This document shows positions 1 to 47,298 of a DNA stretch of 47,298 nucleotides, in pieces. The notes beneath the pieces were generated by a model. It was given only the letters and a program-made list of their open reading frames with translations, was not told the origin of the DNA and searched no databases. Each line of letters begins with the position of its first letter. Positions within the stretch are counted from its first letter, which is position 1. Location: the NCBI GenBank assembly GCA_026991755.1, contig JALXAX010000142.1, positions 1-47,298 on the forward strand. Reading direction: 5' to 3'. Both the position numbers and the translations under genes were made by a program. Source of the stretch: Thiotrichaceae bacterium. GTDB lineage: Bacteria; Pseudomonadota; Gammaproteobacteria; Thiotrichales; Thiotrichaceae.

Positions 1-190
1 GCGCCTTGCAGGGAATGGTTGTTCCCTTCACAAAAGACGCAACAACGCGGATGACCGCTTCCTGGCTCGCCCGAAGGGAGCAACCCAAAGCGCTCAATAC
101 TGCGTTATGGGTCTTGCCAAGGGAATACCATTGCCTGCAACCCAAGCCTTGTCTTGAGCGCTTTGGATTGCTCTGTATCCATCAAACCTA
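1..190. repeat. Structured non-coding repeat, probably interspersed
   Basis: No convincing gene lies here. The sequence holds a long inverted repeat: 18-nt arms at 80-97 and 154-171 match with one mismatch (core CCAAAGCGCTCAA / TTGAGCGCTTTGG). Shorter complementary blocks flank it, such as GGGAA with TTCCC near 12-28. An open frame at 6-191 exists, but its predicted peptide is unlike any family I know and follows the hairpin arms. It looks like a folded interspersed repeat cut by the window edge. I have the impression that similar blocks recur in other gammaproteobacteria, but this is from memory only. Confidence 0.45.
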
Positions 191-203
191 AGTTGTTGGA
201 GTA

Positions 204-794
204 CTAGCTATTACCTAGTAGCTTCTTTACTGCGGCTATGGTTAGTCGCAGCATTGCCTTCCCTGTAATAGCACTTACGGGTGCTGGAGCCGACTCTTCA
301 AAGACTACGAGCTCTATTTCAAAGTCATCTGCAAAAAAGCGTAATAGCGGATAGTTGATATGTTGCCCGCGAATTTGCACGCGCTTTTCATCCGTCTGGA
401 AAGGAATCTCGTTATCTCCCATAAAGAACATCACCTCTTCTGCGGTTGACGCAAATAAATGAAGTGTGACGGGCGTGTGCTTTCCTGCCGTTCCATCCAT
501 CACAGCACCTACTAACATCGGTGAGTACGGCTGTAAAAACTCCATCGCTTCAATGGCTACTTCTCGAGCTTCCATTAGATGTAACTGTTCTTTTTGAGTG
601 GATTCTACCTTGCATCTATGTAGCAAAGCTTGATGGATCTCTTGGTTGGTGGGTTGGTTAGATTTATCAGTGGCACAACCTAAACGCTGCGCTGCTTTTT
701 TCTTAGCAAGAGAGTAGTCATTATAGCCTTCTTCAAACAATAAACGAGCGGCTTCATTGGCAACTAACTGTCGGTTGTGCGCGATATGCATCAT
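204..794 (-). CDS. Conserved small protein, nucleotidyltransferase-like (often annotated hypothetical)
   Basis: A 196-residue soluble protein with no signal peptide or membrane segment. The N-terminal ~60 residues are helical with an EAARLLFEEG-type opening. The middle carries LVGAVMDGTAGKHTPVTLHLF (split here: LVGAVMDGTAG then KHTPVTLHLF), followed by a block ending in IELVVFEE. This pattern is typical of a proteobacterial family of about 190 residues with a nucleotidyltransferase-like fold, sometimes mislabelled as a UDP-N-acetylmuramate ligase. The start at 794 lies only a few bases beyond the mrcA stop (800-802), so it is probably the second gene of an mrcA transcript. Two adjacent ATG codons (794 and 791) are possible starts and neither has a clear ribosome binding site. 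The biochemical role is unknown. Confidence 0.7.
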   Translation of the reverse strand: MMHIAHNRQLVANEAARLLFEEGYNDYSLAKKKAAQRLGCATDKSNQPTNQEIHQALLHRCKVESTQKEQLHLMEAREVAIEAMEFLQPYSPMLVGAVMDGTAGKHTPVTLHLFASTAEEVMFFMGDNEIPFQTDEKRVQIRGQHINYPLLRFFADDFEIELVVFEESAPAPVSAITGKAMLRLTIAAVKKLLGNS

Positions 795-799
795 AAAAT

Positions 800-3358
800 T
801 TAGAACAGCTGTTCTGGGATCTCGAAACGCTCATCGTCAATAATAATAGTGCGTGTAGGTACGTTATTAACATCAACATGAGTACCCGTTTGACTATTCA
901 CACTATTAACTAGCTCTTCATCCGCACTACTTAAGTCGATAGTGGGGTTAGTGGGGTTATTAACACGAATAATATTTGTATTGTATGCAAAGTCCCGAGG
1001 GATTTTCCCTGGAATTTGTTCTCTGGTTAGTAACTCGGGAAAGACTCCTATTGATTGTTCATCCGCAATAAAACCTGTTAGTCCGTCGATAGATACACTG
1101 AGCATTCCTTTCGGAGGAACAAGTGCAACTTGAGGGACGTCCTTCAAGGCTTTTTTCATGAAAGTGATCCATGTTGGCAAGGCGAGGCTAGCAGCCGTTT
1201 CATGCCGTCCCATGGCATGGATTTGATCAAACCCCATCCACACAATAGCTACCTTTTTAGGTGTAAAGCCTGCAAACCAGGCATCTTTTTGGTCATTGGT
1301 TGTGCCTGTTTTACCAGCTATATCTGTTCGATTAAGGGAGCGTGTTCGTACAGCCGTACCAGAGCGAGCAACAGATTGCAGCATACTAACGATCTGATAC
1401 CGTACATAAGGCTTCATAATGCGTGGTGCGATATTTACAGGGGTGTTGCTTTCATTAATGCTGTTAACATCGTCAGAGCCTTCTTCGCTAATAACGGTAC
1501 AGGTTCTACAGGCTGTATTGGGTGTATATCGAAAAATGGTGTCACCTTCATGATCAGCAATATGAGTAATGAAGTAAGGTTCTACCTTGAAACCACCATT
1601 AGCAAACGTTGAATAAGCACCTGCTAATTGCATAGGAGTAACGGAGCCAGTACCTAATGCCATGGTTAAATCGTTGGGTATCTCATCTTTATTAAAACCA
1701 AATTTACTCACGTAGTTTTCTGCGTAATCAATACCGATTTCACGAAGTAACTGGATTGAGACCAAGTTTCTGGATTTTTTTAAGCCATAACGTAAACGGG
1801 TAGGGCCATAGTTTTTACCACTGTAGTTTTCGGGTTTCCAGGAGCTACCAGGGATATCGACAGGTGCATCATTGACAACACTCGCGGGGGAATAACCCTT
1901 AGCTAAGGCTGATGAATAGATAAAGGGTTTGAAGCTAGAACCCGGCTGGCGTTTGGCTTGGGTTGCTCGGTTGAACTTACTCTGGTGATAGTCAAACCCA
2001 CCTACTGCGGAAAGTACGGCGCCATCATCAGGATTCATGGATACAATAGCACCAGAGATGAGAGGCAGTGGCGTAAGGCTCCAGCTTTCATCATCATTCT
2101 GGCTGACTCTTACAATATCGCCAGCTTTTAAGACATCACTAACTTTTTTAGGTGATTTGCCACGGCGATTTTCACTAATATATTTACGCGCCCATTTGAT
2201 CTTTTTGAGTGATAGTTTTACTTTCCCGTGAGTAGAGGTTTGTAGTGTTGCACTGTCTTTATCACTTTTAATAACAACAGCAGGTACCAGCATGGAATAA
2301 GTTGGATAACTGCTTATTTTCTTATGCAAGCTACCTTTGTCTGAAAACTCATCAAGTTCGATATGATCTTCAGGCCCCCTATATCCATGGCGCTTGTGAT
2401 AGCTAATAAGATGTTTGCGTAGCGTACTCACAGCATTTTCTTGTTCATCACTATCAATCGTCGTGTATACCTTCATTCCTGTGCGGTATACCAAGTCCTC
2501 ACCAAAGCGGCGGATGACATCCCGACGAACCATTTCTGCAATATAAGGTGCAGCTGTTTCTGTTTTAGCGCGAGCATGAATTTTAGCAGTTAAAGGTTCA
2601 TTCACAGCTTCGTCATACTGTGATTGGCTAATATAATCGAGCTGGTGCATGCGTTTCAGAATGTAATCACGACGAGTTTTGGCGCGTTTAGGGTTGATCA
2701 CTGGATTATACGCAGAAGGTGCTTTAGGTAGGCCTGCAATCATTGCGCTTTGAGCAAGAGTAAGTTGATTGACCGTTGTTCCATAATAAACCTCAGCCGC
2801 AGAACCTACTCCATAAGAGCGTTTGCCCAAGAATATTTTATTGAGGTAAAGCTCCATGATTTCATCTTTACTAAAGATGGTTTCTATTTTACTGGCAAGG
2901 AATATTTCCTTGATCTTACGTTCTAGCTTTTTACGACGATCAAGAAAGAAGTTGCGCGCAACCTGCATCGTAATAGTACTCGCACCTTGACTGACCTTGC
3001 GAGTTTTTAATGCAGAGACAAATGCGCGTGCAACACCATAAAAATCGACCCCTTTATGTTCATAAAAACGAGAATCTTCAATAGCAATGAAAGCATTAGT
3101 AAGGTTTTTGGGTACCTCTTCAATTTTAACAGGGCGACGCCTGTATTGTCCGAATTCCGCAATTAGCTTCTTTTCTTTACTGTAAACTCGAAGTGGAAGT
3201 TGTAATGAAACGCTATTTCGTAATTCATCTTCACTAGGAAGCTGCGGAGTGTAGTAAGCCCATACAAAGACAAGGCCAATAATTCCTAAAGTTAGCAGAA
3301 GTAGTGCTGGACCTATAATCCAGCCAAAAAAGCGTTTTATCCAACGTAGCCAAAGCAT
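800..3358 (-). CDS. mrcA: Penicillin-binding protein 1A, bifunctional peptidoglycan synthase
   Basis: A class A PBP (852 residues) that polymerises lipid II into glycan strands and crosslinks stem peptides in the periplasm. One N-terminal membrane anchor lies at about residues 10-33. The GT51 glycosyltransferase domain follows, with the catalytic Glu in AIEDSRFYEHKG (Glu94) and the QGASTITMQVARN motif near 124-136. The PBP1A-specific OB-like insertion spans about 320-430. The transpeptidase domain shows SSFK (Ser474), SRN (529-531) and KTGT (683-686), all intact. Length matches gammaproteobacterial PBP1A. It is divergent from pilM, the same arrangement as in Pseudomonas. ATG at 3358 follows an AGG-type site about 8 nt upstream. 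Confidence 0.95.
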   Translation of the reverse strand: MLWLRWIKRFFGWIIGPALLLLTLGIIGLVFVWAYYTPQLPSEDELRNSVSLQLPLRVYSKEKKLIAEFGQYRRRPVKIEEVPKNLTNAFIAIEDSRFYEHKGVDFYGVARAFVSALKTRKVSQGASTITMQVARNFFLDRRKKLERKIKEIFLASKIETIFSKDEIMELYLNKIFLGKRSYGVGSAAEVYYGTTVNQLTLAQSAMIAGLPKAPSAYNPVINPKRAKTRRDYILKRMHQLDYISQSQYDEAVNEPLTAKIHARAKTETAAPYIAEMVRRDVIRRFGEDLVYRTGMKVYTTIDSDEQENAVSTLRKHLISYHKRHGYRGPEDHIELDEFSDKGSLHKKISSYPTYSMLVPAVVIKSDKDSATLQTSTHGKVKLSLKKIKWARKYISENRRGKSPKKVSDVLKAGDIVRVSQNDDESWSLTPLPLISGAIVSMNPDDGAVLSAVGGFDYHQSKFNRATQAKRQPGSSFKPFIYSSALAKGYSPASVVNDAPVDIPGSSWKPENYSGKNYGPTRLRYGLKKSRNLVSIQLLREIGIDYAENYVSKFGFNKDEIPNDLTMALGTGSVTPMQLAGAYSTFANGGFKVEPYFITHIADHEGDTIFRYTPNTACRTCTVISEEGSDDVNSINESNTPVNIAPRIMKPYVRYQIVSMLQSVARSGTAVRTRSLNRTDIAGKTGTTNDQKDAWFAGFTPKKVAIVWMGFDQIHAMGRHETAASLALPTWITFMKKALKDVPQVALVPPKGMLSVSIDGLTGFIADEQSIGVFPELLTREQIPGKIPRDFAYNTNIIRVNNPTNPTIDLSSADEELVNSVNSQTGTHVDVNNVPTRTIIIDDERFEIPEQLF

Positions 3359-3632
3359 TTAAATAACCTATTTATAATTTTAATATGGTTCTGAGGGCAT
3401 TTTTAACGACCGTGTACGGATTATTTAATCACTTACGATATGCCCCATTGCGATTAGCGCTATTTTAAAGCATTCCAAACCGCTTATCTATTAAATTCCA
3501 CTGCTAAAATAGATTCTTGTTAGGATTAGATGCAATAAGAATCGGAAAAAACCGAGCCAAACCAAGGGTTGTTTATACAATTTCAAGATTGTACAGCGGC
3601 CTAAATTAATAATAATAAAAGAAGGTAGATTG
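3359..3632. promoter_or_regulatory. Divergent mrcA / pilM intergenic region
   Basis: An AT-rich gap of about 270 nt separates two divergent operons and must hold promoters in both directions. I see no clearly matched -35/-10 pair that I would defend. A GAAGG ribosome binding site for pilM lies at 3621-3625. Confidence 0.5.
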
Positions 3633-4682
3633 GTGTTCTCACTTAGACAAAAAGGCAACATGCTTGGCATTGATATCAGCTCGTCAGCTGTTAAATTGAT
3701 CGAGCTATCAAAGTCGGGCAAAAAGTATAAGCTAGAAAGCTACAATGTTGTTCCACTCCCAGAAGGTTCTGTTCTCGACAGAGATTTACTTGATCCTGAA
3801 CCTGTTGGAGAGGCTATTAAACGTATTTTAAAAAACAGTGGCACAAAAAGTCGTCGCTGCGCTTTAGGTATTCCCTCATCTGTTGCTATCAGCAAGATTA
3901 TCTCTCTGCCCGCATCACTTTCTGGTTCTGATCTGGAATCAAACATTACTCTTGAGGCTGAGCAGCATATCCCTTATCCCATGGATGAGGTGAATTTCGA
4001 TTTTGAAGTGTTGGGGGAATCTAAGCATTCCAATGAGTCAGTAGATGTTCTGCTAGCAGCCACTCGTTCTGAAAACGTAGAGATGCGTGTTGCCGCAGCT
4101 GAAATTGCTGGCCTGAAAGTAGATGTTGTTGACTTAGAATCACATTCATTAGAACTACTCTTCTCTACCCTTGTTAAAGATGTGCATGAGTTAGATGTGG
4201 TTGCTGTGGTTGATTGTGGTGCTTCAATGACAGGCATGACGGTTTTTGAGAATGGCAAGGTGACCTTTTCAAGAGAGCAGGCATTTGGAGGTAAGGAGCT
4301 TACTGAAGAAATTATGCAACGTTATGGGTTGAGCTTCCAAGAAGCAGGCTTGGCTAAGAAAACGGGCGATCTTCCCGAAGGTTATATTCCAGAAGTATTA
4401 GATCCTTTCCGTGAGAATATGGTGAGGCAGGTCAATCGTTTCTTACAGTTTTATTATGCATCTACTCAACAAGCAGTGGTTAACAAGGTTCTCTTGTCGG
4501 GTGGAAGCGCCAGTATTTCAAGTATTGATGAGCAAATACAAACATCAGTGAATATACCCACTACATTGGTAAATCCATTTGCAGATATGGCATTAAGTTC
4601 ACGTATTAACCCATCACGTTTCACCAACGATATTCCTGCGTTATTAGTAGCAACAGGGCTTTCTTTAAGAGGGTTTGATTAA
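3633..4682 (+). CDS. pilM: Type IV pilus inner-membrane platform protein PilM (actin-like ATPase)
   Basis: Cytoplasmic actin-fold protein that binds the N-terminal tail of PilN and links the pilus alignment complex to the cytoplasmic motor proteins. The opening LGIDISSSAVKLIELS is the phosphate-1 loop. A second nucleotide-binding block, VVDCGASMTGMTVF, lies near residue 195, and LLSGGSASI near 290. Length (349 residues) is normal. Start choice: TTG at 3630 and GTG at 3633 are both in frame. GAAGG at 3621-3625 sits 7 nt from GTG but only 4 nt from TTG, so GTG is preferred. First gene of pilMNOPQ; its stop abuts the pilN ATG. Confidence 0.95.
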   Translation: MFSLRQKGNMLGIDISSSAVKLIELSKSGKKYKLESYNVVPLPEGSVLDRDLLDPEPVGEAIKRILKNSGTKSRRCALGIPSSVAISKIISLPASLSGSDLESNITLEAEQHIPYPMDEVNFDFEVLGESKHSNESVDVLLAATRSENVEMRVAAAEIAGLKVDVVDLESHSLELLFSTLVKDVHELDVVAVVDCGASMTGMTVFENGKVTFSREQAFGGKELTEEIMQRYGLSFQEAGLAKKTGDLPEGYIPEVLDPFRENMVRQVNRFLQFYYASTQQAVVNKVLLSGGSASISSIDEQIQTSVNIPTTLVNPFADMALSSRINPSRFTNDIPALLVATGLSLRGFD

Positions 4683-5261
4683 ATGGCTGGTTTAAATTTA
4701 TTACCATGGCGAGAAGAGGCCAGAGAAGAAAGTCGCAAGCAGTTTATTATGATGGCTATTTCCTCGGTCGCACTAGGAGTTCTTACGGTTTTCAGTGGTT
4801 ACACTTGGATGCAGGGAAATATTAGCTATCAGGAAGAGAGAAATGCGATTTTAAATACCGAGATTAAAAGTCTTGATAAAACAATAGCTAAGATAAAGAC
4901 ACTGGATGCTACACGTAAAGCGCTGTTAGACAGGATAGAGATCATTGATACTTTGCAGTCTACACGCCCTAGTATTGTGCATCTTTTCGATGAAATGGTG
5001 AAGTCGTTACCACAGGGTTTATACCTTACAAAACTAGAGCAGAAAGGTAACAACATTAAGCTAGTTGGGAAATCAGAGTCGAATGCTCGGGTTTCTAGCT
5101 ATATGGAAAAACTGGATAGATCTGTGTGGCTGAGTTCTTCGAATTTAAGTATCTTGTCTAAAGATAAGAAGCAAGGGGATATTCGCTTACGCAAATTTGT
5201 TCTCAATGTAACGCAGTTATTGAAACCTGAAATGACTGATACTTCTAAAGGGAGGGAATAG
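4683..5261 (+). CDS. pilN: Type IV pilus assembly protein PilN
   Basis: Bitopic inner-membrane protein (192 residues) of the PilMNOP alignment subcomplex. It begins MAGLNLLPWREE: the short cytoplasmic INLLPWR-type motif that docks into PilM. One membrane segment follows at about residues 22-44, then a coiled-coil stretch and a small periplasmic ferredoxin-like domain that dimerises with PilO. Its ATG follows the pilM stop with no gap, implying translational coupling. Length and order are standard. Confidence 0.95.
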   Translation: MAGLNLLPWREEAREESRKQFIMMAISSVALGVLTVFSGYTWMQGNISYQEERNAILNTEIKSLDKTIAKIKTLDATRKALLDRIEIIDTLQSTRPSIVHLFDEMVKSLPQGLYLTKLEQKGNNIKLVGKSESNARVSSYMEKLDRSVWLSSSNLSILSKDKKQGDIRLRKFVLNVTQLLKPEMTDTSKGRE

Positions 5262-5263
5262 TA

Positions 5264-5851
5264 ATGGATATGCAAGATCTAAATAGCCTTGTTGATGACC
5301 CTGGTAGTGTACCACTTCCCATTAGAATGGGCGCCATTATTGCTATTTTTGCTTTAGTGCTTTTCTTAGGGTTTAAACTGATGATTGTTGATCAATTCGA
5401 TGAGCTTGAAGAAGTAGAAAATAAGGAAGTATCTTTAAAGCAAACTTTTGAGAAAAAACAAGAAAAGGCCAGTCAGTTACCTGCTTACGAAAAACAACTG
5501 GAAGAAATGCGTTTTTCATTTGGAACATTGGTACGCCAATTACCAAGTGAGACTGAAATCCCAGGGTTAATACTAGATATTTCTGAGAAGGGTATTTTCC
5601 ATGGTTTGGATATTGACTTATTCCAGCCAGGTGCTGAAACACGCAAAGAGTTTTATGCTGAAAAACCAATCACATTAAAAGCGCGTGGTAACTATGCGCA
5701 ACTTGCTGCATTTGTAAGTGATATATCAGGTCTTTCACGGATTGTTACCATTGATAATATTAGTCTATCACCTTCGGGAGAAAAGAAGTTAGCGATGACA
5801 GCAACTATCAAGACCTATCGTTATCTTAGTGAAGGGGGTGATGAGTCATGA
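5264..5851 (+). CDS. pilO: Type IV pilus assembly protein PilO
   Basis: Bitopic inner-membrane partner of PilN (195 residues). A short cytoplasmic tail is followed by one membrane segment (about residues 23-43), a charged coiled coil (about 48-85) and the periplasmic domain with LPSETEIPGLILDIS. GGGAGG lies shortly upstream of ATG 5264. The stop codon overlaps the pilP start (ATGA), so the genes are translationally coupled. The PilN-PilO heterodimer is thought to transmit motor state to PilP and PilQ in the periplasm. Confidence 0.95.
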   Translation: MDMQDLNSLVDDPGSVPLPIRMGAIIAIFALVLFLGFKLMIVDQFDELEEVENKEVSLKQTFEKKQEKASQLPAYEKQLEEMRFSFGTLVRQLPSETEIPGLILDISEKGIFHGLDIDLFQPGAETRKEFYAEKPITLKARGNYAQLAAFVSDISGLSRIVTIDNISLSPSGEKKLAMTATIKTYRYLSEGGDES

Positions 5852-6417
5852 TAATCAACAAAAAAATGCAAATACATAATTTACGAAAGTATGGTTTACA
5901 GAGTCTTACATGGCTAATGGCGGCAAGCTTTTTAGTAGGATGTAACTCAAGCAAAGAAGAGGAACTCGAAGGTTACTTGGCTAGTGTTAAAAGTCGAGCA
6001 GCTAAACCTATTGAACCTATTCCAGCTATCAAGCCATACCTCCGCTTTGTATACCCTGAGCAAGATATTGATCCTTTTGATGTGTCAATATTAGCCCCCG
6101 TGGTTAGTGCTATTTCTGAAGTCAAAAGAATTGAGAATGGTCTTGAAATTGATACCACGAGAATACCTGAGTTTTTAGAAGGCTTTCCATTAGATAGCCT
6201 GCAAATGGTAGGTACGGTGCATCGAAAAGGTGAGCTATGGGGGTTAATTAAAATCCCCGATGGTGGCATCCAAAGAGTAAGGAAAGGTAACTATCTAGGT
6301 AAAAACTTTGGCAAAGTTAGCAAAGTGACTGAGGCAAAAATAAAACTAAATGAAATTGTCCCCAATGGTTTTGGTGGCTATAAACCCAGAGAAAATGCAA
6401 TTGCATTAAAGTTTTGA
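5848..6417 (+). CDS. pilP: Type IV pilus lipoprotein PilP
   Basis: Inner-membrane lipoprotein (189 residues) that bridges PilNO to the secretin PilQ. A short N-region and hydrophobic helix end in the lipobox LVGC, giving lipidated Cys32. The C-terminal beta-domain contains MVGTVHRKGELWGLIK and VRKGNYLGKNFGKV, the typical PilP HR-domain signature. The start overlaps the end of pilO by 4 nt, and a GGGGGTG site lies in the pilO tail. A 107-nt gap separates it from pilQ. Confidence 0.95.
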   Translation: MIINKKMQIHNLRKYGLQSLTWLMAASFLVGCNSSKEEELEGYLASVKSRAAKPIEPIPAIKPYLRFVYPEQDIDPFDVSILAPVVSAISEVKRIENGLEIDTTRIPEFLEGFPLDSLQMVGTVHRKGELWGLIKIPDGGIQRVRKGNYLGKNFGKVSKVTEAKIKLNEIVPNGFGGYKPRENAIALKF

Positions 6418-6524
6418 TCCTTTGTTTGATCACTCTGATAGTTAAAAGCTAAAAAAGTAGCTGCTTCGTGTGGCTGAGTAGCTATAAACCCAAATAATAA
6501 AAATTATAGAAAATAGGTAACAAC

Positions 6525-8846
6525 ATGAAAACAATAGATAGTCTATTGAAGTTAGCACTACTACCTGCAGCAATAAGCATGGCAACGAATGCTAGTGCTT
6601 TACAGCTAACAGGAATAAATTCATCCGCTTCGAAAAGTGTGTCTGAAGTTGTGTTTAATTTCGACACGACGGCAACAACGCCAAAAGGTTTCATGTTGCA
6701 GAATCCACCTAGATTAGTTCTCGATTTTTACGAAGCCGACTTTAAAAAGTCTATGCGTAAACAGTTTGCTGGTAAAGGCAATATCAAACAGATTCAACTT
6801 GCACAGGCGGGTAAGCGCGTGCGAGCAACGATAACACTGGCTAAGTCAGCACAATATATCACCGAGAAGCAAGGTCATTATTTACGATTGAAAGTACTAT
6901 CTTCACAACAGCAAGGTGCATCTGCAAAGAGCAACCGTGACTGGGTTAATAAGATGGTTAAAGTGCCAGCAAAAAGAAAGACTCAAATGAAGACTGTTTC
7001 GAGGCCATTGCCTCGGACTATCCCTCGGCAACAGGCTAAAAAGGCAGTTGTAATTCCTGAAGTTGCATCTTATAAACCGGCAAGACCTACGCGGCCTGTT
7101 GTAGCTCAGGGCTATACAAGTATTATGGGTAATCAGAGATCACGACCTGTTAACAGCATCGTACATAGTCATCCTGTGGTAAAACGTCATTCACCTACTT
7201 CTCGTAGTGTGGGTCAAGTAGACTTCAGAAGAGATGAAAAAGGTAATGGGCGGATTATTGTCAACCTGCCTGATAACCGAGTTAAGGTAGAAACAAAAAA
7301 AACAGGAAATAGTGTAATCGCTACGATCAAGGGTGTGAGTGCAGGCCAAGGGCAGAAGAAATATGATGTATTGGACTTCGCTACACCTGTAAAGAATATT
7401 AATGTGGTTGGGCGTGGTGCAGACTCACAAGTTAAAGTGTATGTGCGTGGGGATTTCGACTATAGAACAGAGAGAAAAGGTAATCAGCTTGTCATATATG
7501 TGACAAAAGTTGATAAAAAGTCTACGGCTGAACAGCTAGCTAAAAAGAAAAAGCTTTATAAGGGTGACAAATTAACCTTGAACTTCCAAGATATTGAGGT
7601 GCGTTCTGTACTTCAGTTACTGGCTGACTTTACCGATAAAAATATTGTGGTTAGCGACACGGTTAAAGGGAGTATTACATTACGCTTGAAAGATGTTCCT
7701 TGGGATCAGGCAATGGATATTGTTTTGCGATCTAAAGGTTTGGGTATGCGTGAGAATGGTACCGTTATTTGGGTTGCCCCTGAAGCTGAGCTGTCAGCAC
7801 GCGAAAACAGAGAGCTGGAGCAGCTACGCAAAAAGAAAACATTAGAGCCACTGATTACTGAATATATGGCAGTTAATTTTGCTAAAGCTTCAGAGCTAGT
7901 TGGTTTAATTAAAAAATCAACGGGGAAAGGTAATTCTTCACTACTGTCTAAAAGAGGAAGTATCTCGGTTGATGAAAGAACTAATACGGTTTTAGTTCAC
8001 GACACGGTAGATCATGTCGAAGATATACGTTCAATGATCAAGACTTTGGATGTTCCAGTGCGTCAAGTCTCTATTGAGTCACGTATCGTAGTGGCCAATG
8101 ATGAGTTTAGTAAAGAAATTGGTTCTAGGTTTGGTATTACAGGGCTAGCAGGTTTCAATAGTAGTCGTGGTTTGGCAACAGTTTCAGGATCAGCTAATGC
8201 CACTCAATCTATAGTGAGCACAGCAGCAGGTAACTTGAATACGACCGGTTCGGTATTTCCTGTAGGGATACCTGGACTTAATGATCGCTTAAATGTAAAC
8301 CTTCCTGCGGCAGGTGCACCTCGTGTTGGCTTCTCGATTTTGAGCAAGGATTATTTAATAGACCTTGAGCTGTCAGCACTTCAAGCTGAGAGTAAAGGTG
8401 AGATTATTTCAACTCCTCGAGTCGTGACAACTAACCAAACTAAAGCGGTCATTGAGCAAGGTGTTGAAGTTCCGTTTTTACAAGCGTCATCTAGTGGTGC
8501 TGCCAATGTAGCCTTCAAAAAAGCGGTATTAAGTCTTGAGGTTACACCACAAATTACTCCAGAAGACCACGTTATTATGGATCTAAAGGTCAATCAAGAT
8601 ACTATCGGACGTGTCTTTAACGGTGTGCCAAGTATTAACACAAGAGCAGTGGAAACAACAATTCTGGTGGATAATGGTCAGACGGTTGTTCTAGGTGGTG
8701 TACATGAAGAAACCAACCAGAACGATGTGGATAAAGTCCCTATCTTGGGTGATTTGCCGATAGTTGGAAATATGTTCAAACATTCGCGTAAAACTACGGA
8801 TAAACGTGAGTTACTGATCTTCGTAACGCCAAAAATTCTTGAGTAG
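6525..8846 (+). CDS. pilQ: Type IV pilus secretin PilQ
   Basis: Outer-membrane secretin (773 residues) through which the pilus leaves the cell. The signal peptide ends near ASA (about residue 25). Two AMIN peptidoglycan-binding domains follow (about 27-125 and 225-330) with a basic, Pro-rich linker between them. An STN/N0 domain lies at about 355-410 (LNFQDIEVRSVLQLLADF) and an N1 domain at about 440-510. The secretin core contains VEVPFLQASSSGAANV and ends in the conserved block with VVLGGVHEE, VPILGDLPIVGNMFK and ELLIFVTPKIL. It is full length and followed by a rho-independent terminator. Confidence 0.96.
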   Translation: MKTIDSLLKLALLPAAISMATNASALQLTGINSSASKSVSEVVFNFDTTATTPKGFMLQNPPRLVLDFYEADFKKSMRKQFAGKGNIKQIQLAQAGKRVRATITLAKSAQYITEKQGHYLRLKVLSSQQQGASAKSNRDWVNKMVKVPAKRKTQMKTVSRPLPRTIPRQQAKKAVVIPEVASYKPARPTRPVVAQGYTSIMGNQRSRPVNSIVHSHPVVKRHSPTSRSVGQVDFRRDEKGNGRIIVNLPDNRVKVETKKTGNSVIATIKGVSAGQGQKKYDVLDFATPVKNINVVGRGADSQVKVYVRGDFDYRTERKGNQLVIYVTKVDKKSTAEQLAKKKKLYKGDKLTLNFQDIEVRSVLQLLADFTDKNIVVSDTVKGSITLRLKDVPWDQAMDIVLRSKGLGMRENGTVIWVAPEAELSARENRELEQLRKKKTLEPLITEYMAVNFAKASELVGLIKKSTGKGNSSLLSKRGSISVDERTNTVLVHDTVDHVEDIRSMIKTLDVPVRQVSIESRIVVANDEFSKEIGSRFGITGLAGFNSSRGLATVSGSANATQSIVSTAAGNLNTTGSVFPVGIPGLNDRLNVNLPAAGAPRVGFSILSKDYLIDLELSALQAESKGEIISTPRVVTTNQTKAVIEQGVEVPFLQASSSGAANVAFKKAVLSLEVTPQITPEDHVIMDLKVNQDTIGRVFNGVPSINTRAVETTILVDNGQTVVLGGVHEETNQNDVDKVPILGDLPIVGNMFKHSRKTTDKRELLIFVTPKILE

Positions 8847-8885
8847 TTAAAAACAGTTAACGAAACAGCAGCAAAATGTAGTAAT

Positions 8886-8914
8886 AAAAAAGGCCAGTTA
8901 ATCTGGTCTTTTTT
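8886..8914 (+). terminator. Rho-independent terminator after pilQ
   Basis: The hairpin GGCCAG-TTAAT-CTGGTC (8892-8908) is flanked by A6 on the left and a T6 run on the right, 40 nt past the pilQ stop. It should end the pil transcript, so aroK probably has its own promoter in 8915-8997. Confidence 0.85.
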
Positions 8915-8997
8915 ATGTGTGATTGATTTTGCTAACTATTCGACTTGATAAATGACCGGGTTACTGGCATAACTCAGTTATTACTATTTATAAGTCA

Positions 8998-9519
8998 ATG
9001 ACAATGAAAAATATAATTCTTACGGGCCTCATGGGGGCAGGTAAATCAACGGTAGGGAGAGCATTGGCAAAGCGCCGAAAAATGCAGTTTTTTGATTCTG
9101 ACCGTGTCATCGAAGAACGGACGGGAGTTGATATTCCGACTATTTTTGAGATCGAAGGTGAAGAGGGTTTTCGTGATCGTGAACAACAAGTGATTGCTGA
9201 TCTAGTCGCTAAAGAAGGTGTGGTTATTGCTACAGGCGGTGGCAGTCTAATCCGTGAGGAAAACCGTGATTTGTTGAGCGTATCAGGAATTATAGTTTAC
9301 CTACGAGCCACTCCCAAACAGCTATACTCAAGAATACGCTACGATAAAAGCCGCCCATTGATGCAAACTAGTGACCCCCTGCAAACATTAACAGGCATCC
9401 TTAAAGGCCGTGAGCAATTCTACATGGATACTGCTGATTTGATCATTAATACAGGAAAGCATCGCGTGAATTTAACGATAAAACAAATTGAGAATGGCTT
9501 AGAGCAATTAGGAGAATAA
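8998..9519 (+). CDS. aroK: Shikimate kinase I
   Basis: Phosphorylates shikimate with ATP in the chorismate pathway (cytoplasm). The P-loop GLMGAGKST spans residues 10-18. The DSD motif that binds Mg2+ and shikimate follows near 33-35, then GFRDRE near 57 and the shikimate-binding ATGGGS near 78. RPLM near 118 is the lid region. At 173 residues it is normal AroK length. Two in-frame ATGs lie at 8998 and 9004; no strong ribosome binding site distinguishes them. aroB follows 4 nt after the stop, as in most gammaproteobacteria. Confidence 0.95.
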
Positions 9520-9523
9520 TGCG

Positions 9524-10603
9524 ATGTTACACACATTAATCGTAGCCTTGGGTGAGCGTAGTTACCCGATTCATATAGGGGAAGATGTACTCACTAATGC
9601 TGAACTGTTATTGCCCCATATACATGGTAAAAAAGTAGTTATTGTTAGTAATACGACAGTAGCACCGCTCTATATAAAGAAAGTTAAAGCATTATTGGCA
9701 AACTCAGAACTTGCTGTCGTAGAAGTCATATTGCCTGATGGTGAGCAATACAAGAATATGGAGACGTTACAGACGATCCTTACTCAAATGTTGGAGAGCC
9801 GTTGCGATCGTAAGACAACCGTCATTGCATTAGGTGGTGGTGTTGTCGGTGATATTACGGGTTTCTCAGCGGCTTGTTATCAGCGCGGTGTTAATTTTAT
9901 TCAGATTCCAACGACCTTGTTATCGCAAGTGGACTCCTCTGTGGGGGGGAAGACGGGTGTTAATCATCCATTGGGTAAAAATATGATCGGTGCATTTTAC
10001 CAGCCACAAGTGGTTCTAATTGACATTAATACTTTGGACACGCTAGACGACAGGCAGTTCTCAGCGGGAATGTCGGAGGTGATCAAATATGGACTGCTTT
10101 GGGATAGGGAGTTCCTTGATTGGCTCAATGACAATATGACCGCATTAATGGCTAGAGATAAAAGCTTATTGATACATGCGATTCACCGCTCTTGCGAAAT
10201 AAAAGCAGAAGTGGTTGCCGAAGATGAACATGAATCAGGTGTTCGAGCGCTACTTAACCTAGGCCATACTTTTGGACATGCGATAGAAACAGCAATGGGT
10301 TATGGCGTTTGGCTACATGGCGAAGCAGTTGCTACAGGCATGGTGATGGCTGCTCAGCTTTCTCAATCTATGGGTTGGTTATCTGAAGAAGATGTAGATT
10401 ACACCCGTGCCATTATGAAAAAAGCCAATTTACCGATTGAGCCACCTGAAGAAATGACTTCAGTGCAATTCAACGAAATAATGTCGGTTGATAAAAAAGT
10501 CCTGGATGGTGTACTCAGGCTAATCTTAATGAAGCAGTTAGGCAAAGCGGCGGTAACCAGTGATTTTGACCATCAAGCTTTACAGGATTTATTATCAGTA
10601 TAA
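9524..10603 (+). CDS. aroB: 3-dehydroquinate synthase
   Basis: NAD- and metal-dependent cyclase converting DAHP to 3-dehydroquinate, step two of the shikimate pathway. The NAD-binding block [13 protein letters not shown] lies near residue 104. The substrate block [20 protein letters not shown] (about 130-149) and [11 protein letters not shown] (about 245) carry the metal-binding Glu and His residues. Length 359 is canonical. AGGAG at 9510-9514, inside the end of aroK, serves ATG 9524. Part of an aroK-aroB-HD hydrolase operon. Confidence 0.96.
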
Positions 10604-10616
10604 ACAGGGATGACAC

Positions 10617-11756
10617 ATGAGAAAAAGCTACGCTGCACATCCAGAACAATCAAGGGGGCGACGATTTAAAGAGTCGGCACCTACTTATCGTAGTGAATAT
10701 CAGCGTGATCGTGATCGAATTATTCATTCCACAGGTTTTCGCCGTTTAGAATACAAAACTCAAGTGTTTGTTAATCACGAAGGTGATTTATACCGTACGA
10801 GGCTGACGCATTCTCTGGAAGTCGCACAAATAGCACGAGCGATTGCCAGAACAATGGGGCTGGATGAAGATTTAACAGAAGCTATTTCACTTGCTCATGA
10901 TCTTGGCCATACGCCTTTCGGCCATGCGGGTCAGGATGCACTCAATGCTTGTAATAAAAAGTTTGGCGGGTTTGAACACAATTTGCAGTCGTTACGAGTG
11001 GTTGATTGGTTAGAATCTAGTTACGCTGACTTTCAGGGGTTAAACCTAACCTTTGAAGCGCGCGAAGGCATCTTAAAGCATTGCAACTTGAAACATGCCG
11101 AAGCATTAGGTGATGTAGGTGAGCGGTTTATCAATAAAACGCAACCTTCTTTAGAAGCGCAGCTAACCAATTTTGCGGATGAGATTGCTTACAATAATCA
11201 TGATATTGATGATGGTTTGCGGTCGGGTTTGATCCGTATTGAAGATATGCGTGAAGAGGTCGAGCTATTTGCTGAATCCTATGATCAAGTGATGTGGAAA
11301 TATCCAAGCCTAACAGGGCGTAAGGCCATACATGAGACTATTCGACGGATTATTGGTATGTTGGTTGTTGATCTTACCGAAACCAGTGAACAAGCTATCG
11401 AATCGTCTGGAGTAAGTACTATTGATGATGTCCGAATGCAGCCACAAGCGCTTATTGGTTTTAGTGAGTCTCTTCAAAAAAGCAATCGTCAGCTGAAGCG
11501 CTTTCTGCGTGAAAACTTATATTATCATCATAAAGTGTACCGCATGACCCGCAAGGCACAGCTAGTTATAGAGGGTTTATACAATGCTTTTTTGGATGAC
11601 CTCAAGTTATTACCACCAGAACACCAAGCTTTGGCAAAAGCCTATCACAAAGAAAAAGGTGAAACGGGTAAAGCATTAGCGGTCATTGATTATATTGCAG
11701 GAATGACAGATCGATACGCTAGAGCGGAATTTAAACGCTTATATGAGATTAATTGA
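10617..11756 (+). CDS. dGTPase-like HD-domain dNTP triphosphohydrolase
   Basis: Predicted to hydrolyse dNTPs to deoxynucleosides and triphosphate, as in the dGTPase-like protein family. The short (379-residue) type is distinct from the ~505-residue E. coli Dgt. HD metal-binding residues are visible as RLTHSLEVAQIARAIAR (His65) and LAHDLGHTPFGHAG (His94, Asp95). A further Asp lies in ADEIAYNNHDIDDGLRSG (about 197-214), and GFRRLEYKTQVF (40-51) is the usual N-terminal signature. It starts 14 nt after aroB. Linkage to aroB is common in proteobacteria. Its substrate preference cannot be read from the sequence. Confidence 0.9.
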   Translation: MRKSYAAHPEQSRGRRFKESAPTYRSEYQRDRDRIIHSTGFRRLEYKTQVFVNHEGDLYRTRLTHSLEVAQIARAIARTMGLDEDLTEAISLAHDLGHTPFGHAGQDALNACNKKFGGFEHNLQSLRVVDWLESSYADFQGLNLTFEAREGILKHCNLKHAEALGDVGERFINKTQPSLEAQLTNFADEIAYNNHDIDDGLRSGLIRIEDMREEVELFAESYDQVMWKYPSLTGRKAIHETIRRIIGMLVVDLTETSEQAIESSGVSTIDDVRMQPQALIGFSESLQKSNRQLKRFLRENLYYHHKVYRMTRKAQLVIEGLYNAFLDDLKLLPPEHQALAKAYHKEKGETGKALAVIDYIAGMTDRYARAEFKRLYEIN

Positions 11757-11758
11757 AT

Positions 11759-11859
11759 CTAGAATCCTTCGTAGAGATGTTGCATGCAACGTCTCTACCA
11801 TAGGTGGATAAGAATCAATTACTTAATAGTAGCTGGAAGAGGTCAATTGAGGAATCTAG
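11759..11859. mobile_element. Possible ~100-bp miniature element after the dGTPase-like gene
   Basis: The block is bounded by CTAGAATCCT (11759-11768) and AGGAATCTAG (11850-11859), inverted with one mismatch. These termini resemble those of the 273-bp element at 19584-19856 (CCTAAAATCCTCAG) and the solo motif at 29717-29731. It contains a 28-nt palindrome. No coding potential. Confidence 0.4.
11771..11798. repeat. 28-nt palindrome GTAGAGATGTTGCA / TGCAACGTCTCTAC
   Basis: The two 14-nt arms are directly adjacent and pair fully in RNA if one U-G wobble is allowed. It lies 15 nt after the dGTPase-like stop, so it may also help end or stabilise that mRNA. The same consensus (GTAGAGACGTTGCA and its complement) is a familiar dispersed palindrome in cyanobacterial genomes, which I recall but cannot check here. 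Confidence 0.6.
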
Positions 11860-12302
11860 TACATCAACCAGGTTGAAGTTCTTATTTAAGCCTTTTTAGT
11901 TGTATTTTGATCGGCTAAGACATAAGAAAATTTAATTGTTTCAATAGTCTGCATTTACATGAAGGGAGGTGTCTGTTACAATACCTAGCAACTTTGCTGT
12001 TCTTGCGACATATTAGTGTCTATAAGCCTATTTTAACAAATATTAGCTTTCTGTTTTTCGCAATAGCAAAGTTCTCATGGTGGGCGCATGATGCTAAGAA
12101 ATAGAGTTTCACTCTACTTACTTCAAAATAACTGTTCAATTCTTCCTGATAGGTCAACCTATTCGCTATTTTAGGCTATTTGCTTATTATTTAGTTTGAT
12201 GTTGCTTGAAATCAGATAGAACATTATTCATAGGCTACACTTTTAAAACAAACGATGAGACTTTTGCATGGGTCTCACTATAAAATACATAAGGGATCTG
12301 TT
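11860..12302. other. Gene-free upstream region of the DUF1538 operon
   Basis: About 440 nt with no credible gene. It contains a long imperfect inverted repeat: AACTTTGCT + TTGCGA (11990-12008) against TCGCAA + AGCAAAGTT (12058-12073), enclosing about 50 nt. It also contains a collapsed element palindrome (12257-12276) and an AAGGGA ribosome binding site (12291-12296). The operon promoter should be here. The hairpin could be a leader structure or element debris. Confidence 0.5.
12257..12276. mobile_element. Collapsed terminus-to-terminus remnant of the GAGACC element family
   Basis: GAGACTTTTGCATGGGTCTC is an imperfect palindrome made of a left GAGACCTTTGCA-like terminus joined to a right terminus with no interior. 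It resembles 26403-26426 and the ends of the elements at 19568, 25368 and 32758. It lies 26 nt before the preferred DUF1538 start and creates a misleading in-frame ATG at 12255. Confidence 0.6.
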
Positions 12303-13037
12303 GTGTTGCTGGGCCTCAAAGCTTTATTCCAATCTATGTTAGGAAGCGTGCGTGACTTGCTGCCTATCATTCTGGTTATCGCATTTTTTCAAATTTTTGT
12401 CATAAAACAACCTGTGCCTGATTTAGTCGGTCTGATTACGGGTGTCTTTTTAGTTATTCTGGGGCTTACCTTTTTTATCTATGGTCTGGAAATGGGATTA
12501 TTCCCGATTGGGGAAAGCATGGCGCAAGCTTTTGCTAAGAAAGGTAGTGTTTTTTGGTTGCTGTTATTTGCATTTGCATTGGGTTTTGGTACCACAATAG
12601 CAGAACCTGCATTAATAGCGGTTGCTGATGAAGCGGCACAAATAGCCGCAGATGGAAAAATAATCCTGGCAACAAAAGAAGCAGAAGAGAGTTACTCGCT
12701 GGGCTTACGAGTGACTGTTGCTTTTTCGGTGGGAGCCGCTATTGTGCTGGGTGTTTTGCGTATTCTAAAAGGCTGGCCGCTACATTACATCATCATAGCG
12801 GGCTACGTCATGGTCGTTTCGATGACTTTCTTTGCACCTGATTTTATAATAGGCATAGCCTATGACTCGGGGGGAGTTACGACTTCAACCATTACGGTTC
12901 CTCTTGTGACCGCTTTAGGCGTAGGCTTGGCCTCCAATATAAAAGGGCGTAATCCAATGGTTGATGGTTTTGGATTAATAGCATTTGCTTCATTATTGCC
13001 CATTATCTTTGTAATGATGTACGGGATGGTGATCTGA
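12303..13037 (+). CDS. DUF1538 integral membrane protein A (predicted transporter subunit)
   Basis: A polytopic membrane protein of 244 residues with about six to seven hydrophobic segments. Two polar, Gly/Thr-rich motifs lie inside membrane regions: [11 protein letters not shown] (94-104) and [17 protein letters not shown] (186-202). Both are repeated almost exactly in the next gene, so the two proteins are paralogues and probably form a heteromer. DUF1538 has no established biochemical function that I know of; broken, polar intramembrane helices suggest ion or solute transport (inference). Start: GTG 12303, 6 nt after AAGGGA. An earlier in-frame ATG at 12255 lies in element debris and would add an unlikely basic tail. 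The stop overlaps the next start (TGATG). Confidence 0.85.
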
Positions 13038-13927
13038 TGTTGGATTGGCTTCTAGAGTTCTTACAAGCGTTTACAGGCACTTTACGAGATGTTTTACCTA
13101 TTGCTGTGGTTTTATTTGGTTTTCAGTATTTAGTGATTCGTAAACCCTTACCTAATTTTCGTAAGGTAGTCATCGGATTTTTCTATGTATTACTGGGGCT
13201 TACTTTTTTCTTGCAAGGCTTAGATCAGGCATTATTTCCCCTTGGTCGGTTAATGGCAGAACAATTAACTGATCCATCGTTTATTTATCAGGGTCTGTCC
13301 GAAATTCCTAACATTGTGCATTGGTCTGATTACTATTGGGTGCTAGTGTTTGCATTTGCTATCGGTTTTAGTACCACTATTGCTGAGCCCTCATTAATGG
13401 CCGTTGCTATCAAAGCCTCACAGGTTTCGGGTGGTGCTGTTAGTATTTGGGGGTTACGGATAGCCGTTGCGATAGGTGTCGCAGTAGGTATCTCGTTAGG
13501 AGCCTGGCGAATCATTACAGGCTACCCTCTGCACTATTTTATTGCGGCAGGATATGCGATTGTAGTCATTCAAACCCTTGTATCATCAAAAATGATTATT
13601 GCTTTAGCGTATGATTCAGGGGGTGTAACCACTTCCACCGTAACCGTACCGCTTGTAGCGGCATTGGGTTTAGGCTTAGCAGAGAAAGTACCAGGTCGTA
13701 ATGTACTATTGGATGGCTTTGGCTTAATTGCTTTTGCGAGTCTGTTCCCTATCATGAGTGTTTTGGCTTATGCGAAACTATCAGAATATAAAGCTCGACG
13801 TGTCTTAAAGGATCAGGACGAGCAAAGTGAGAACGTCGATAAAAAAGAAAAGTCTAACAATGAGCCCAACAGTGATGATGACGAGATAGCACTTAGTAAG
13901 GTTAGGAGAGAAACACATGCACTTTAA
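13037..13927 (+). CDS. DUF1538 integral membrane protein B (predicted transporter subunit)
   Basis: Paralogue of the preceding protein, 296 residues. It repeats the same intramembrane motifs, GFSTTIAEPSL (110-120) and [17 protein letters not shown] (191-207), and the LGLTFF-GL--LFP block near 53-67. Unlike protein A it has a charged cytoplasmic tail (about 250-296) rich in Lys, Glu and Asp, a plausible docking site for the soluble partners encoded next. In many bacteria, as I recall, two DUF1538 units are fused in one chain; here they are split. The start overlaps the previous stop by 1 nt, and the gene end overlaps the PII-like start by 11 nt. Confidence 0.85.
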   Translation: MLDWLLEFLQAFTGTLRDVLPIAVVLFGFQYLVIRKPLPNFRKVVIGFFYVLLGLTFFLQGLDQALFPLGRLMAEQLTDPSFIYQGLSEIPNIVHWSDYYWVLVFAFAIGFSTTIAEPSLMAVAIKASQVSGGAVSIWGLRIAVAIGVAVGISLGAWRIITGYPLHYFIAAGYAIVVIQTLVSSKMIIALAYDSGGVTTSTVTVPLVAALGLGLAEKVPGRNVLLDGFGLIAFASLFPIMSVLAYAKLSEYKARRVLKDQDEQSENVDKKEKSNNEPNSDDDEIALSKVRRETHAL

Positions 13928-14267
13928 ATTATTAATTGCCTTTGTGAATGATGAAAAAACAGATGTTGTTATCGATGCCGCTAAAGAAGCGGGGGCAACA
14001 GGAGCAACTATTATTAGTAACGCTCGTGGTGAAGGTATTAAAGAAGCAACCACTTTCTTCGGCCTGCAACTAGACACCGCTAGAGATATGATATTGCTTC
14101 TGGTTGAAAAGCATTTGAGCCGTGAAGTATTGGAAGTGATAGAATCTGTAGCTGAGTTTGATACTTCAAGTGGTGCAGGTATCGCCTTTCAAATTGATGT
14201 GGAAGATGCGGTTGGAGTAACCAAACAAATTGAGGTTATATCTGAAGTTATTGAGGAAAAGCTATGA
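13917..14267 (+). CDS. PII-like (P-II family) signalling protein
   Basis: A 116-residue trimeric-type ferredoxin-like protein. The beta1-alpha1-beta2 region (HFKLLIAFVNDE, then AAKEAGATGATIISNARGEG) and a B-loop-like TSSGAGIAFQIDVEDAVGV near 83-101 match the PII fold and its nucleotide-binding loop. The classical GlnB/GlnK T-loop with uridylylated Tyr51 is absent; GEGIKEATTFFGL replaces it. It is therefore a PII-like protein rather than a nitrogen PII. PII-like proteins typically bind adenine nucleotides and gate a linked transporter (known for SbtB with SbtA and GlnK with AmtB). Regulation of the DUF1538 pair is inferred from the overlapping genes. An AGGAG site lies at about 13904-13908. 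Confidence 0.85.
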   Translation: MHFKLLIAFVNDEKTDVVIDAAKEAGATGATIISNARGEGIKEATTFFGLQLDTARDMILLLVEKHLSREVLEVIESVAEFDTSSGAGIAFQIDVEDAVGVTKQIEVISEVIEEKL

Positions 14268-14680
14268 GTAAAATCATGCGAGTAAGAGATGTCATGAACA
14301 CTGAAGTTAAGAGGGTGAATGGCAAGGATACATTGCAAGATGGTTTGAAAAAAATGAGTGCCTGTTGCTCACGTGTGTTAATTGTCAACAAACGACATGA
14401 TGATGATGAATACGGAATCGTTTGCATGGCAGATATTGCTAAAAAAGTGATTGCTCATGATAAAAGCCCCGAACGAATCAATATTTACGAAGTGATGTCT
14501 AAACCTGCTGTTTGCGTAAAAGATAGTATGGATATTCGTTATTGTGCCAGATTATTTCGTCAGTTTGGTCTGCACTCTGCTCCCGTTAGCAATGAAGAGG
14601 GGGAAATAATTGGCATAGTGGGTTATGACGATATGGTTTTTAAGGGTTTGATGAAAGATATCACTGAAGCAGATCTCTAA
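14264..14680 (+). CDS. Two-CBS-domain protein
   Basis: A small soluble protein (138 residues) consisting only of a CBS pair. CBS1 starts with RVRDVMNTEVKRVNG and CBS2 with IYEVMSKPAVCVKDS, each followed by the expected GIVCMADIAKK or GIVGYDDMVFK strand. Bateman modules of this kind usually bind AMP, ATP or other adenosyl ligands. The ATG overlaps the PII-like stop (ATGA), making a four-gene, translationally coupled unit. It has four Cys residues (two adjacent, near 33-34), more than usual, so a redox or metal effect is possible but unproven. Confidence 0.88.
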   Translation: MSKIMRVRDVMNTEVKRVNGKDTLQDGLKKMSACCSRVLIVNKRHDDDEYGIVCMADIAKKVIAHDKSPERINIYEVMSKPAVCVKDSMDIRYCARLFRQFGLHSAPVSNEEGEIIGIVGYDDMVFKGLMKDITEADL

Positions 14681-14787
14681 CGTTTGCATTTATTTCAACC
14701 TAGAAAATACAAGTTGTAACGTCTTCACTCAATAAGTGAATGACTTTACTGCACATATCTAATTACTTATCAAAAAGTTAGTAGTTA

Positions 14788-15624
14788 TTACAGCCAGTTA
14801 GCAAAACCTTCAGGTAAACCTTTAGCTTCGAAATCACTGGATAAGCTCTCATCATCCACTACTTGTTTTAAGTCCTTAATACGCTTTTCGTCCAATGGGT
14901 GAGTACTAAAAAAAGGCGATGTATCATCAGAACCGTTTTTAACAGAAATCTTATGCAAGGTATCGAACAATTCTGTTGCACCTGATACCGTTCTGTAAAG
15001 CTTGTAAACACCTTCCAAGCCTTCTTTATCAGCAGCAGATTCCATGCTTCGACTAAAGTGAAGTTGTGTATAAAGCCCTGCTTGTCCGAGCAGGTCGCTA
15101 TTAGAATAGCCTAGAAGGTACTTTATCCCCGTTTGTATCGCGATGTTTTGCCCTGCTGCACGTATGGGGTGGCGAAGTTTCACATGTGCCATTTCATGGG
15201 CTAACAACATGGCTAAGCTATTCTCATTAGGAAGTATTTCCAGTAATCCGCGATAAATGAAAATATGCCCGCCTAAGGTTGCGTAAGCATTTTCTACCTT
15301 TTCGGATTCATAATGGATGCTGATATGCATCCCTTCAGGTAAATCCATATTCGCTTCTAACCCAGATACGATGGACTCTAAGTAGTCTTGGATAGCTTGG
15401 TAATCAGGGTCAATAGCTTCGGGCTTTTCATATAGCTCACTGATGCTTACTTCTTGTTGATAAGGGATGAGTGAGGCTAGCCATGCTCCTGAACGACCAA
15501 ATAACCATGCGCTAACAACAAGTACTACTGTAATAACTGAGAATAACTTTATAAAAGTAACAAGAGGATGAGCGTGGCTGGTATTGATACCTTCTTTAGG
15601 TTGAGGGTTATGATAACTATTCAT
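14788..15624 (-). CDS. Membrane-anchored M48 family metallopeptidase
   Basis: Zinc metalloprotease of 278 residues with one N-terminal membrane segment (about 25-43). The catalytic motif HEMAH (143-147) and a downstream glutamate zinc ligand in SMESAADKEG (about 195-204) are intact. SPFFSTHPLDEKRI near 240 is the typical M48 C-terminal signature. The catalytic domain probably faces the periplasm. It is the last gene of a four-gene set with two YbjQ-type proteins. Related proteases (LoiP, BepA, HtpX) handle damaged membrane or envelope proteins; the substrate here is unknown. Confidence 0.88.
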   Translation of the reverse strand: MNSYHNPQPKEGINTSHAHPLVTFIKLFSVITVVLVVSAWLFGRSGAWLASLIPYQQEVSISELYEKPEAIDPDYQAIQDYLESIVSGLEANMDLPEGMHISIHYESEKVENAYATLGGHIFIYRGLLEILPNENSLAMLLAHEMAHVKLRHPIRAAGQNIAIQTGIKYLLGYSNSDLLGQAGLYTQLHFSRSMESAADKEGLEGVYKLYRTVSGATELFDTLHKISVKNGSDDTSPFFSTHPLDEKRIKDLKQVVDDESLSSDFEAKGLPEGFANWL

Positions 15625-15631
15625 CTTTAGC

Positions 15632-16123
15632 TCATTGAGTCGTTGTTGCTACATTCGAAGCAACTGCTTGTGATGATGGAATTAGTGCGGTGCCATAGGC
15701 TAATACTTCAACAGAGCCAATACTCTTACCAGAGCCTTTGAAAATAGAAACGGTCTCATATTTGACGTTTAGAACAAGAGCCGCATGCTTTTCCTTAGCC
15801 ATTTCCTTCATGCGCAGTAGTGCTTCGCGTCGTGAGCGATCCAGTAATGTCTCATAAGAGGTGATAGGCCCGCCGAAGAACGCATGTAATAGAGCAAGAA
15901 AGCGTTTAAAATAATCGACGGATATGGTTACATTACCCATCACTAATTCATGTTGAAAATGACCTTTAGGAGCTGTTTTGAGATTAACTGCGGGCAAGCT
16001 GTTAAGGGCATGCTCCCTTTTTATAATGGATTGATAATGTCGTTTCTCACGATAACTACCGATCAAATAGGCAACAATAAGCAAACCAATAACATAAATA
16101 AGCTGGAAAGATCCCCCGCTCAT
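15632..16123 (-). CDS. Membrane-tethered YbjQ/DUF74-type protein
   Basis: 163 residues: an N-terminal membrane helix (about 7-25) followed by a YbjQ-like domain with FFGGPITSYETLLDRSRREA (about 88-107) and a long helix, then AALVLNVKYETVSI. YbjQ proteins form pentameric rings and are often annotated as heavy-metal-binding, although evidence for metal binding is weak. The start overlaps the stop of the soluble YbjQ gene (ATGA). The pairing of one anchored and one soluble YbjQ suggests a membrane-associated hetero-oligomer (inference). Confidence 0.8.
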   Translation of the reverse strand: MSGGSFQLIYVIGLLIVAYLIGSYREKRHYQSIIKREHALNSLPAVNLKTAPKGHFQHELVMGNVTISVDYFKRFLALLHAFFGGPITSYETLLDRSRREALLRMKEMAKEKHAALVLNVKYETVSIFKGSGKSIGSVEVLAYGTALIPSSQAVASNVATTTQ

Positions 16124-16443
16124 TCTGTGGCTTCCAATTGCACCGCTGTGCCATAAACGTAAATTTCTGCTGCGCCTTGAGTAATACTAGAAGTAGAAAA
16201 GCGTACATTTAAAATAGCATTGGCTTCTACTGACTTCGCTTGCTGGAGCATTCTGTCCATTGCCTCTTCACGGGACTCTTGCAGTAACTCGGTATAGCTG
16301 GTCAACTCCCCTCCAAATAAGTTTTTGATGGAAGACAAAAGGTCACGACCTGCATGTTTAGCCCGAACTGAGCTGCCTTGTACCAATCCAAGATGTTTTA
16401 CAATTTTCTTACCAGGCATGCTTTCTAAATTAGTTATATCCAT
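16120..16443 (-). CDS. Soluble YbjQ/DUF74-type protein
   Basis: A 107-residue YbjQ family protein. It has the signature LFGGELTSYTELLQESREEA (about 62-81), a long amphipathic helix and ANAILNVRFSTSSI near 95, then the closing AAEIYVYGTAV strand. No signal peptide. It is the third-last gene of the minus-strand set and overlaps the membrane YbjQ gene by 4 nt. The function is unknown; oligomeric ring formation is known from structures of the family. Confidence 0.85.
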   Translation of the reverse strand: MDITNLESMPGKKIVKHLGLVQGSSVRAKHAGRDLLSSIKNLFGGELTSYTELLQESREEAMDRMLQQAKSVEANAILNVRFSTSSITQGAAEIYVYGTAVQLEATE

Positions 16444-16479
16444 TATGTTTTCCCTTAGACGCCTTTGTGTGGCTGCTAC

Positions 16480-17604
16480 TTAATGTTTCCTACTTTTCTC
16501 GACAAAATTAGGGGAGATGAAGCTGCCTTCTACTTCTCGATAGGTTTTTACTAGTGTGTTTAAATGTTCAGGAATGCGTTTTTTTAAATCTCGCATCAAA
16601 AAGCGGTAAGCAGGTTTATGGTGTGGCATATTAAATTGATCGGCGAGATAGGCCGCTTCGATGGAGTAAAGAATATGCCCCCAATATTGCGTTCCCTTAA
16701 TTTCGGCATTTGACCAAAGCAGCATGGTTTTTTCGAAAGGTTCTTTTAGCTCGACTTCTTTTTGACTAAACACATTCATCGTATCTTTATTCTGCCTAGT
16801 AGTAATAATGACTTTTAACATCTGATTAAGACTTGTACGCAGGCTAGCATCATATTTTTCGAGGTAGCCCAACAAGCTTTGTGTTGTCTCCTGGGTGAAA
16901 CTATAAATGGTTATCGGCTTAGTTGTTTTTTTAGAGTGATATTTCTTATTTAAGTCTCGTCGAGCATTAATCAGACTTTCTTCTAGCAAGCCTGCGGTAT
17001 CCCCCAGCTTTTTATGGGCTCTTTTTCGGCTATTAACAATTTTTGCATGTAGGACTTTTGCACGTTCATAAAACTGATTCTTAACGGCCAAAGCGCTTTG
17101 TGTGGTGGCAGAAAAAATCATCGCGCCGCGAATTTCTAGTTTAATTTTTTTATACAGCTCGTTTTGAAGCTTACTCTCTTCTGAAAAAGTCTCTAACATG
17201 CCTTGTAATAAAGGCTCATGATTTTTGTGTTTTGGTTTCAAGCTGTTAAGTTTAGCGACCATCTTGTCCAGGCCTTCACGGCTAGCATGTAGCTGTCTGT
17301 ATTCTTGTCCTAGCGGCTTATAGGTTTGGTCAATAAAGCTATACTCGTCTAGGTTTAGCTCCTGTTTTAGTTGGAAATCACTCTTTGCAGTTCGATAGTT
17401 GGATGCCCAAGAGAAAAGCTTTACGCCAATCAGTAATGAGACAACAAAAATTCCACCGACAATCATGAGTAACAGTAAGGCACGATTATCTTTAGATAAC
17501 GATTTAGTAACTGAAGGTTTGCGAAAATAAAGCACGGTAGTGACCATTAAAGCGATCACAATAACTAGGAACAATCCCTGAACAAAGGCAGGAAAATCAA
17601 TCAT
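16480..17604 (-). CDS. Two-TM protein of unknown function upstream of the YbjQ genes
   Basis: I do not recognise a family. The 374-residue protein has two membrane helices (about 7-27 and 42-64) with a short basic loop between them. A long, very Lys-rich, largely helical region follows, probably coiled coil in part (about 100-220), and a C-terminal domain with SIEAAYLADQFNMPHHKPAY near 325. No catalytic motif was seen. It leads the YbjQ-YbjQ-M48 set with a 36-nt gap, so it is likely co-transcribed and may be a membrane scaffold or receptor for it (inference). Confidence 0.7.
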   Translation of the reverse strand: MIDFPAFVQGLFLVIVIALMVTTVLYFRKPSVTKSLSKDNRALLLLMIVGGIFVVSLLIGVKLFSWASNYRTAKSDFQLKQELNLDEYSFIDQTYKPLGQEYRQLHASREGLDKMVAKLNSLKPKHKNHEPLLQGMLETFSEESKLQNELYKKIKLEIRGAMIFSATTQSALAVKNQFYERAKVLHAKIVNSRKRAHKKLGDTAGLLEESLINARRDLNKKYHSKKTTKPITIYSFTQETTQSLLGYLEKYDASLRTSLNQMLKVIITTRQNKDTMNVFSQKEVELKEPFEKTMLLWSNAEIKGTQYWGHILYSIEAAYLADQFNMPHHKPAYRFLMRDLKKRIPEHLNTLVKTYREVEGSFISPNFVEKSRKH

Positions 17605-17639
17605 GGTGGGTAATAATCCAGTGGAGTGGCTTAAACTAT

Positions 17640-17668
17640 AACAAGTTACAGCGTGTCTGTAACTTGTT
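17640..17668 (-). terminator. Strong hairpin between rimO and the two-TM gene
   Basis: A perfect 12-bp stem, AACAAGTTACAG / CTGTAACTTGTT, with a 5-nt loop lies 36 nt past the rimO stop on the minus strand. The T-tract after it is weak, so it may be a terminator or an mRNA-stabilising or processing hairpin. Confidence 0.5.
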
Positions 17669-17704
17669 GCTTTATACTTCGGTAGTCATTTTAGGGCAAG
17701 TTAT

Positions 17705-19081
17705 TCATTCGGAGTTAACCAATGTTCCCCATAAATCATGCTGACTACTATTGGTAATATCGACTTCAACAAACTGTCCTGGCTCTAACTCAATACCTTC
17801 TATCAGTACTTGCCCATCGATTTCGGGGGCATCAGCATAACTGCGGGCTATGGTTAAATTGTCTTCAGTGTCATCGGTCAATACCACCATCCTCGTACCG
17901 ACTCTTTTCGCTAGTTTTGAGGTGCTAATGTCAGCTTGTACTTCCATAAAGCGTTCTAGTCTTTCTTCTTTAAGTTCATCGGGCACAGGGTTTGCTAGAT
18001 CATTAGCTGATGCGCCGTCGACGGGTGAGTAGGTAAAGCAACCTACACGGTCAAGCTGTGCTTCTTGTAGAAAGTCTAATAACATTTGGAAGTCTTCTTC
18101 GGTCTCGCCAGGAAAACCTGTGATAAAAGTACTTCTCACCACAATATCTGGGCAGATCTCACGCCACTTTTGAAGGCGGGTTATGATTTTTTCCGCATGC
18201 GCGGGTCTCTTCATCGCCTTTAATAAACTAGGGCTAGCATGTTGGAAAGGGATATCTAGATAAGGAAGTATTTTACCCTCCGCCATCAGAGGAATAAGGT
18301 TGTCGACATGAGGGTAGGGGTAAACATAATGCATTCTTACCCAGATACCTAAGTCTCCTAAGGCTTCCGTTAGCTGTTGAATATGCGTTTTTATGGGGCG
18401 GCCTTGCCAGAAGCCTGTACGGTATTTGGTGTCTAATCCATAAGCGCTAGTGTCTTGCGATACCACTAACAATTCTTTTACACCGGCATTAGCCAGGTTC
18501 TCGGCTTCTTGTAGAACGTCGCCAATAGGATAGCTGGATAGCTTGCCACGCATGGACGGAATAATACAAAAAGAACAACTATGGTTACAACCTTCCGATA
18601 TTTTTAGGTAAGCGTAGTGTTTGGGTGTTAGCTTAATCCCTTGTGGAGGCACAAGGTCTGTATAAGGGTCATGTGGGGCGGGTAGGTGTTTGTGTACCGC
18701 ACTCATTACCTCTTCATAAGCATGTGCGCCTGAAACAGCTAATACTTCTGGGTAAGCGGCTAATACTTTATCGGAGTCGGCTCCTAAACATCCCGTTACA
18801 ATAACCTTTCCATTTTCATTAAGCGCTTCACCGATGGTATCTAGTGATTCTTGTACGGCTGAATCAATAAAGCCACAGGTGTTTATTACAACCATATCGG
18901 CTTGATCATAATCTGGGGCTATCTCATAACCTTCCGTTTTCAACTGCGTAAGAATGCGCTCGGAATCAACTAATGCTTTGGGGCAGCCAAGGCTAACGAA
19001 GCCAATTCGCTTTGGGGTTTGTTTTTGGGGTGATGTGGAGTCAGTGGTTGTTTTCATAAAATCAGGGGCGGGATTAGACAA
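17705..19081 (-). CDS. rimO: Ribosomal protein uS12 methylthiotransferase RimO
   Basis: Radical SAM methylthiotransferase that modifies a conserved Asp of ribosomal protein S12. The N-terminal UPF0004 domain supplies three cluster ligands (Cys33, Cys69, Cys98). The radical SAM motif CNHSCSFC gives Cys165, Cys169 and Cys172. The C-terminal TRAM domain is present (about 390-455). The [13 protein letters not shown] opening distinguishes RimO from MiaB. Length 458 is slightly long because of an N-terminal tail; the Met at residue 9 is an alternative start. Confidence 0.95.
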
Positions 19082-19567
19082 GCGGTGAGTTTAGCAGATA
19101 GCTCTTTAATATATGAATAAAGAAATGACTATCCTTCAATAGTGCTTAGGGGGTATTTAAGATACAAGATATGGTAGGTTGATAAAGAGAGGCTGTAATT
19201 TCTTATTCACAGGCTGAGTGAAGAAAGCTTTGCTTTAAGTGAAAGGTCTTGAAAATCTTGCGGGCTAGATATTGACATTAGTAAGTTATTGATAAGTATT
19301 CATTTGTTTGGTTGTGTATGAAAATTAGCCAATCTGATAGAGGGCTTTATTTACCGTCTTTTCGAGCAGATATAATAGACTTATGCACAGAGTTATACAC
19401 AAAAAATGTGTATAACTGGAATAGAGCCTTATACCATACAGTTTACGTAATATTTTCTTCGCTAATCCCTTAGCAGATTTTTCATGAACGGGAAATTAAT
19501 CCAGATGAAAGGTGGTATAAATATTTAACTGTTTTTTTAAAAATAAGTTCTTTGGAATAATGATTAT
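19082..19567. other. Gene-free region upstream of rimO holding the DnaA-box cluster
   Basis: About 490 nt without a credible gene on either strand. Apart from the DnaA-like boxes at 19203-19416 it is AT-rich and shows no tRNA, riboswitch or known repeat that I can support. The rimO promoter must lie in its left part. Confidence 0.6.
19203..19416. promoter_or_regulatory. Cluster of four DnaA-box consensus sequences
   Basis: Exact TTATNCACA matches occur at 19203-19211 (TTATTCACA, +), 19381-19389 (TTATGCACA, +), 19393-19401 (TTATACACA, +) and 19407-19415 (TGTGTATAA, i.e. TTATACACA on the minus strand). A relaxed copy (TGTGTATGA) lies at 19313-19321. The last two exact boxes form a perfect 10-bp inverted repeat with a 5-nt A-loop. 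Four exact hits in ~215 nt is far above chance. This could be a DnaA-binding regulatory locus (datA- or DARS-like) or an origin. No dnaA, mnmG or parAB gene is in the window to support oriC. Confidence 0.5.
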
Positions 19568-19992
19568 GAGACCTTTGCATGAACCTAAATTCCTCAGTTA
19601 ACCGCTTCCAGCATTGAATAAACTACTGATAGTATTAAAGTAAGAAGCTTTATCTATCTTCACTTACAGAGTGAAGGCGCTACAGCCTATAGAGCAACCC
19701 TGCTGAAGCTTCTAAGTTTCGCTAAAGCTCAACTAAGTCTTCGGCTGACTGGCTATGTAAAAAAACTCATTAAGGATCAACCATTAATTCCTTTTTTTAC
19801 TACGCCATTCAACCGAAGAGAATCACTCTATAGGCAGTCTAACTGAGGATTTTAGGATGAAAGGATGGCGAGAGAAAAATGAGCGTAATTTTCTCTATTT
19901 TTGCTAAAAAAGAGGGTAATAGCCGAGCTTTTAGCAGAAATAGAGGAAATTCAAGCCATTTTTATTCGTCATGCCTTTCGTGCAAAGGTCTC
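19568..19992. mobile_element. Miniature element (GAGACC family), interrupted by a second element
   Basis: Terminal inverted repeats GAGACCTTTGCATGA (19568-19582) and TCGTGCAAAGGTCTC (19978-19992) match at 14 of 15 positions. ATTAT flanks both ends (19563-19567 and 19993-19997), a plausible target duplication. Without the nested insertion it would be about 147 bp. The right part (19899-19970) keeps a short reading frame similar to the C-terminus of the ORF at 32837-33175 (KKRVIAELLAEIEEIQAIF), so the family probably derives from a larger transposon. It lies 140 nt upstream of prk. Confidence 0.75.
19584..19856. mobile_element. Nested 273-bp element with CCTAAATTCCTCAGTTA termini
   Basis: The inverted ends CCTAAATTCCTCAGTTA (19584-19600) and TAACTGAGGATTTTAGG (19840-19856) match at 16 of 17 positions. 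A 5-bp direct repeat ATGAA flanks it (19579-19583 and 19857-19861). Removing it restores a sequence that matches the end of the 130-bp element at 25368-25497 (reverse strand), which proves insertion into the outer element. No transposase gene is inside. A degraded relative of its right end is at 35408-35446. Confidence 0.75.
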
Positions 19993-20132
19993 ATTATATC
20001 CATTATGAACCCACAGAATAACAAGCGGAAGGTGGAATAATTAGAGAAAATCGGTAGAATGTCTGCATTTGCTACATGTTGTCTGCGACAGTCGTAGCTC
20101 ATATTTATTTTATTTCTCTCAAGGAGCTCATT

Positions 20133-21023
20133 ATGTCTAAACAACACCCGATTGTTGTTGTTACAGGTTCGTCTGGTGCTGGAACTACGTTTGTAAAACG
20201 TGCATTTGAAAACATCTTCCGTCGTGAAGGTATCAATCCTGCTATTATCGAAGGCGATAGCTTCCATAGCCTTAGCCGTACTGAGTTTAAGGCTGAAGTA
20301 GAAAAAGCTGAAGCAGCTGGTAATAATAATTTCAGTCACTTTGGGCCAGAAGCCAATGATTTTGTTGCTCTTGAAAGCCTGTTCTCTGACTACGGAAAAA
20401 CAGGTTTAGGAAAGAAACGTTATTATTTACATAATGATGACGAGGCTGCTGAGCACAACACCCGCTTAGGTTGTGACAAAGCCTCTGGAGAGTTTACGCC
20501 GTGGGAAGATGTAGAAGCAGGAACTGATATCCTTTTCTATGAAGGTTTACACGGCATGGTACAAGGTGAAGGTTATGATGTTGCTTCACAAGTTGATTTA
20601 GGAGTAGGCGTTGTTCCTAGCGTAAACCTTGAGTGGATTCAGAAAATCCATCGCGATAATGCAGAGCGTGGATACTCAGAAGAAGCTATCGTTGATACGA
20701 TTATGCGTCGTATGCCTGATTATATGAATCACATTACGCCACAATTCTCACGTACGGATATTAACTTCCAGCGTGTACCAACAGTTGATACTTCAAACCC
20801 CTTTATTGCTCGCGATATTCCAACGGCTGATGAAAGCTTTGTAGTTATTCGTTTTAAAGATCCTGCTAAATGCAATGTGGATTTCCCGCATCTTCTTAAC
20901 ATGATTGGTGATTCATTTATGTCTCGTAGAAACACCATTGTTGTACCTGGTGGCAAGATGAGCATGGCTATGGAGATTATTCTTACTCCAATTATTCACA
21001 GAATGATTGAGAACAAAGGCTAA
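20133..21023 (+). CDS. prk: Phosphoribulokinase (proteobacterial type)
   Basis: Phosphorylates ribulose-5-phosphate to ribulose-1,5-bisphosphate with ATP, the committed step feeding Rubisco. A protein of 296 residues, the length of the octameric proteobacterial class. The P-loop GSSGAGTTF is at residues 12-20, EGDSFHSLSR follows near 41, and FYEGLHGM near 140 carries conserved PRK residues. Start ATG 20133 follows AAGGAG (20121-20126) with ideal spacing; a longer open frame from 20076 lacks support. No Rubisco or cbbR is adjacent, so it is a stand-alone CBB gene here. Its promoter probably lies between the element end (19992) and 20120, or within the element. Confidence 0.93.
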   Translation: MSKQHPIVVVTGSSGAGTTFVKRAFENIFRREGINPAIIEGDSFHSLSRTEFKAEVEKAEAAGNNNFSHFGPEANDFVALESLFSDYGKTGLGKKRYYLHNDDEAAEHNTRLGCDKASGEFTPWEDVEAGTDILFYEGLHGMVQGEGYDVASQVDLGVGVVPSVNLEWIQKIHRDNAERGYSEEAIVDTIMRRMPDYMNHITPQFSRTDINFQRVPTVDTSNPFIARDIPTADESFVVIRFKDPAKCNVDFPHLLNMIGDSFMSRRNTIVVPGGKMSMAMEIILTPIIHRMIENKG

Positions 21024-21031
21024 TTCACTAC

Positions 21032-21062
21032 CTGAATCCGTGCTTCAATGCGGATAACAGGG
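21032..21062. repeat. 31-nt hairpin repeat, copy 1 (after prk)
   Basis: Starts CCTGAATCCGTG and ends GCGGATAACAGG; ATCCG pairs with CGGAT inside. It closely matches 26357-26387. It lies 8 nt past the prk stop, so it may serve as an mRNA 3' hairpin. No T-tract follows. Confidence 0.5.
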
Positions 21063-21265
21063 CGCAAGATATTGGTTTAACACAGTATTTTAAAATATTA
21101 GCTTCCCCCTTCGTTTAGTGAGCACTACTGTACTCAATTATACTTTAGTGCAGGCAGGTATTTTAAACCCGTTATAAATCAATAGCTTGTGTCCTGTGCC
21201 GTAGTGAATTAACGGACTTCAGGTACTAGTTATGATAAGCACCCATTCCCATCTTCAATTAATAT

Positions 21266-22378
21266 TTACACGTGCAATGCAGGTAACTTATCTTTATCAG
21301 CTTGATTAGCTCTCGGCTCACCACCATCAAAACTTAATTGCCACTCTAGGTTATTTCTGGAAGTTGCATTTTCAAGTGCGACCTCACGACTAATTTCCCC
21401 TTTGTTAAATAACTCAAGTAGTGACTGGTCAAAGCTTTGCATGCCTTCACTCGATCCTTTTTCGACTAATTCATTAAGTTGTTGGAGATTCCCTTTGCGA
21501 ATAGTTTCACTAATAAAGGGCGTATTCATTAGCACCTCTGTTGCTAATACCACACCGCCACGCGTATTAGGCACTAACTTCTGGGCTACGATGCCTTTGA
21601 GGTTTAGCGATAAATCCATCAAGACACGATGTTTTTGTTCAGCGGGAAACATATACAAAATACGCTCCATGGCTTGAGTAGTATTGGTTGCATGCAAGGT
21701 TGAGATTGCTAGGTGTCCCGTATCTGCAAAGCCCATCACGGCTTCCATGGTTTCAGTATCTCGTGTTTCACCAATCATAATGACATCAGGAGCTTCGCGC
21801 ATAGCTTCACGCATCGCATTTTTATAACTAAGCGTATCAAAACCTATTTCACGTTGACCAATAATGGATTTGTTATGGGTAAAAGCGAATTCAATGGGGT
21901 CTTCAATGGTTAGAATATGGCCTGCATGTAGATTGTTTCTGTATTGAATTAACGATGACATCGAAGTAGATTTACCCGAGCCAGTAGCCCCCACAAACAA
22001 AATCAAACCTTCACTTCCCATTACCATTTTCTTTAAGATAGCGGGCATGCCTAATTCATCAGGGTTTTTAATTTCGCTTCGGATATGGCGAATAACCATA
22101 GAAACTTCTCCGCGCTGGTAATAGACGTTCACTCTAAAACGACCTATGTCCTTAACAGAAAGCCCCTTGTTCATTTCCTTGATTTGTTGGAATTCTTCCC
22201 ACTCCAGTTCATTGAGTAAGTCTTTAGCAAGAACAGCGATAGACCCTGGTGTCATGATATCTTTGGTGAGGTGTTCCATTTTTCCCATGACTTTCAAGCT
22301 CGCATAAGCACCTGTCGTCAGGTACAAGTCAGAGGCATCACGTTTAACCATTTCGTCTAAATAAGGAGATATTTTCAT
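21266..22378 (-). CDS. Third PilT/PilU-family retraction-type ATPase
   Basis: A 370-residue hexameric secretion ATPase of the PilT/PilU class. The Walker A is GATGSGKST (130-138), and the Asp box EDPIEFA, Walker B MIGETRD and His box GHLAISTLH are all intact, so it should be active. The QREIGFDT block and the long, polar C-terminus resemble PilU more than PilT. It is the last of three tandem ATPase genes (pilT, pilU, this one) with a 13-nt gap after pilU. It probably acts as an accessory retraction motor. The usual gammaproteobacterial set at this locus is just pilT and pilU. Confidence 0.88.
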   Translation of the reverse strand: MKISPYLDEMVKRDASDLYLTTGAYASLKVMGKMEHLTKDIMTPGSIAVLAKDLLNELEWEEFQQIKEMNKGLSVKDIGRFRVNVYYQRGEVSMVIRHIRSEIKNPDELGMPAILKKMVMGSEGLILFVGATGSGKSTSMSSLIQYRNNLHAGHILTIEDPIEFAFTHNKSIIGQREIGFDTLSYKNAMREAMREAPDVIMIGETRDTETMEAVMGFADTGHLAISTLHATNTTQAMERILYMFPAEQKHRVLMDLSLNLKGIVAQKLVPNTRGGVVLATEVLMNTPFISETIRKGNLQQLNELVEKGSSEGMQSFDQSLLELFNKGEISREVALENATSRNNLEWQLSFDGGEPRANQADKDKLPALHV

Positions 22379-22391
22379 GATTAGGGTTCTC

Positions 22392-23546
22392 TTAATAATC
22401 GTAGCTAACGGATTCTACCGACATCTCTTCTGTTCCCTTGAAGACGTCAGAGGCTTTGGCATTGCGACCGTTTAGTTTGAGCTGCAAACGTAAATCATTA
22501 ATGGAGTCTGCATGTCGTAAGCCTTCCTTTTGATCAATGATCTTGGAATCAATGAGTCGGAATAGTGTTTGATCAAACGTGCACATACCGATTTCATTAG
22601 ACTTGGAAATGAGTTCTTTCATTCCTGACACATCACCTTTTAAAATAAGATCACTCATATGGGGTGAGTTGATCAGCACTTCTACCGCAGGTACGCGCCC
22701 ATGACCGTTTGAGCGCCTTACTAATCGCTGAGAAACCACCGCTTTCAAATTCATCGACAAGTCCATTAGTACTTGGCTACGACGTTCTTCTGGAAAGAAA
22801 TTGATAATACGATCTAATGCCTGGTTGGTATTGTTTGCATGTAATGTCGTCATACAAAGATGCCCTGTTTCTGCATAATTAATGGCGTATTCCATGGTTT
22901 CACGATCTCGAATCTCACCTAACAAGATGACATCAGGTGCTTGTCGCAATGTATTTTTAAGAGCAATCTCATAGTCCGCAGTATCAACACCAATTTCACG
23001 TTGAGTCACAATAGATTTGATATTTTCGTGGCTGAATTCGATAGGGTCTTCAATAGTGACGATATGGTTTGCAGAGTTTTCATTACGATGACCTATCATT
23101 GATGCCAATGTTGTTGACTTACCCGAACCTGTAGAACCAACAATAATGATGAGCCCTCTACTGGTTTGAGTGAGTTCCTGCATAATCGGTGGTAATCCCA
23201 AATCCTTAAACTTGGGTATATCTTTAGGGATATGTCGCAACACCATACCTGCACATTCTTGTTGAGTGAAAGCATTGACACGAAAGCGTGCTACTCCAGG
23301 TAAACTAATAGAAAAGTTACACTCCATATCACGTTCAAAAGACTTGAGATGTCGATCATTCATTATTGAACGCACCAATGCTCTTGATTGATCAGCCGTT
23401 AGCTTCTCATCTGCCAATGGCTGAACTTGATTGTTTAGTTTAATACTTGGTGGAGCCTCAGCCGTTATAAACAAATCCGAGCCTTTCCTTTCCAACATGG
23501 CATGTAACATGTTGTGCACGTACTGTGTGGCGCTATCACGATCCAT
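22392..23546 (-). CDS. pilU: Type IV pilus retraction ATPase PilU
   Basis: PilT-dependent accessory retraction ATPase, 384 residues, close to the ~382 of Pseudomonas PilU. Walker A GSTGSGKST (137-145), EDPIEFSHE, QREIGVDTADYE, the Walker B LLGEIRD and the His box GHLCMTTLH are intact. The C-terminal acidic extension after ~350 is typical of PilU. It starts 4 nt after the pilT stop. In the cytoplasm it would stack with or assist PilT at the pilus base. Confidence 0.92.
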   Translation of the reverse strand: MDRDSATQYVHNMLHAMLERKGSDLFITAEAPPSIKLNNQVQPLADEKLTADQSRALVRSIMNDRHLKSFERDMECNFSISLPGVARFRVNAFTQQECAGMVLRHIPKDIPKFKDLGLPPIMQELTQTSRGLIIIVGSTGSGKSTTLASMIGHRNENSANHIVTIEDPIEFSHENIKSIVTQREIGVDTADYEIALKNTLRQAPDVILLGEIRDRETMEYAINYAETGHLCMTTLHANNTNQALDRIINFFPEERRSQVLMDLSMNLKAVVSQRLVRRSNGHGRVPAVEVLINSPHMSDLILKGDVSGMKELISKSNEIGMCTFDQTLFRLIDSKIIDQKEGLRHADSINDLRLQLKLNGRNAKASDVFKGTEEMSVESVSYDY

Positions 23547-23550
23547 AGGT

Positions 23551-24606
23551 TTACTGTGCTCCTACTTGTTGCATTAAAGCTTCAGGGCTATCTGCTTTCT
23601 TAATAGCATCTTCGCGAGTGATATCACCTGTCATGATTAAGTCTCTGAGACTTTGGTCTAATGTCATCATGCCGTCGCTAGAACCTGTCTGCATGGTTGA
23701 TTTCATTTGTGGAATCTTGTTTTCTCTGATCATGCTACGAATAGCACGAGTACCAATTAATATTTCATGAGCAGCCACACGACCACCACCGACTTTCTTC
23801 AATAGGCTCTGTGAGATAACGGCTTGTAATGATTCTGAAAGCATCGCGCGAATCATGTCTTTTTCAGCAGCGGGGAACACATCAATGATTCTGTCGATGG
23901 TTTTTGGTGCACTGGTCGTATGCAAAGTACCAAAGACCAAGTGACCTGTCTCAGCTGCCGATAGTGCTAAACGTATCGTTTCAAGGTCACGCATTTCACC
24001 TACCAAAATAGTGTCAGGGTCTTCACGTAACGCGGATCTAAGTGCGGCATCAAAACCTTGTGTATCACGATGTACTTCTCGTTGGTTTACAAGGCTCTTT
24101 TGGCTTTTATGTACGAATTCTATAGGGTCTTCGATAGTCAAAATATGCCCATGCTCAACTGCATTTTTATAATCAACCATAGCCGCTAGCGTGGTTGATT
24201 TACCCGAACCTGTTGGGCCTGTTACTAATACTAATCCACGCGGCATCATGGCTAGTTTTTTGAAGATAGTAGGAGCATTTAAAGCTTCTAAGGTAAGAAT
24301 GTCACTAGGAATGGTACGAAATACAGCCGCTGCACCACGGTTTTGATTGAATGCGTTTACACGAAAGCGAGCTACGCCTGGCAACTCAAACGAGAAATCG
24401 GTTTCCCACTTTTCTTCATAATCACGACGCTGGTTGTCGTTCATAATGTCGTAGACCATGCTATGCACTTGTTTGTGATCCATTTCTGGCATGTTAATCC
24501 GACGCATATCGCCATCAACTCGGATCATGGGTGGAAGACCTGCAGAAAGGTGTAAATCAGAGGCATTATTTTTAACGCCAAAGGCAAGAAGTTGTGTAAT
24601 ATCCAT
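23551..24606 (-). CDS. pilT: Type IV pilus retraction ATPase PilT
   Basis: Hexameric AAA-like motor that depolymerises pili for twitching, DNA uptake and surface sensing. 351 residues. Walker A GPTGSGKST (130-138), Asp box EDPIEFVH, Walker B LVGEMRD (201-207) and His box GHLVFGTLH (221-229) are all present, and the conserved AIRSMIREN motif lies near 285. It is divergent from yggS with a gap of only 50 nt, the standard gammaproteobacterial arrangement. Confidence 0.96.
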   Translation of the reverse strand: MDITQLLAFGVKNNASDLHLSAGLPPMIRVDGDMRRINMPEMDHKQVHSMVYDIMNDNQRRDYEEKWETDFSFELPGVARFRVNAFNQNRGAAAVFRTIPSDILTLEALNAPTIFKKLAMMPRGLVLVTGPTGSGKSTTLAAMVDYKNAVEHGHILTIEDPIEFVHKSQKSLVNQREVHRDTQGFDAALRSALREDPDTILVGEMRDLETIRLALSAAETGHLVFGTLHTTSAPKTIDRIIDVFPAAEKDMIRAMLSESLQAVISQSLLKKVGGGRVAAHEILIGTRAIRSMIRENKIPQMKSTMQTGSSDGMMTLDQSLRDLIMTGDITREDAIKKADSPEALMQQVGAQ

Positions 24607-24656
24607 GGGGTAGTTATTCTCTTTTTTATTGTTATTTTTTTAAGCAAACATATCAC

Positions 24657-25364
24657 ATGAAGCAGACAATCTGTGACCATCTCCAGACAATCGGCAAGCA
24701 AATAAGCGAGGCTGAAGCTCAATATGCTCGTGAACCACAGGGTGTAACCTTGTTAGCCGTGAGTAAGCGACACCCTGTCAGTGCAATAGAGGAAGCCATC
24801 CAGTGTGGGCAAACTCAGTTTGGGGAGAACTATGCACAAGAAATGCATGAGAAAGCTCAGCAACTGAGTGTATTAGGCTACTCTCATCTTGAATGGCACT
24901 ATATTGGCCCCATTCAATCGAATAAGACTCGTATTATTGCAGAAACAGCAGCATGGGTTCACTCGATAGACCGTTTAAAAATAGCGCGGCGTTTAAGTGA
25001 ACAAAAGCCTGATGATAAGCCCGCTATCAATGTCTGTTTACAAGTGAATATAAGTGACGAAGACACTAAGTCAGGCGTATCTTTGTCCGAATTATCTGCA
25101 TTAGCTGAAGGTGTTCAATCACTTTCTGGGGTCTCTTTGCGGGGGTTAATGGCGATACCTGTTGCAACAAATAATGTTGAAGAGCAACGCCAAGCCTTTG
25201 CGAAAGTGCGCAAAGCTATGGAAGGATTAAATCGGCAAGGTTATAATTTAGATACCTTATCAATGGGAATGACGGGCGATATGCAAGCGGCTATCGCAGA
25301 AGGTGCCACCCTTGTTCGCATTGGCACGGCTATTTTCGGTATACGAGAAAACAAGAAGCAATAG
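24657..25364 (+). CDS. yggS: YggS family PLP homeostasis protein
   Basis: Pyridoxal-phosphate-binding TIM-barrel protein (235 residues) that helps keep free PLP in balance; no catalytic reaction is established for the family. The PLP lysine lies in LLAVSKRHP (Lys37). FGENYAQE near 63, HYIGPIQSNK near 84 and the phosphate-binding LSMGMTGDMQAAI near 204 are conserved. Start ATG 24657 has no clear ribosome binding site. A 130-bp element begins 3 nt after its stop. Confidence 0.93.
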   Translation: MKQTICDHLQTIGKQISEAEAQYAREPQGVTLLAVSKRHPVSAIEEAIQCGQTQFGENYAQEMHEKAQQLSVLGYSHLEWHYIGPIQSNKTRIIAETAAWVHSIDRLKIARRLSEQKPDDKPAINVCLQVNISDEDTKSGVSLSELSALAEGVQSLSGVSLRGLMAIPVATNNVEEQRQAFAKVRKAMEGLNRQGYNLDTLSMGMTGDMQAAIAEGATLVRIGTAIFGIRENKKQ

Positions 25365-25367
25365 AGA

Positions 25368-25497
25368 GAGACCTTTGCACGAAAGATATGACGGATATAG
25401 CAAGCTTAATAATTGAGTTGACCGTTTTGATAAAACGGCAAGCTCACTAAAAAATGGCTTGAATTTTTCTCTCGCCATCCTTTCATGCAAAGGTCTC
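25368..25497. mobile_element. 130-bp miniature element (GAGACC family) between yggS and proC
   Basis: Termini GAGACCTTTGCACGA (25368-25382) and TCATGCAAAGGTCTC (25483-25497) are inverted with one mismatch. The first 97 nt match 32758-32854 at 96 positions. An internal hairpin CCGTTTT-GAT-AAAACGG lies at 25422-25438. It fills nearly the whole gap: 3 nt after the yggS stop and 14 nt before the proC ATG. No coding potential; it depends on a transposase elsewhere. Confidence 0.8.
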
Positions 25498-25511
25498 AAA
25501 AAGGATTATAT

Positions 25512-26324
25512 ATGAGCAAAATACTAACCTTCATAGGTGCAGGTAATATGTCACGCAGCTTGATAGCGGGACTTATTCAAGATAAAACCACTTTTGAGCT
25601 TCGTGTATCAGACCCAGATGAACACCAGCTTGATACTATTAAATCAAACTGGCCAGTGGTAACGACGTTTACTGACAATCGTCAGGCCTGTAAAGACAGT
25701 AGTATTGTGGTGATTGCCGTTAAGCCACAGATTCTCCCCATGGTTTGTGAAGCACTTAACGGAACGTTCTCAGCCAACAAGCCTTTGATTATTTCAATTG
25801 CTGCGGGCGTGCGAGAAGCTACTATTAATCATGCTTTAGGGGGTAGTTTCCCTATCGTAAGATGTATGCCGAATACCCCAGCTCTAGTTCAGGCAGGTGC
25901 AACGGGGTTATATGCTAATGAGCTGGTAAATGAAGAGCAGCATAGTGAAGCTGAAGCTATTTTGCGTGCTGTTGGTATTACACTATGGTTTGAAGGTGAG
26001 GAGCAGCTGGACACCGTAACAGCGGTTTCTGGAAGCGGCCCAGCTTATTTTTTCTTGGTCATGGAGGCCATGCAAAAATCTGCACAAAGCCTTGGGCTCA
26101 ATAAAGAAGAAGCCCGATTATTAGTCTTGCAAACTGCTATGGGAGCCTCCAAACTAGCGCTCGAAAGTGAGGATGATGCAGCAACGCTTCGAGAAAGAGT
26201 GACCTCTAAAGGTGGTACGACAGAAGCTGCATTAAAAGTACTGAACGAGGGTGGCTTGAGTGATTTATTTCACCAAGCATTGAGTGCAGCCGAAGAGCGT
26301 TCGAAAGAATTGGCACAAACCTAA
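25512..26324 (+). CDS. proC: Pyrroline-5-carboxylate reductase
   Basis: Last step of proline synthesis: reduces pyrroline-5-carboxylate with NAD(P)H. 270 residues, normal length. The Rossmann motif FIGAGNMSRSLIAGL lies near 7-21, RCMPNTPA near 120 and the dimer/substrate block VSGSGPAYFFLVMEAM near 175. Start ATG 25512 is 6 nt after AAGGA. An upstream in-frame ATG at 25485 lies inside the mobile element terminus and is rejected. Between yggS and yggT as in most proteobacteria. Confidence 0.95.
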   Translation: MSKILTFIGAGNMSRSLIAGLIQDKTTFELRVSDPDEHQLDTIKSNWPVVTTFTDNRQACKDSSIVVIAVKPQILPMVCEALNGTFSANKPLIISIAAGVREATINHALGGSFPIVRCMPNTPALVQAGATGLYANELVNEEQHSEAEAILRAVGITLWFEGEEQLDTVTAVSGSGPAYFFLVMEAMQKSAQSLGLNKEEARLLVLQTAMGASKLALESEDDAATLRERVTSKGGTTEAALKVLNEGGLSDLFHQALSAAEERSKELAQT

Positions 26325-26356
26325 GGAATCTGAACAACTCATGAGCTTCCTTAAGG

Positions 26357-26387
26357 CCTGAATCTGTGACTTCAATACGGATTCAGG
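26357..26387. repeat. 31-nt hairpin repeat, copy 2 (after proC)
   Basis: The arms CCTGAATC and GATTCAGG form a perfect 8-bp stem. It closely matches 21032-21062, including the internal CTTCAAT. Both copies lie shortly past a stop codon. Confidence 0.55.
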
Positions 26388-26402
26388 TAACACTTATTGA
26401 TC

Positions 26403-26426
26403 GAGACTTGCACATGCAAAGGTCTC
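26403..26426. mobile_element. Collapsed terminus-to-terminus remnant upstream of yggT
   Basis: GAGACTTGCA, two bases, then TGCAAAGGTCTC form an imperfect palindrome of the GAGACC family termini with no interior. It lies 37 nt before the yggT start and resembles 12257-12276. It could be an internal-deletion product or an excision scar. Confidence 0.6.
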
Positions 26427-26463
26427 AAATACTGTAAACCAGAAATAAAAGGAGAGACTCTAC

Positions 26464-27012
26464 ATGTCTGCACTACAAGAAATACTCGTATTTCTCATTG
26501 ATACCTTATTCAATTTATACATTTCGTTTCTAGTTATACGCATGTTACTAGGTCTTGCCCGTGCGGACTTTTATAATCCTATTTCACAGTTTTTAGTTAA
26601 AATTACTAACCCTGTTATCAAGCCCTTGCGCCGATTCGTTCCTGCCCTTGGAAAAATTGATACGGCAACCATTGTCGCTATTATTGGTTTAAAGGTTGTC
26701 GAATTATTTTTGCTTTCGGCGGTTACGGGCGGCAACTTCTCAGGGAGCTTTATCCCCTTCGTTATCGGTGGGCTGCTTGAAATGATCGTATGGGTTTATA
26801 TTATTGCCATTATTATTCAAGTGGTTGTTAGCTGGCTCGGCAATACACATGGCAACCCGGTTATACCCTTGATTAACAGCTTAACAGAGCCACTTGTAAG
26901 GCCTGTTCGCAAAGTTATCCCGCCTATTGCAATGATAGACTTGTCACCCATGGTTGTTATTATTTTATTGCAAGTGGGGCTTATTCTAATTCGGTCTGTA
27001 TTTGGTTTGTGA
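26464..27012 (+). CDS. yggT: YggT family integral membrane protein
   Basis: 182-residue inner-membrane protein made of two YggT repeats. Each repeat has a hydrophobic helix and a P-L-R loop: NPVIKPLRRFVPALGKID (about 50-67) and EPLVRPVRKVIPPIAMIDLS (about 140-160). A good AAAGGAG site lies at about 26448. YggT proteins have been linked to osmotic tolerance and, in other bacteria, to cell-envelope organisation; the mechanism is unknown. Third gene of yggS-proC-yggT. Confidence 0.92.
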   Translation: MSALQEILVFLIDTLFNLYISFLVIRMLLGLARADFYNPISQFLVKITNPVIKPLRRFVPALGKIDTATIVAIIGLKVVELFLLSAVTGGNFSGSFIPFVIGGLLEMIVWVYIIAIIIQVVVSWLGNTHGNPVIPLINSLTEPLVRPVRKVIPPIAMIDLSPMVVIILLQVGLILIRSVFGL

Positions 27013-27252
27013 TATTGAGACAAGCTCCCAGAAACACAATGATATGACTTATCAAAAGCAGGGATGCGCTTGTTAATAGGAACCTCTAAACAAGTCTTGA
27101 GCAGTTTTCTCGACGCTTAAATTGCCTATTTTTTTAAGGAAAACTGAACAATTTCATCTATCGGGAAATTCCACCCGACTTATTCAGATACAAGAGCTTC
27201 CTATAGGGACGTGCGACTTCAGTCGCGCCAATCAAGCAAAATTAGTCACTCT

Positions 27253-27729
27253 TTACGAAGACCATTCAATAGTCACTTGTCGACGACCCCATTTAAAGGC
27301 TTCTCGTTTATCAAGGCCTTTATAGATGTCTATCTTTCTTTTCCAACGCTTATTCATTTTATCTAACACAATATAGTGTCCAGGCTGACCATGAATTTTC
27401 ACTTTGCTGCCACGTTCTAACCCATATTTTTCTAATAAATCACGCGAAACAGCTATTACCTTCATGCCTGGCTTTAATTTATCTCCCCATGCTGCAATAT
27501 TGGGGGTGCTATCGGTTTGCCCGACGTGTGAAGTGTAAGCGGTAGCCGTTACTGCTAGCATCCGTTTGGTGACAGGCTTGTGATAAACCACGTTGGTTGT
27601 TTTTTGTTGATTTAGAATAGAATAAAGTAAGTGATCAGAAATACCCTCTAGCATTTGTCCGCTTGCCGTTCCCGCGAAAATTAATGTGAGTGATAGAAGG
27701 CCGATGTTTTTATACGCTGATATATTCAT
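27253..27729 (-). CDS. Secreted 3D-domain protein (double-psi beta-barrel)
   Basis: 158 residues with an N-terminal signal peptide (about 1-24). The C-terminal 3D domain starts at VTATAYTS (near 60). The three acidic residues that give the domain its name are visible: Asp73 in GQTDSTPN, Asp123 in YIVLDKMN and Asp134 in KRKIDIY. This is the fold of MltA, Rpf and related enzymes that cleave peptidoglycan, so a periplasmic wall-acting role is likely. No fused LysM or SH3 domain is present. Convergent with yggT, divergent from gcvT. Confidence 0.82.
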   Translation of the reverse strand: MNISAYKNIGLLSLTLIFAGTASGQMLEGISDHLLYSILNQQKTTNVVYHKPVTKRMLAVTATAYTSHVGQTDSTPNIAAWGDKLKPGMKVIAVSRDLLEKYGLERGSKVKIHGQPGHYIVLDKMNKRWKRKIDIYKGLDKREAFKWGRRQVTIEWSS

Positions 27730-27925
27730 AATAATATGTGGACTGATTCAGTGTTTTATAAAATAAGAATATTAGCACTTAGTAATATGCTTATACCATG
27801 TTAATTTTTGACCACTTGACGAGCGGCTTGATGTTTCTGATAAAATGCTTCTATTGTTAAGGGCTTACAAATTCATAGTGTTTAAAGCAAAGCTTAGGTA
27901 TAGTATTCAGCTTCAATTAATCCAT

Positions 27926-28128
27926 GCAGGAGAAACTTCGTATAGCTTTTCATGAAGGCTTTAAAACGAAGTACCGAAGGCGCAAACCGTCCAGAAACGC
28001 TCAGGTAAATAGGACTGTATGGCCAATAATTGACTCTGGAGAGTGATACATTCGTATCCACCGAAGGGTAGTAACCTAGCTTGATTGCTTAATCAGCTGG
28101 GGAATCTCTCAGGTTTCAGGACAGAGGG
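27926..28128 (+). ncRNA. Tandem glycine riboswitch upstream of gcvT
   Basis: Two consecutive aptamers are recognisable. The first (about 27926-28027) has GGAGAAAC, ACCGAAGGCGCAAACC, CGCTCAGG and AGGACTG. The second (about 28032-28128) has TGGAGAGTG, CACCGAAGGG, TCTCTCAGG and AGGACAGAGGG. A terminator follows directly. Established for this class: glycine binding allows read-through and turns on the glycine cleavage genes. It lies 64 nt upstream of the gcvT ATG. Confidence 0.93.
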
Positions 28129-28129
28129 A

Positions 28130-28167
28130 CGGCACGCATTTATGTAAAAATGTGCCGCCTTTTGTTT
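28130..28167 (+). terminator. Expression-platform terminator of the glycine riboswitch
   Basis: CGGCACGCATTT (28130-28141) pairs with AAATGTGCCG (28148-28157), with one bulged base. A T-rich tract (28160-28167) follows. It begins 2 nt after the second aptamer, placing it to compete with P1 closure. Confidence 0.85.
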
Positions 28168-28191
28168 GTACGAAACTGATAGAGAGAAGCT

Positions 28192-29310
28192 ATGTCCGAT
28201 AAAAATACTGATCCACAGCGTACTGCCTTGTACGATAAACACATCGAAGCAGGTGGCAAAATCGTTGACTTTGCTGGTTGGGAAATGTCGATCAATTATG
28301 GCTCGCAAGTCGAAGAACATCATCAGGTTAGAAATGACGCGGGCATGTTTGATGTGTCCCATATGGTGGTTCTGGACTTTAAAGGTAAGGACGTTAAAAG
28401 CTTCCTGCGCCATCTTTTGGCTAACAATATTGATAAGCTGAAAGACTCTGGCAAAGCGCTCTATAGCTGTATGCTCAATGAAAACAGCGGTGTGATTGAT
28501 GATTTGATTGTTTATTATCTGTCTGATGAATTCTATCGTATGGTCATTAATGCGGCGACTCGTGAAAACGATTTGGCGTGGATTACCCAGCAAATGGATG
28601 CCTTCGAAGTTGACCTTACCGAGCGTACCGACCTATCGATGATTGCTGTTCAAGGTCCTAATGCCAGAGAAAAAGCACTCTCACTACTTGATAAGGCAAC
28701 AGCAGAAAAAGTGGCTGAATTAAAACCCTTCTTTGGCTTACCGCTAGAGGGTGGGCGTTTTTATGCTCGCACAGGTTACACAGGTGAAGATGGCTTTGAG
28801 ATAATGATCTCGAATGAAGAAGCGCCTGAATTATGGGATGCTTTAATAAAAGCAGGTGTTAAACCCATCGGCTTGGGCGCTCGTGATACCCTGCGTTTAG
28901 AAGCAGGAATGAACTTATACGGTACGGATATGGATACCAGTACCTCGCCACTGGTTTCGGGCTTAACGTGGACCATTGCATTATCCCCAGAAGACAGAGA
29001 CTTCTTGGGTCGTAAAGTACTCGAAGATGATAAGCTGGCGGGCGTTAAAGAAAAGTTTGTGGGACTAGTTTTGGAAGACCGAGGCGTATTGCGCAGTCAC
29101 CAAAAAGTCATCACAGAAAGTGGCGAAGGCACTATTACTAGTGGTACTTTCTCACCTACCCTTAAAAAAGCCATTGCTCTAGCGCGTGTCCCAGCGGGGA
29201 CAGGTCTAGGTGAGCAATGTCATGTTGAAATTCGCGGCAAAAAACTAGCGGCTAAAGTCGTTAAGCCTGTTTTTGTTCGTAACGGAAAATCATGTTTGGA
29301 GAACACATAA
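28192..29310 (+). CDS. gcvT: Glycine cleavage system T protein (aminomethyltransferase)
   Basis: Transfers the methylene group from the aminomethyl arm of GcvH to tetrahydrofolate and releases ammonia. 372 residues, normal. The opening [20 protein letters not shown] (about 13-32), the [12 protein letters not shown] block near 47 and [10 protein letters not shown] near 195 are characteristic of GcvT. GAGAGAAG precedes the ATG. The stop TAA overlaps the gcvH start (TAATG). Confidence 0.96.
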
Positions 29311-29699
29311 TGAGTGAAATATTAGACGATCGTAAATACACAAAATCCCACGAATGGGTTCTTGATAACGGTGATGGAACGGTCAACATTGGCATTTCTG
29401 ACCACGCGCAAGAGCTACTAGGCGACATCGTTTATGTAGAGTTACCTGAAATGGATGCTGAGTTTGGTGCTGAAGATGCCGTAGGTGTGGTGGAGTCAGT
29501 AAAAGCAGCGTCAGATATTTACGCCCCCGTTCCTGGCACGGTTGTAGCGGTTAATGAAGCATTAGATGACGCACCAGAAACAGTCAATAGCGACCCATTT
29601 GGAGAAGGCTGGATTTATACTTTAAAGCTAGATTCTGCTGATGACTTAGATGAGCTAATGGATGCAGATGCATACCAAACTGAAGTAGCTGACGATTAA
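29310..29699 (+). CDS. gcvH: Glycine cleavage system H protein (lipoyl carrier)
   Basis: Lipoylated shuttle protein of 129 residues carrying the aminomethyl group between GcvP, GcvT and the L protein. The lipoyl lysine is in VVESVKAASDIYAPV (Lys65). YTKSHEWV near the N-terminus and GISDHAQELLGDIVYVELP are standard. ATG 29310 overlaps the gcvT stop by 1 nt; an earlier in-frame ATG (29292) lies inside gcvT and is not needed. Confidence 0.96.
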   Translation: MSEILDDRKYTKSHEWVLDNGDGTVNIGISDHAQELLGDIVYVELPEMDAEFGAEDAVGVVESVKAASDIYAPVPGTVVAVNEALDDAPETVNSDPFGEGWIYTLKLDSADDLDELMDADAYQTEVADD

Positions 29700-29716
29700 T
29701 TAGAAGTTGGCGTAAT

Positions 29717-29731
29717 CCTAGAATCCTCAGT
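29717..29731. repeat. Solo terminus-like motif CCTAGAATCCTCAGT
   Basis: Resembles one end of the 273-bp element (CCTAAAATCCTCAGTTA) and the bounds of 11759-11859. No matching second end was found nearby. It may be a remnant. Confidence 0.3.
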
Positions 29732-29734
29732 AAA

Positions 29735-29782
29735 GTAGGTCGGATAAAACCCATTGTAGGATGCGTTCCTTATCCGACCTAC
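29735..29782. repeat. REP-like hairpin between gcvH and gcvP
   Basis: Perfect 13-bp arms GTAGGTCGGATAA (29735-29747) and TTATCCGACCTAC (29770-29782) with a 22-nt loop. The GTAGGTCGGATAA type is a common dispersed REP motif in gammaproteobacteria (recalled). It separates gcvTH from gcvP and may lower or modulate read-through. Confidence 0.75.
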
Positions 29783-29868
29783 AGCTGAAGCGCTTTTCTA
29801 AATTCCCTATAAAAACAACCCGTGAAGCACATAGCGTTACGGGTTCATTGACCTGCCAGTAATAAATC

Positions 29869-32781
29869 ATGAACCATCAATCACTTAAAACCCTGCAACA
29901 AACCGAAGATTTTATCGCCCGTCACATCGGCCCCAACGCGGCTGAAACACAGGAAATGCTGGATACCTTAGGTAGCAAAACACTAGATGAGTTAATGGAT
30001 AAAACCATTCCCGCCAGCATTCGTGAAAAAGCCCCGCTAAACCTACCTGAAAGCACAACAGAACAACAAGCGCTTAGTTATCTCAAACAACTGGCTAATC
30101 AGAACACCGTTAATAAATCTTATATCGGCATGGGTTACTACGACACCATAGTCCCCCCTGTTATTTTAAGAAATGTGCTAGAAAACCCAGGTTGGTACAC
30201 GGCTTACACGCCCTATCAGCCAGAAATTTCCCAAGGTCGATTAGAAGCACTATTAAATTACCAGCAAATGGTCATGGATTTAACCGGCATGGAAATGGCG
30301 AATGCCTCAATGCTGGATGAGGCGACAGCGGCTGCCGAAGCGATGGCCTTATGTAGGCGCTCTAATCGTTTAAAAACCAATAAGTTTTTTGTGGATGAAA
30401 ATATCTTTCCGCAAACCCTGGATGTAGTCCAGACACGTGCAAAATACTTCGGTTTTGAGCTAATAATTGGCGACCCAGCTACCGAATTAGCAAGCCATGA
30501 AGTGTTCGGTGTCTTACTACAATACCCCGACCAGACAGGTGCAGTCAGAGAAGTCGAAAGCATCATCAAGCAAGCCCATGAGCAAAAAGCATTAGTCGCA
30601 GTAGCCTCTGATTTGATGGCGCTAGTACTGCTAAAATCACCCGGCGAAATGGATGCAGATATGGTAATCGGCACATCGCAACGCTTTGGTGTACCGATGG
30701 GTAACGGTGGCCCACATGCAGCTTTCTTTGCGGTTAGAGATAAATATAAACGTAGCATGCCAGGTCGAGTGATTGGTGTATCTATTGACAGCAAAGGCAA
30801 GCAAGCTTTGCGTATGGCAATGCAAACACGTGAGCAACATATCCGTCGTGACAAAGCGACTTCAAACATTTGTACAGCTCAAGCATTGCTTGCCAATATG
30901 GCTGGTTTTTATGCGACTTATCACGGTGCAGAAGGCTTAAAAACAATTGCGTCACGTATCCATCGTTTAACAACCATTCTTGCTGTGGGTCTAGAAAAAG
31001 CAGGCCTATCACTAGTCAATGATAGCTGGTTCGATACATTAACCGTGGAAACAGGTGATAACCAACAAGCCATTTACAAGCGCGCACTAGATGCGGGTGT
31101 GAACCTACGCCTTGTGGGTGTGGATAAGTTAGGTATTAGTCTTGATGAAACTAAAACTGCTGATGACCTCAGTGAGCTATTCACAATACTATTGGGCACT
31201 GATCACAAGCTGGATGTGAGTGAACTCGATAGTGCTATCGTAAGTCATCAGCAAACAGGTATTCCAACAGCCTGTGAGAGGGAAAGCGACTTCCTCACTC
31301 ACGACACCTTCAAACGCTATCATTCAGAAACAGAAATGATGCGTTACTTAAAGCAACTAGAAAATAAAGACCTGTCCTTAACTCACGCGATGATCCCACT
31401 AGGTTCATGCACCATGAAGTTAAACGCAGCGAGTGAGCTAATGCCCGTAAGCTGGGCTGAGTTCTCAACTATTCACCCATTTGCCCCTGCTGATCAAAGC
31501 AAAGGCTATCAATTGATGATTGATGAGCTAAATGAGTGGCTATGTGAAGTAACAGGCTACGACGCGGTTTCTATGCAACCTAACTCGGGTGCGCAAGGCG
31601 AGTATGCAGGGCTTGTAGCGATTAATCGCTATAACGAGAGTATCGGCGAAGGGCATCGTAATATTTGCCTCATCCCTAGCTCAGCTCATGGAACCAACCC
31701 CGCCTCTGCCGCAATGGCAAAGATGAAAATCATCATTGTTGAATGTGATGACAACGGCAATATTGATACAGAGGACTTACGCAACAAAGCCATCGAACAC
31801 AAAGAAAACCTTGCCTGTATCATGGTCACTTACCCTTCAACTCACGGTGTTTTTGAAGAAGACATCGTTGAAGTCTGTGAGATCATCCACGATAACGGTG
31901 GACAAGTTTATATGGATGGAGCGAATCTAAATGCGCAGGTCGGCTTATCCAAACCTGGCGCATTTGGCTCAGACGTATCACATCTTAACTTGCATAAAAC
32001 CTTTGCAATTCCTCACGGTGGCGGTGGCCCAGGCGTAGGCCCTATCGGGGTAAAATCACACTTAATTCCATTCCTTCCCGGTCACGCTGAGACAGATATC
32101 GACAATGCCGTTTTACCGAAAGGACAAAGTGCCGTATCAGCTGCTCCTTTTGGTAGTGCATCGATCTTACCGATCTCCTGGATGTATATGAAAATGCTAG
32201 GTCGTAAAGGCTTAACGGATTCATCACGCATGGCGATACTCTCGGCTAACTATATTACCGAACGTCTTGCGCCACATTATCCCATCTTGTATCGCGGTAA
32301 AAATGGCACAGTCGCACACGAATGTATTATCGATATTCGCCCTATCAAAAAGGATTCAGGAGTAACTGAAGAAGACATCGCTAAACGTTTGATGGACTAT
32401 GGATTCCATGCGCCTACCATGTCATTCCCCGTAGCAGGAACGCTGATGATAGAACCCACTGAATCAGAATCCAAATATGAACTAGATCGTTTTTGTGATG
32501 CGATGATCACAATTCGTGAAGAGATTACAAAAGTACAAAATGGAGAATGGACACTGGAAGACAATCCTTTAGTCAACGCACCTCATACACTGGTGGATAT
32601 TAGTCAAGAATGGACTCATCCTTATTCAATTGAAGAAGCTATTTTCCCTAAAGGAGTGATTCAAACGAGTAAGTATTGGCCTACTGTGAATCGTGTAGAC
32701 AATGTGTATGGTGATCGTAACCTTGTTTGTTCTTGTCCTTCTATTGATACTTATAGAGAGACCTTTGCACGAAAGAGATGA
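29869..32781 (+). CDS. gcvP: Glycine dehydrogenase (decarboxylating), P protein
   Basis: PLP enzyme that decarboxylates glycine and loads the aminomethyl group on GcvH. Single-chain form, 970 residues, with both the N- and C-half domains. The PLP lysine lies in [18 protein letters not shown] (Lys710). N-terminal [12 protein letters not shown] and YIGMGYYDT blocks are standard. The conserved ending [14 protein letters not shown] is followed by residues 964-970 (ETFARKR) and a TGA encoded by a mobile element terminus that starts exactly at codon 964. The natural C-terminus was therefore replaced, probably without loss of function. No strong ribosome binding site precedes ATG 29869; gcvP is 169 nt from gcvH, so it may be only partly under riboswitch control. 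Confidence 0.95.
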
Positions 32782-33175
32782 CGGATATAGCAAGCTTAAT
32801 AATTGAGTTGACCGTTTTGATAAAACGGCAAGCTCACTAAAAAATGGCTTGAATCTCCTCTATTTCTGCTAAAAATTCGGCCAATAGCTCGGCTATTACC
32901 CTCTTTTTTAGCAAAAATTCATTTTGGATAAAAGCACGATAAAAAGAGATTTCATCTGAATTTAAGCCCAGCTTTTCAGCTTCTTTAAACATTTCAATCA
33001 CTTGTTTCTTTATTCTTGGTTCATATGCTTTATAGCGATATTTCTGCATAAATGTCTTGGTGATACACTCTTGGTTTTGACAACTATATTGCTGGACACC
33101 TGAGATACTTTTTCCTGCTTTCACAACTTGCTTGCTATTACACTTTGGGCAGGTTATTTGCTGATAACAACTCAT
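32758..33175. mobile_element. Composite mobile-element remnant fused to the gcvP 3' end
   Basis: Begins with terminus GAGACCTTTGCACGA (32758-32772), and 32758-32854 matches the 130-bp element at 25368 at 96 of 97 positions. It then continues into a minus-strand transposase-like frame. I find no matching right terminus before msbA, so the element is truncated or rearranged on that side. Confidence 0.7.
32837..33175 (-). pseudogene. Chimeric transposase fragment with an IS1 InsA-like zinc ribbon
   Basis: 112 residues. The N-terminal ~60 residues resemble the IS1-family InsA DNA-binding region: CPKCNSKQVVKAGKSISG, a second cysteine pair (YSCQNQEC), then TFMQKYRYKAYEPRIKKQVIEM. The expected InsA helix-turn-helix does not follow. 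Instead the tail reads LGLNSDEISFYRAFIQNE and KKRVIAELLAEFLAEIEEIQ, the latter shared with a frame in the element at 19568-19992. The middle motif faintly recalls the HsdR C-terminus (low confidence). There is no InsB or DDE domain, so it is not an active transposase. It may be a fusion of two mobile-gene fragments. Confidence 0.55.
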
Positions 33176-33543
33176 CGTACTAATCCATTAGTTTCAATGC
33201 TCTAAAATAGGATATTAATGTAGAGCTTCAAGTTTAACCCACTACCACTCATAGAAGGTTGGTCTGACGTTAGGAAGCCCAACAAACGATATGGCACTCA
33301 TGTTGGGGTTCGTTCCTCACCCACAACTACAGTTCCATATGAACATTTATTATTTTCATGGTGATATCTATAACTATGGCTGAGACATCTGGGTAATTAG
33401 GAAGTCATTTAATCCGTTTGCCTGTGCATACCCAAGCAACGCTACACCGAAAGGAATCCTGATGTTATGATGCGCAACGATTATAGGCACCTCTATTAAT
33501 AGAGATACCTATAAAAACAATTCATTAACTTCAGATAACACCT
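33176..33543. other. Gene-free spacer upstream of msbA with a REP-like block
   Basis: About 370 nt without a credible gene. At about 33270-33342 a GCCCAACA ... TGTTGGGG ... CACCCACAACTAC block resembles REP-type hairpins. A second short inverted motif lies near 33485-33513 (AGGCACCTCTATTAATAGAG, then ACCT). The msbA promoter should be in the right half. No further features seen. Confidence 0.45.
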
Positions 33544-35292
33544 ATGAGTGAGTCAATCACCAACAGCAAAAAACTCTATCTACGTCTGCTTGCTCAATTA
33601 AAGCCGTATCGCACCCTTTTTATTATTGGCGTTCTAGCGACGGTTGTTTTAGCTGTCACACAACCTGCAATTGCTGCAATGATGAAGCCTTTATTAGATG
33701 GCGCTTTTGTAGAAAAAAACCAGACCTTTATTTTCTGGATGCCCATTATTATGGTTAGTCTATTTGCTATGCGGGGGTTGACTAGCTTTGCCAGCAGCAT
33801 GGCATTCTCTTGGGTATCTAGCAAAGTGGTGATGGATTTACGCATGCAGATGTTCAATCGCATCGTTAATCAAAAAACAGCCTACTTTGATAATAATGCA
33901 GTGGGGCGCATTATTTCCAAGTTCACTAATGATGTTTCACAAGTAACGGCTTCCGCGACGACCGTATTAGTCACCTTAGTGCGTGATAGCGTACAACTGG
34001 TTGGCCTAATTGGTTGGATGCTTTACCTTGATTGGAAACTAACACTCATTATTTTTGTAATCGTGCCTATTATCGCATTAGTTATTTATTTCATTGGTAA
34101 AAAGCTGAGAGTTGCCAGTAAAAACTCGCAAGACAGTTTCGGTAACATGAACCATGTGTTGGGTGAATCCATCAGAGGCCATAAAGAAGTTAAAATATTT
34201 GGTGGAAAAGACTACGAAGTTAGCCGCATGAAAACGGTGACCAACTGGGTGCGTCGTTACGAAATGAAGTTTGTAGCAGCCTCTGCGTTAAGCGTCCCCA
34301 TTATTGAAATACTCAGTGCTTTTGTAATGGCGCTTATTATTTACTTAAGCACTAACCGAATAGAAGCAGATCAAATGACAGTGGGTACCTTCATGTCATT
34401 TTTTGCAGCATTAGGCTTAATGCTAGCTCCGATTAAACGGCTCACCAAAGTCAATGAACCTCTTCAACGAAGCTTGGCAGCAGCAGAAAGTGTATTTGGA
34501 TTGATAGACCTTGAAGGTGAAAAAGAGCAACAAGAAAGCAGGCCAGACCTTGTCTTAAAAGGAAATATCCAATTAGATGATGTTGTTTTCAGATATAAAG
34601 GTACAGAGCACAATGCTATCAGTCACCTTTCACTTGAAGTAAAGCCTTTTGAAACAGTTGCACTGGTAGGCTCATCGGGTAGTGGAAAAACCACATTGGC
34701 CAATTTACTACCTCGACTCTACGAGCTAGACAGTGGAAAAATATTAATTGATGGGAATAATATAGCTGACTTATCACTAGTTGATCTAAGACGCAATATT
34801 GCCTTAGTAAGCCAAGACGTAACGCTGTTTAATGCCACACTCACAGAAAACATTGCCTATGGTGACGAGCATATTGATGAAACAAAAGTAAAAGCTGCCA
34901 TACAGGCGGCTAATGCGGAAATTTTCATCAACGAAATGCCCGATGGTTTGGCTACTGATATCGGTGAAGATGGTGTAAAGCTATCAGGCGGACAACGTCA
35001 GCGTATCGCCATTGCCAGAGCTTTATACAAAGATGCACCTATTCTTATATTAGATGAGGCAACCTCTGCACTAGATAACGAGTCCGAGAAGCTAGTACAA
35101 GCGGCATTGGAGAACCTAAAGCAAAATCGAACCACCATCATCATCGCCCACAGACTATCGACCATAGAAAATGCTGATAAAATTATTGTCATGGCGAAAG
35201 GTGAAATTGTTGAAACAGGGACGCATAGTGAGCTTCTCGAAAAAGGTGGACAGTATGCTAGCCTGTATCAGAATCAGTTTAATAATCCTTAA
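33544..35292 (+). CDS. msbA: Lipid A export ATP-binding/permease MsbA
   Basis: Homodimeric ABC flippase moving core-lipid A across the inner membrane. 582 residues: a six-helix transmembrane domain (about 22-310) followed by the nucleotide-binding domain. Walker A GSSGSGKTT (about 376-384), Q-loop VSQDVTLF, signature LSGGQRQRIAIARAL, Walker B ILILDEATSALD and the H-loop IIAHRLST are all intact. MsbA-like rather than a drug exporter by length, N-terminal sequence and the linked glycosyltransferases. Standing at the edge of an LPS gene block supports this. Confidence 0.92.
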   Translation: MSESITNSKKLYLRLLAQLKPYRTLFIIGVLATVVLAVTQPAIAAMMKPLLDGAFVEKNQTFIFWMPIIMVSLFAMRGLTSFASSMAFSWVSSKVVMDLRMQMFNRIVNQKTAYFDNNAVGRIISKFTNDVSQVTASATTVLVTLVRDSVQLVGLIGWMLYLDWKLTLIIFVIVPIIALVIYFIGKKLRVASKNSQDSFGNMNHVLGESIRGHKEVKIFGGKDYEVSRMKTVTNWVRRYEMKFVAASALSVPIIEILSAFVMALIIYLSTNRIEADQMTVGTFMSFFAALGLMLAPIKRLTKVNEPLQRSLAAAESVFGLIDLEGEKEQQESRPDLVLKGNIQLDDVVFRYKGTEHNAISHLSLEVKPFETVALVGSSGSGKTTLANLLPRLYELDSGKILIDGNNIADLSLVDLRRNIALVSQDVTLFNATLTENIAYGDEHIDETKVKAAIQAANAEIFINEMPDGLATDIGEDGVKLSGGQRQRIAIARALYKDAPILILDEATSALDNESEKLVQAALENLKQNRTTIIIAHRLSTIENADKIIVMAKGEIVETGTHSELLEKGGQYASLYQNQFNNP

Positions 35293-35407
35293 GCAGGTCT
35301 TGTCGTTTTTCTGACTAGAGACCTACAGTAGAGTTGATTTGGAAGAGAGTAAAACGGCTCAAAACCATTTTTATACGTTCCATGAATACTTGCACAGCTT
35401 CTTTAGC

Positions 35408-35446
35408 TTAGTATCTCAGTTGGACGGTTTATAGAGTGATTCTTTT
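35408..35446. mobile_element. Degraded end of the 273-bp-type element
   Basis: Includes CTCAGTTGGACGG and TATAGAGTGATTCT, which match the reverse strand of the right end of the element at 19584-19856 (CTCAGTTAGACTGCC, TATAGAGTGATTCT). No matching second end seen. It lies between msbA and the ELM1-like gene. Confidence 0.5.
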
Positions 35447-35515
35447 AAGTAGATAAAGCAATAACTATTGATGTGAAAAACATAGTGCCAGAACCCACTT
35501 GGAGACTGTAAGTTT

Positions 35516-36439
35516 TTGATTAAAGCAGATAAAAAAATAAGGATATGGACTTTATCTGACGGCAAGCCTGGTCACGCTAATCAGACAGAGGGTTTAACCC
35601 AAGCATTAGCACAATATCGTCACATCAAATTAGTTAACAGGCCCATACTCTCCCGTTTCAACGTATTATTAATGCTCATTCTAAACAAGTGTGGAAAACT
35701 TGTTCAAAGCCCACCTGACTTGATTATAGCTACAGGGCATCGAACGCATCTAAGCTTGCTAGCTTATAAGCATTGTTATGGAGGACGTATAGTGACTATG
35801 ATGTCCCCTAGTCTACCCTTGTCTTGGTTTGATCTGTGTTTAATTCCCAGACATGATAAACCTAAAGAAAGGGATAATGTGATTGAAACAATCGGTGCCA
35901 TTAATCGAATCCTACCTTCACACCAACAGATACCCAATAGTGCTTTAATCATGCTGGGTGGACCATCCAAGCATTTTAACTGGGATGAAAATGATGTCTT
36001 AACGCAAATGGATACATTGATGGTTAACCACGATGATGTTCAATGGACGATGGCGAGTTCTCGAAGAACACCAAAGGACTTCATTAATAAAGTAAGAAAA
36101 CGGTTTCCTGCCGTTGATTTTGTTTTAGCAGAAGAGACCTCAGCAGAATGGTTACCAAAACAGATGCAGGAGTCTGAACAAATTTGGGTGACGGAAGATA
36201 GTGTGTCTATGGTCTATGAAGCGCTTACCGCAGGCGCTAAAACAGGTATCATCAGGCTTCCTGTTACAAAGCATACGCGTGTTACTAAAGAAATTGATCA
36301 AATGGTTTTAGGGGGTTACTTATCCACGGTCTTTACAGACAAGCCAGGCAAAGATGAAAAAATCCCACAAAAGAAGTTTGAAGTGCTTAATGAAGCGGAT
36401 CGTTGTTCAAAACTGCTACTAAATAAATTTGAGTTGTAA
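35516..36439 (+). CDS. ELM1/GtrOC1 family (DUF1022) glycosyltransferase-like protein
   Basis: 307-residue soluble protein of the ELM1 family (mitochondrial fission ELM1-like). The characteristic opening WTLSDGKPGHANQTEGL is at about 10-26, with LIIATGHRTHLSLLAYK near 70, LGGPSKHFNW near 145 and a C-terminal TEDSVSMVYEALTAG near 225. The fold is GT-B-like. Bacterial members commonly sit in LPS core loci next to msbA or waa genes, as here, so a role in LPS core synthesis is inferred. The start codon is TTG at 35516, with GGAGA 10 nt upstream; no in-frame ATG fits. The stop overlaps the next start (TAATG). Confidence 0.82.
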   Translation: MIKADKKIRIWTLSDGKPGHANQTEGLTQALAQYRHIKLVNRPILSRFNVLLMLILNKCGKLVQSPPDLIIATGHRTHLSLLAYKHCYGGRIVTMMSPSLPLSWFDLCLIPRHDKPKERDNVIETIGAINRILPSHQQIPNSALIMLGGPSKHFNWDENDVLTQMDTLMVNHDDVQWTMASSRRTPKDFINKVRKRFPAVDFVLAEETSAEWLPKQMQESEQIWVTEDSVSMVYEALTAGAKTGIIRLPVTKHTRVTKEIDQMVLGGYLSTVFTDKPGKDEKIPQKKFEVLNEADRCSKLLLNKFEL

Positions 36440-37572
36440 TGACTAAACAAACACTCACCATTGTGCAAATGCTCCCTGATCTTAATAGTGGAGGCGTTGA
36501 GAAGGGAACTTTGGAAATCGCCAAAGCCATCATTGAAGCGGGGCATCAATCCATTGTGATCTCATCAGGTGGGCGTCTAGTCAAAGAACTTGAACAAGAT
36601 GGAAGTACCCATGTTACATGGAACCTAGGTAAAAAATCACCACTCACTTTCCTACAAGCGAGAAAGCTTAGGCGGTGGTTGTTAGAAAACAAGATTGATA
36701 TTATCCATGCACGTTCACGTTTGCCAGCATGGGTTGCTTGGTTGGCTTGGCGAAAAATCCCAGAGGATAAACGCCCCTGTTTTATAACGACGATGCATGG
36801 ATTAAACTCAGTGAGTCGCTATAGCAAAATAATGACCTACGGAGAACGTGTTATTGCAGTGTCAAATACGGTTAATGAGTATTTATTAAAAAACTACCCC
36901 GATACTGCAAAAATGAAAATAGTGACTATTGCACGGGGTATCGATCTAACCGAATTTCCTTTCTTATATCAACCTGATACTAAGTGGTTGCAAGAGTGGC
37001 ACAAGGACTTTCCACAAACGAAAAATAAATGGCTGCTAATCTTGCCAGGAAGATTAACTCGGCTTAAAGGGCATCATGATTTTATTGATGTCATCAAAAA
37101 GTTAAAAGCTAACAACCCGACAGTGCATGGGCTTATTGTTGGAGGTGAAGACCCCAAGCGATTACCTTATGCTCAAGAGTTGTATCAATGCGTTAAACAG
37201 GAAGGTTTGGAAGACAGCATCACCTTTACAGGCTTTCGCTCAGATATGAAACAAATTTATGCTATATCAACGGCGGTGCTTTCGTTGTCCACAAAGCCAG
37301 AGTCTTTTGGCCGAACAGCGGTTGAGGCGATAAGCCTAGGCAAAGCCGTTATTGCTTATGATCACGGCGGTGTTGGAGAAACTTTAGGGAATATCTATCC
37401 ATCAGGGCTGGTTCCATTAAAAGATATTCAGGCAGTAGCGACACGCTGTCAGCAACTATTTGATGATGAAATAACGCCACCAGAAAGCCAACAAAACTTC
37501 TATAAAAAACAGACGATGCTAGATAAAACTATTGCTCTCTATGAGTCTTGTGCTGCTGAAAGCCAGCAGTAG
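36439..37572 (+). CDS. Family 4 glycosyltransferase, LPS-core type
   Basis: GT-B glycosyltransferase of 377 residues. The N-terminal acceptor domain starts VQMLPDLNSGGVEKGTLEIA. The C-terminal Glycos_transf_1 domain contains LPGRLTRLKGHHDFI (about 197-211) and the E-x7-E nucleotide-sugar motif in KPESFGRTAVEAISLGKAV (about 288-306). Probably adds a sugar to the LPS core on the cytoplasmic face. Coupled to the ELM1-like gene by a 1-nt overlap. Its 3' end overlaps the convergent CgeB-like gene by 34 nt. Confidence 0.88.
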   Translation: MTKQTLTIVQMLPDLNSGGVEKGTLEIAKAIIEAGHQSIVISSGGRLVKELEQDGSTHVTWNLGKKSPLTFLQARKLRRWLLENKIDIIHARSRLPAWVAWLAWRKIPEDKRPCFITTMHGLNSVSRYSKIMTYGERVIAVSNTVNEYLLKNYPDTAKMKIVTIARGIDLTEFPFLYQPDTKWLQEWHKDFPQTKNKWLLILPGRLTRLKGHHDFIDVIKKLKANNPTVHGLIVGGEDPKRLPYAQELYQCVKQEGLEDSITFTGFRSDMKQIYAISTAVLSLSTKPESFGRTAVEAISLGKAVIAYDHGGVGETLGNIYPSGLVPLKDIQAVATRCQQLFDDEITPPESQQNFYKKQTMLDKTIALYESCAAESQQ

Positions 37573-38567
37573 TCACTGGATGGTGAACCAAAAGTTTCCT
37601 CTTCAATATATTTAGCTACTTGTTGAACATTGTAGCAAAGGTGTGAGCGTTCATAACCATTTTTTGCAATACGTTGACGCTCTTGATCATTGTTTTTGAA
37701 ATATAAAACTTTCTCAATCAAATCATCTATATCTTTGAAATAAACTAATTCATCATCGCTATATAACTCCCTAAAATCTAAAACTTCTGAGGAAAATGTT
37801 AATAGGCCATTGCCTGTTAACTGGCCAATACGATCAGATGTATACCACTTAACATCAATGACACGACCAATACTCAAACTCATGCTCGAACGTGCTAATG
37901 TATCCATAAAGTCACTACCCCTAACAGGCGGGAAGCCTTGAGAACCAAAGCACTTAACCTTAATCGAAGCTTCTTTCGCACGTTCTAATAATAGCTTTAA
38001 AAAGGCTCGTCTTTTATTATCATGCCCATCAGAACCAATAAAAATAAGATCAAATTCAAAGTCTGTTCGGGTATGATTTTTTAAAATATCAATAGATGCA
38101 TCAACTACATTGGGTAAATACGAAGCACTTTTCCTAGGCTTGAATTGTGATAATAATAGCCCCGAACTGGTACAAAATAAAGTATCTACTTTTTCGACTA
38201 GGCGTCGCAAGTTGGCGACTTTTTCATCCTGATCGACCAAGGGGTCGACATACCACAATGCAATTTTTAAGTGAGGGCAAATTTTCCTAGCTTCATCTAA
38301 GGTTTCTGGAGCAACTAATTCCGCATTTCCCAGTAATAATAGCTCAGGTTTAATGTTAGCAACCGTTTCCAACAGTCGTGTATTCATTTTCTTGGTACCA
38401 AGCTTTTTACGTTTTAGCCAGCTAACTGTTCTAGCAGTATCTCGATAACTAAAGTCATAGACACAGTGGCCATTTCGGATAAAACCATTGTTTAGCTTGT
38501 AATCAAAGCTATAGTAAGTGAGGCCATAGCGTCCTTTATTGAAATTCGCGACATGTATTATTTTCAT
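37539..38567 (-). CDS. CgeB-like glycosyltransferase
   Basis: 342 residues of CgeB/DUF3880-type GT-B fold. An N-terminal half without clear motifs carries LLLGNAELVAPETL near 105 and IALWYVDPLVDQ near 133. A C-terminal glycosyl-transferase domain (about 230-330) contains LSIGRVIDVKWYTSDRIGQL and LLTFSSEVLDFRELYSDDEL. The CgeB C-terminal signature (fixed Glu then a tail ending near 'QRIAKNGYERSHL') is visible. Sugar and acceptor unknown. It is convergent to the GT4 gene and overlaps its end, unusual for a conserved operon and a sign of recent assembly. Confidence 0.8.
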   Translation of the reverse strand: MKIIHVANFNKGRYGLTYYSFDYKLNNGFIRNGHCVYDFSYRDTARTVSWLKRKKLGTKKMNTRLLETVANIKPELLLLGNAELVAPETLDEARKICPHLKIALWYVDPLVDQDEKVANLRRLVEKVDTLFCTSSGLLLSQFKPRKSASYLPNVVDASIDILKNHTRTDFEFDLIFIGSDGHDNKRRAFLKLLLERAKEASIKVKCFGSQGFPPVRGSDFMDTLARSSMSLSIGRVIDVKWYTSDRIGQLTGNGLLTFSSEVLDFRELYSDDELVYFKDIDDLIEKVLYFKNNDQERQRIAKNGYERSHLCYNVQQVAKYIEEETFGSPSSDYCWLSAAQDS

Positions 38568-38767
38568 AATAACCTATTAATTTTATAAAGATGTTTCTGT
38601 ATTTGTTGCAGTGTTCATGACGTTAAAATTAGTAGTGAGTACGAACTTAATTCCATTCCATCATTATATAGAACTACAGTAATTAATCATTCCTAGAAGT
38701 TGGAATAGAATAAAAACTAATTTCATATTATTCTTTGTAACTTCTAGAATATAAAGCTGGAATAACC

Positions 38768-39832
38768 ATGTCAAAAGGCACTGTATTGTGGTGGGGGAGA
38801 TCAGATGTTCATTATTCACGTAATGGTATCATTCGTCAGCACTTAATACGCTTAGGCTGGGAAATAATAGACTTTACTCCTCGTTTTTCATTTTCTGCGG
38901 GTCTAGAAGCTAGATTGGCAAAGTTTCCCACTATTGATTTTATCTGGGTTCCTTGCTTTCGGCAGCGAGACCTTACTAGCGCTGCGAAATGGAGTAAGTC
39001 CCACCAAATTCCACTTATCTTTGATCCTTTAATAAGCGCTTATGATAAACAAGTATTCGAACGAGATAAAATTAAAGTTGACTCCACTCAAGCAAGGAAA
39101 TTGTTGCAATGGGAGTCCCAGCTCTTTCAGCAAGCAGACCTTGTTATTGCGGATACCAGTGAACATGCTAAATATTTTATCGATCAATTGGGTGTATCTA
39201 AACAAAAGATACAGATCATCTATGTGGGAGCAGATGATACGATATTCTTTCCTATAGACAATCTAGTGAATAAAAAGAGCCATAAGCTTGATGTGTTGTT
39301 CTATGGAAGCTTTATTCCTCTGCAAGGCCCTGAGATTATTGTCAAAGCTGCTGCATGTTATTCTGATCCTAATGTTACTTGGACATTAGTTGGAGATGGC
39401 CCTTTGCTAGAAAAATGTCAAAAGCTTGCTACTCAGTTAAAAGTGGATACTATAAATTTTGTTGGGTGGCTTGACTATAAAATAGAATTGCCAAGACGAA
39501 TCTCACAAGCAGACATAGTGCTGGGCGTGTTTGGGGATACCCCAAAAGCGGGTCGTGTGATCCCCAACAAGGTATTTCAGTCGATGGCAATGGCAAAACC
39601 CATCATCACACAAGCTAGTAAAGCTTATCCTGCAACAGTGCAAGCTTGTCCTGGGATGATCTGGACTGATGCAGGGGAACCTCACGCATTAGCTGATGCT
39701 GTAGCCACGTTAGCAAAGAAAACGTCTGAATTAAGCTCGTTGGGATTGTTTTCTTATCAAGCTTATAGCAGTGAATTTAGTCAATCTGTGATATCAGAAC
39801 AACTTTCAAATGCCATTCGTAAAGTCGTGTAA
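38768..39832 (+). CDS. Family 4 glycosyltransferase
   Basis: 354 residues. The opening VLWWGRSDVHYSRNGIIRQH is typical of a GT4 subfamily found in surface-glycan clusters. The C-terminal domain has LFYGSFIPLQGPEIIVKAA (about 179-197), a donor-binding VGDGPLLEKC near 214 and NKVFQSMAMAKPIIT near 272. One-protein transcription unit with 200 nt upstream of no recognisable content. Donor sugar unknown. Confidence 0.85.
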   Translation: MSKGTVLWWGRSDVHYSRNGIIRQHLIRLGWEIIDFTPRFSFSAGLEARLAKFPTIDFIWVPCFRQRDLTSAAKWSKSHQIPLIFDPLISAYDKQVFERDKIKVDSTQARKLLQWESQLFQQADLVIADTSEHAKYFIDQLGVSKQKIQIIYVGADDTIFFPIDNLVNKKSHKLDVLFYGSFIPLQGPEIIVKAAACYSDPNVTWTLVGDGPLLEKCQKLATQLKVDTINFVGWLDYKIELPRRISQADIVLGVFGDTPKAGRVIPNKVFQSMAMAKPIITQASKAYPATVQACPGMIWTDAGEPHALADAVATLAKKTSELSSLGLFSYQAYSSEFSQSVISEQLSNAIRKVV

Positions 39833-39879
39833 GAATAACTAATCTTTAGAGAGATCTTTGAAGCTTACATCTTATTATC

Positions 39880-40689
39880 TTATTTCCAATACTGCCGTAT
39901 CCAAGGAGAAGGGCGAATAGTCTTGTAGATTTTTTTCCAGACAGGTACTTTACCGGGAGGCGCCCAACGCCCTATCAAGGCATCATCAATTTTTGGTCTG
40001 CCATGAAAAGCCAGAACTTTTGTCCCTTCTGGTAACGTAGGCTCTGTAAATGAACGTAAATACCATGCAGGCAAACAGTGAAACTTAAAGCTTGTACACC
40101 ATGGCTCAGGCCAAAAGTTTAACTTCCCATGTCGTTCAATTATTTTACTGGATAAATATTCTTGACTGGCAGTATGAAACTTTTTTACCACCTTATCAGC
40201 ATTAGCTTCATAATAAGACTTTACATATCCTAGTGTGCCGACTACCCAAGAGTAACATGATGCTTGGCCTACATGATCACCGTTAGTATTCCAATCATTG
40301 ATAATAACAAAATCCTTATCTTTCGGATAAGCAAGCATTTCATCTAAGGAATCTGTGATAAGTACATCAAGATCGAAGAAAAAAACGCGCTCATTTTGTA
40401 ATCCTCCTAGATCATCATCACATAAGCCAGCTTCTTTTTGATAAGCATATTTAACAGACTCTGGAGGGCAGTTCATAACAGGCAAAGCCCTTATGTGAAC
40501 ATCTTTATTTAATCCTTCAGAGTTATCAGTAAAACAAAAGAACCTAATTTCAAAGTTATGGACATTGTTAGTCACCATTGAAAGAAGTGTGTTTACATCG
40601 ATAGCGCCATATGCATCGCCCCATTTTATACAGATTATATTGATATAAGGGGAGGAGGAATTAGTATGATTCATTTTAATAGTATTCAT
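39880..40689 (-). CDS. GT8-like / DxD-type glycosyltransferase
   Basis: A GT-A-type protein with the metal-binding motif FFDLDVLITDSLDEM and a WGDAYGAIDVNTL N-terminal block. CTSFKFHCLPAWYLRSF and LAFHGRPKIDDALIG close the domain. The frame stays open to 40812, but the first ~41 residues of that longer version look non-native (hydrophobic, no homology I recognise) and it begins at TTG. ATG 40689 (MNTIKMNHT) or 40674 is more likely; no ribosome binding site settles it. Shares a divergent gap with the GT10-like gene. Confidence 0.7.
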   Translation of the reverse strand: MNTIKMNHTNSSSPYINIICIKWGDAYGAIDVNTLLSMVTNNVHNFEIRFFCFTDNSEGLNKDVHIRALPVMNCPPESVKYAYQKEAGLCDDDLGGLQNERVFFFDLDVLITDSLDEMLAYPKDKDFVIINDWNTNGDHVGQASCYSWVVGTLGYVKSYYEANADKVVKKFHTASQEYLSSKIIERHGKLNFWPEPWCTSFKFHCLPAWYLRSFTEPTLPEGTKVLAFHGRPKIDDALIGRWAPPGKVPVWKKIYKTIRPSPWIRQYWK

Positions 40690-40823
40690 AAGTTGTTGTT
40701 CAATAGAGTAAGGCAAGCCCCATTCTACTAAAACTGAGAAAAGCAGGTACTTTTTATTTTTGTTGTATTCAACCAAGTAATACATGAAAATGAATACTCT
40801 CTTCTGCATCAACTTTGCTGACT

Positions 40824-41843
40824 ATGTTAAAAGTAAAAATAATTTCAAGAGGATCAGGGCAAGGCTGGTCACGCTATTTTCCAGATAAGCTTAAGACTCA
40901 ATTGGGTGGTTGCGAATTTATACTCGATAGCAATGATCAAAATAGAGAAGATTATGACTGGGTGGTTGTATATGAAGATCTACCAAAAAATAATAATGGC
41001 TCAGCAATTACTAAAGAAGTGTTAAAGTGTAGTCAAAAAAACACACTGCTGGTTACAACCGAGCCGCCTAATATCAAGCGGTATGATAGTGAATATACCC
41101 GTCAATTTGGGCATGTTTTAACAAGTCACCCACCTAAAGAGCTTCCACATAGGAATCGAATCTACTCACAACCAGCTCTCATGTGGTTTTGTAGTGATAC
41201 AGATACGGAATGGGATTTTCTACATACTGACACTATTAAAAAAGATAACATGCTCTCTACGGTCTGTTCTACCAAGCGCCAAAAACATACCCTACATAAT
41301 AGGCGGTATGATTTAACAATGGAGCTGATGTCTGACATACCCGAAATGATTGTTTATGGGCATGGGATTAAGCATGTGGATAATAAGTACCAAATGATGA
41401 AAAAGCATCAATACCATCTTGCTATTGAGAACTATATTGGCCTGCATCATTGGACTGAAAAGCTATCTGATAGCTTTTTAAGTGGTTGTTTGCCTTTTTA
41501 TTCAGGGTGTACGAATCTCTCAGAATACTTTCCAGAGGAAAGTTATATCGAAATAGATCTCTTTGATACAGAAAAAACACGTGCAAAGATAAAGGAGTCT
41601 ATAGCTAATAATGAATATGAAAAACGGTTTACAGCCATTAAGGAAGCCCGTCGAAGAGTGCTAGAAGAGTACAGCTTTTTTGCCACTATTAATAAAATCA
41701 TTACTGAAAATCACTCTGAAGATAGTGATAGAAAGGAGGAAATTTTGTCACGACATGCTATTCGTAGAAAGTATCCATTTACTTGTATTCCTAGAGCGCT
41801 AAAGAAAGAGGCTTCACAGTTCTTAAAAGCTATAACAGGATAA
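40824..41843 (+). CDS. GT10-like (fucosyltransferase family) glycosyltransferase
   Basis: 339 residues. The C-terminal half carries the GT10 hallmark: YHLAIENYIGLHHWTEKLSD (about 191-210), then FLSGCLPFYSGCTNLSEYFP, matching the alpha-1,3-fucosyltransferase donor-binding region. GDP-fucose is the usual donor; other GDP-sugars are possible. The N-terminal acceptor domain is variable as expected. The frame opens at TTG 40815; ATG 40824 is preferred (MLKVKIISRGS). The Lys/Arg-rich tail may attach it to the membrane. Confidence 0.8.
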   Translation: MLKVKIISRGSGQGWSRYFPDKLKTQLGGCEFILDSNDQNREDYDWVVVYEDLPKNNNGSAITKEVLKCSQKNTLLVTTEPPNIKRYDSEYTRQFGHVLTSHPPKELPHRNRIYSQPALMWFCSDTDTEWDFLHTDTIKKDNMLSTVCSTKRQKHTLHNRRYDLTMELMSDIPEMIVYGHGIKHVDNKYQMMKKHQYHLAIENYIGLHHWTEKLSDSFLSGCLPFYSGCTNLSEYFPEESYIEIDLFDTEKTRAKIKESIANNEYEKRFTAIKEARRRVLEEYSFFATINKIITENHSEDSDRKEEILSRHAIRRKYPFTCIPRALKKEASQFLKAITG

Positions 41844-41913
41844 TTAATGCTTAGGGAAGAAAATAATATTCCGGGCAGTCGCATATATTTGTTGGATTAG
41901 GTATTATTAGTCT

Positions 41914-42837
41914 ATGGTAAAAACAGCCCCTATTGCCTTATTTGTCTATAATCGTCTGAGCCATACAGAGCAGACTATCCAGGCTCTTAATAGAAACTAT
42001 CTTTCAAGTGACAGTGATCTATATATTTTTAGTGATGCTCCTAAAGAAGATACAGATCACCACTCAGTATCACAAGTACGCAACTACATTCATTCTATTA
42101 CTGGGTTTAAATCCATCCATATTATTGAAAGAACCCACAACATGGGGTTAGCCAACTCAATCATTGATGGAGTGACTACTATAGTGAATCGCTATGGGAG
42201 AGTTATTGTTCTTGAAGATGATCTTGTTACTAATGCTTACTTTTTACAGTACATGAATGATGGACTAGAAATGTATGAAAATGAAAGCAAGGTTGCCAGT
42301 ATTCATGGGTACATATATCCATTACAAAATGCTCATGAATTGCCAGATACATTTTTTATTCGAGGAGCAGACTGTTGGGGGTGGGCAACATGGAAACGTG
42401 CTTGGGATGTTTTTGAAGCAGATGGAGAGCTGTTACTAACGAAGTTAAATGAAAACGAAAAACTTCGCTATTTATTTAATTTCAATGATACTGAAAACTA
42501 TATACTTATGTTAGAGCAGCAGATTTTAGGAATTAATAATTCTTGGGCTGTTAGATGGTATGCTTCTACTTTTTTGGAAGGTATGAAAACTCTATACCCA
42601 GCTAGAACATTAATAAAAAATATAGGTCTAGATAATACAGGTACACATTGTGGACAAACAGGAAAGTTTAATTCTGAGTACTGGGAGAATTATACTGGAT
42701 TGCATAAAATTTCAATTTGTGAAAGTCGGGAAGCTAGAGAGAAAATACAATTATTTTTTAGACCTAAGCGAAAAAAAATATTGGAGAAAATCCTCTTTAA
42801 ACTTAAGCAAAAATTTCTAAAACATAAGATTAGATAA
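41914..42837 (+). CDS. GT-A glycosyltransferase (GT2/GNT-I-like)
   Basis: 307 residues. The N-terminal part APIALFVYNRLSHTEQTIQAL and HNMGLANSIIDGV lead to the DxD-like LEDDLVTNAYFLQYMNDGL near 99-117. GADCWGWATWKRAWDVF (about 151-167) is a conserved acceptor block of this group. The C-terminus is strongly basic. The ATG overlap (TAATG) with the downstream methyltransferase indicates co-translation. Sugar specificity unknown. Confidence 0.85.
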   Translation: MVKTAPIALFVYNRLSHTEQTIQALNRNYLSSDSDLYIFSDAPKEDTDHHSVSQVRNYIHSITGFKSIHIIERTHNMGLANSIIDGVTTIVNRYGRVIVLEDDLVTNAYFLQYMNDGLEMYENESKVASIHGYIYPLQNAHELPDTFFIRGADCWGWATWKRAWDVFEADGELLLTKLNENEKLRYLFNFNDTENYILMLEQQILGINNSWAVRWYASTFLEGMKTLYPARTLIKNIGLDNTGTHCGQTGKFNSEYWENYTGLHKISICESREAREKIQLFFRPKRKKILEKILFKLKQKFLKHKIR

Positions 42838-43631
42838 TGAAAAAAATTCTAAAAAAGATACGAAAATGGAAGAGTCCTCGTCTTGAACCAGGAGGATTTT
42901 ATGGTAACTTTGAAACATGGGAAGAGGCTTTATCGCTATGTGGTGGATATGATGATAAAGAAATTTTCGATAAGGTTAGTCAATCTGCTTTAAAAGTAAA
43001 ACAAGGAGAAGCCATTTTTGAACGTGATTCCGTATTATTTAATCATGTTGAATATTCGTGGCCTTCTTTGGCTGCTCTAATGAACTGTGCGGCACAAGCC
43101 AAAGGAAAACTCAGAGTATTAGATTTTGGTGGAGCACTTGGCAGTACTTATTTTCAAAATCGGAGTTTCTTTTTAGGCTTAGAAGTAGAGTGGTCTGTAG
43201 TAGAGCAGACTCATTTTGTAGAGTTTGGTCAGCGTAAAATTGCAGATAAAAAGTTAAATTTTTATTCCTCAATTAAGGAGTGTTTGAGTGAGCGCGAACC
43301 TGATGTTGTATTTCTCTCTAGTGTGCTTCAATATCTCGAAGAACCCTATACTGTACTTAGTACTTTAGCATCTCTTGATGTTCAAAGTGTAATCATTGAC
43401 AGAACTCTGTTTACTAATGATAATAAGGATCAAATAAAAATTCAGTTAGTACCTGAAGGAATATATAAAGCAAGTTATCCATTGCGGATTTTAAATAAAA
43501 AAAAGGTTAAATCTATATTAATAGATCATGGCTTTTTATTACTTGAAGAGTTTAACTCCAATATTGATCCTAGTGGAGAATGTTATTCTTCACAGGGTCT
43601 TATTTTTACAAAAAGAAAGGCAACCATCTGA
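42837..43631 (+). CDS. SAM-dependent methyltransferase, TIGR04325 (LIC12133-like) type
   Basis: 264 residues. The SAM-binding motif LRVLDFGGALGSTYF lies near 92-106, with an acidic post-I residue in VEWSVVEQTHFVEFG near 121 and FLSSVLQYLEEPY near 160. This family recurs in O-antigen and glycan clusters and is thought to methylate sugars. The stop TGA overlaps a CTGA that appears to start the next gene. Confidence 0.83.
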   Translation: MKKILKKIRKWKSPRLEPGGFYGNFETWEEALSLCGGYDDKEIFDKVSQSALKVKQGEAIFERDSVLFNHVEYSWPSLAALMNCAAQAKGKLRVLDFGGALGSTYFQNRSFFLGLEVEWSVVEQTHFVEFGQRKIADKKLNFYSSIKECLSEREPDVVFLSSVLQYLEEPYTVLSTLASLDVQSVIIDRTLFTNDNKDQIKIQLVPEGIYKASYPLRILNKKKVKSILIDHGFLLLEEFNSNIDPSGECYSSQGLIFTKRKATI

Positions 43632-44614
43632 AGATTTATTCTAAAAAGAAAGTTTTAATTACGGGCGGTCTTGGCTTTATTGGTTCAAACCTTGCTCGTA
43701 GATTAGTTATTGCGGGTGCCGATGTTACTTTAGTTGATAGCTTGATTCCACAATATGGTGGGAACATTTTTAATATCCGAGATATTGCAGGGGACGTAAC
43801 ATCTAATATAAGTGATGTACGTGATTCGCATGCAATGAAGCATCTTATCCAAGGTCAGGATTATTTATTTAATCTTGCAGGTCAAACAAGTCATATGGAC
43901 TCAATGACTTCCCCCCAGAATGACCTTGATATTAATGCATCGGCACAACTTTCAATATTGGAGGCTTGTCGAGAAGAAAACCCAGACATTAAATTGGTTT
44001 TTGCAAGTACCCGTCAACTTTATGGGAAACCTCAATATCTACCTGTTGATGAAAAGCATCCAATAAACCCTGTTGATGTGAATGGAATTAATAAACTAGC
44101 AGGTGAGTGGTATCACTTATTGTACAATAACGTGTATGGCATTCGGGCCTGTGCTTTGCGATTAACCAATACCTATGGTCCTGCAATGCGAGTAAAAGAT
44201 GCGCGACAAACATTCTTGGGTATATGGGTTCGTTTACTGATTGAAAATAAATCCATAAAGGTATTTGGCGATGGCTTACAGCTACGTGATTTTAACTATG
44301 TAGATGACTGTGTGGATGCTTTGCTATTGGCTGGAGCCAATGATAAAGCGAACGGTAAAGTCTATAATTTGGGAAGTAAAGAGGTTATTAACCTAAAAGA
44401 CTTAGCCGAAAAATTAACTAGTCTATATGGCAAAGGAAAACATGAAATAGTCCCTTTCCCAACTGAACGCAAAGCTATAGATATTGGAGATTACTACAGT
44501 GACTATTCACTTATTTCAGATGAGTTGGGCTGGGAACCAAAAACATCACTTGAACAAGGCTTAAAGCGGACACTTATTTATTATAAAAAAAATCACCAAA
44601 ATTATTGGGATTAA
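43628..44614 (+). CDS. NAD-dependent epimerase/dehydratase (extended SDR)
   Basis: Nucleotide-sugar modifying enzyme, about 328 residues. Rossmann motif VLITGGLGFIGSNLARRL near 8-25. The catalytic triad position normally YxxxK appears as NGINKLAGEWYH, i.e. the expected Tyr is replaced by an Ile/Asn context at the usual site, while Lys is kept (see findings). LVFASTRQLYGKP and LRLTNTYGPAMRV are standard SDR blocks. No ATG fits: a CTG at 43628 is 7 nt after AAAGG (43615-43620 region) and overlaps the previous stop as CTGA. It precedes the sugar aminotransferase. Confidence 0.82.
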   Translation: MKIYSKKKVLITGGLGFIGSNLARRLVIAGADVTLVDSLIPQYGGNIFNIRDIAGDVTSNISDVRDSHAMKHLIQGQDYLFNLAGQTSHMDSMTSPQNDLDINASAQLSILEACREENPDIKLVFASTRQLYGKPQYLPVDEKHPINPVDVNGINKLAGEWYHLLYNNVYGIRACALRLTNTYGPAMRVKDARQTFLGIWVRLLIENKSIKVFGDGLQLRDFNYVDDCVDALLLAGANDKANGKVYNLGSKEVINLKDLAEKLTSLYGKGKHEIVPFPTERKAIDIGDYYSDYSLISDELGWEPKTSLEQGLKRTLIYYKKNHQNYWD

Positions 44615-44619
44615 TCCGT

Positions 44620-45714
44620 ATGATATTCATAAATGACTTTAAATCAGAATCAGAAGAGTTGCGCTCGGCAATGGTAAATGCAACAAAGCGGGTTATAGAT
44701 TCTGGCTGGTATGTCTTAGGCAAGGAGTTAATAAGCTTTGAAGAGCAATGGGCTAAGACTTGTGGGGTTAAACATGCTATAGGTGTTGGGAATGGCATGG
44801 ATGCCATTGAAATAGCTTTAAGGTCATTAGGTATCACACAAGGTGATGAAGTCATTACTACAACCATGACGGCTTTTGCAACCGTATTAGCAATATACCG
44901 CGCAGGGGCTACTCCTGTGTTAGCAGATATTGACCCTGCGACTGCGTTGTTATCACCAGAAAGTGTTGAACGCTGTATTTCTAATAAAACAAAAGCTGTT
45001 TTATTAGTCCACCTCTATGGTCAAGTTCGAAATATGTCTTCTTGGGTTGATCTGTGTAATAAGAGGTCAATTTATTTGATAGAGGACTGTGCTCAGGCAC
45101 ATTTAGCAAAGTATCAAGGGAAATTTGCAGGCTCCTTCGGTCAAGCTGGAGCCTATAGCTTTTACCCTACAAAAAATTTGGGAGCTTTAGGTGATGCTGG
45201 AATGCTGTTAACTAATGATAAATTTATTGAAGAAAAGTCCAGATGTTTACGAAACTATGGTCAAAGTAAGCGCTATCATCACCCCGAGCTTGGCTTGAAT
45301 AGCCGTTTAGATGAAATGCAAGCTTCTATTTTAATGGAACGAATAAAGTGGCTGGAAGGTTTTACACAACGACGTAAAGAAATTGCACATGCCTATCAAG
45401 TTGGTATTAATCATCCCTTGATTAATATGTTAAAAGAGCCAGAAACTTCAGACTCCCATGTTTACCATTTATTTGTTATTACCTGCACAGAACGTGAAGC
45501 CTTTATGTCTCATATGAAAGCCCAAGAAATTCAAACACTCATTCATTACCCAATCGTCATCCATCAGCAAGAACCATGTCGAGCTGCAAAGCAAGATCCA
45601 CAAGGGCTAGCTTACAGCGAACAGCACGCTGCTACCTGTGTATCATTACCTTGTCACCCTCAGATGTCTGATAAAGAAATAGAAACTGTGATTAACACAG
45701 TTAATTCTTTTTAA
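44620..45714 (+). CDS. DegT/DnrJ/EryC1-type sugar aminotransferase
   Basis: 364-residue PLP-dependent enzyme converting a nucleotide keto-sugar to an amino sugar. RVIDSGWYVLGKELISFEEQ near 24-43 and GVGNGMDAIEIALRSLGI near 55-72 are characteristic of the FdtB/QdtB (dTDP-3-amino sugar) group. The PLP lysine lies in SFYPTKNLGALGDAG. LNSRLDEMQASIL near 227 is conserved. TTG at 44605 is in frame earlier, but ATG 44620 (MIFINDFK) matches family N-termini. A 7-nt gap from the epimerase stop would be normal; here the ATG is 5 nt past it. Confidence 0.88.
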   Translation: MIFINDFKSESEELRSAMVNATKRVIDSGWYVLGKELISFEEQWAKTCGVKHAIGVGNGMDAIEIALRSLGITQGDEVITTTMTAFATVLAIYRAGATPVLADIDPATALLSPESVERCISNKTKAVLLVHLYGQVRNMSSWVDLCNKRSIYLIEDCAQAHLAKYQGKFAGSFGQAGAYSFYPTKNLGALGDAGMLLTNDKFIEEKSRCLRNYGQSKRYHHPELGLNSRLDEMQASILMERIKWLEGFTQRRKEIAHAYQVGINHPLINMLKEPETSDSHVYHLFVITCTEREAFMSHMKAQEIQTLIHYPIVIHQQEPCRAAKQDPQGLAYSEQHAATCVSLPCHPQMSDKEIETVINTVNSF

Positions 45715-45719
45715 TCCAA

Positions 45720-46661
45720 ATGGAACATTACGTCACACTTTTTAATAACCTTTTTTTACCCCAAGGGCTGACATTACATGCGTCTTTGCAACGCCATGCG
45801 GGCAACTATACTTTATGGATAATATGCTTAGATGAAACTACCTATAATATATTAGAAAAACTCAACCTCAATAATATTCGCTTAATTGCCCTTTCATCAG
45901 TAGAAACAGAAGAGTTAAAAGCAGTTAAGCCTGATAGAACTATTGCAGAATATTGCTGGACACTCACCCCCTTTGCACCCAGATTTGTATTTAAAGAAGA
46001 TAGCTCAGTAGAGAGAATAACTTATCTTGATGCAGACACATGGTTCAGAAAAAGTCCTCTCCCTATTTTTCAAGAATTTGAAGAGTCAGGAAAGGAGGTA
46101 TTAATTACTGACCATGCTTATGCAGCTGAATATGATCATTCAGCAACTAGCGGACAGTATTGTGTCCAGTTTATAGTGTTTACTAGGGAAGGTGGCGAAC
46201 GCGTAAGACAATGGTGGGAGGATCGTTGTATCGAGTGGTGTTATAACAGAGATGAAGATGGAAAGTTTGGTGATCAGAAGTACCTTAATGATTGGCCTGA
46301 AAGATTTAGCCAAGAAGTTCATGTGCTAAAGAATAAAGAATTATTGTTAGCTCCTTGGAATGCTATTCGATTTCCTTATGGTAACTCCATAATGTACCAT
46401 TTTCATGGTTTACGCTTACTGAAAAACAATCAGATATTACTTTCAACAGGATATAAAATTCCAAAAGTGGTAGTTAAAAATATTCATTGGGTTTATGCCG
46501 ATTCTTTTATCCAATCTCTCGAATCATTGCAACAAGTTGGACATATCGCACAGAGCCAAGCTAAGCATAGAAAGAAAAGCGTTATAAAATTGATGAGGCG
46601 AGGTCTGCGGTCTTTTTGGGCAGATCAAAAAATGTTGGATGTGGTAAGAAAGTTGAAATAG
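45720..46661 (+). CDS. GT-A glycosyltransferase, GT8-like
   Basis: 313 residues. The N-terminus YVTLFNNLFLPQGLTLHASL is typical of a nucleotide-diphospho-sugar transferase. ITYLDADTWFRKSPLPIFQE carries the DxD motif (about 101-120), and FGDQKYLNDWPERF near 180 is the conserved donor/acceptor block. LAPWNAIRFPYGN and MYHFHGLRLL follow. The basic tail after ~285 may contact the membrane. Starts 5 nt after the aminotransferase stop. Confidence 0.85.
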   Translation: MEHYVTLFNNLFLPQGLTLHASLQRHAGNYTLWIICLDETTYNILEKLNLNNIRLIALSSVETEELKAVKPDRTIAEYCWTLTPFAPRFVFKEDSSVERITYLDADTWFRKSPLPIFQEFEESGKEVLITDHAYAAEYDHSATSGQYCVQFIVFTREGGERVRQWWEDRCIEWCYNRDEDGKFGDQKYLNDWPERFSQEVHVLKNKELLLAPWNAIRFPYGNSIMYHFHGLRLLKNNQILLSTGYKIPKVVVKNIHWVYADSFIQSLESLQQVGHIAQSQAKHRKKSVIKLMRRGLRSFWADQKMLDVVRKLK

Positions 46662-46680
46662 AAGATTACTCTGGCTATTG

Positions 46681-47180
46681 TTAAATTTCAAAACAATTAT
46701 CCTCTCTATAAAAAACGGAAGTAGTCCAGCCATAATTGTTAATAGGGCCTATGCCAGAAAAATCAATTCGTTTGAAAGAATTCTTAGTTAGAAAATCATA
46801 ACCATCTTGATATTCAACACGGTCGCTGTTGTCCCATATAATTACTCCTCGAGAAGTTAATGCATTTAAAGAGTTTTTCGCGCAATTAACTCGTTCCCTC
46901 CCGTCTATTATGATGACATCAAATTGGGAATTATAGGAAAGAATAGTATCGGAATATCTTTTTCTTGAATTAGATAATTCTGCGTACAGGTAATCTACAT
47001 TACTAGCAACTTTTGATTGCATGATGGAGAACCACTCCTTGTCATGCTCGCAACAGGTAACGTGTGTAACTAGGTTACTCCACCATATGGTAGAGTAACC
47101 ACTACCATATTCAAAAACTTTCCAATTTTTTTGAACTCTATTTTTAATAAATTCTATCGCGGGATAAGTATACCCCCCTA
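46681..47180 (-). pseudogene. Class I methyltransferase truncated by an insertion sequence
   Basis: The frame from 47022 down looks like a complete small protein, but it continues upstream. Translating 47180-47023 on the minus strand in the same frame gives GGYTYPAIEFIKNRVQ, then WKVFEYGSGYSTIWWSNLV and CCEHDKEWFSIM before the next Met. FEYGSGYST is the SAM-binding motif I of this methyltransferase group, and DVIIIDGRERVNCAKNSL (about residue 85 of the fragment) is motif IV. The reading stops at a TAG inside the IS end (47188-47190), so the N-terminus (about 30-50 residues) has been lost. It should be treated as a broken gene, not as a 113-residue protein. Confidence 0.75.
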
Positions 47181-47298
47181 TGTCAGGCTAGTTGTCACCC
47201 CTAAAATTTCATAAATCAGAGGGGCGGATAGGATCAAAGTATGGCTTATTCACAAGAACGCAAAGAAGCAATTCTTAAAAAATTATTACCGCCTGTCA
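47181..47298 (+). mobile_element. Left end of an insertion sequence with transposase start
   Basis: The IS begins at TGTCAGGC (47181) or TGTCACCCC (47193). A transposase frame starts at ATG 47241: MAYSQERKEAILKKLLPPV, open to the window end. This resembles the N-terminal helix-turn-helix of IS3-type or related transposases. Family, length and right end cannot be seen. Confidence 0.7.

Follow-up and report, generated by a model that had tools for sequence, protein, structure and literature searches.

The best explanation for a four-gene operon in the window (the whole 47,298-nt stretch of DNA that we analyzed) is that its products include an antiporter of the UmpAB family, which exchanges monovalent cations for protons. 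The two membrane subunits would lie antiparallel, the T-loop of a PII-like protein would act as a brake, and a pair of CBS domains would be an optional second sensor. We put the probability of this reading at a little under 60%. Its direct basis is the structure of the genes, the family membership of the membrane proteins, the near-obligate linkage with a PII-like protein that has lost classical ligand residues, and the opposite charge bias of the membrane proteins. In more general terms, we lean slightly towards an antiparallel two-gene antiporter that is gated by a dedicated PII subtype, one that lacks most of the MgATP/2-oxoglutarate site and reads another signal.

The initial annotation described four open reading frames with overlapping junctions, and open reading frame calls confirmed them at 12303-14680 (Table 1). 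The genes for UmpA and UmpB share 1 nt (TGATG), umpB overlaps the PII-like gene by 11 nt, and the PII-like and CBS genes share 4 nt (ATGA). We start umpA at the GTG at 12303; there is an upstream in-frame ATG at 12255, but relatives begin near 12303. The overlaps are more than chance because they recur: 69 of 80 named loci have the plain A-B-PII-CBS order, and among these 69, the PII/CBS overlap is 4 nt in 63 and the A/B overlap is 1 or 4 nt in 54. As read from the sequence, they suggest translational coupling. The claim that the four proteins are made in fixed proportion overstates this, as an overlap is not a measured ratio. Scans for promoters (7 sites versus 8.9 in shuffled sequence) and for terminators (1 site versus 2.1) found no excess.

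Table 1. Features of the operon, in positions of the window.
Feature	Position	Strand	Description
umpA-like gene	12303..13037	+	Membrane protein of 244 aa with DUF1538; termini predicted inside (N) and outside (C)
umpB-like gene	13037..13927	+	Membrane protein of 296 aa with DUF1538 and a hydrophilic tail at the C-terminus; termini predicted outside (N) and inside (C)
PII-like gene	13917..14267	+	116 aa
Stand-alone CBS pair gene	14264..14680	+	138 aa
Probable ribosome-binding site of umpA, AAGGGA	12291..12296	+	Sequence reading
UmpA TTIAEP motif, invariant Glu101	12591..12608	+	At helix break of model
UmpA second motif, invariant Asp188	12858..12902	+	At second helix break of model
UmpB TTIAEP motif (Glu117)	13373..13390	+	Counterpart of UmpA Glu101
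UmpB second motif (Asp193)	13607..13651	+	Counterpart of UmpA Asp188
Conserved tip of the short T-loop of the PII-like protein, TFFGLQLD	14052..14075	+	Low model confidence; putative site of docking to UmpAB

Both membrane proteins match DUF1538 (PF07556; E = 3.1e-69 and 2.7e-66, or 232.9 and 223.4 bits against a gathering score of 22.6), and each scores best with its own NCBIfam model. These scores are below the equivalog cut-offs (384.7 versus 490 bits for UmpA, NF041627, and 338.7 versus 500 bits for UmpB, NF041628), so the ions of the window pair are not assured. The cut-off for UmpA is very narrow, as none of 370 genomes of the class passes it, nor does any of 20 genomes from one order. 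The window genes do form an adjacent and overlapping umpA-umpB pair. By sequence, the pair is a member of the UmpAB family that falls under NCBI's strict cut-off for the name. UmpAB from Halomonas zhaodongensis was characterized in 2017 as a two-component Na+(Li+,K+)/H+ antiporter (PMC5484666). This result and the NCBIfam matches rule out the idea that the function of DUF1538 is unknown, and where the initial annotation had called the substrate unknown, its class can now be named. DUF1538 is also one of the top 20 Pfam features in a model of optimal growth pH (PMC13255231).

The annotation had also proposed bicarbonate, based on the autotroph context given by prk. A transporter for bicarbonate or another form of inorganic carbon, which would be worked by the PII-like protein as SbtA is by SbtB or a CPII-like protein, would account for prk being in the window. 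It would also fit the best structural match of the PII-like model, which is CPII (5d4n, Foldseek E = 9.7e-06), as the ligands in CPII structures are ADP, AMP, and bicarbonate or acetate. However, the operon is frequent in Vibrio and Colwellia and is also seen in Clostridia, all of them heterotrophs, and prk (20076-21023) lies about 5.4 kb from the operon, beyond oppositely oriented genes. Also, the characterized member of the family is a cation/proton antiporter (PMC5484666). On these grounds we rejected bicarbonate transport as the likely function, and we consider it highly improbable.

UmpA and UmpB are homologous and probably have seven helices each, and both contain TTIAEP and the second motif, as had been noticed at the outset. 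The initial annotation did not mention that their charge biases are opposite. In a positive-inside test of 146 pairs, the charge bias ran one way in every UmpA (146/146) and the other way in every UmpB (146/146), which argues that the two proteins are probably antiparallel in the membrane. (Of the 204 loci in this survey, 31 yielded neither a pair nor a half that could be used.) Fused proteins of about 500 amino acids have the same opposite bias between their halves (7/7 first and 7/7 second halves). In fusions of about 600 amino acids, the first halves were all biased (20/20), and the second halves were opposite in 11 of 20 cases, zero in 7, and the same in 2. The lack of a clear bias in the second half of this long form counts against our explanation. 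The AlphaFold model of UmpA (pLDDT 89.6) had no match in the PDB at E ≤ 0.001 with Foldseek (the best was 1.2), and the highest Z from VIA-align 2, run on 544 Foldseek candidates, was 5.8 (65 residues); this absence of a match is no proof of a new fold. An internal repeat in UmpA was unsupported by a profile comparison of its halves (probability 0.7%).

The PII-like gene is linked to umpAB almost wherever umpAB occurs. We sampled the phylum Pseudomonadota evenly (397 genomes) and found DUF1538 in 88 genomes, or about a fifth. The PII-like protein was present in all 88 of these genomes but in only 10 of the 309 others (uncorrected for shared ancestry). The PII-like gene was a conserved neighbor, in the same cluster as DUF1538, in 84 of the 88 genomes, and in 83 it lay 3' of DUF1538 on the same strand and within 200 nt. 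(In G451, the order is PII-CBS-fused umpAB.) PII was also present at 76 of the 80 named loci, which overlap with the phylum sample (L148 and L043, for instance, come from a single contig); these counts are therefore not independent. It was found at 7 of 7 plasmid loci examined from Alphaproteobacteria and Bacillota, and by profile searches, PII-like genes adjoin all seven of the fused DUF1538 genes, with two at each. Thus, the linkage of the transporter with the PII-like protein that the initial annotation had proposed was borne out. The linkage of the CBS gene held in part: the gene is optional, being found in 52 of the 88 DUF1538 genomes.

A different interpretation of this linkage is that the PII-like and CBS genes are merely carried along with umpAB, and that their products have no contact with the antiporter but work on other targets, such as metabolic enzymes. 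Indeed, the PII-like gene lies away from umpAB in 4 of the 88 genomes, which counts against our explanation. In two of the four (L257 and L258), the gene before the PII-CBS pair encodes malic enzyme, which points to possible further partners of PII. There are also extra or sole copies of the PII-like gene apart from umpAB, some of them near AA_kinase (argB-like) and dus genes; translation of four such orphan copies showed each to end at its own stop codon. Three genomes without DUF1538 (G084, G167, and G171) have strong PII matches, and no PII gene was found within 666 nt after umpB at L189 or within about 3.5 kb after umpB at L033. Nevertheless, the linkage outlasts gene fusion, gene doubling, and a change of phylum, which hitch-hiking explains poorly, and the type of T-loop shifts with the type of transporter (the motif is present in 151 of 155 sequences versus 0 of 18). 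We consider independent action improbable and prefer a PII-like protein that is dedicated to the antiporter. This link appears to be undescribed: we did not find it in the open-licence literature that we searched, and word searches of the main text on Halomonas UmpAB gave no mention of P-II, PII, GlnB, CBS, cystathionine, topology, or antiparallel (PMC5484666).

The PII-like protein matches the P-II family (PF00543, E = 3.6e-11, 43.7 bits versus a gathering score of 25), and its model (pLDDT 80.1) has the ferredoxin-like PII fold, matching PII structures with a Foldseek probability of 1.00. The glycines of the nucleotide cleft are kept. Using one canonical PII of the same genome as a guide, we found that K90 and R101 of GlnB/GlnK are absent from all 173 PII-like sequences and that R103 is basic in 9 and not basic in 164. 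K58 and Tyr51 are also absent from all 173 (both columns are in a gapped region of the alignment), and Q39 is kept in 13 (6/155 and 7/18). At K90, R101, R103, Q39, K58, and Tyr51, the window protein has I89, G100, T102, K42, L61, and T54, which is none of the classical residues. In classical PII, K90, R101, and R103 are phosphate ligands and Q39 and K58 act in binding Mg/2-oxoglutarate; Tyr51 is a further classical residue. Judged by these residues, the MgATP/2-oxoglutarate pair of GlnB/GlnK is an unlikely ligand. The loss of K90, R101, and (in 164 of 173) a basic R103 also weakens the claim of two independent adenine-nucleotide sensors. Conversely, F47, G49, and L52 of the T-loop are invariant in 76 of 76 rows (uncorrected for shared ancestry), although the loop is modeled at low confidence, and the tip as a whole is nearly invariant.

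These residues also bear on whether the system physiologically moves ammonium (or K+, which ammonium mimics), with the PII-like protein keeping the old role of PII in nitrogen control. The PII fold and the P-II match would suit such a system, as would the reported K+ antiport by UmpAB (PMC5484666). But the classical residues are largely missing, and the genome encodes two further P-II proteins, of which the one that we aligned is canonical. We therefore think that ammonium is unlikely.

The CBS gene matches PF00571 in two stretches (E = 2.8e-18, 66.4 bits versus a cut-off of 24) and is seen with single-PII versions of the operon. Asp57, at the first ribose position of a candidate adenosine-nucleotide site, is kept in no fewer than 90% of 62 rows, but the consensus residue three positions upstream is not the Ser/Thr of such a site.

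We propose that UmpA and UmpB are inserted oppositely to form one antiparallel transport unit and that, in each subunit, the Glu and Asp conserved at the two helix breaks are the probable carriers of H+ and Na+/K+. Presumably as a trimer, the PII-like protein would dock on the cytoplasmic face by the conserved hydrophobic tip of its T-loop and, by analogy with GlnK-AmtB and SbtB-SbtA, would hold the antiporter closed. A change of the small ligand in the PII cleft would then release the transporter, and the CBS pair may act as a second sensor where it is present. We infer the binding of PII to the antiporter, its inhibition, the ligand, the ion path, and the direction of control. A tentative and less probable possibility is that the PII-like protein activates the same antiporter, or controls its assembly or lifetime. 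Linkage alone does not tell whether the control is positive or negative, and the modes of transporter control that are reviewed are varied (PMC10710835). On the other hand, Halomonas umpA and umpB alone suffice for activity in E. coli (strain KNabc was the assay host; PMC5484666), and both GlnK-AmtB and SbtB-SbtA are inhibitory (PMC8352866; PMC10710835). We continue to favor a brake.

Control of an antiporter would make sense on general grounds: left open, a cation/proton antiporter dissipates the proton-motive force. Our results suggest that a PII protein serves bacteria as an on-off switch for such an antiporter. If so, PII signaling would extend to the homeostasis of pH, Na+, and K+, and a dedicated antiporter PII would hold across Pseudomonadota and Bacillota. 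The system is also compact and testable, with four small genes and an existing assay in E. coli KNabc. A 2023 review gives transporters of ammonium, nitrate/nitrite, urea, and bicarbonate as PII targets; it mentions antiporters twice, both times for other kinds of control, and does not mention DUF1538 or UmpA (PMC10710835).

How does this operon compare to known systems? As in Fluc and EmrE/SMR, the transport unit would be built from oppositely inserted chains, but the DUF1538 proteins are larger and the two orientations would be on two separate genes. Among solved structures, the best match to the CBS gene family is CBS-CP12 (PDB 5nmu, E = 8.5e-37), which binds AMP; the window protein does not have the CP12 tail. 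CPII of Thiomonas intermedia (PDB 5d4n and related) is also PII-like and outside of classical nitrogen control, but it belongs to carboxysome regions and has 23-27% identity to the window protein among the matches listed. Halomonas zhaodongensis UmpAB is likewise encoded by two adjacent and overlapping DUF1538 genes (PMC5484666), although the window proteins are under the equivalog cut-offs. As with GlnK-AmtB, a gene of the PII family adjoins the gene for its transporter (PMC10710835) and the conserved T-loop tip is a likely plug. Unlike GlnK, the PII-like proteins lack K58, K90, R101, and Tyr51 (173/173), Q39 (160), and a basic R103 (164); also, the T-loop is shorter and the target is from another transporter family. 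Finally, SbtB is a PII-like protein that is encoded with a secondary transporter, SbtA, and its T-loop enters a hydrophobic cleft in SbtA; against our explanation by analogy, the same paper notes a report that SbtA works in vivo independently of SbtB (PMC8352866). SbtA carries bicarbonate, and the similarity of SbtB to the window protein is weak and partial (E = 0.18). The window protein contains no Cys and hence no CGPxGC tail, a C-terminal motif that is conserved in only some SbtB proteins (PMC8352866).

The four coupled genes reported in the initial annotation are confirmed as plus-strand open reading frames with an overlap at each junction (see table). Downstream of the CBS gene, the genes lie in the opposite orientation. 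At 15632-16443 on the minus strand of the window, two adjacent, overlapping YbjQ-family genes adjoin an M48 peptidase gene.

The DUF1538 operon and landmarks around it
Feature	Position	Strand	Remark
UmpA	12303-13037	+	ORF; DUF1538 (Pfam)
UmpB	13037-13927	+	ORF; DUF1538 (Pfam)
PII-like	13917-14267	+	ORF; P-II (Pfam)
CBS pair	14264-14680	+	ORF; CBS (Pfam)
HD-domain gene, dgt-like	10617-11756		upstream of umpA; 547 bases between
prk	20076-21023		past oppositely oriented genes

The linkage of DUF1538 to the PII-like gene is near-obligate. Within the family, 19 of 63 searched genomes (own genome included) encode DUF1538. PII and CBS genes follow umpB in 12 of the 13 loci with separate umpA and umpB, counting the window; the exception (L033), which lies at the end of a contig, contains umpB but no umpA, and the gene after umpB is not PII. 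The seven family loci with a fused gene of ~600 amino acids each continue with two PII-like genes and no CBS gene. (In one of these, L039, the fused gene is interrupted near its end.) Of 397 genomes drawn evenly from the phylum, each with a completeness of at least 90, 88 encode DUF1538, and 98 are matched at E ≤ 1e-6 by a profile built from alignment A3 of the PII-like protein. The PII-like protein is present in all 88 DUF1538 genomes, versus 10 of 309 others; of those ten matches, three are strong (G084, G167, and G171) and seven are weak, with E no better than 3.9e-10. We examined the DNA at one DUF1538 locus in each of the 88 genomes (two loci in three genomes). In 83 of them, the PII-like gene comes after DUF1538 on the same strand, either overlapping it or at most 200 nt away. 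In G451, the order differs, and PII-CBS directly precedes a fused umpAB (L115:5023-7283); in G146, G151, G178, and G200, the PII-like gene is on a different contig from DUF1538.

A CBS gene immediately follows PII in 52 of the 88 genomes but not in the other 36, so it is accessory; none was seen in loci with tandem PII genes. Thus, the neighborhood survey suggested in the initial annotation supports conserved co-occurrence for the PII-like gene and only partly for the CBS gene. Named bacterial genomes yielded at least 594 matching stretches, and we took the best 80 of at least 593 confirmed ones, a choice that favors close relatives. Of these best 80, 76 have the PII-like gene and 72 have CBS. 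Three of the four loci that lack PII (L183, L200, and L213) stop at a contig edge or no more than 20 bases short of it; the fourth, L189, has 666 bases after umpB, where PII was not found.

UmpA also has matches of ~30% in nine plasmid records. We checked seven (omitting two same-species repeats), and DUF1538 is followed by a PII-like gene in 7/7. In the five from Bacillota (L237, L239, L241, L242, and L243), the DUF1538 gene is a fused one, and the PII gene encodes a single chain with two PII stretches, the first of them weak in L237. In L239 and L241, whose sequences we read, the two halves are dissimilar, which could mean a hetero-arrangement in the oligomer. Together, the fused family loci and the plasmid loci show that the DUF1538-PII link outlasts transporter fusion, PII doubling, and a change of phylum. 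In a single genome, a split umpAB-PII set lies next to a fused umpAB-PII-PII set (L112:2441-7452).

PII-like copies also occur away from umpAB. In L257 and L258 (G146 and G178), a PII-CBS pair comes directly after a malic enzyme/phosphotransacetylase gene, with umpAB on another contig; this enzyme may be another partner for the PII subtype. Extra or sole copies apart from umpAB (L244-L256, in G084, G096, G103, G107, G127, G135, G143, G151, G155, G159, G163, G167, and G171) are in some cases near AA_kinase (argB-like) and dus genes. In four of these copies, a stop flagged as internal is simply the terminal codon of the gene.

The initial annotation described the PII-like and CBS proteins as adenine-nucleotide sensor folds. 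For the PII-like protein, membership in the PII family holds: its AlphaFold model (pLDDT 80.1) has CPII and GlnK1 as its best structural matches (E ~1e-5). We compared 173 non-identical sequences to one canonical PII from the same genome; 155 are of the main type, and 18 come from beside the ~600-amino-acid fusion. The nucleotide-cleft glycines are kept (G27 and G35 in 173/173, G89 in 172, G37 in 170, and G87 in 165), but the classical ligand residues of GlnB/GlnK are mostly lost. The K90 position is hydrophobic in 173/173; the R101 position is Gly in 155/155 of the main type and Thr in 18/18 of the other type; the R103 position is basic in just 9/173; Q39 is kept in 13/173; and K58 and Tyr51, whose columns are in a gapped region, are kept in 0/173. 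Judging by these residues, the protein belongs to the PII family without being a GlnB/GlnK-type sensor, and any sensing of adenine nucleotides by it is putative. According to structure titles, other PII-like proteins, CPII and SbtB, do bind adenine nucleotides. As for the CBS protein, whose nucleotide binding is likewise putative, one site retains the Asp expected to contact ribose, and the best solved match to the family profile is CBS-CP12 (PDB 5nmu, E 8.5e-37).

The T-loop could be a docking loop, because it seems flexible and has an invariant tip that varies with transporter type. The model has its lowest confidence at and around residues 40-43, and F47, G49, and L52 at the tip are invariant in 76/76 rows of A3. 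The motif [TS][FI][FL][GS][LIMV] is present in 151/155 of the main type versus 0/18 of the other type; a motif peculiar to that second type occurs in 18/18. Shared ancestry alone could produce the same pattern.

The substrate, which the initial annotation left as unknown, now has a predicted class. The top NCBIfam models are the UmpA antiporter subunit for UmpA (384.7 bits, below the curated equivalog cut-off of 490) and UmpB for UmpB (338.7 bits, below the cut-off of 500). UmpAB of Halomonas zhaodongensis, cloned in E. coli KNabc, is described as a Na+(Li+,K+)/H+ antiporter and, by co-immunoprecipitation, as a heterodimer (PMC5484666). Given these matches and this characterization, the pair is predicted to be an antiporter of the same kind, with the exact ions not assured. 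Also, a model for optimal growth pH, published in 2026, is reported to have DUF1538 among its top 20 Pfam features (PMC13255231).

In the AlphaFold model of UmpA (pLDDT 89.6), nine segments are helical, and no solved structure gave a convincing match. Helix breaks at 99-102 and 192-198 coincide with the TTIAEP and GGVTTST motifs. All 108/108 rows of one DUF1538 alignment (A2) carry Glu101 and Asp188, as do 15/15 rows of another (A1) that includes fused halves. As cation/proton antiporters typically combine interrupted helices with conserved acidic residues, the ion path may run via these acids at the breaks.

UmpA and UmpB probably have an antiparallel arrangement in the membrane. Their homologous loops differ in charge: across 58 UmpA and 50 UmpB rows, Lys+Arg is 1.88 versus 0.16 at the N-terminus, 0.33 versus 3.54 in loop 1-2, and 0.03 versus 4.28 in the C-terminal tail. 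(Both proteins carry positive charge in loops 4-5 and 6-7, UmpB less than UmpA.) Among non-identical split pairs within length filters, subtracting the net charge of one side from that of the other gives a positive value in 146/146 UmpA and a negative value in 146/146 UmpB (31 of 204 loci were left out because they were fragmentary, duplicated, or too short or long for the filters). As the loops are homologous, the opposite sign is independent of the exact helix count. The UmpA model is compatible with the seven helices given in section 5 of PMC5484666; with an odd number, direct fusion of umpA to umpB yields the same antiparallel arrangement. In ~500-amino-acid fusions, first halves are UmpA-like in 7/7 and second halves UmpB-like in 7/7. 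In ~600-amino-acid fusions, first halves agree in 20/20, and second halves show no clear pattern (opposite in 11/20, zero in 7, and the same in 2). Word searches of the main text of PMC5484666 found neither "topology" nor "antiparallel."

We propose that the PII-like protein binds UmpAB directly and would inhibit the antiporter, and that the ligand in its cleft would govern this control. We favor inhibition because umpA and umpB alone are reported to suffice for activity in E. coli (PMC5484666) and because of two precedents: SbtB partially blocks the exit of SbtA (PMC8352866), and GlnK plugs AmtB (PMC10710835). PMC8352866 also cites a report that SbtA functions in vivo independently of SbtB. 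Public annotation places a "P-II family nitrogen regulator" beside DUF1538, and we found no description of the link in the open-licence literature. PII-controlled transporters in a 2023 review include AmtB, Amt1, Nrt, Urt, and SbtA, with no mention of DUF1538 or UmpA (PMC10710835). As the antiporter family itself is already known, the novelty lies in the link: compared with these systems, the operon ties PII to a transporter that, as a putative target, belongs to a new class.
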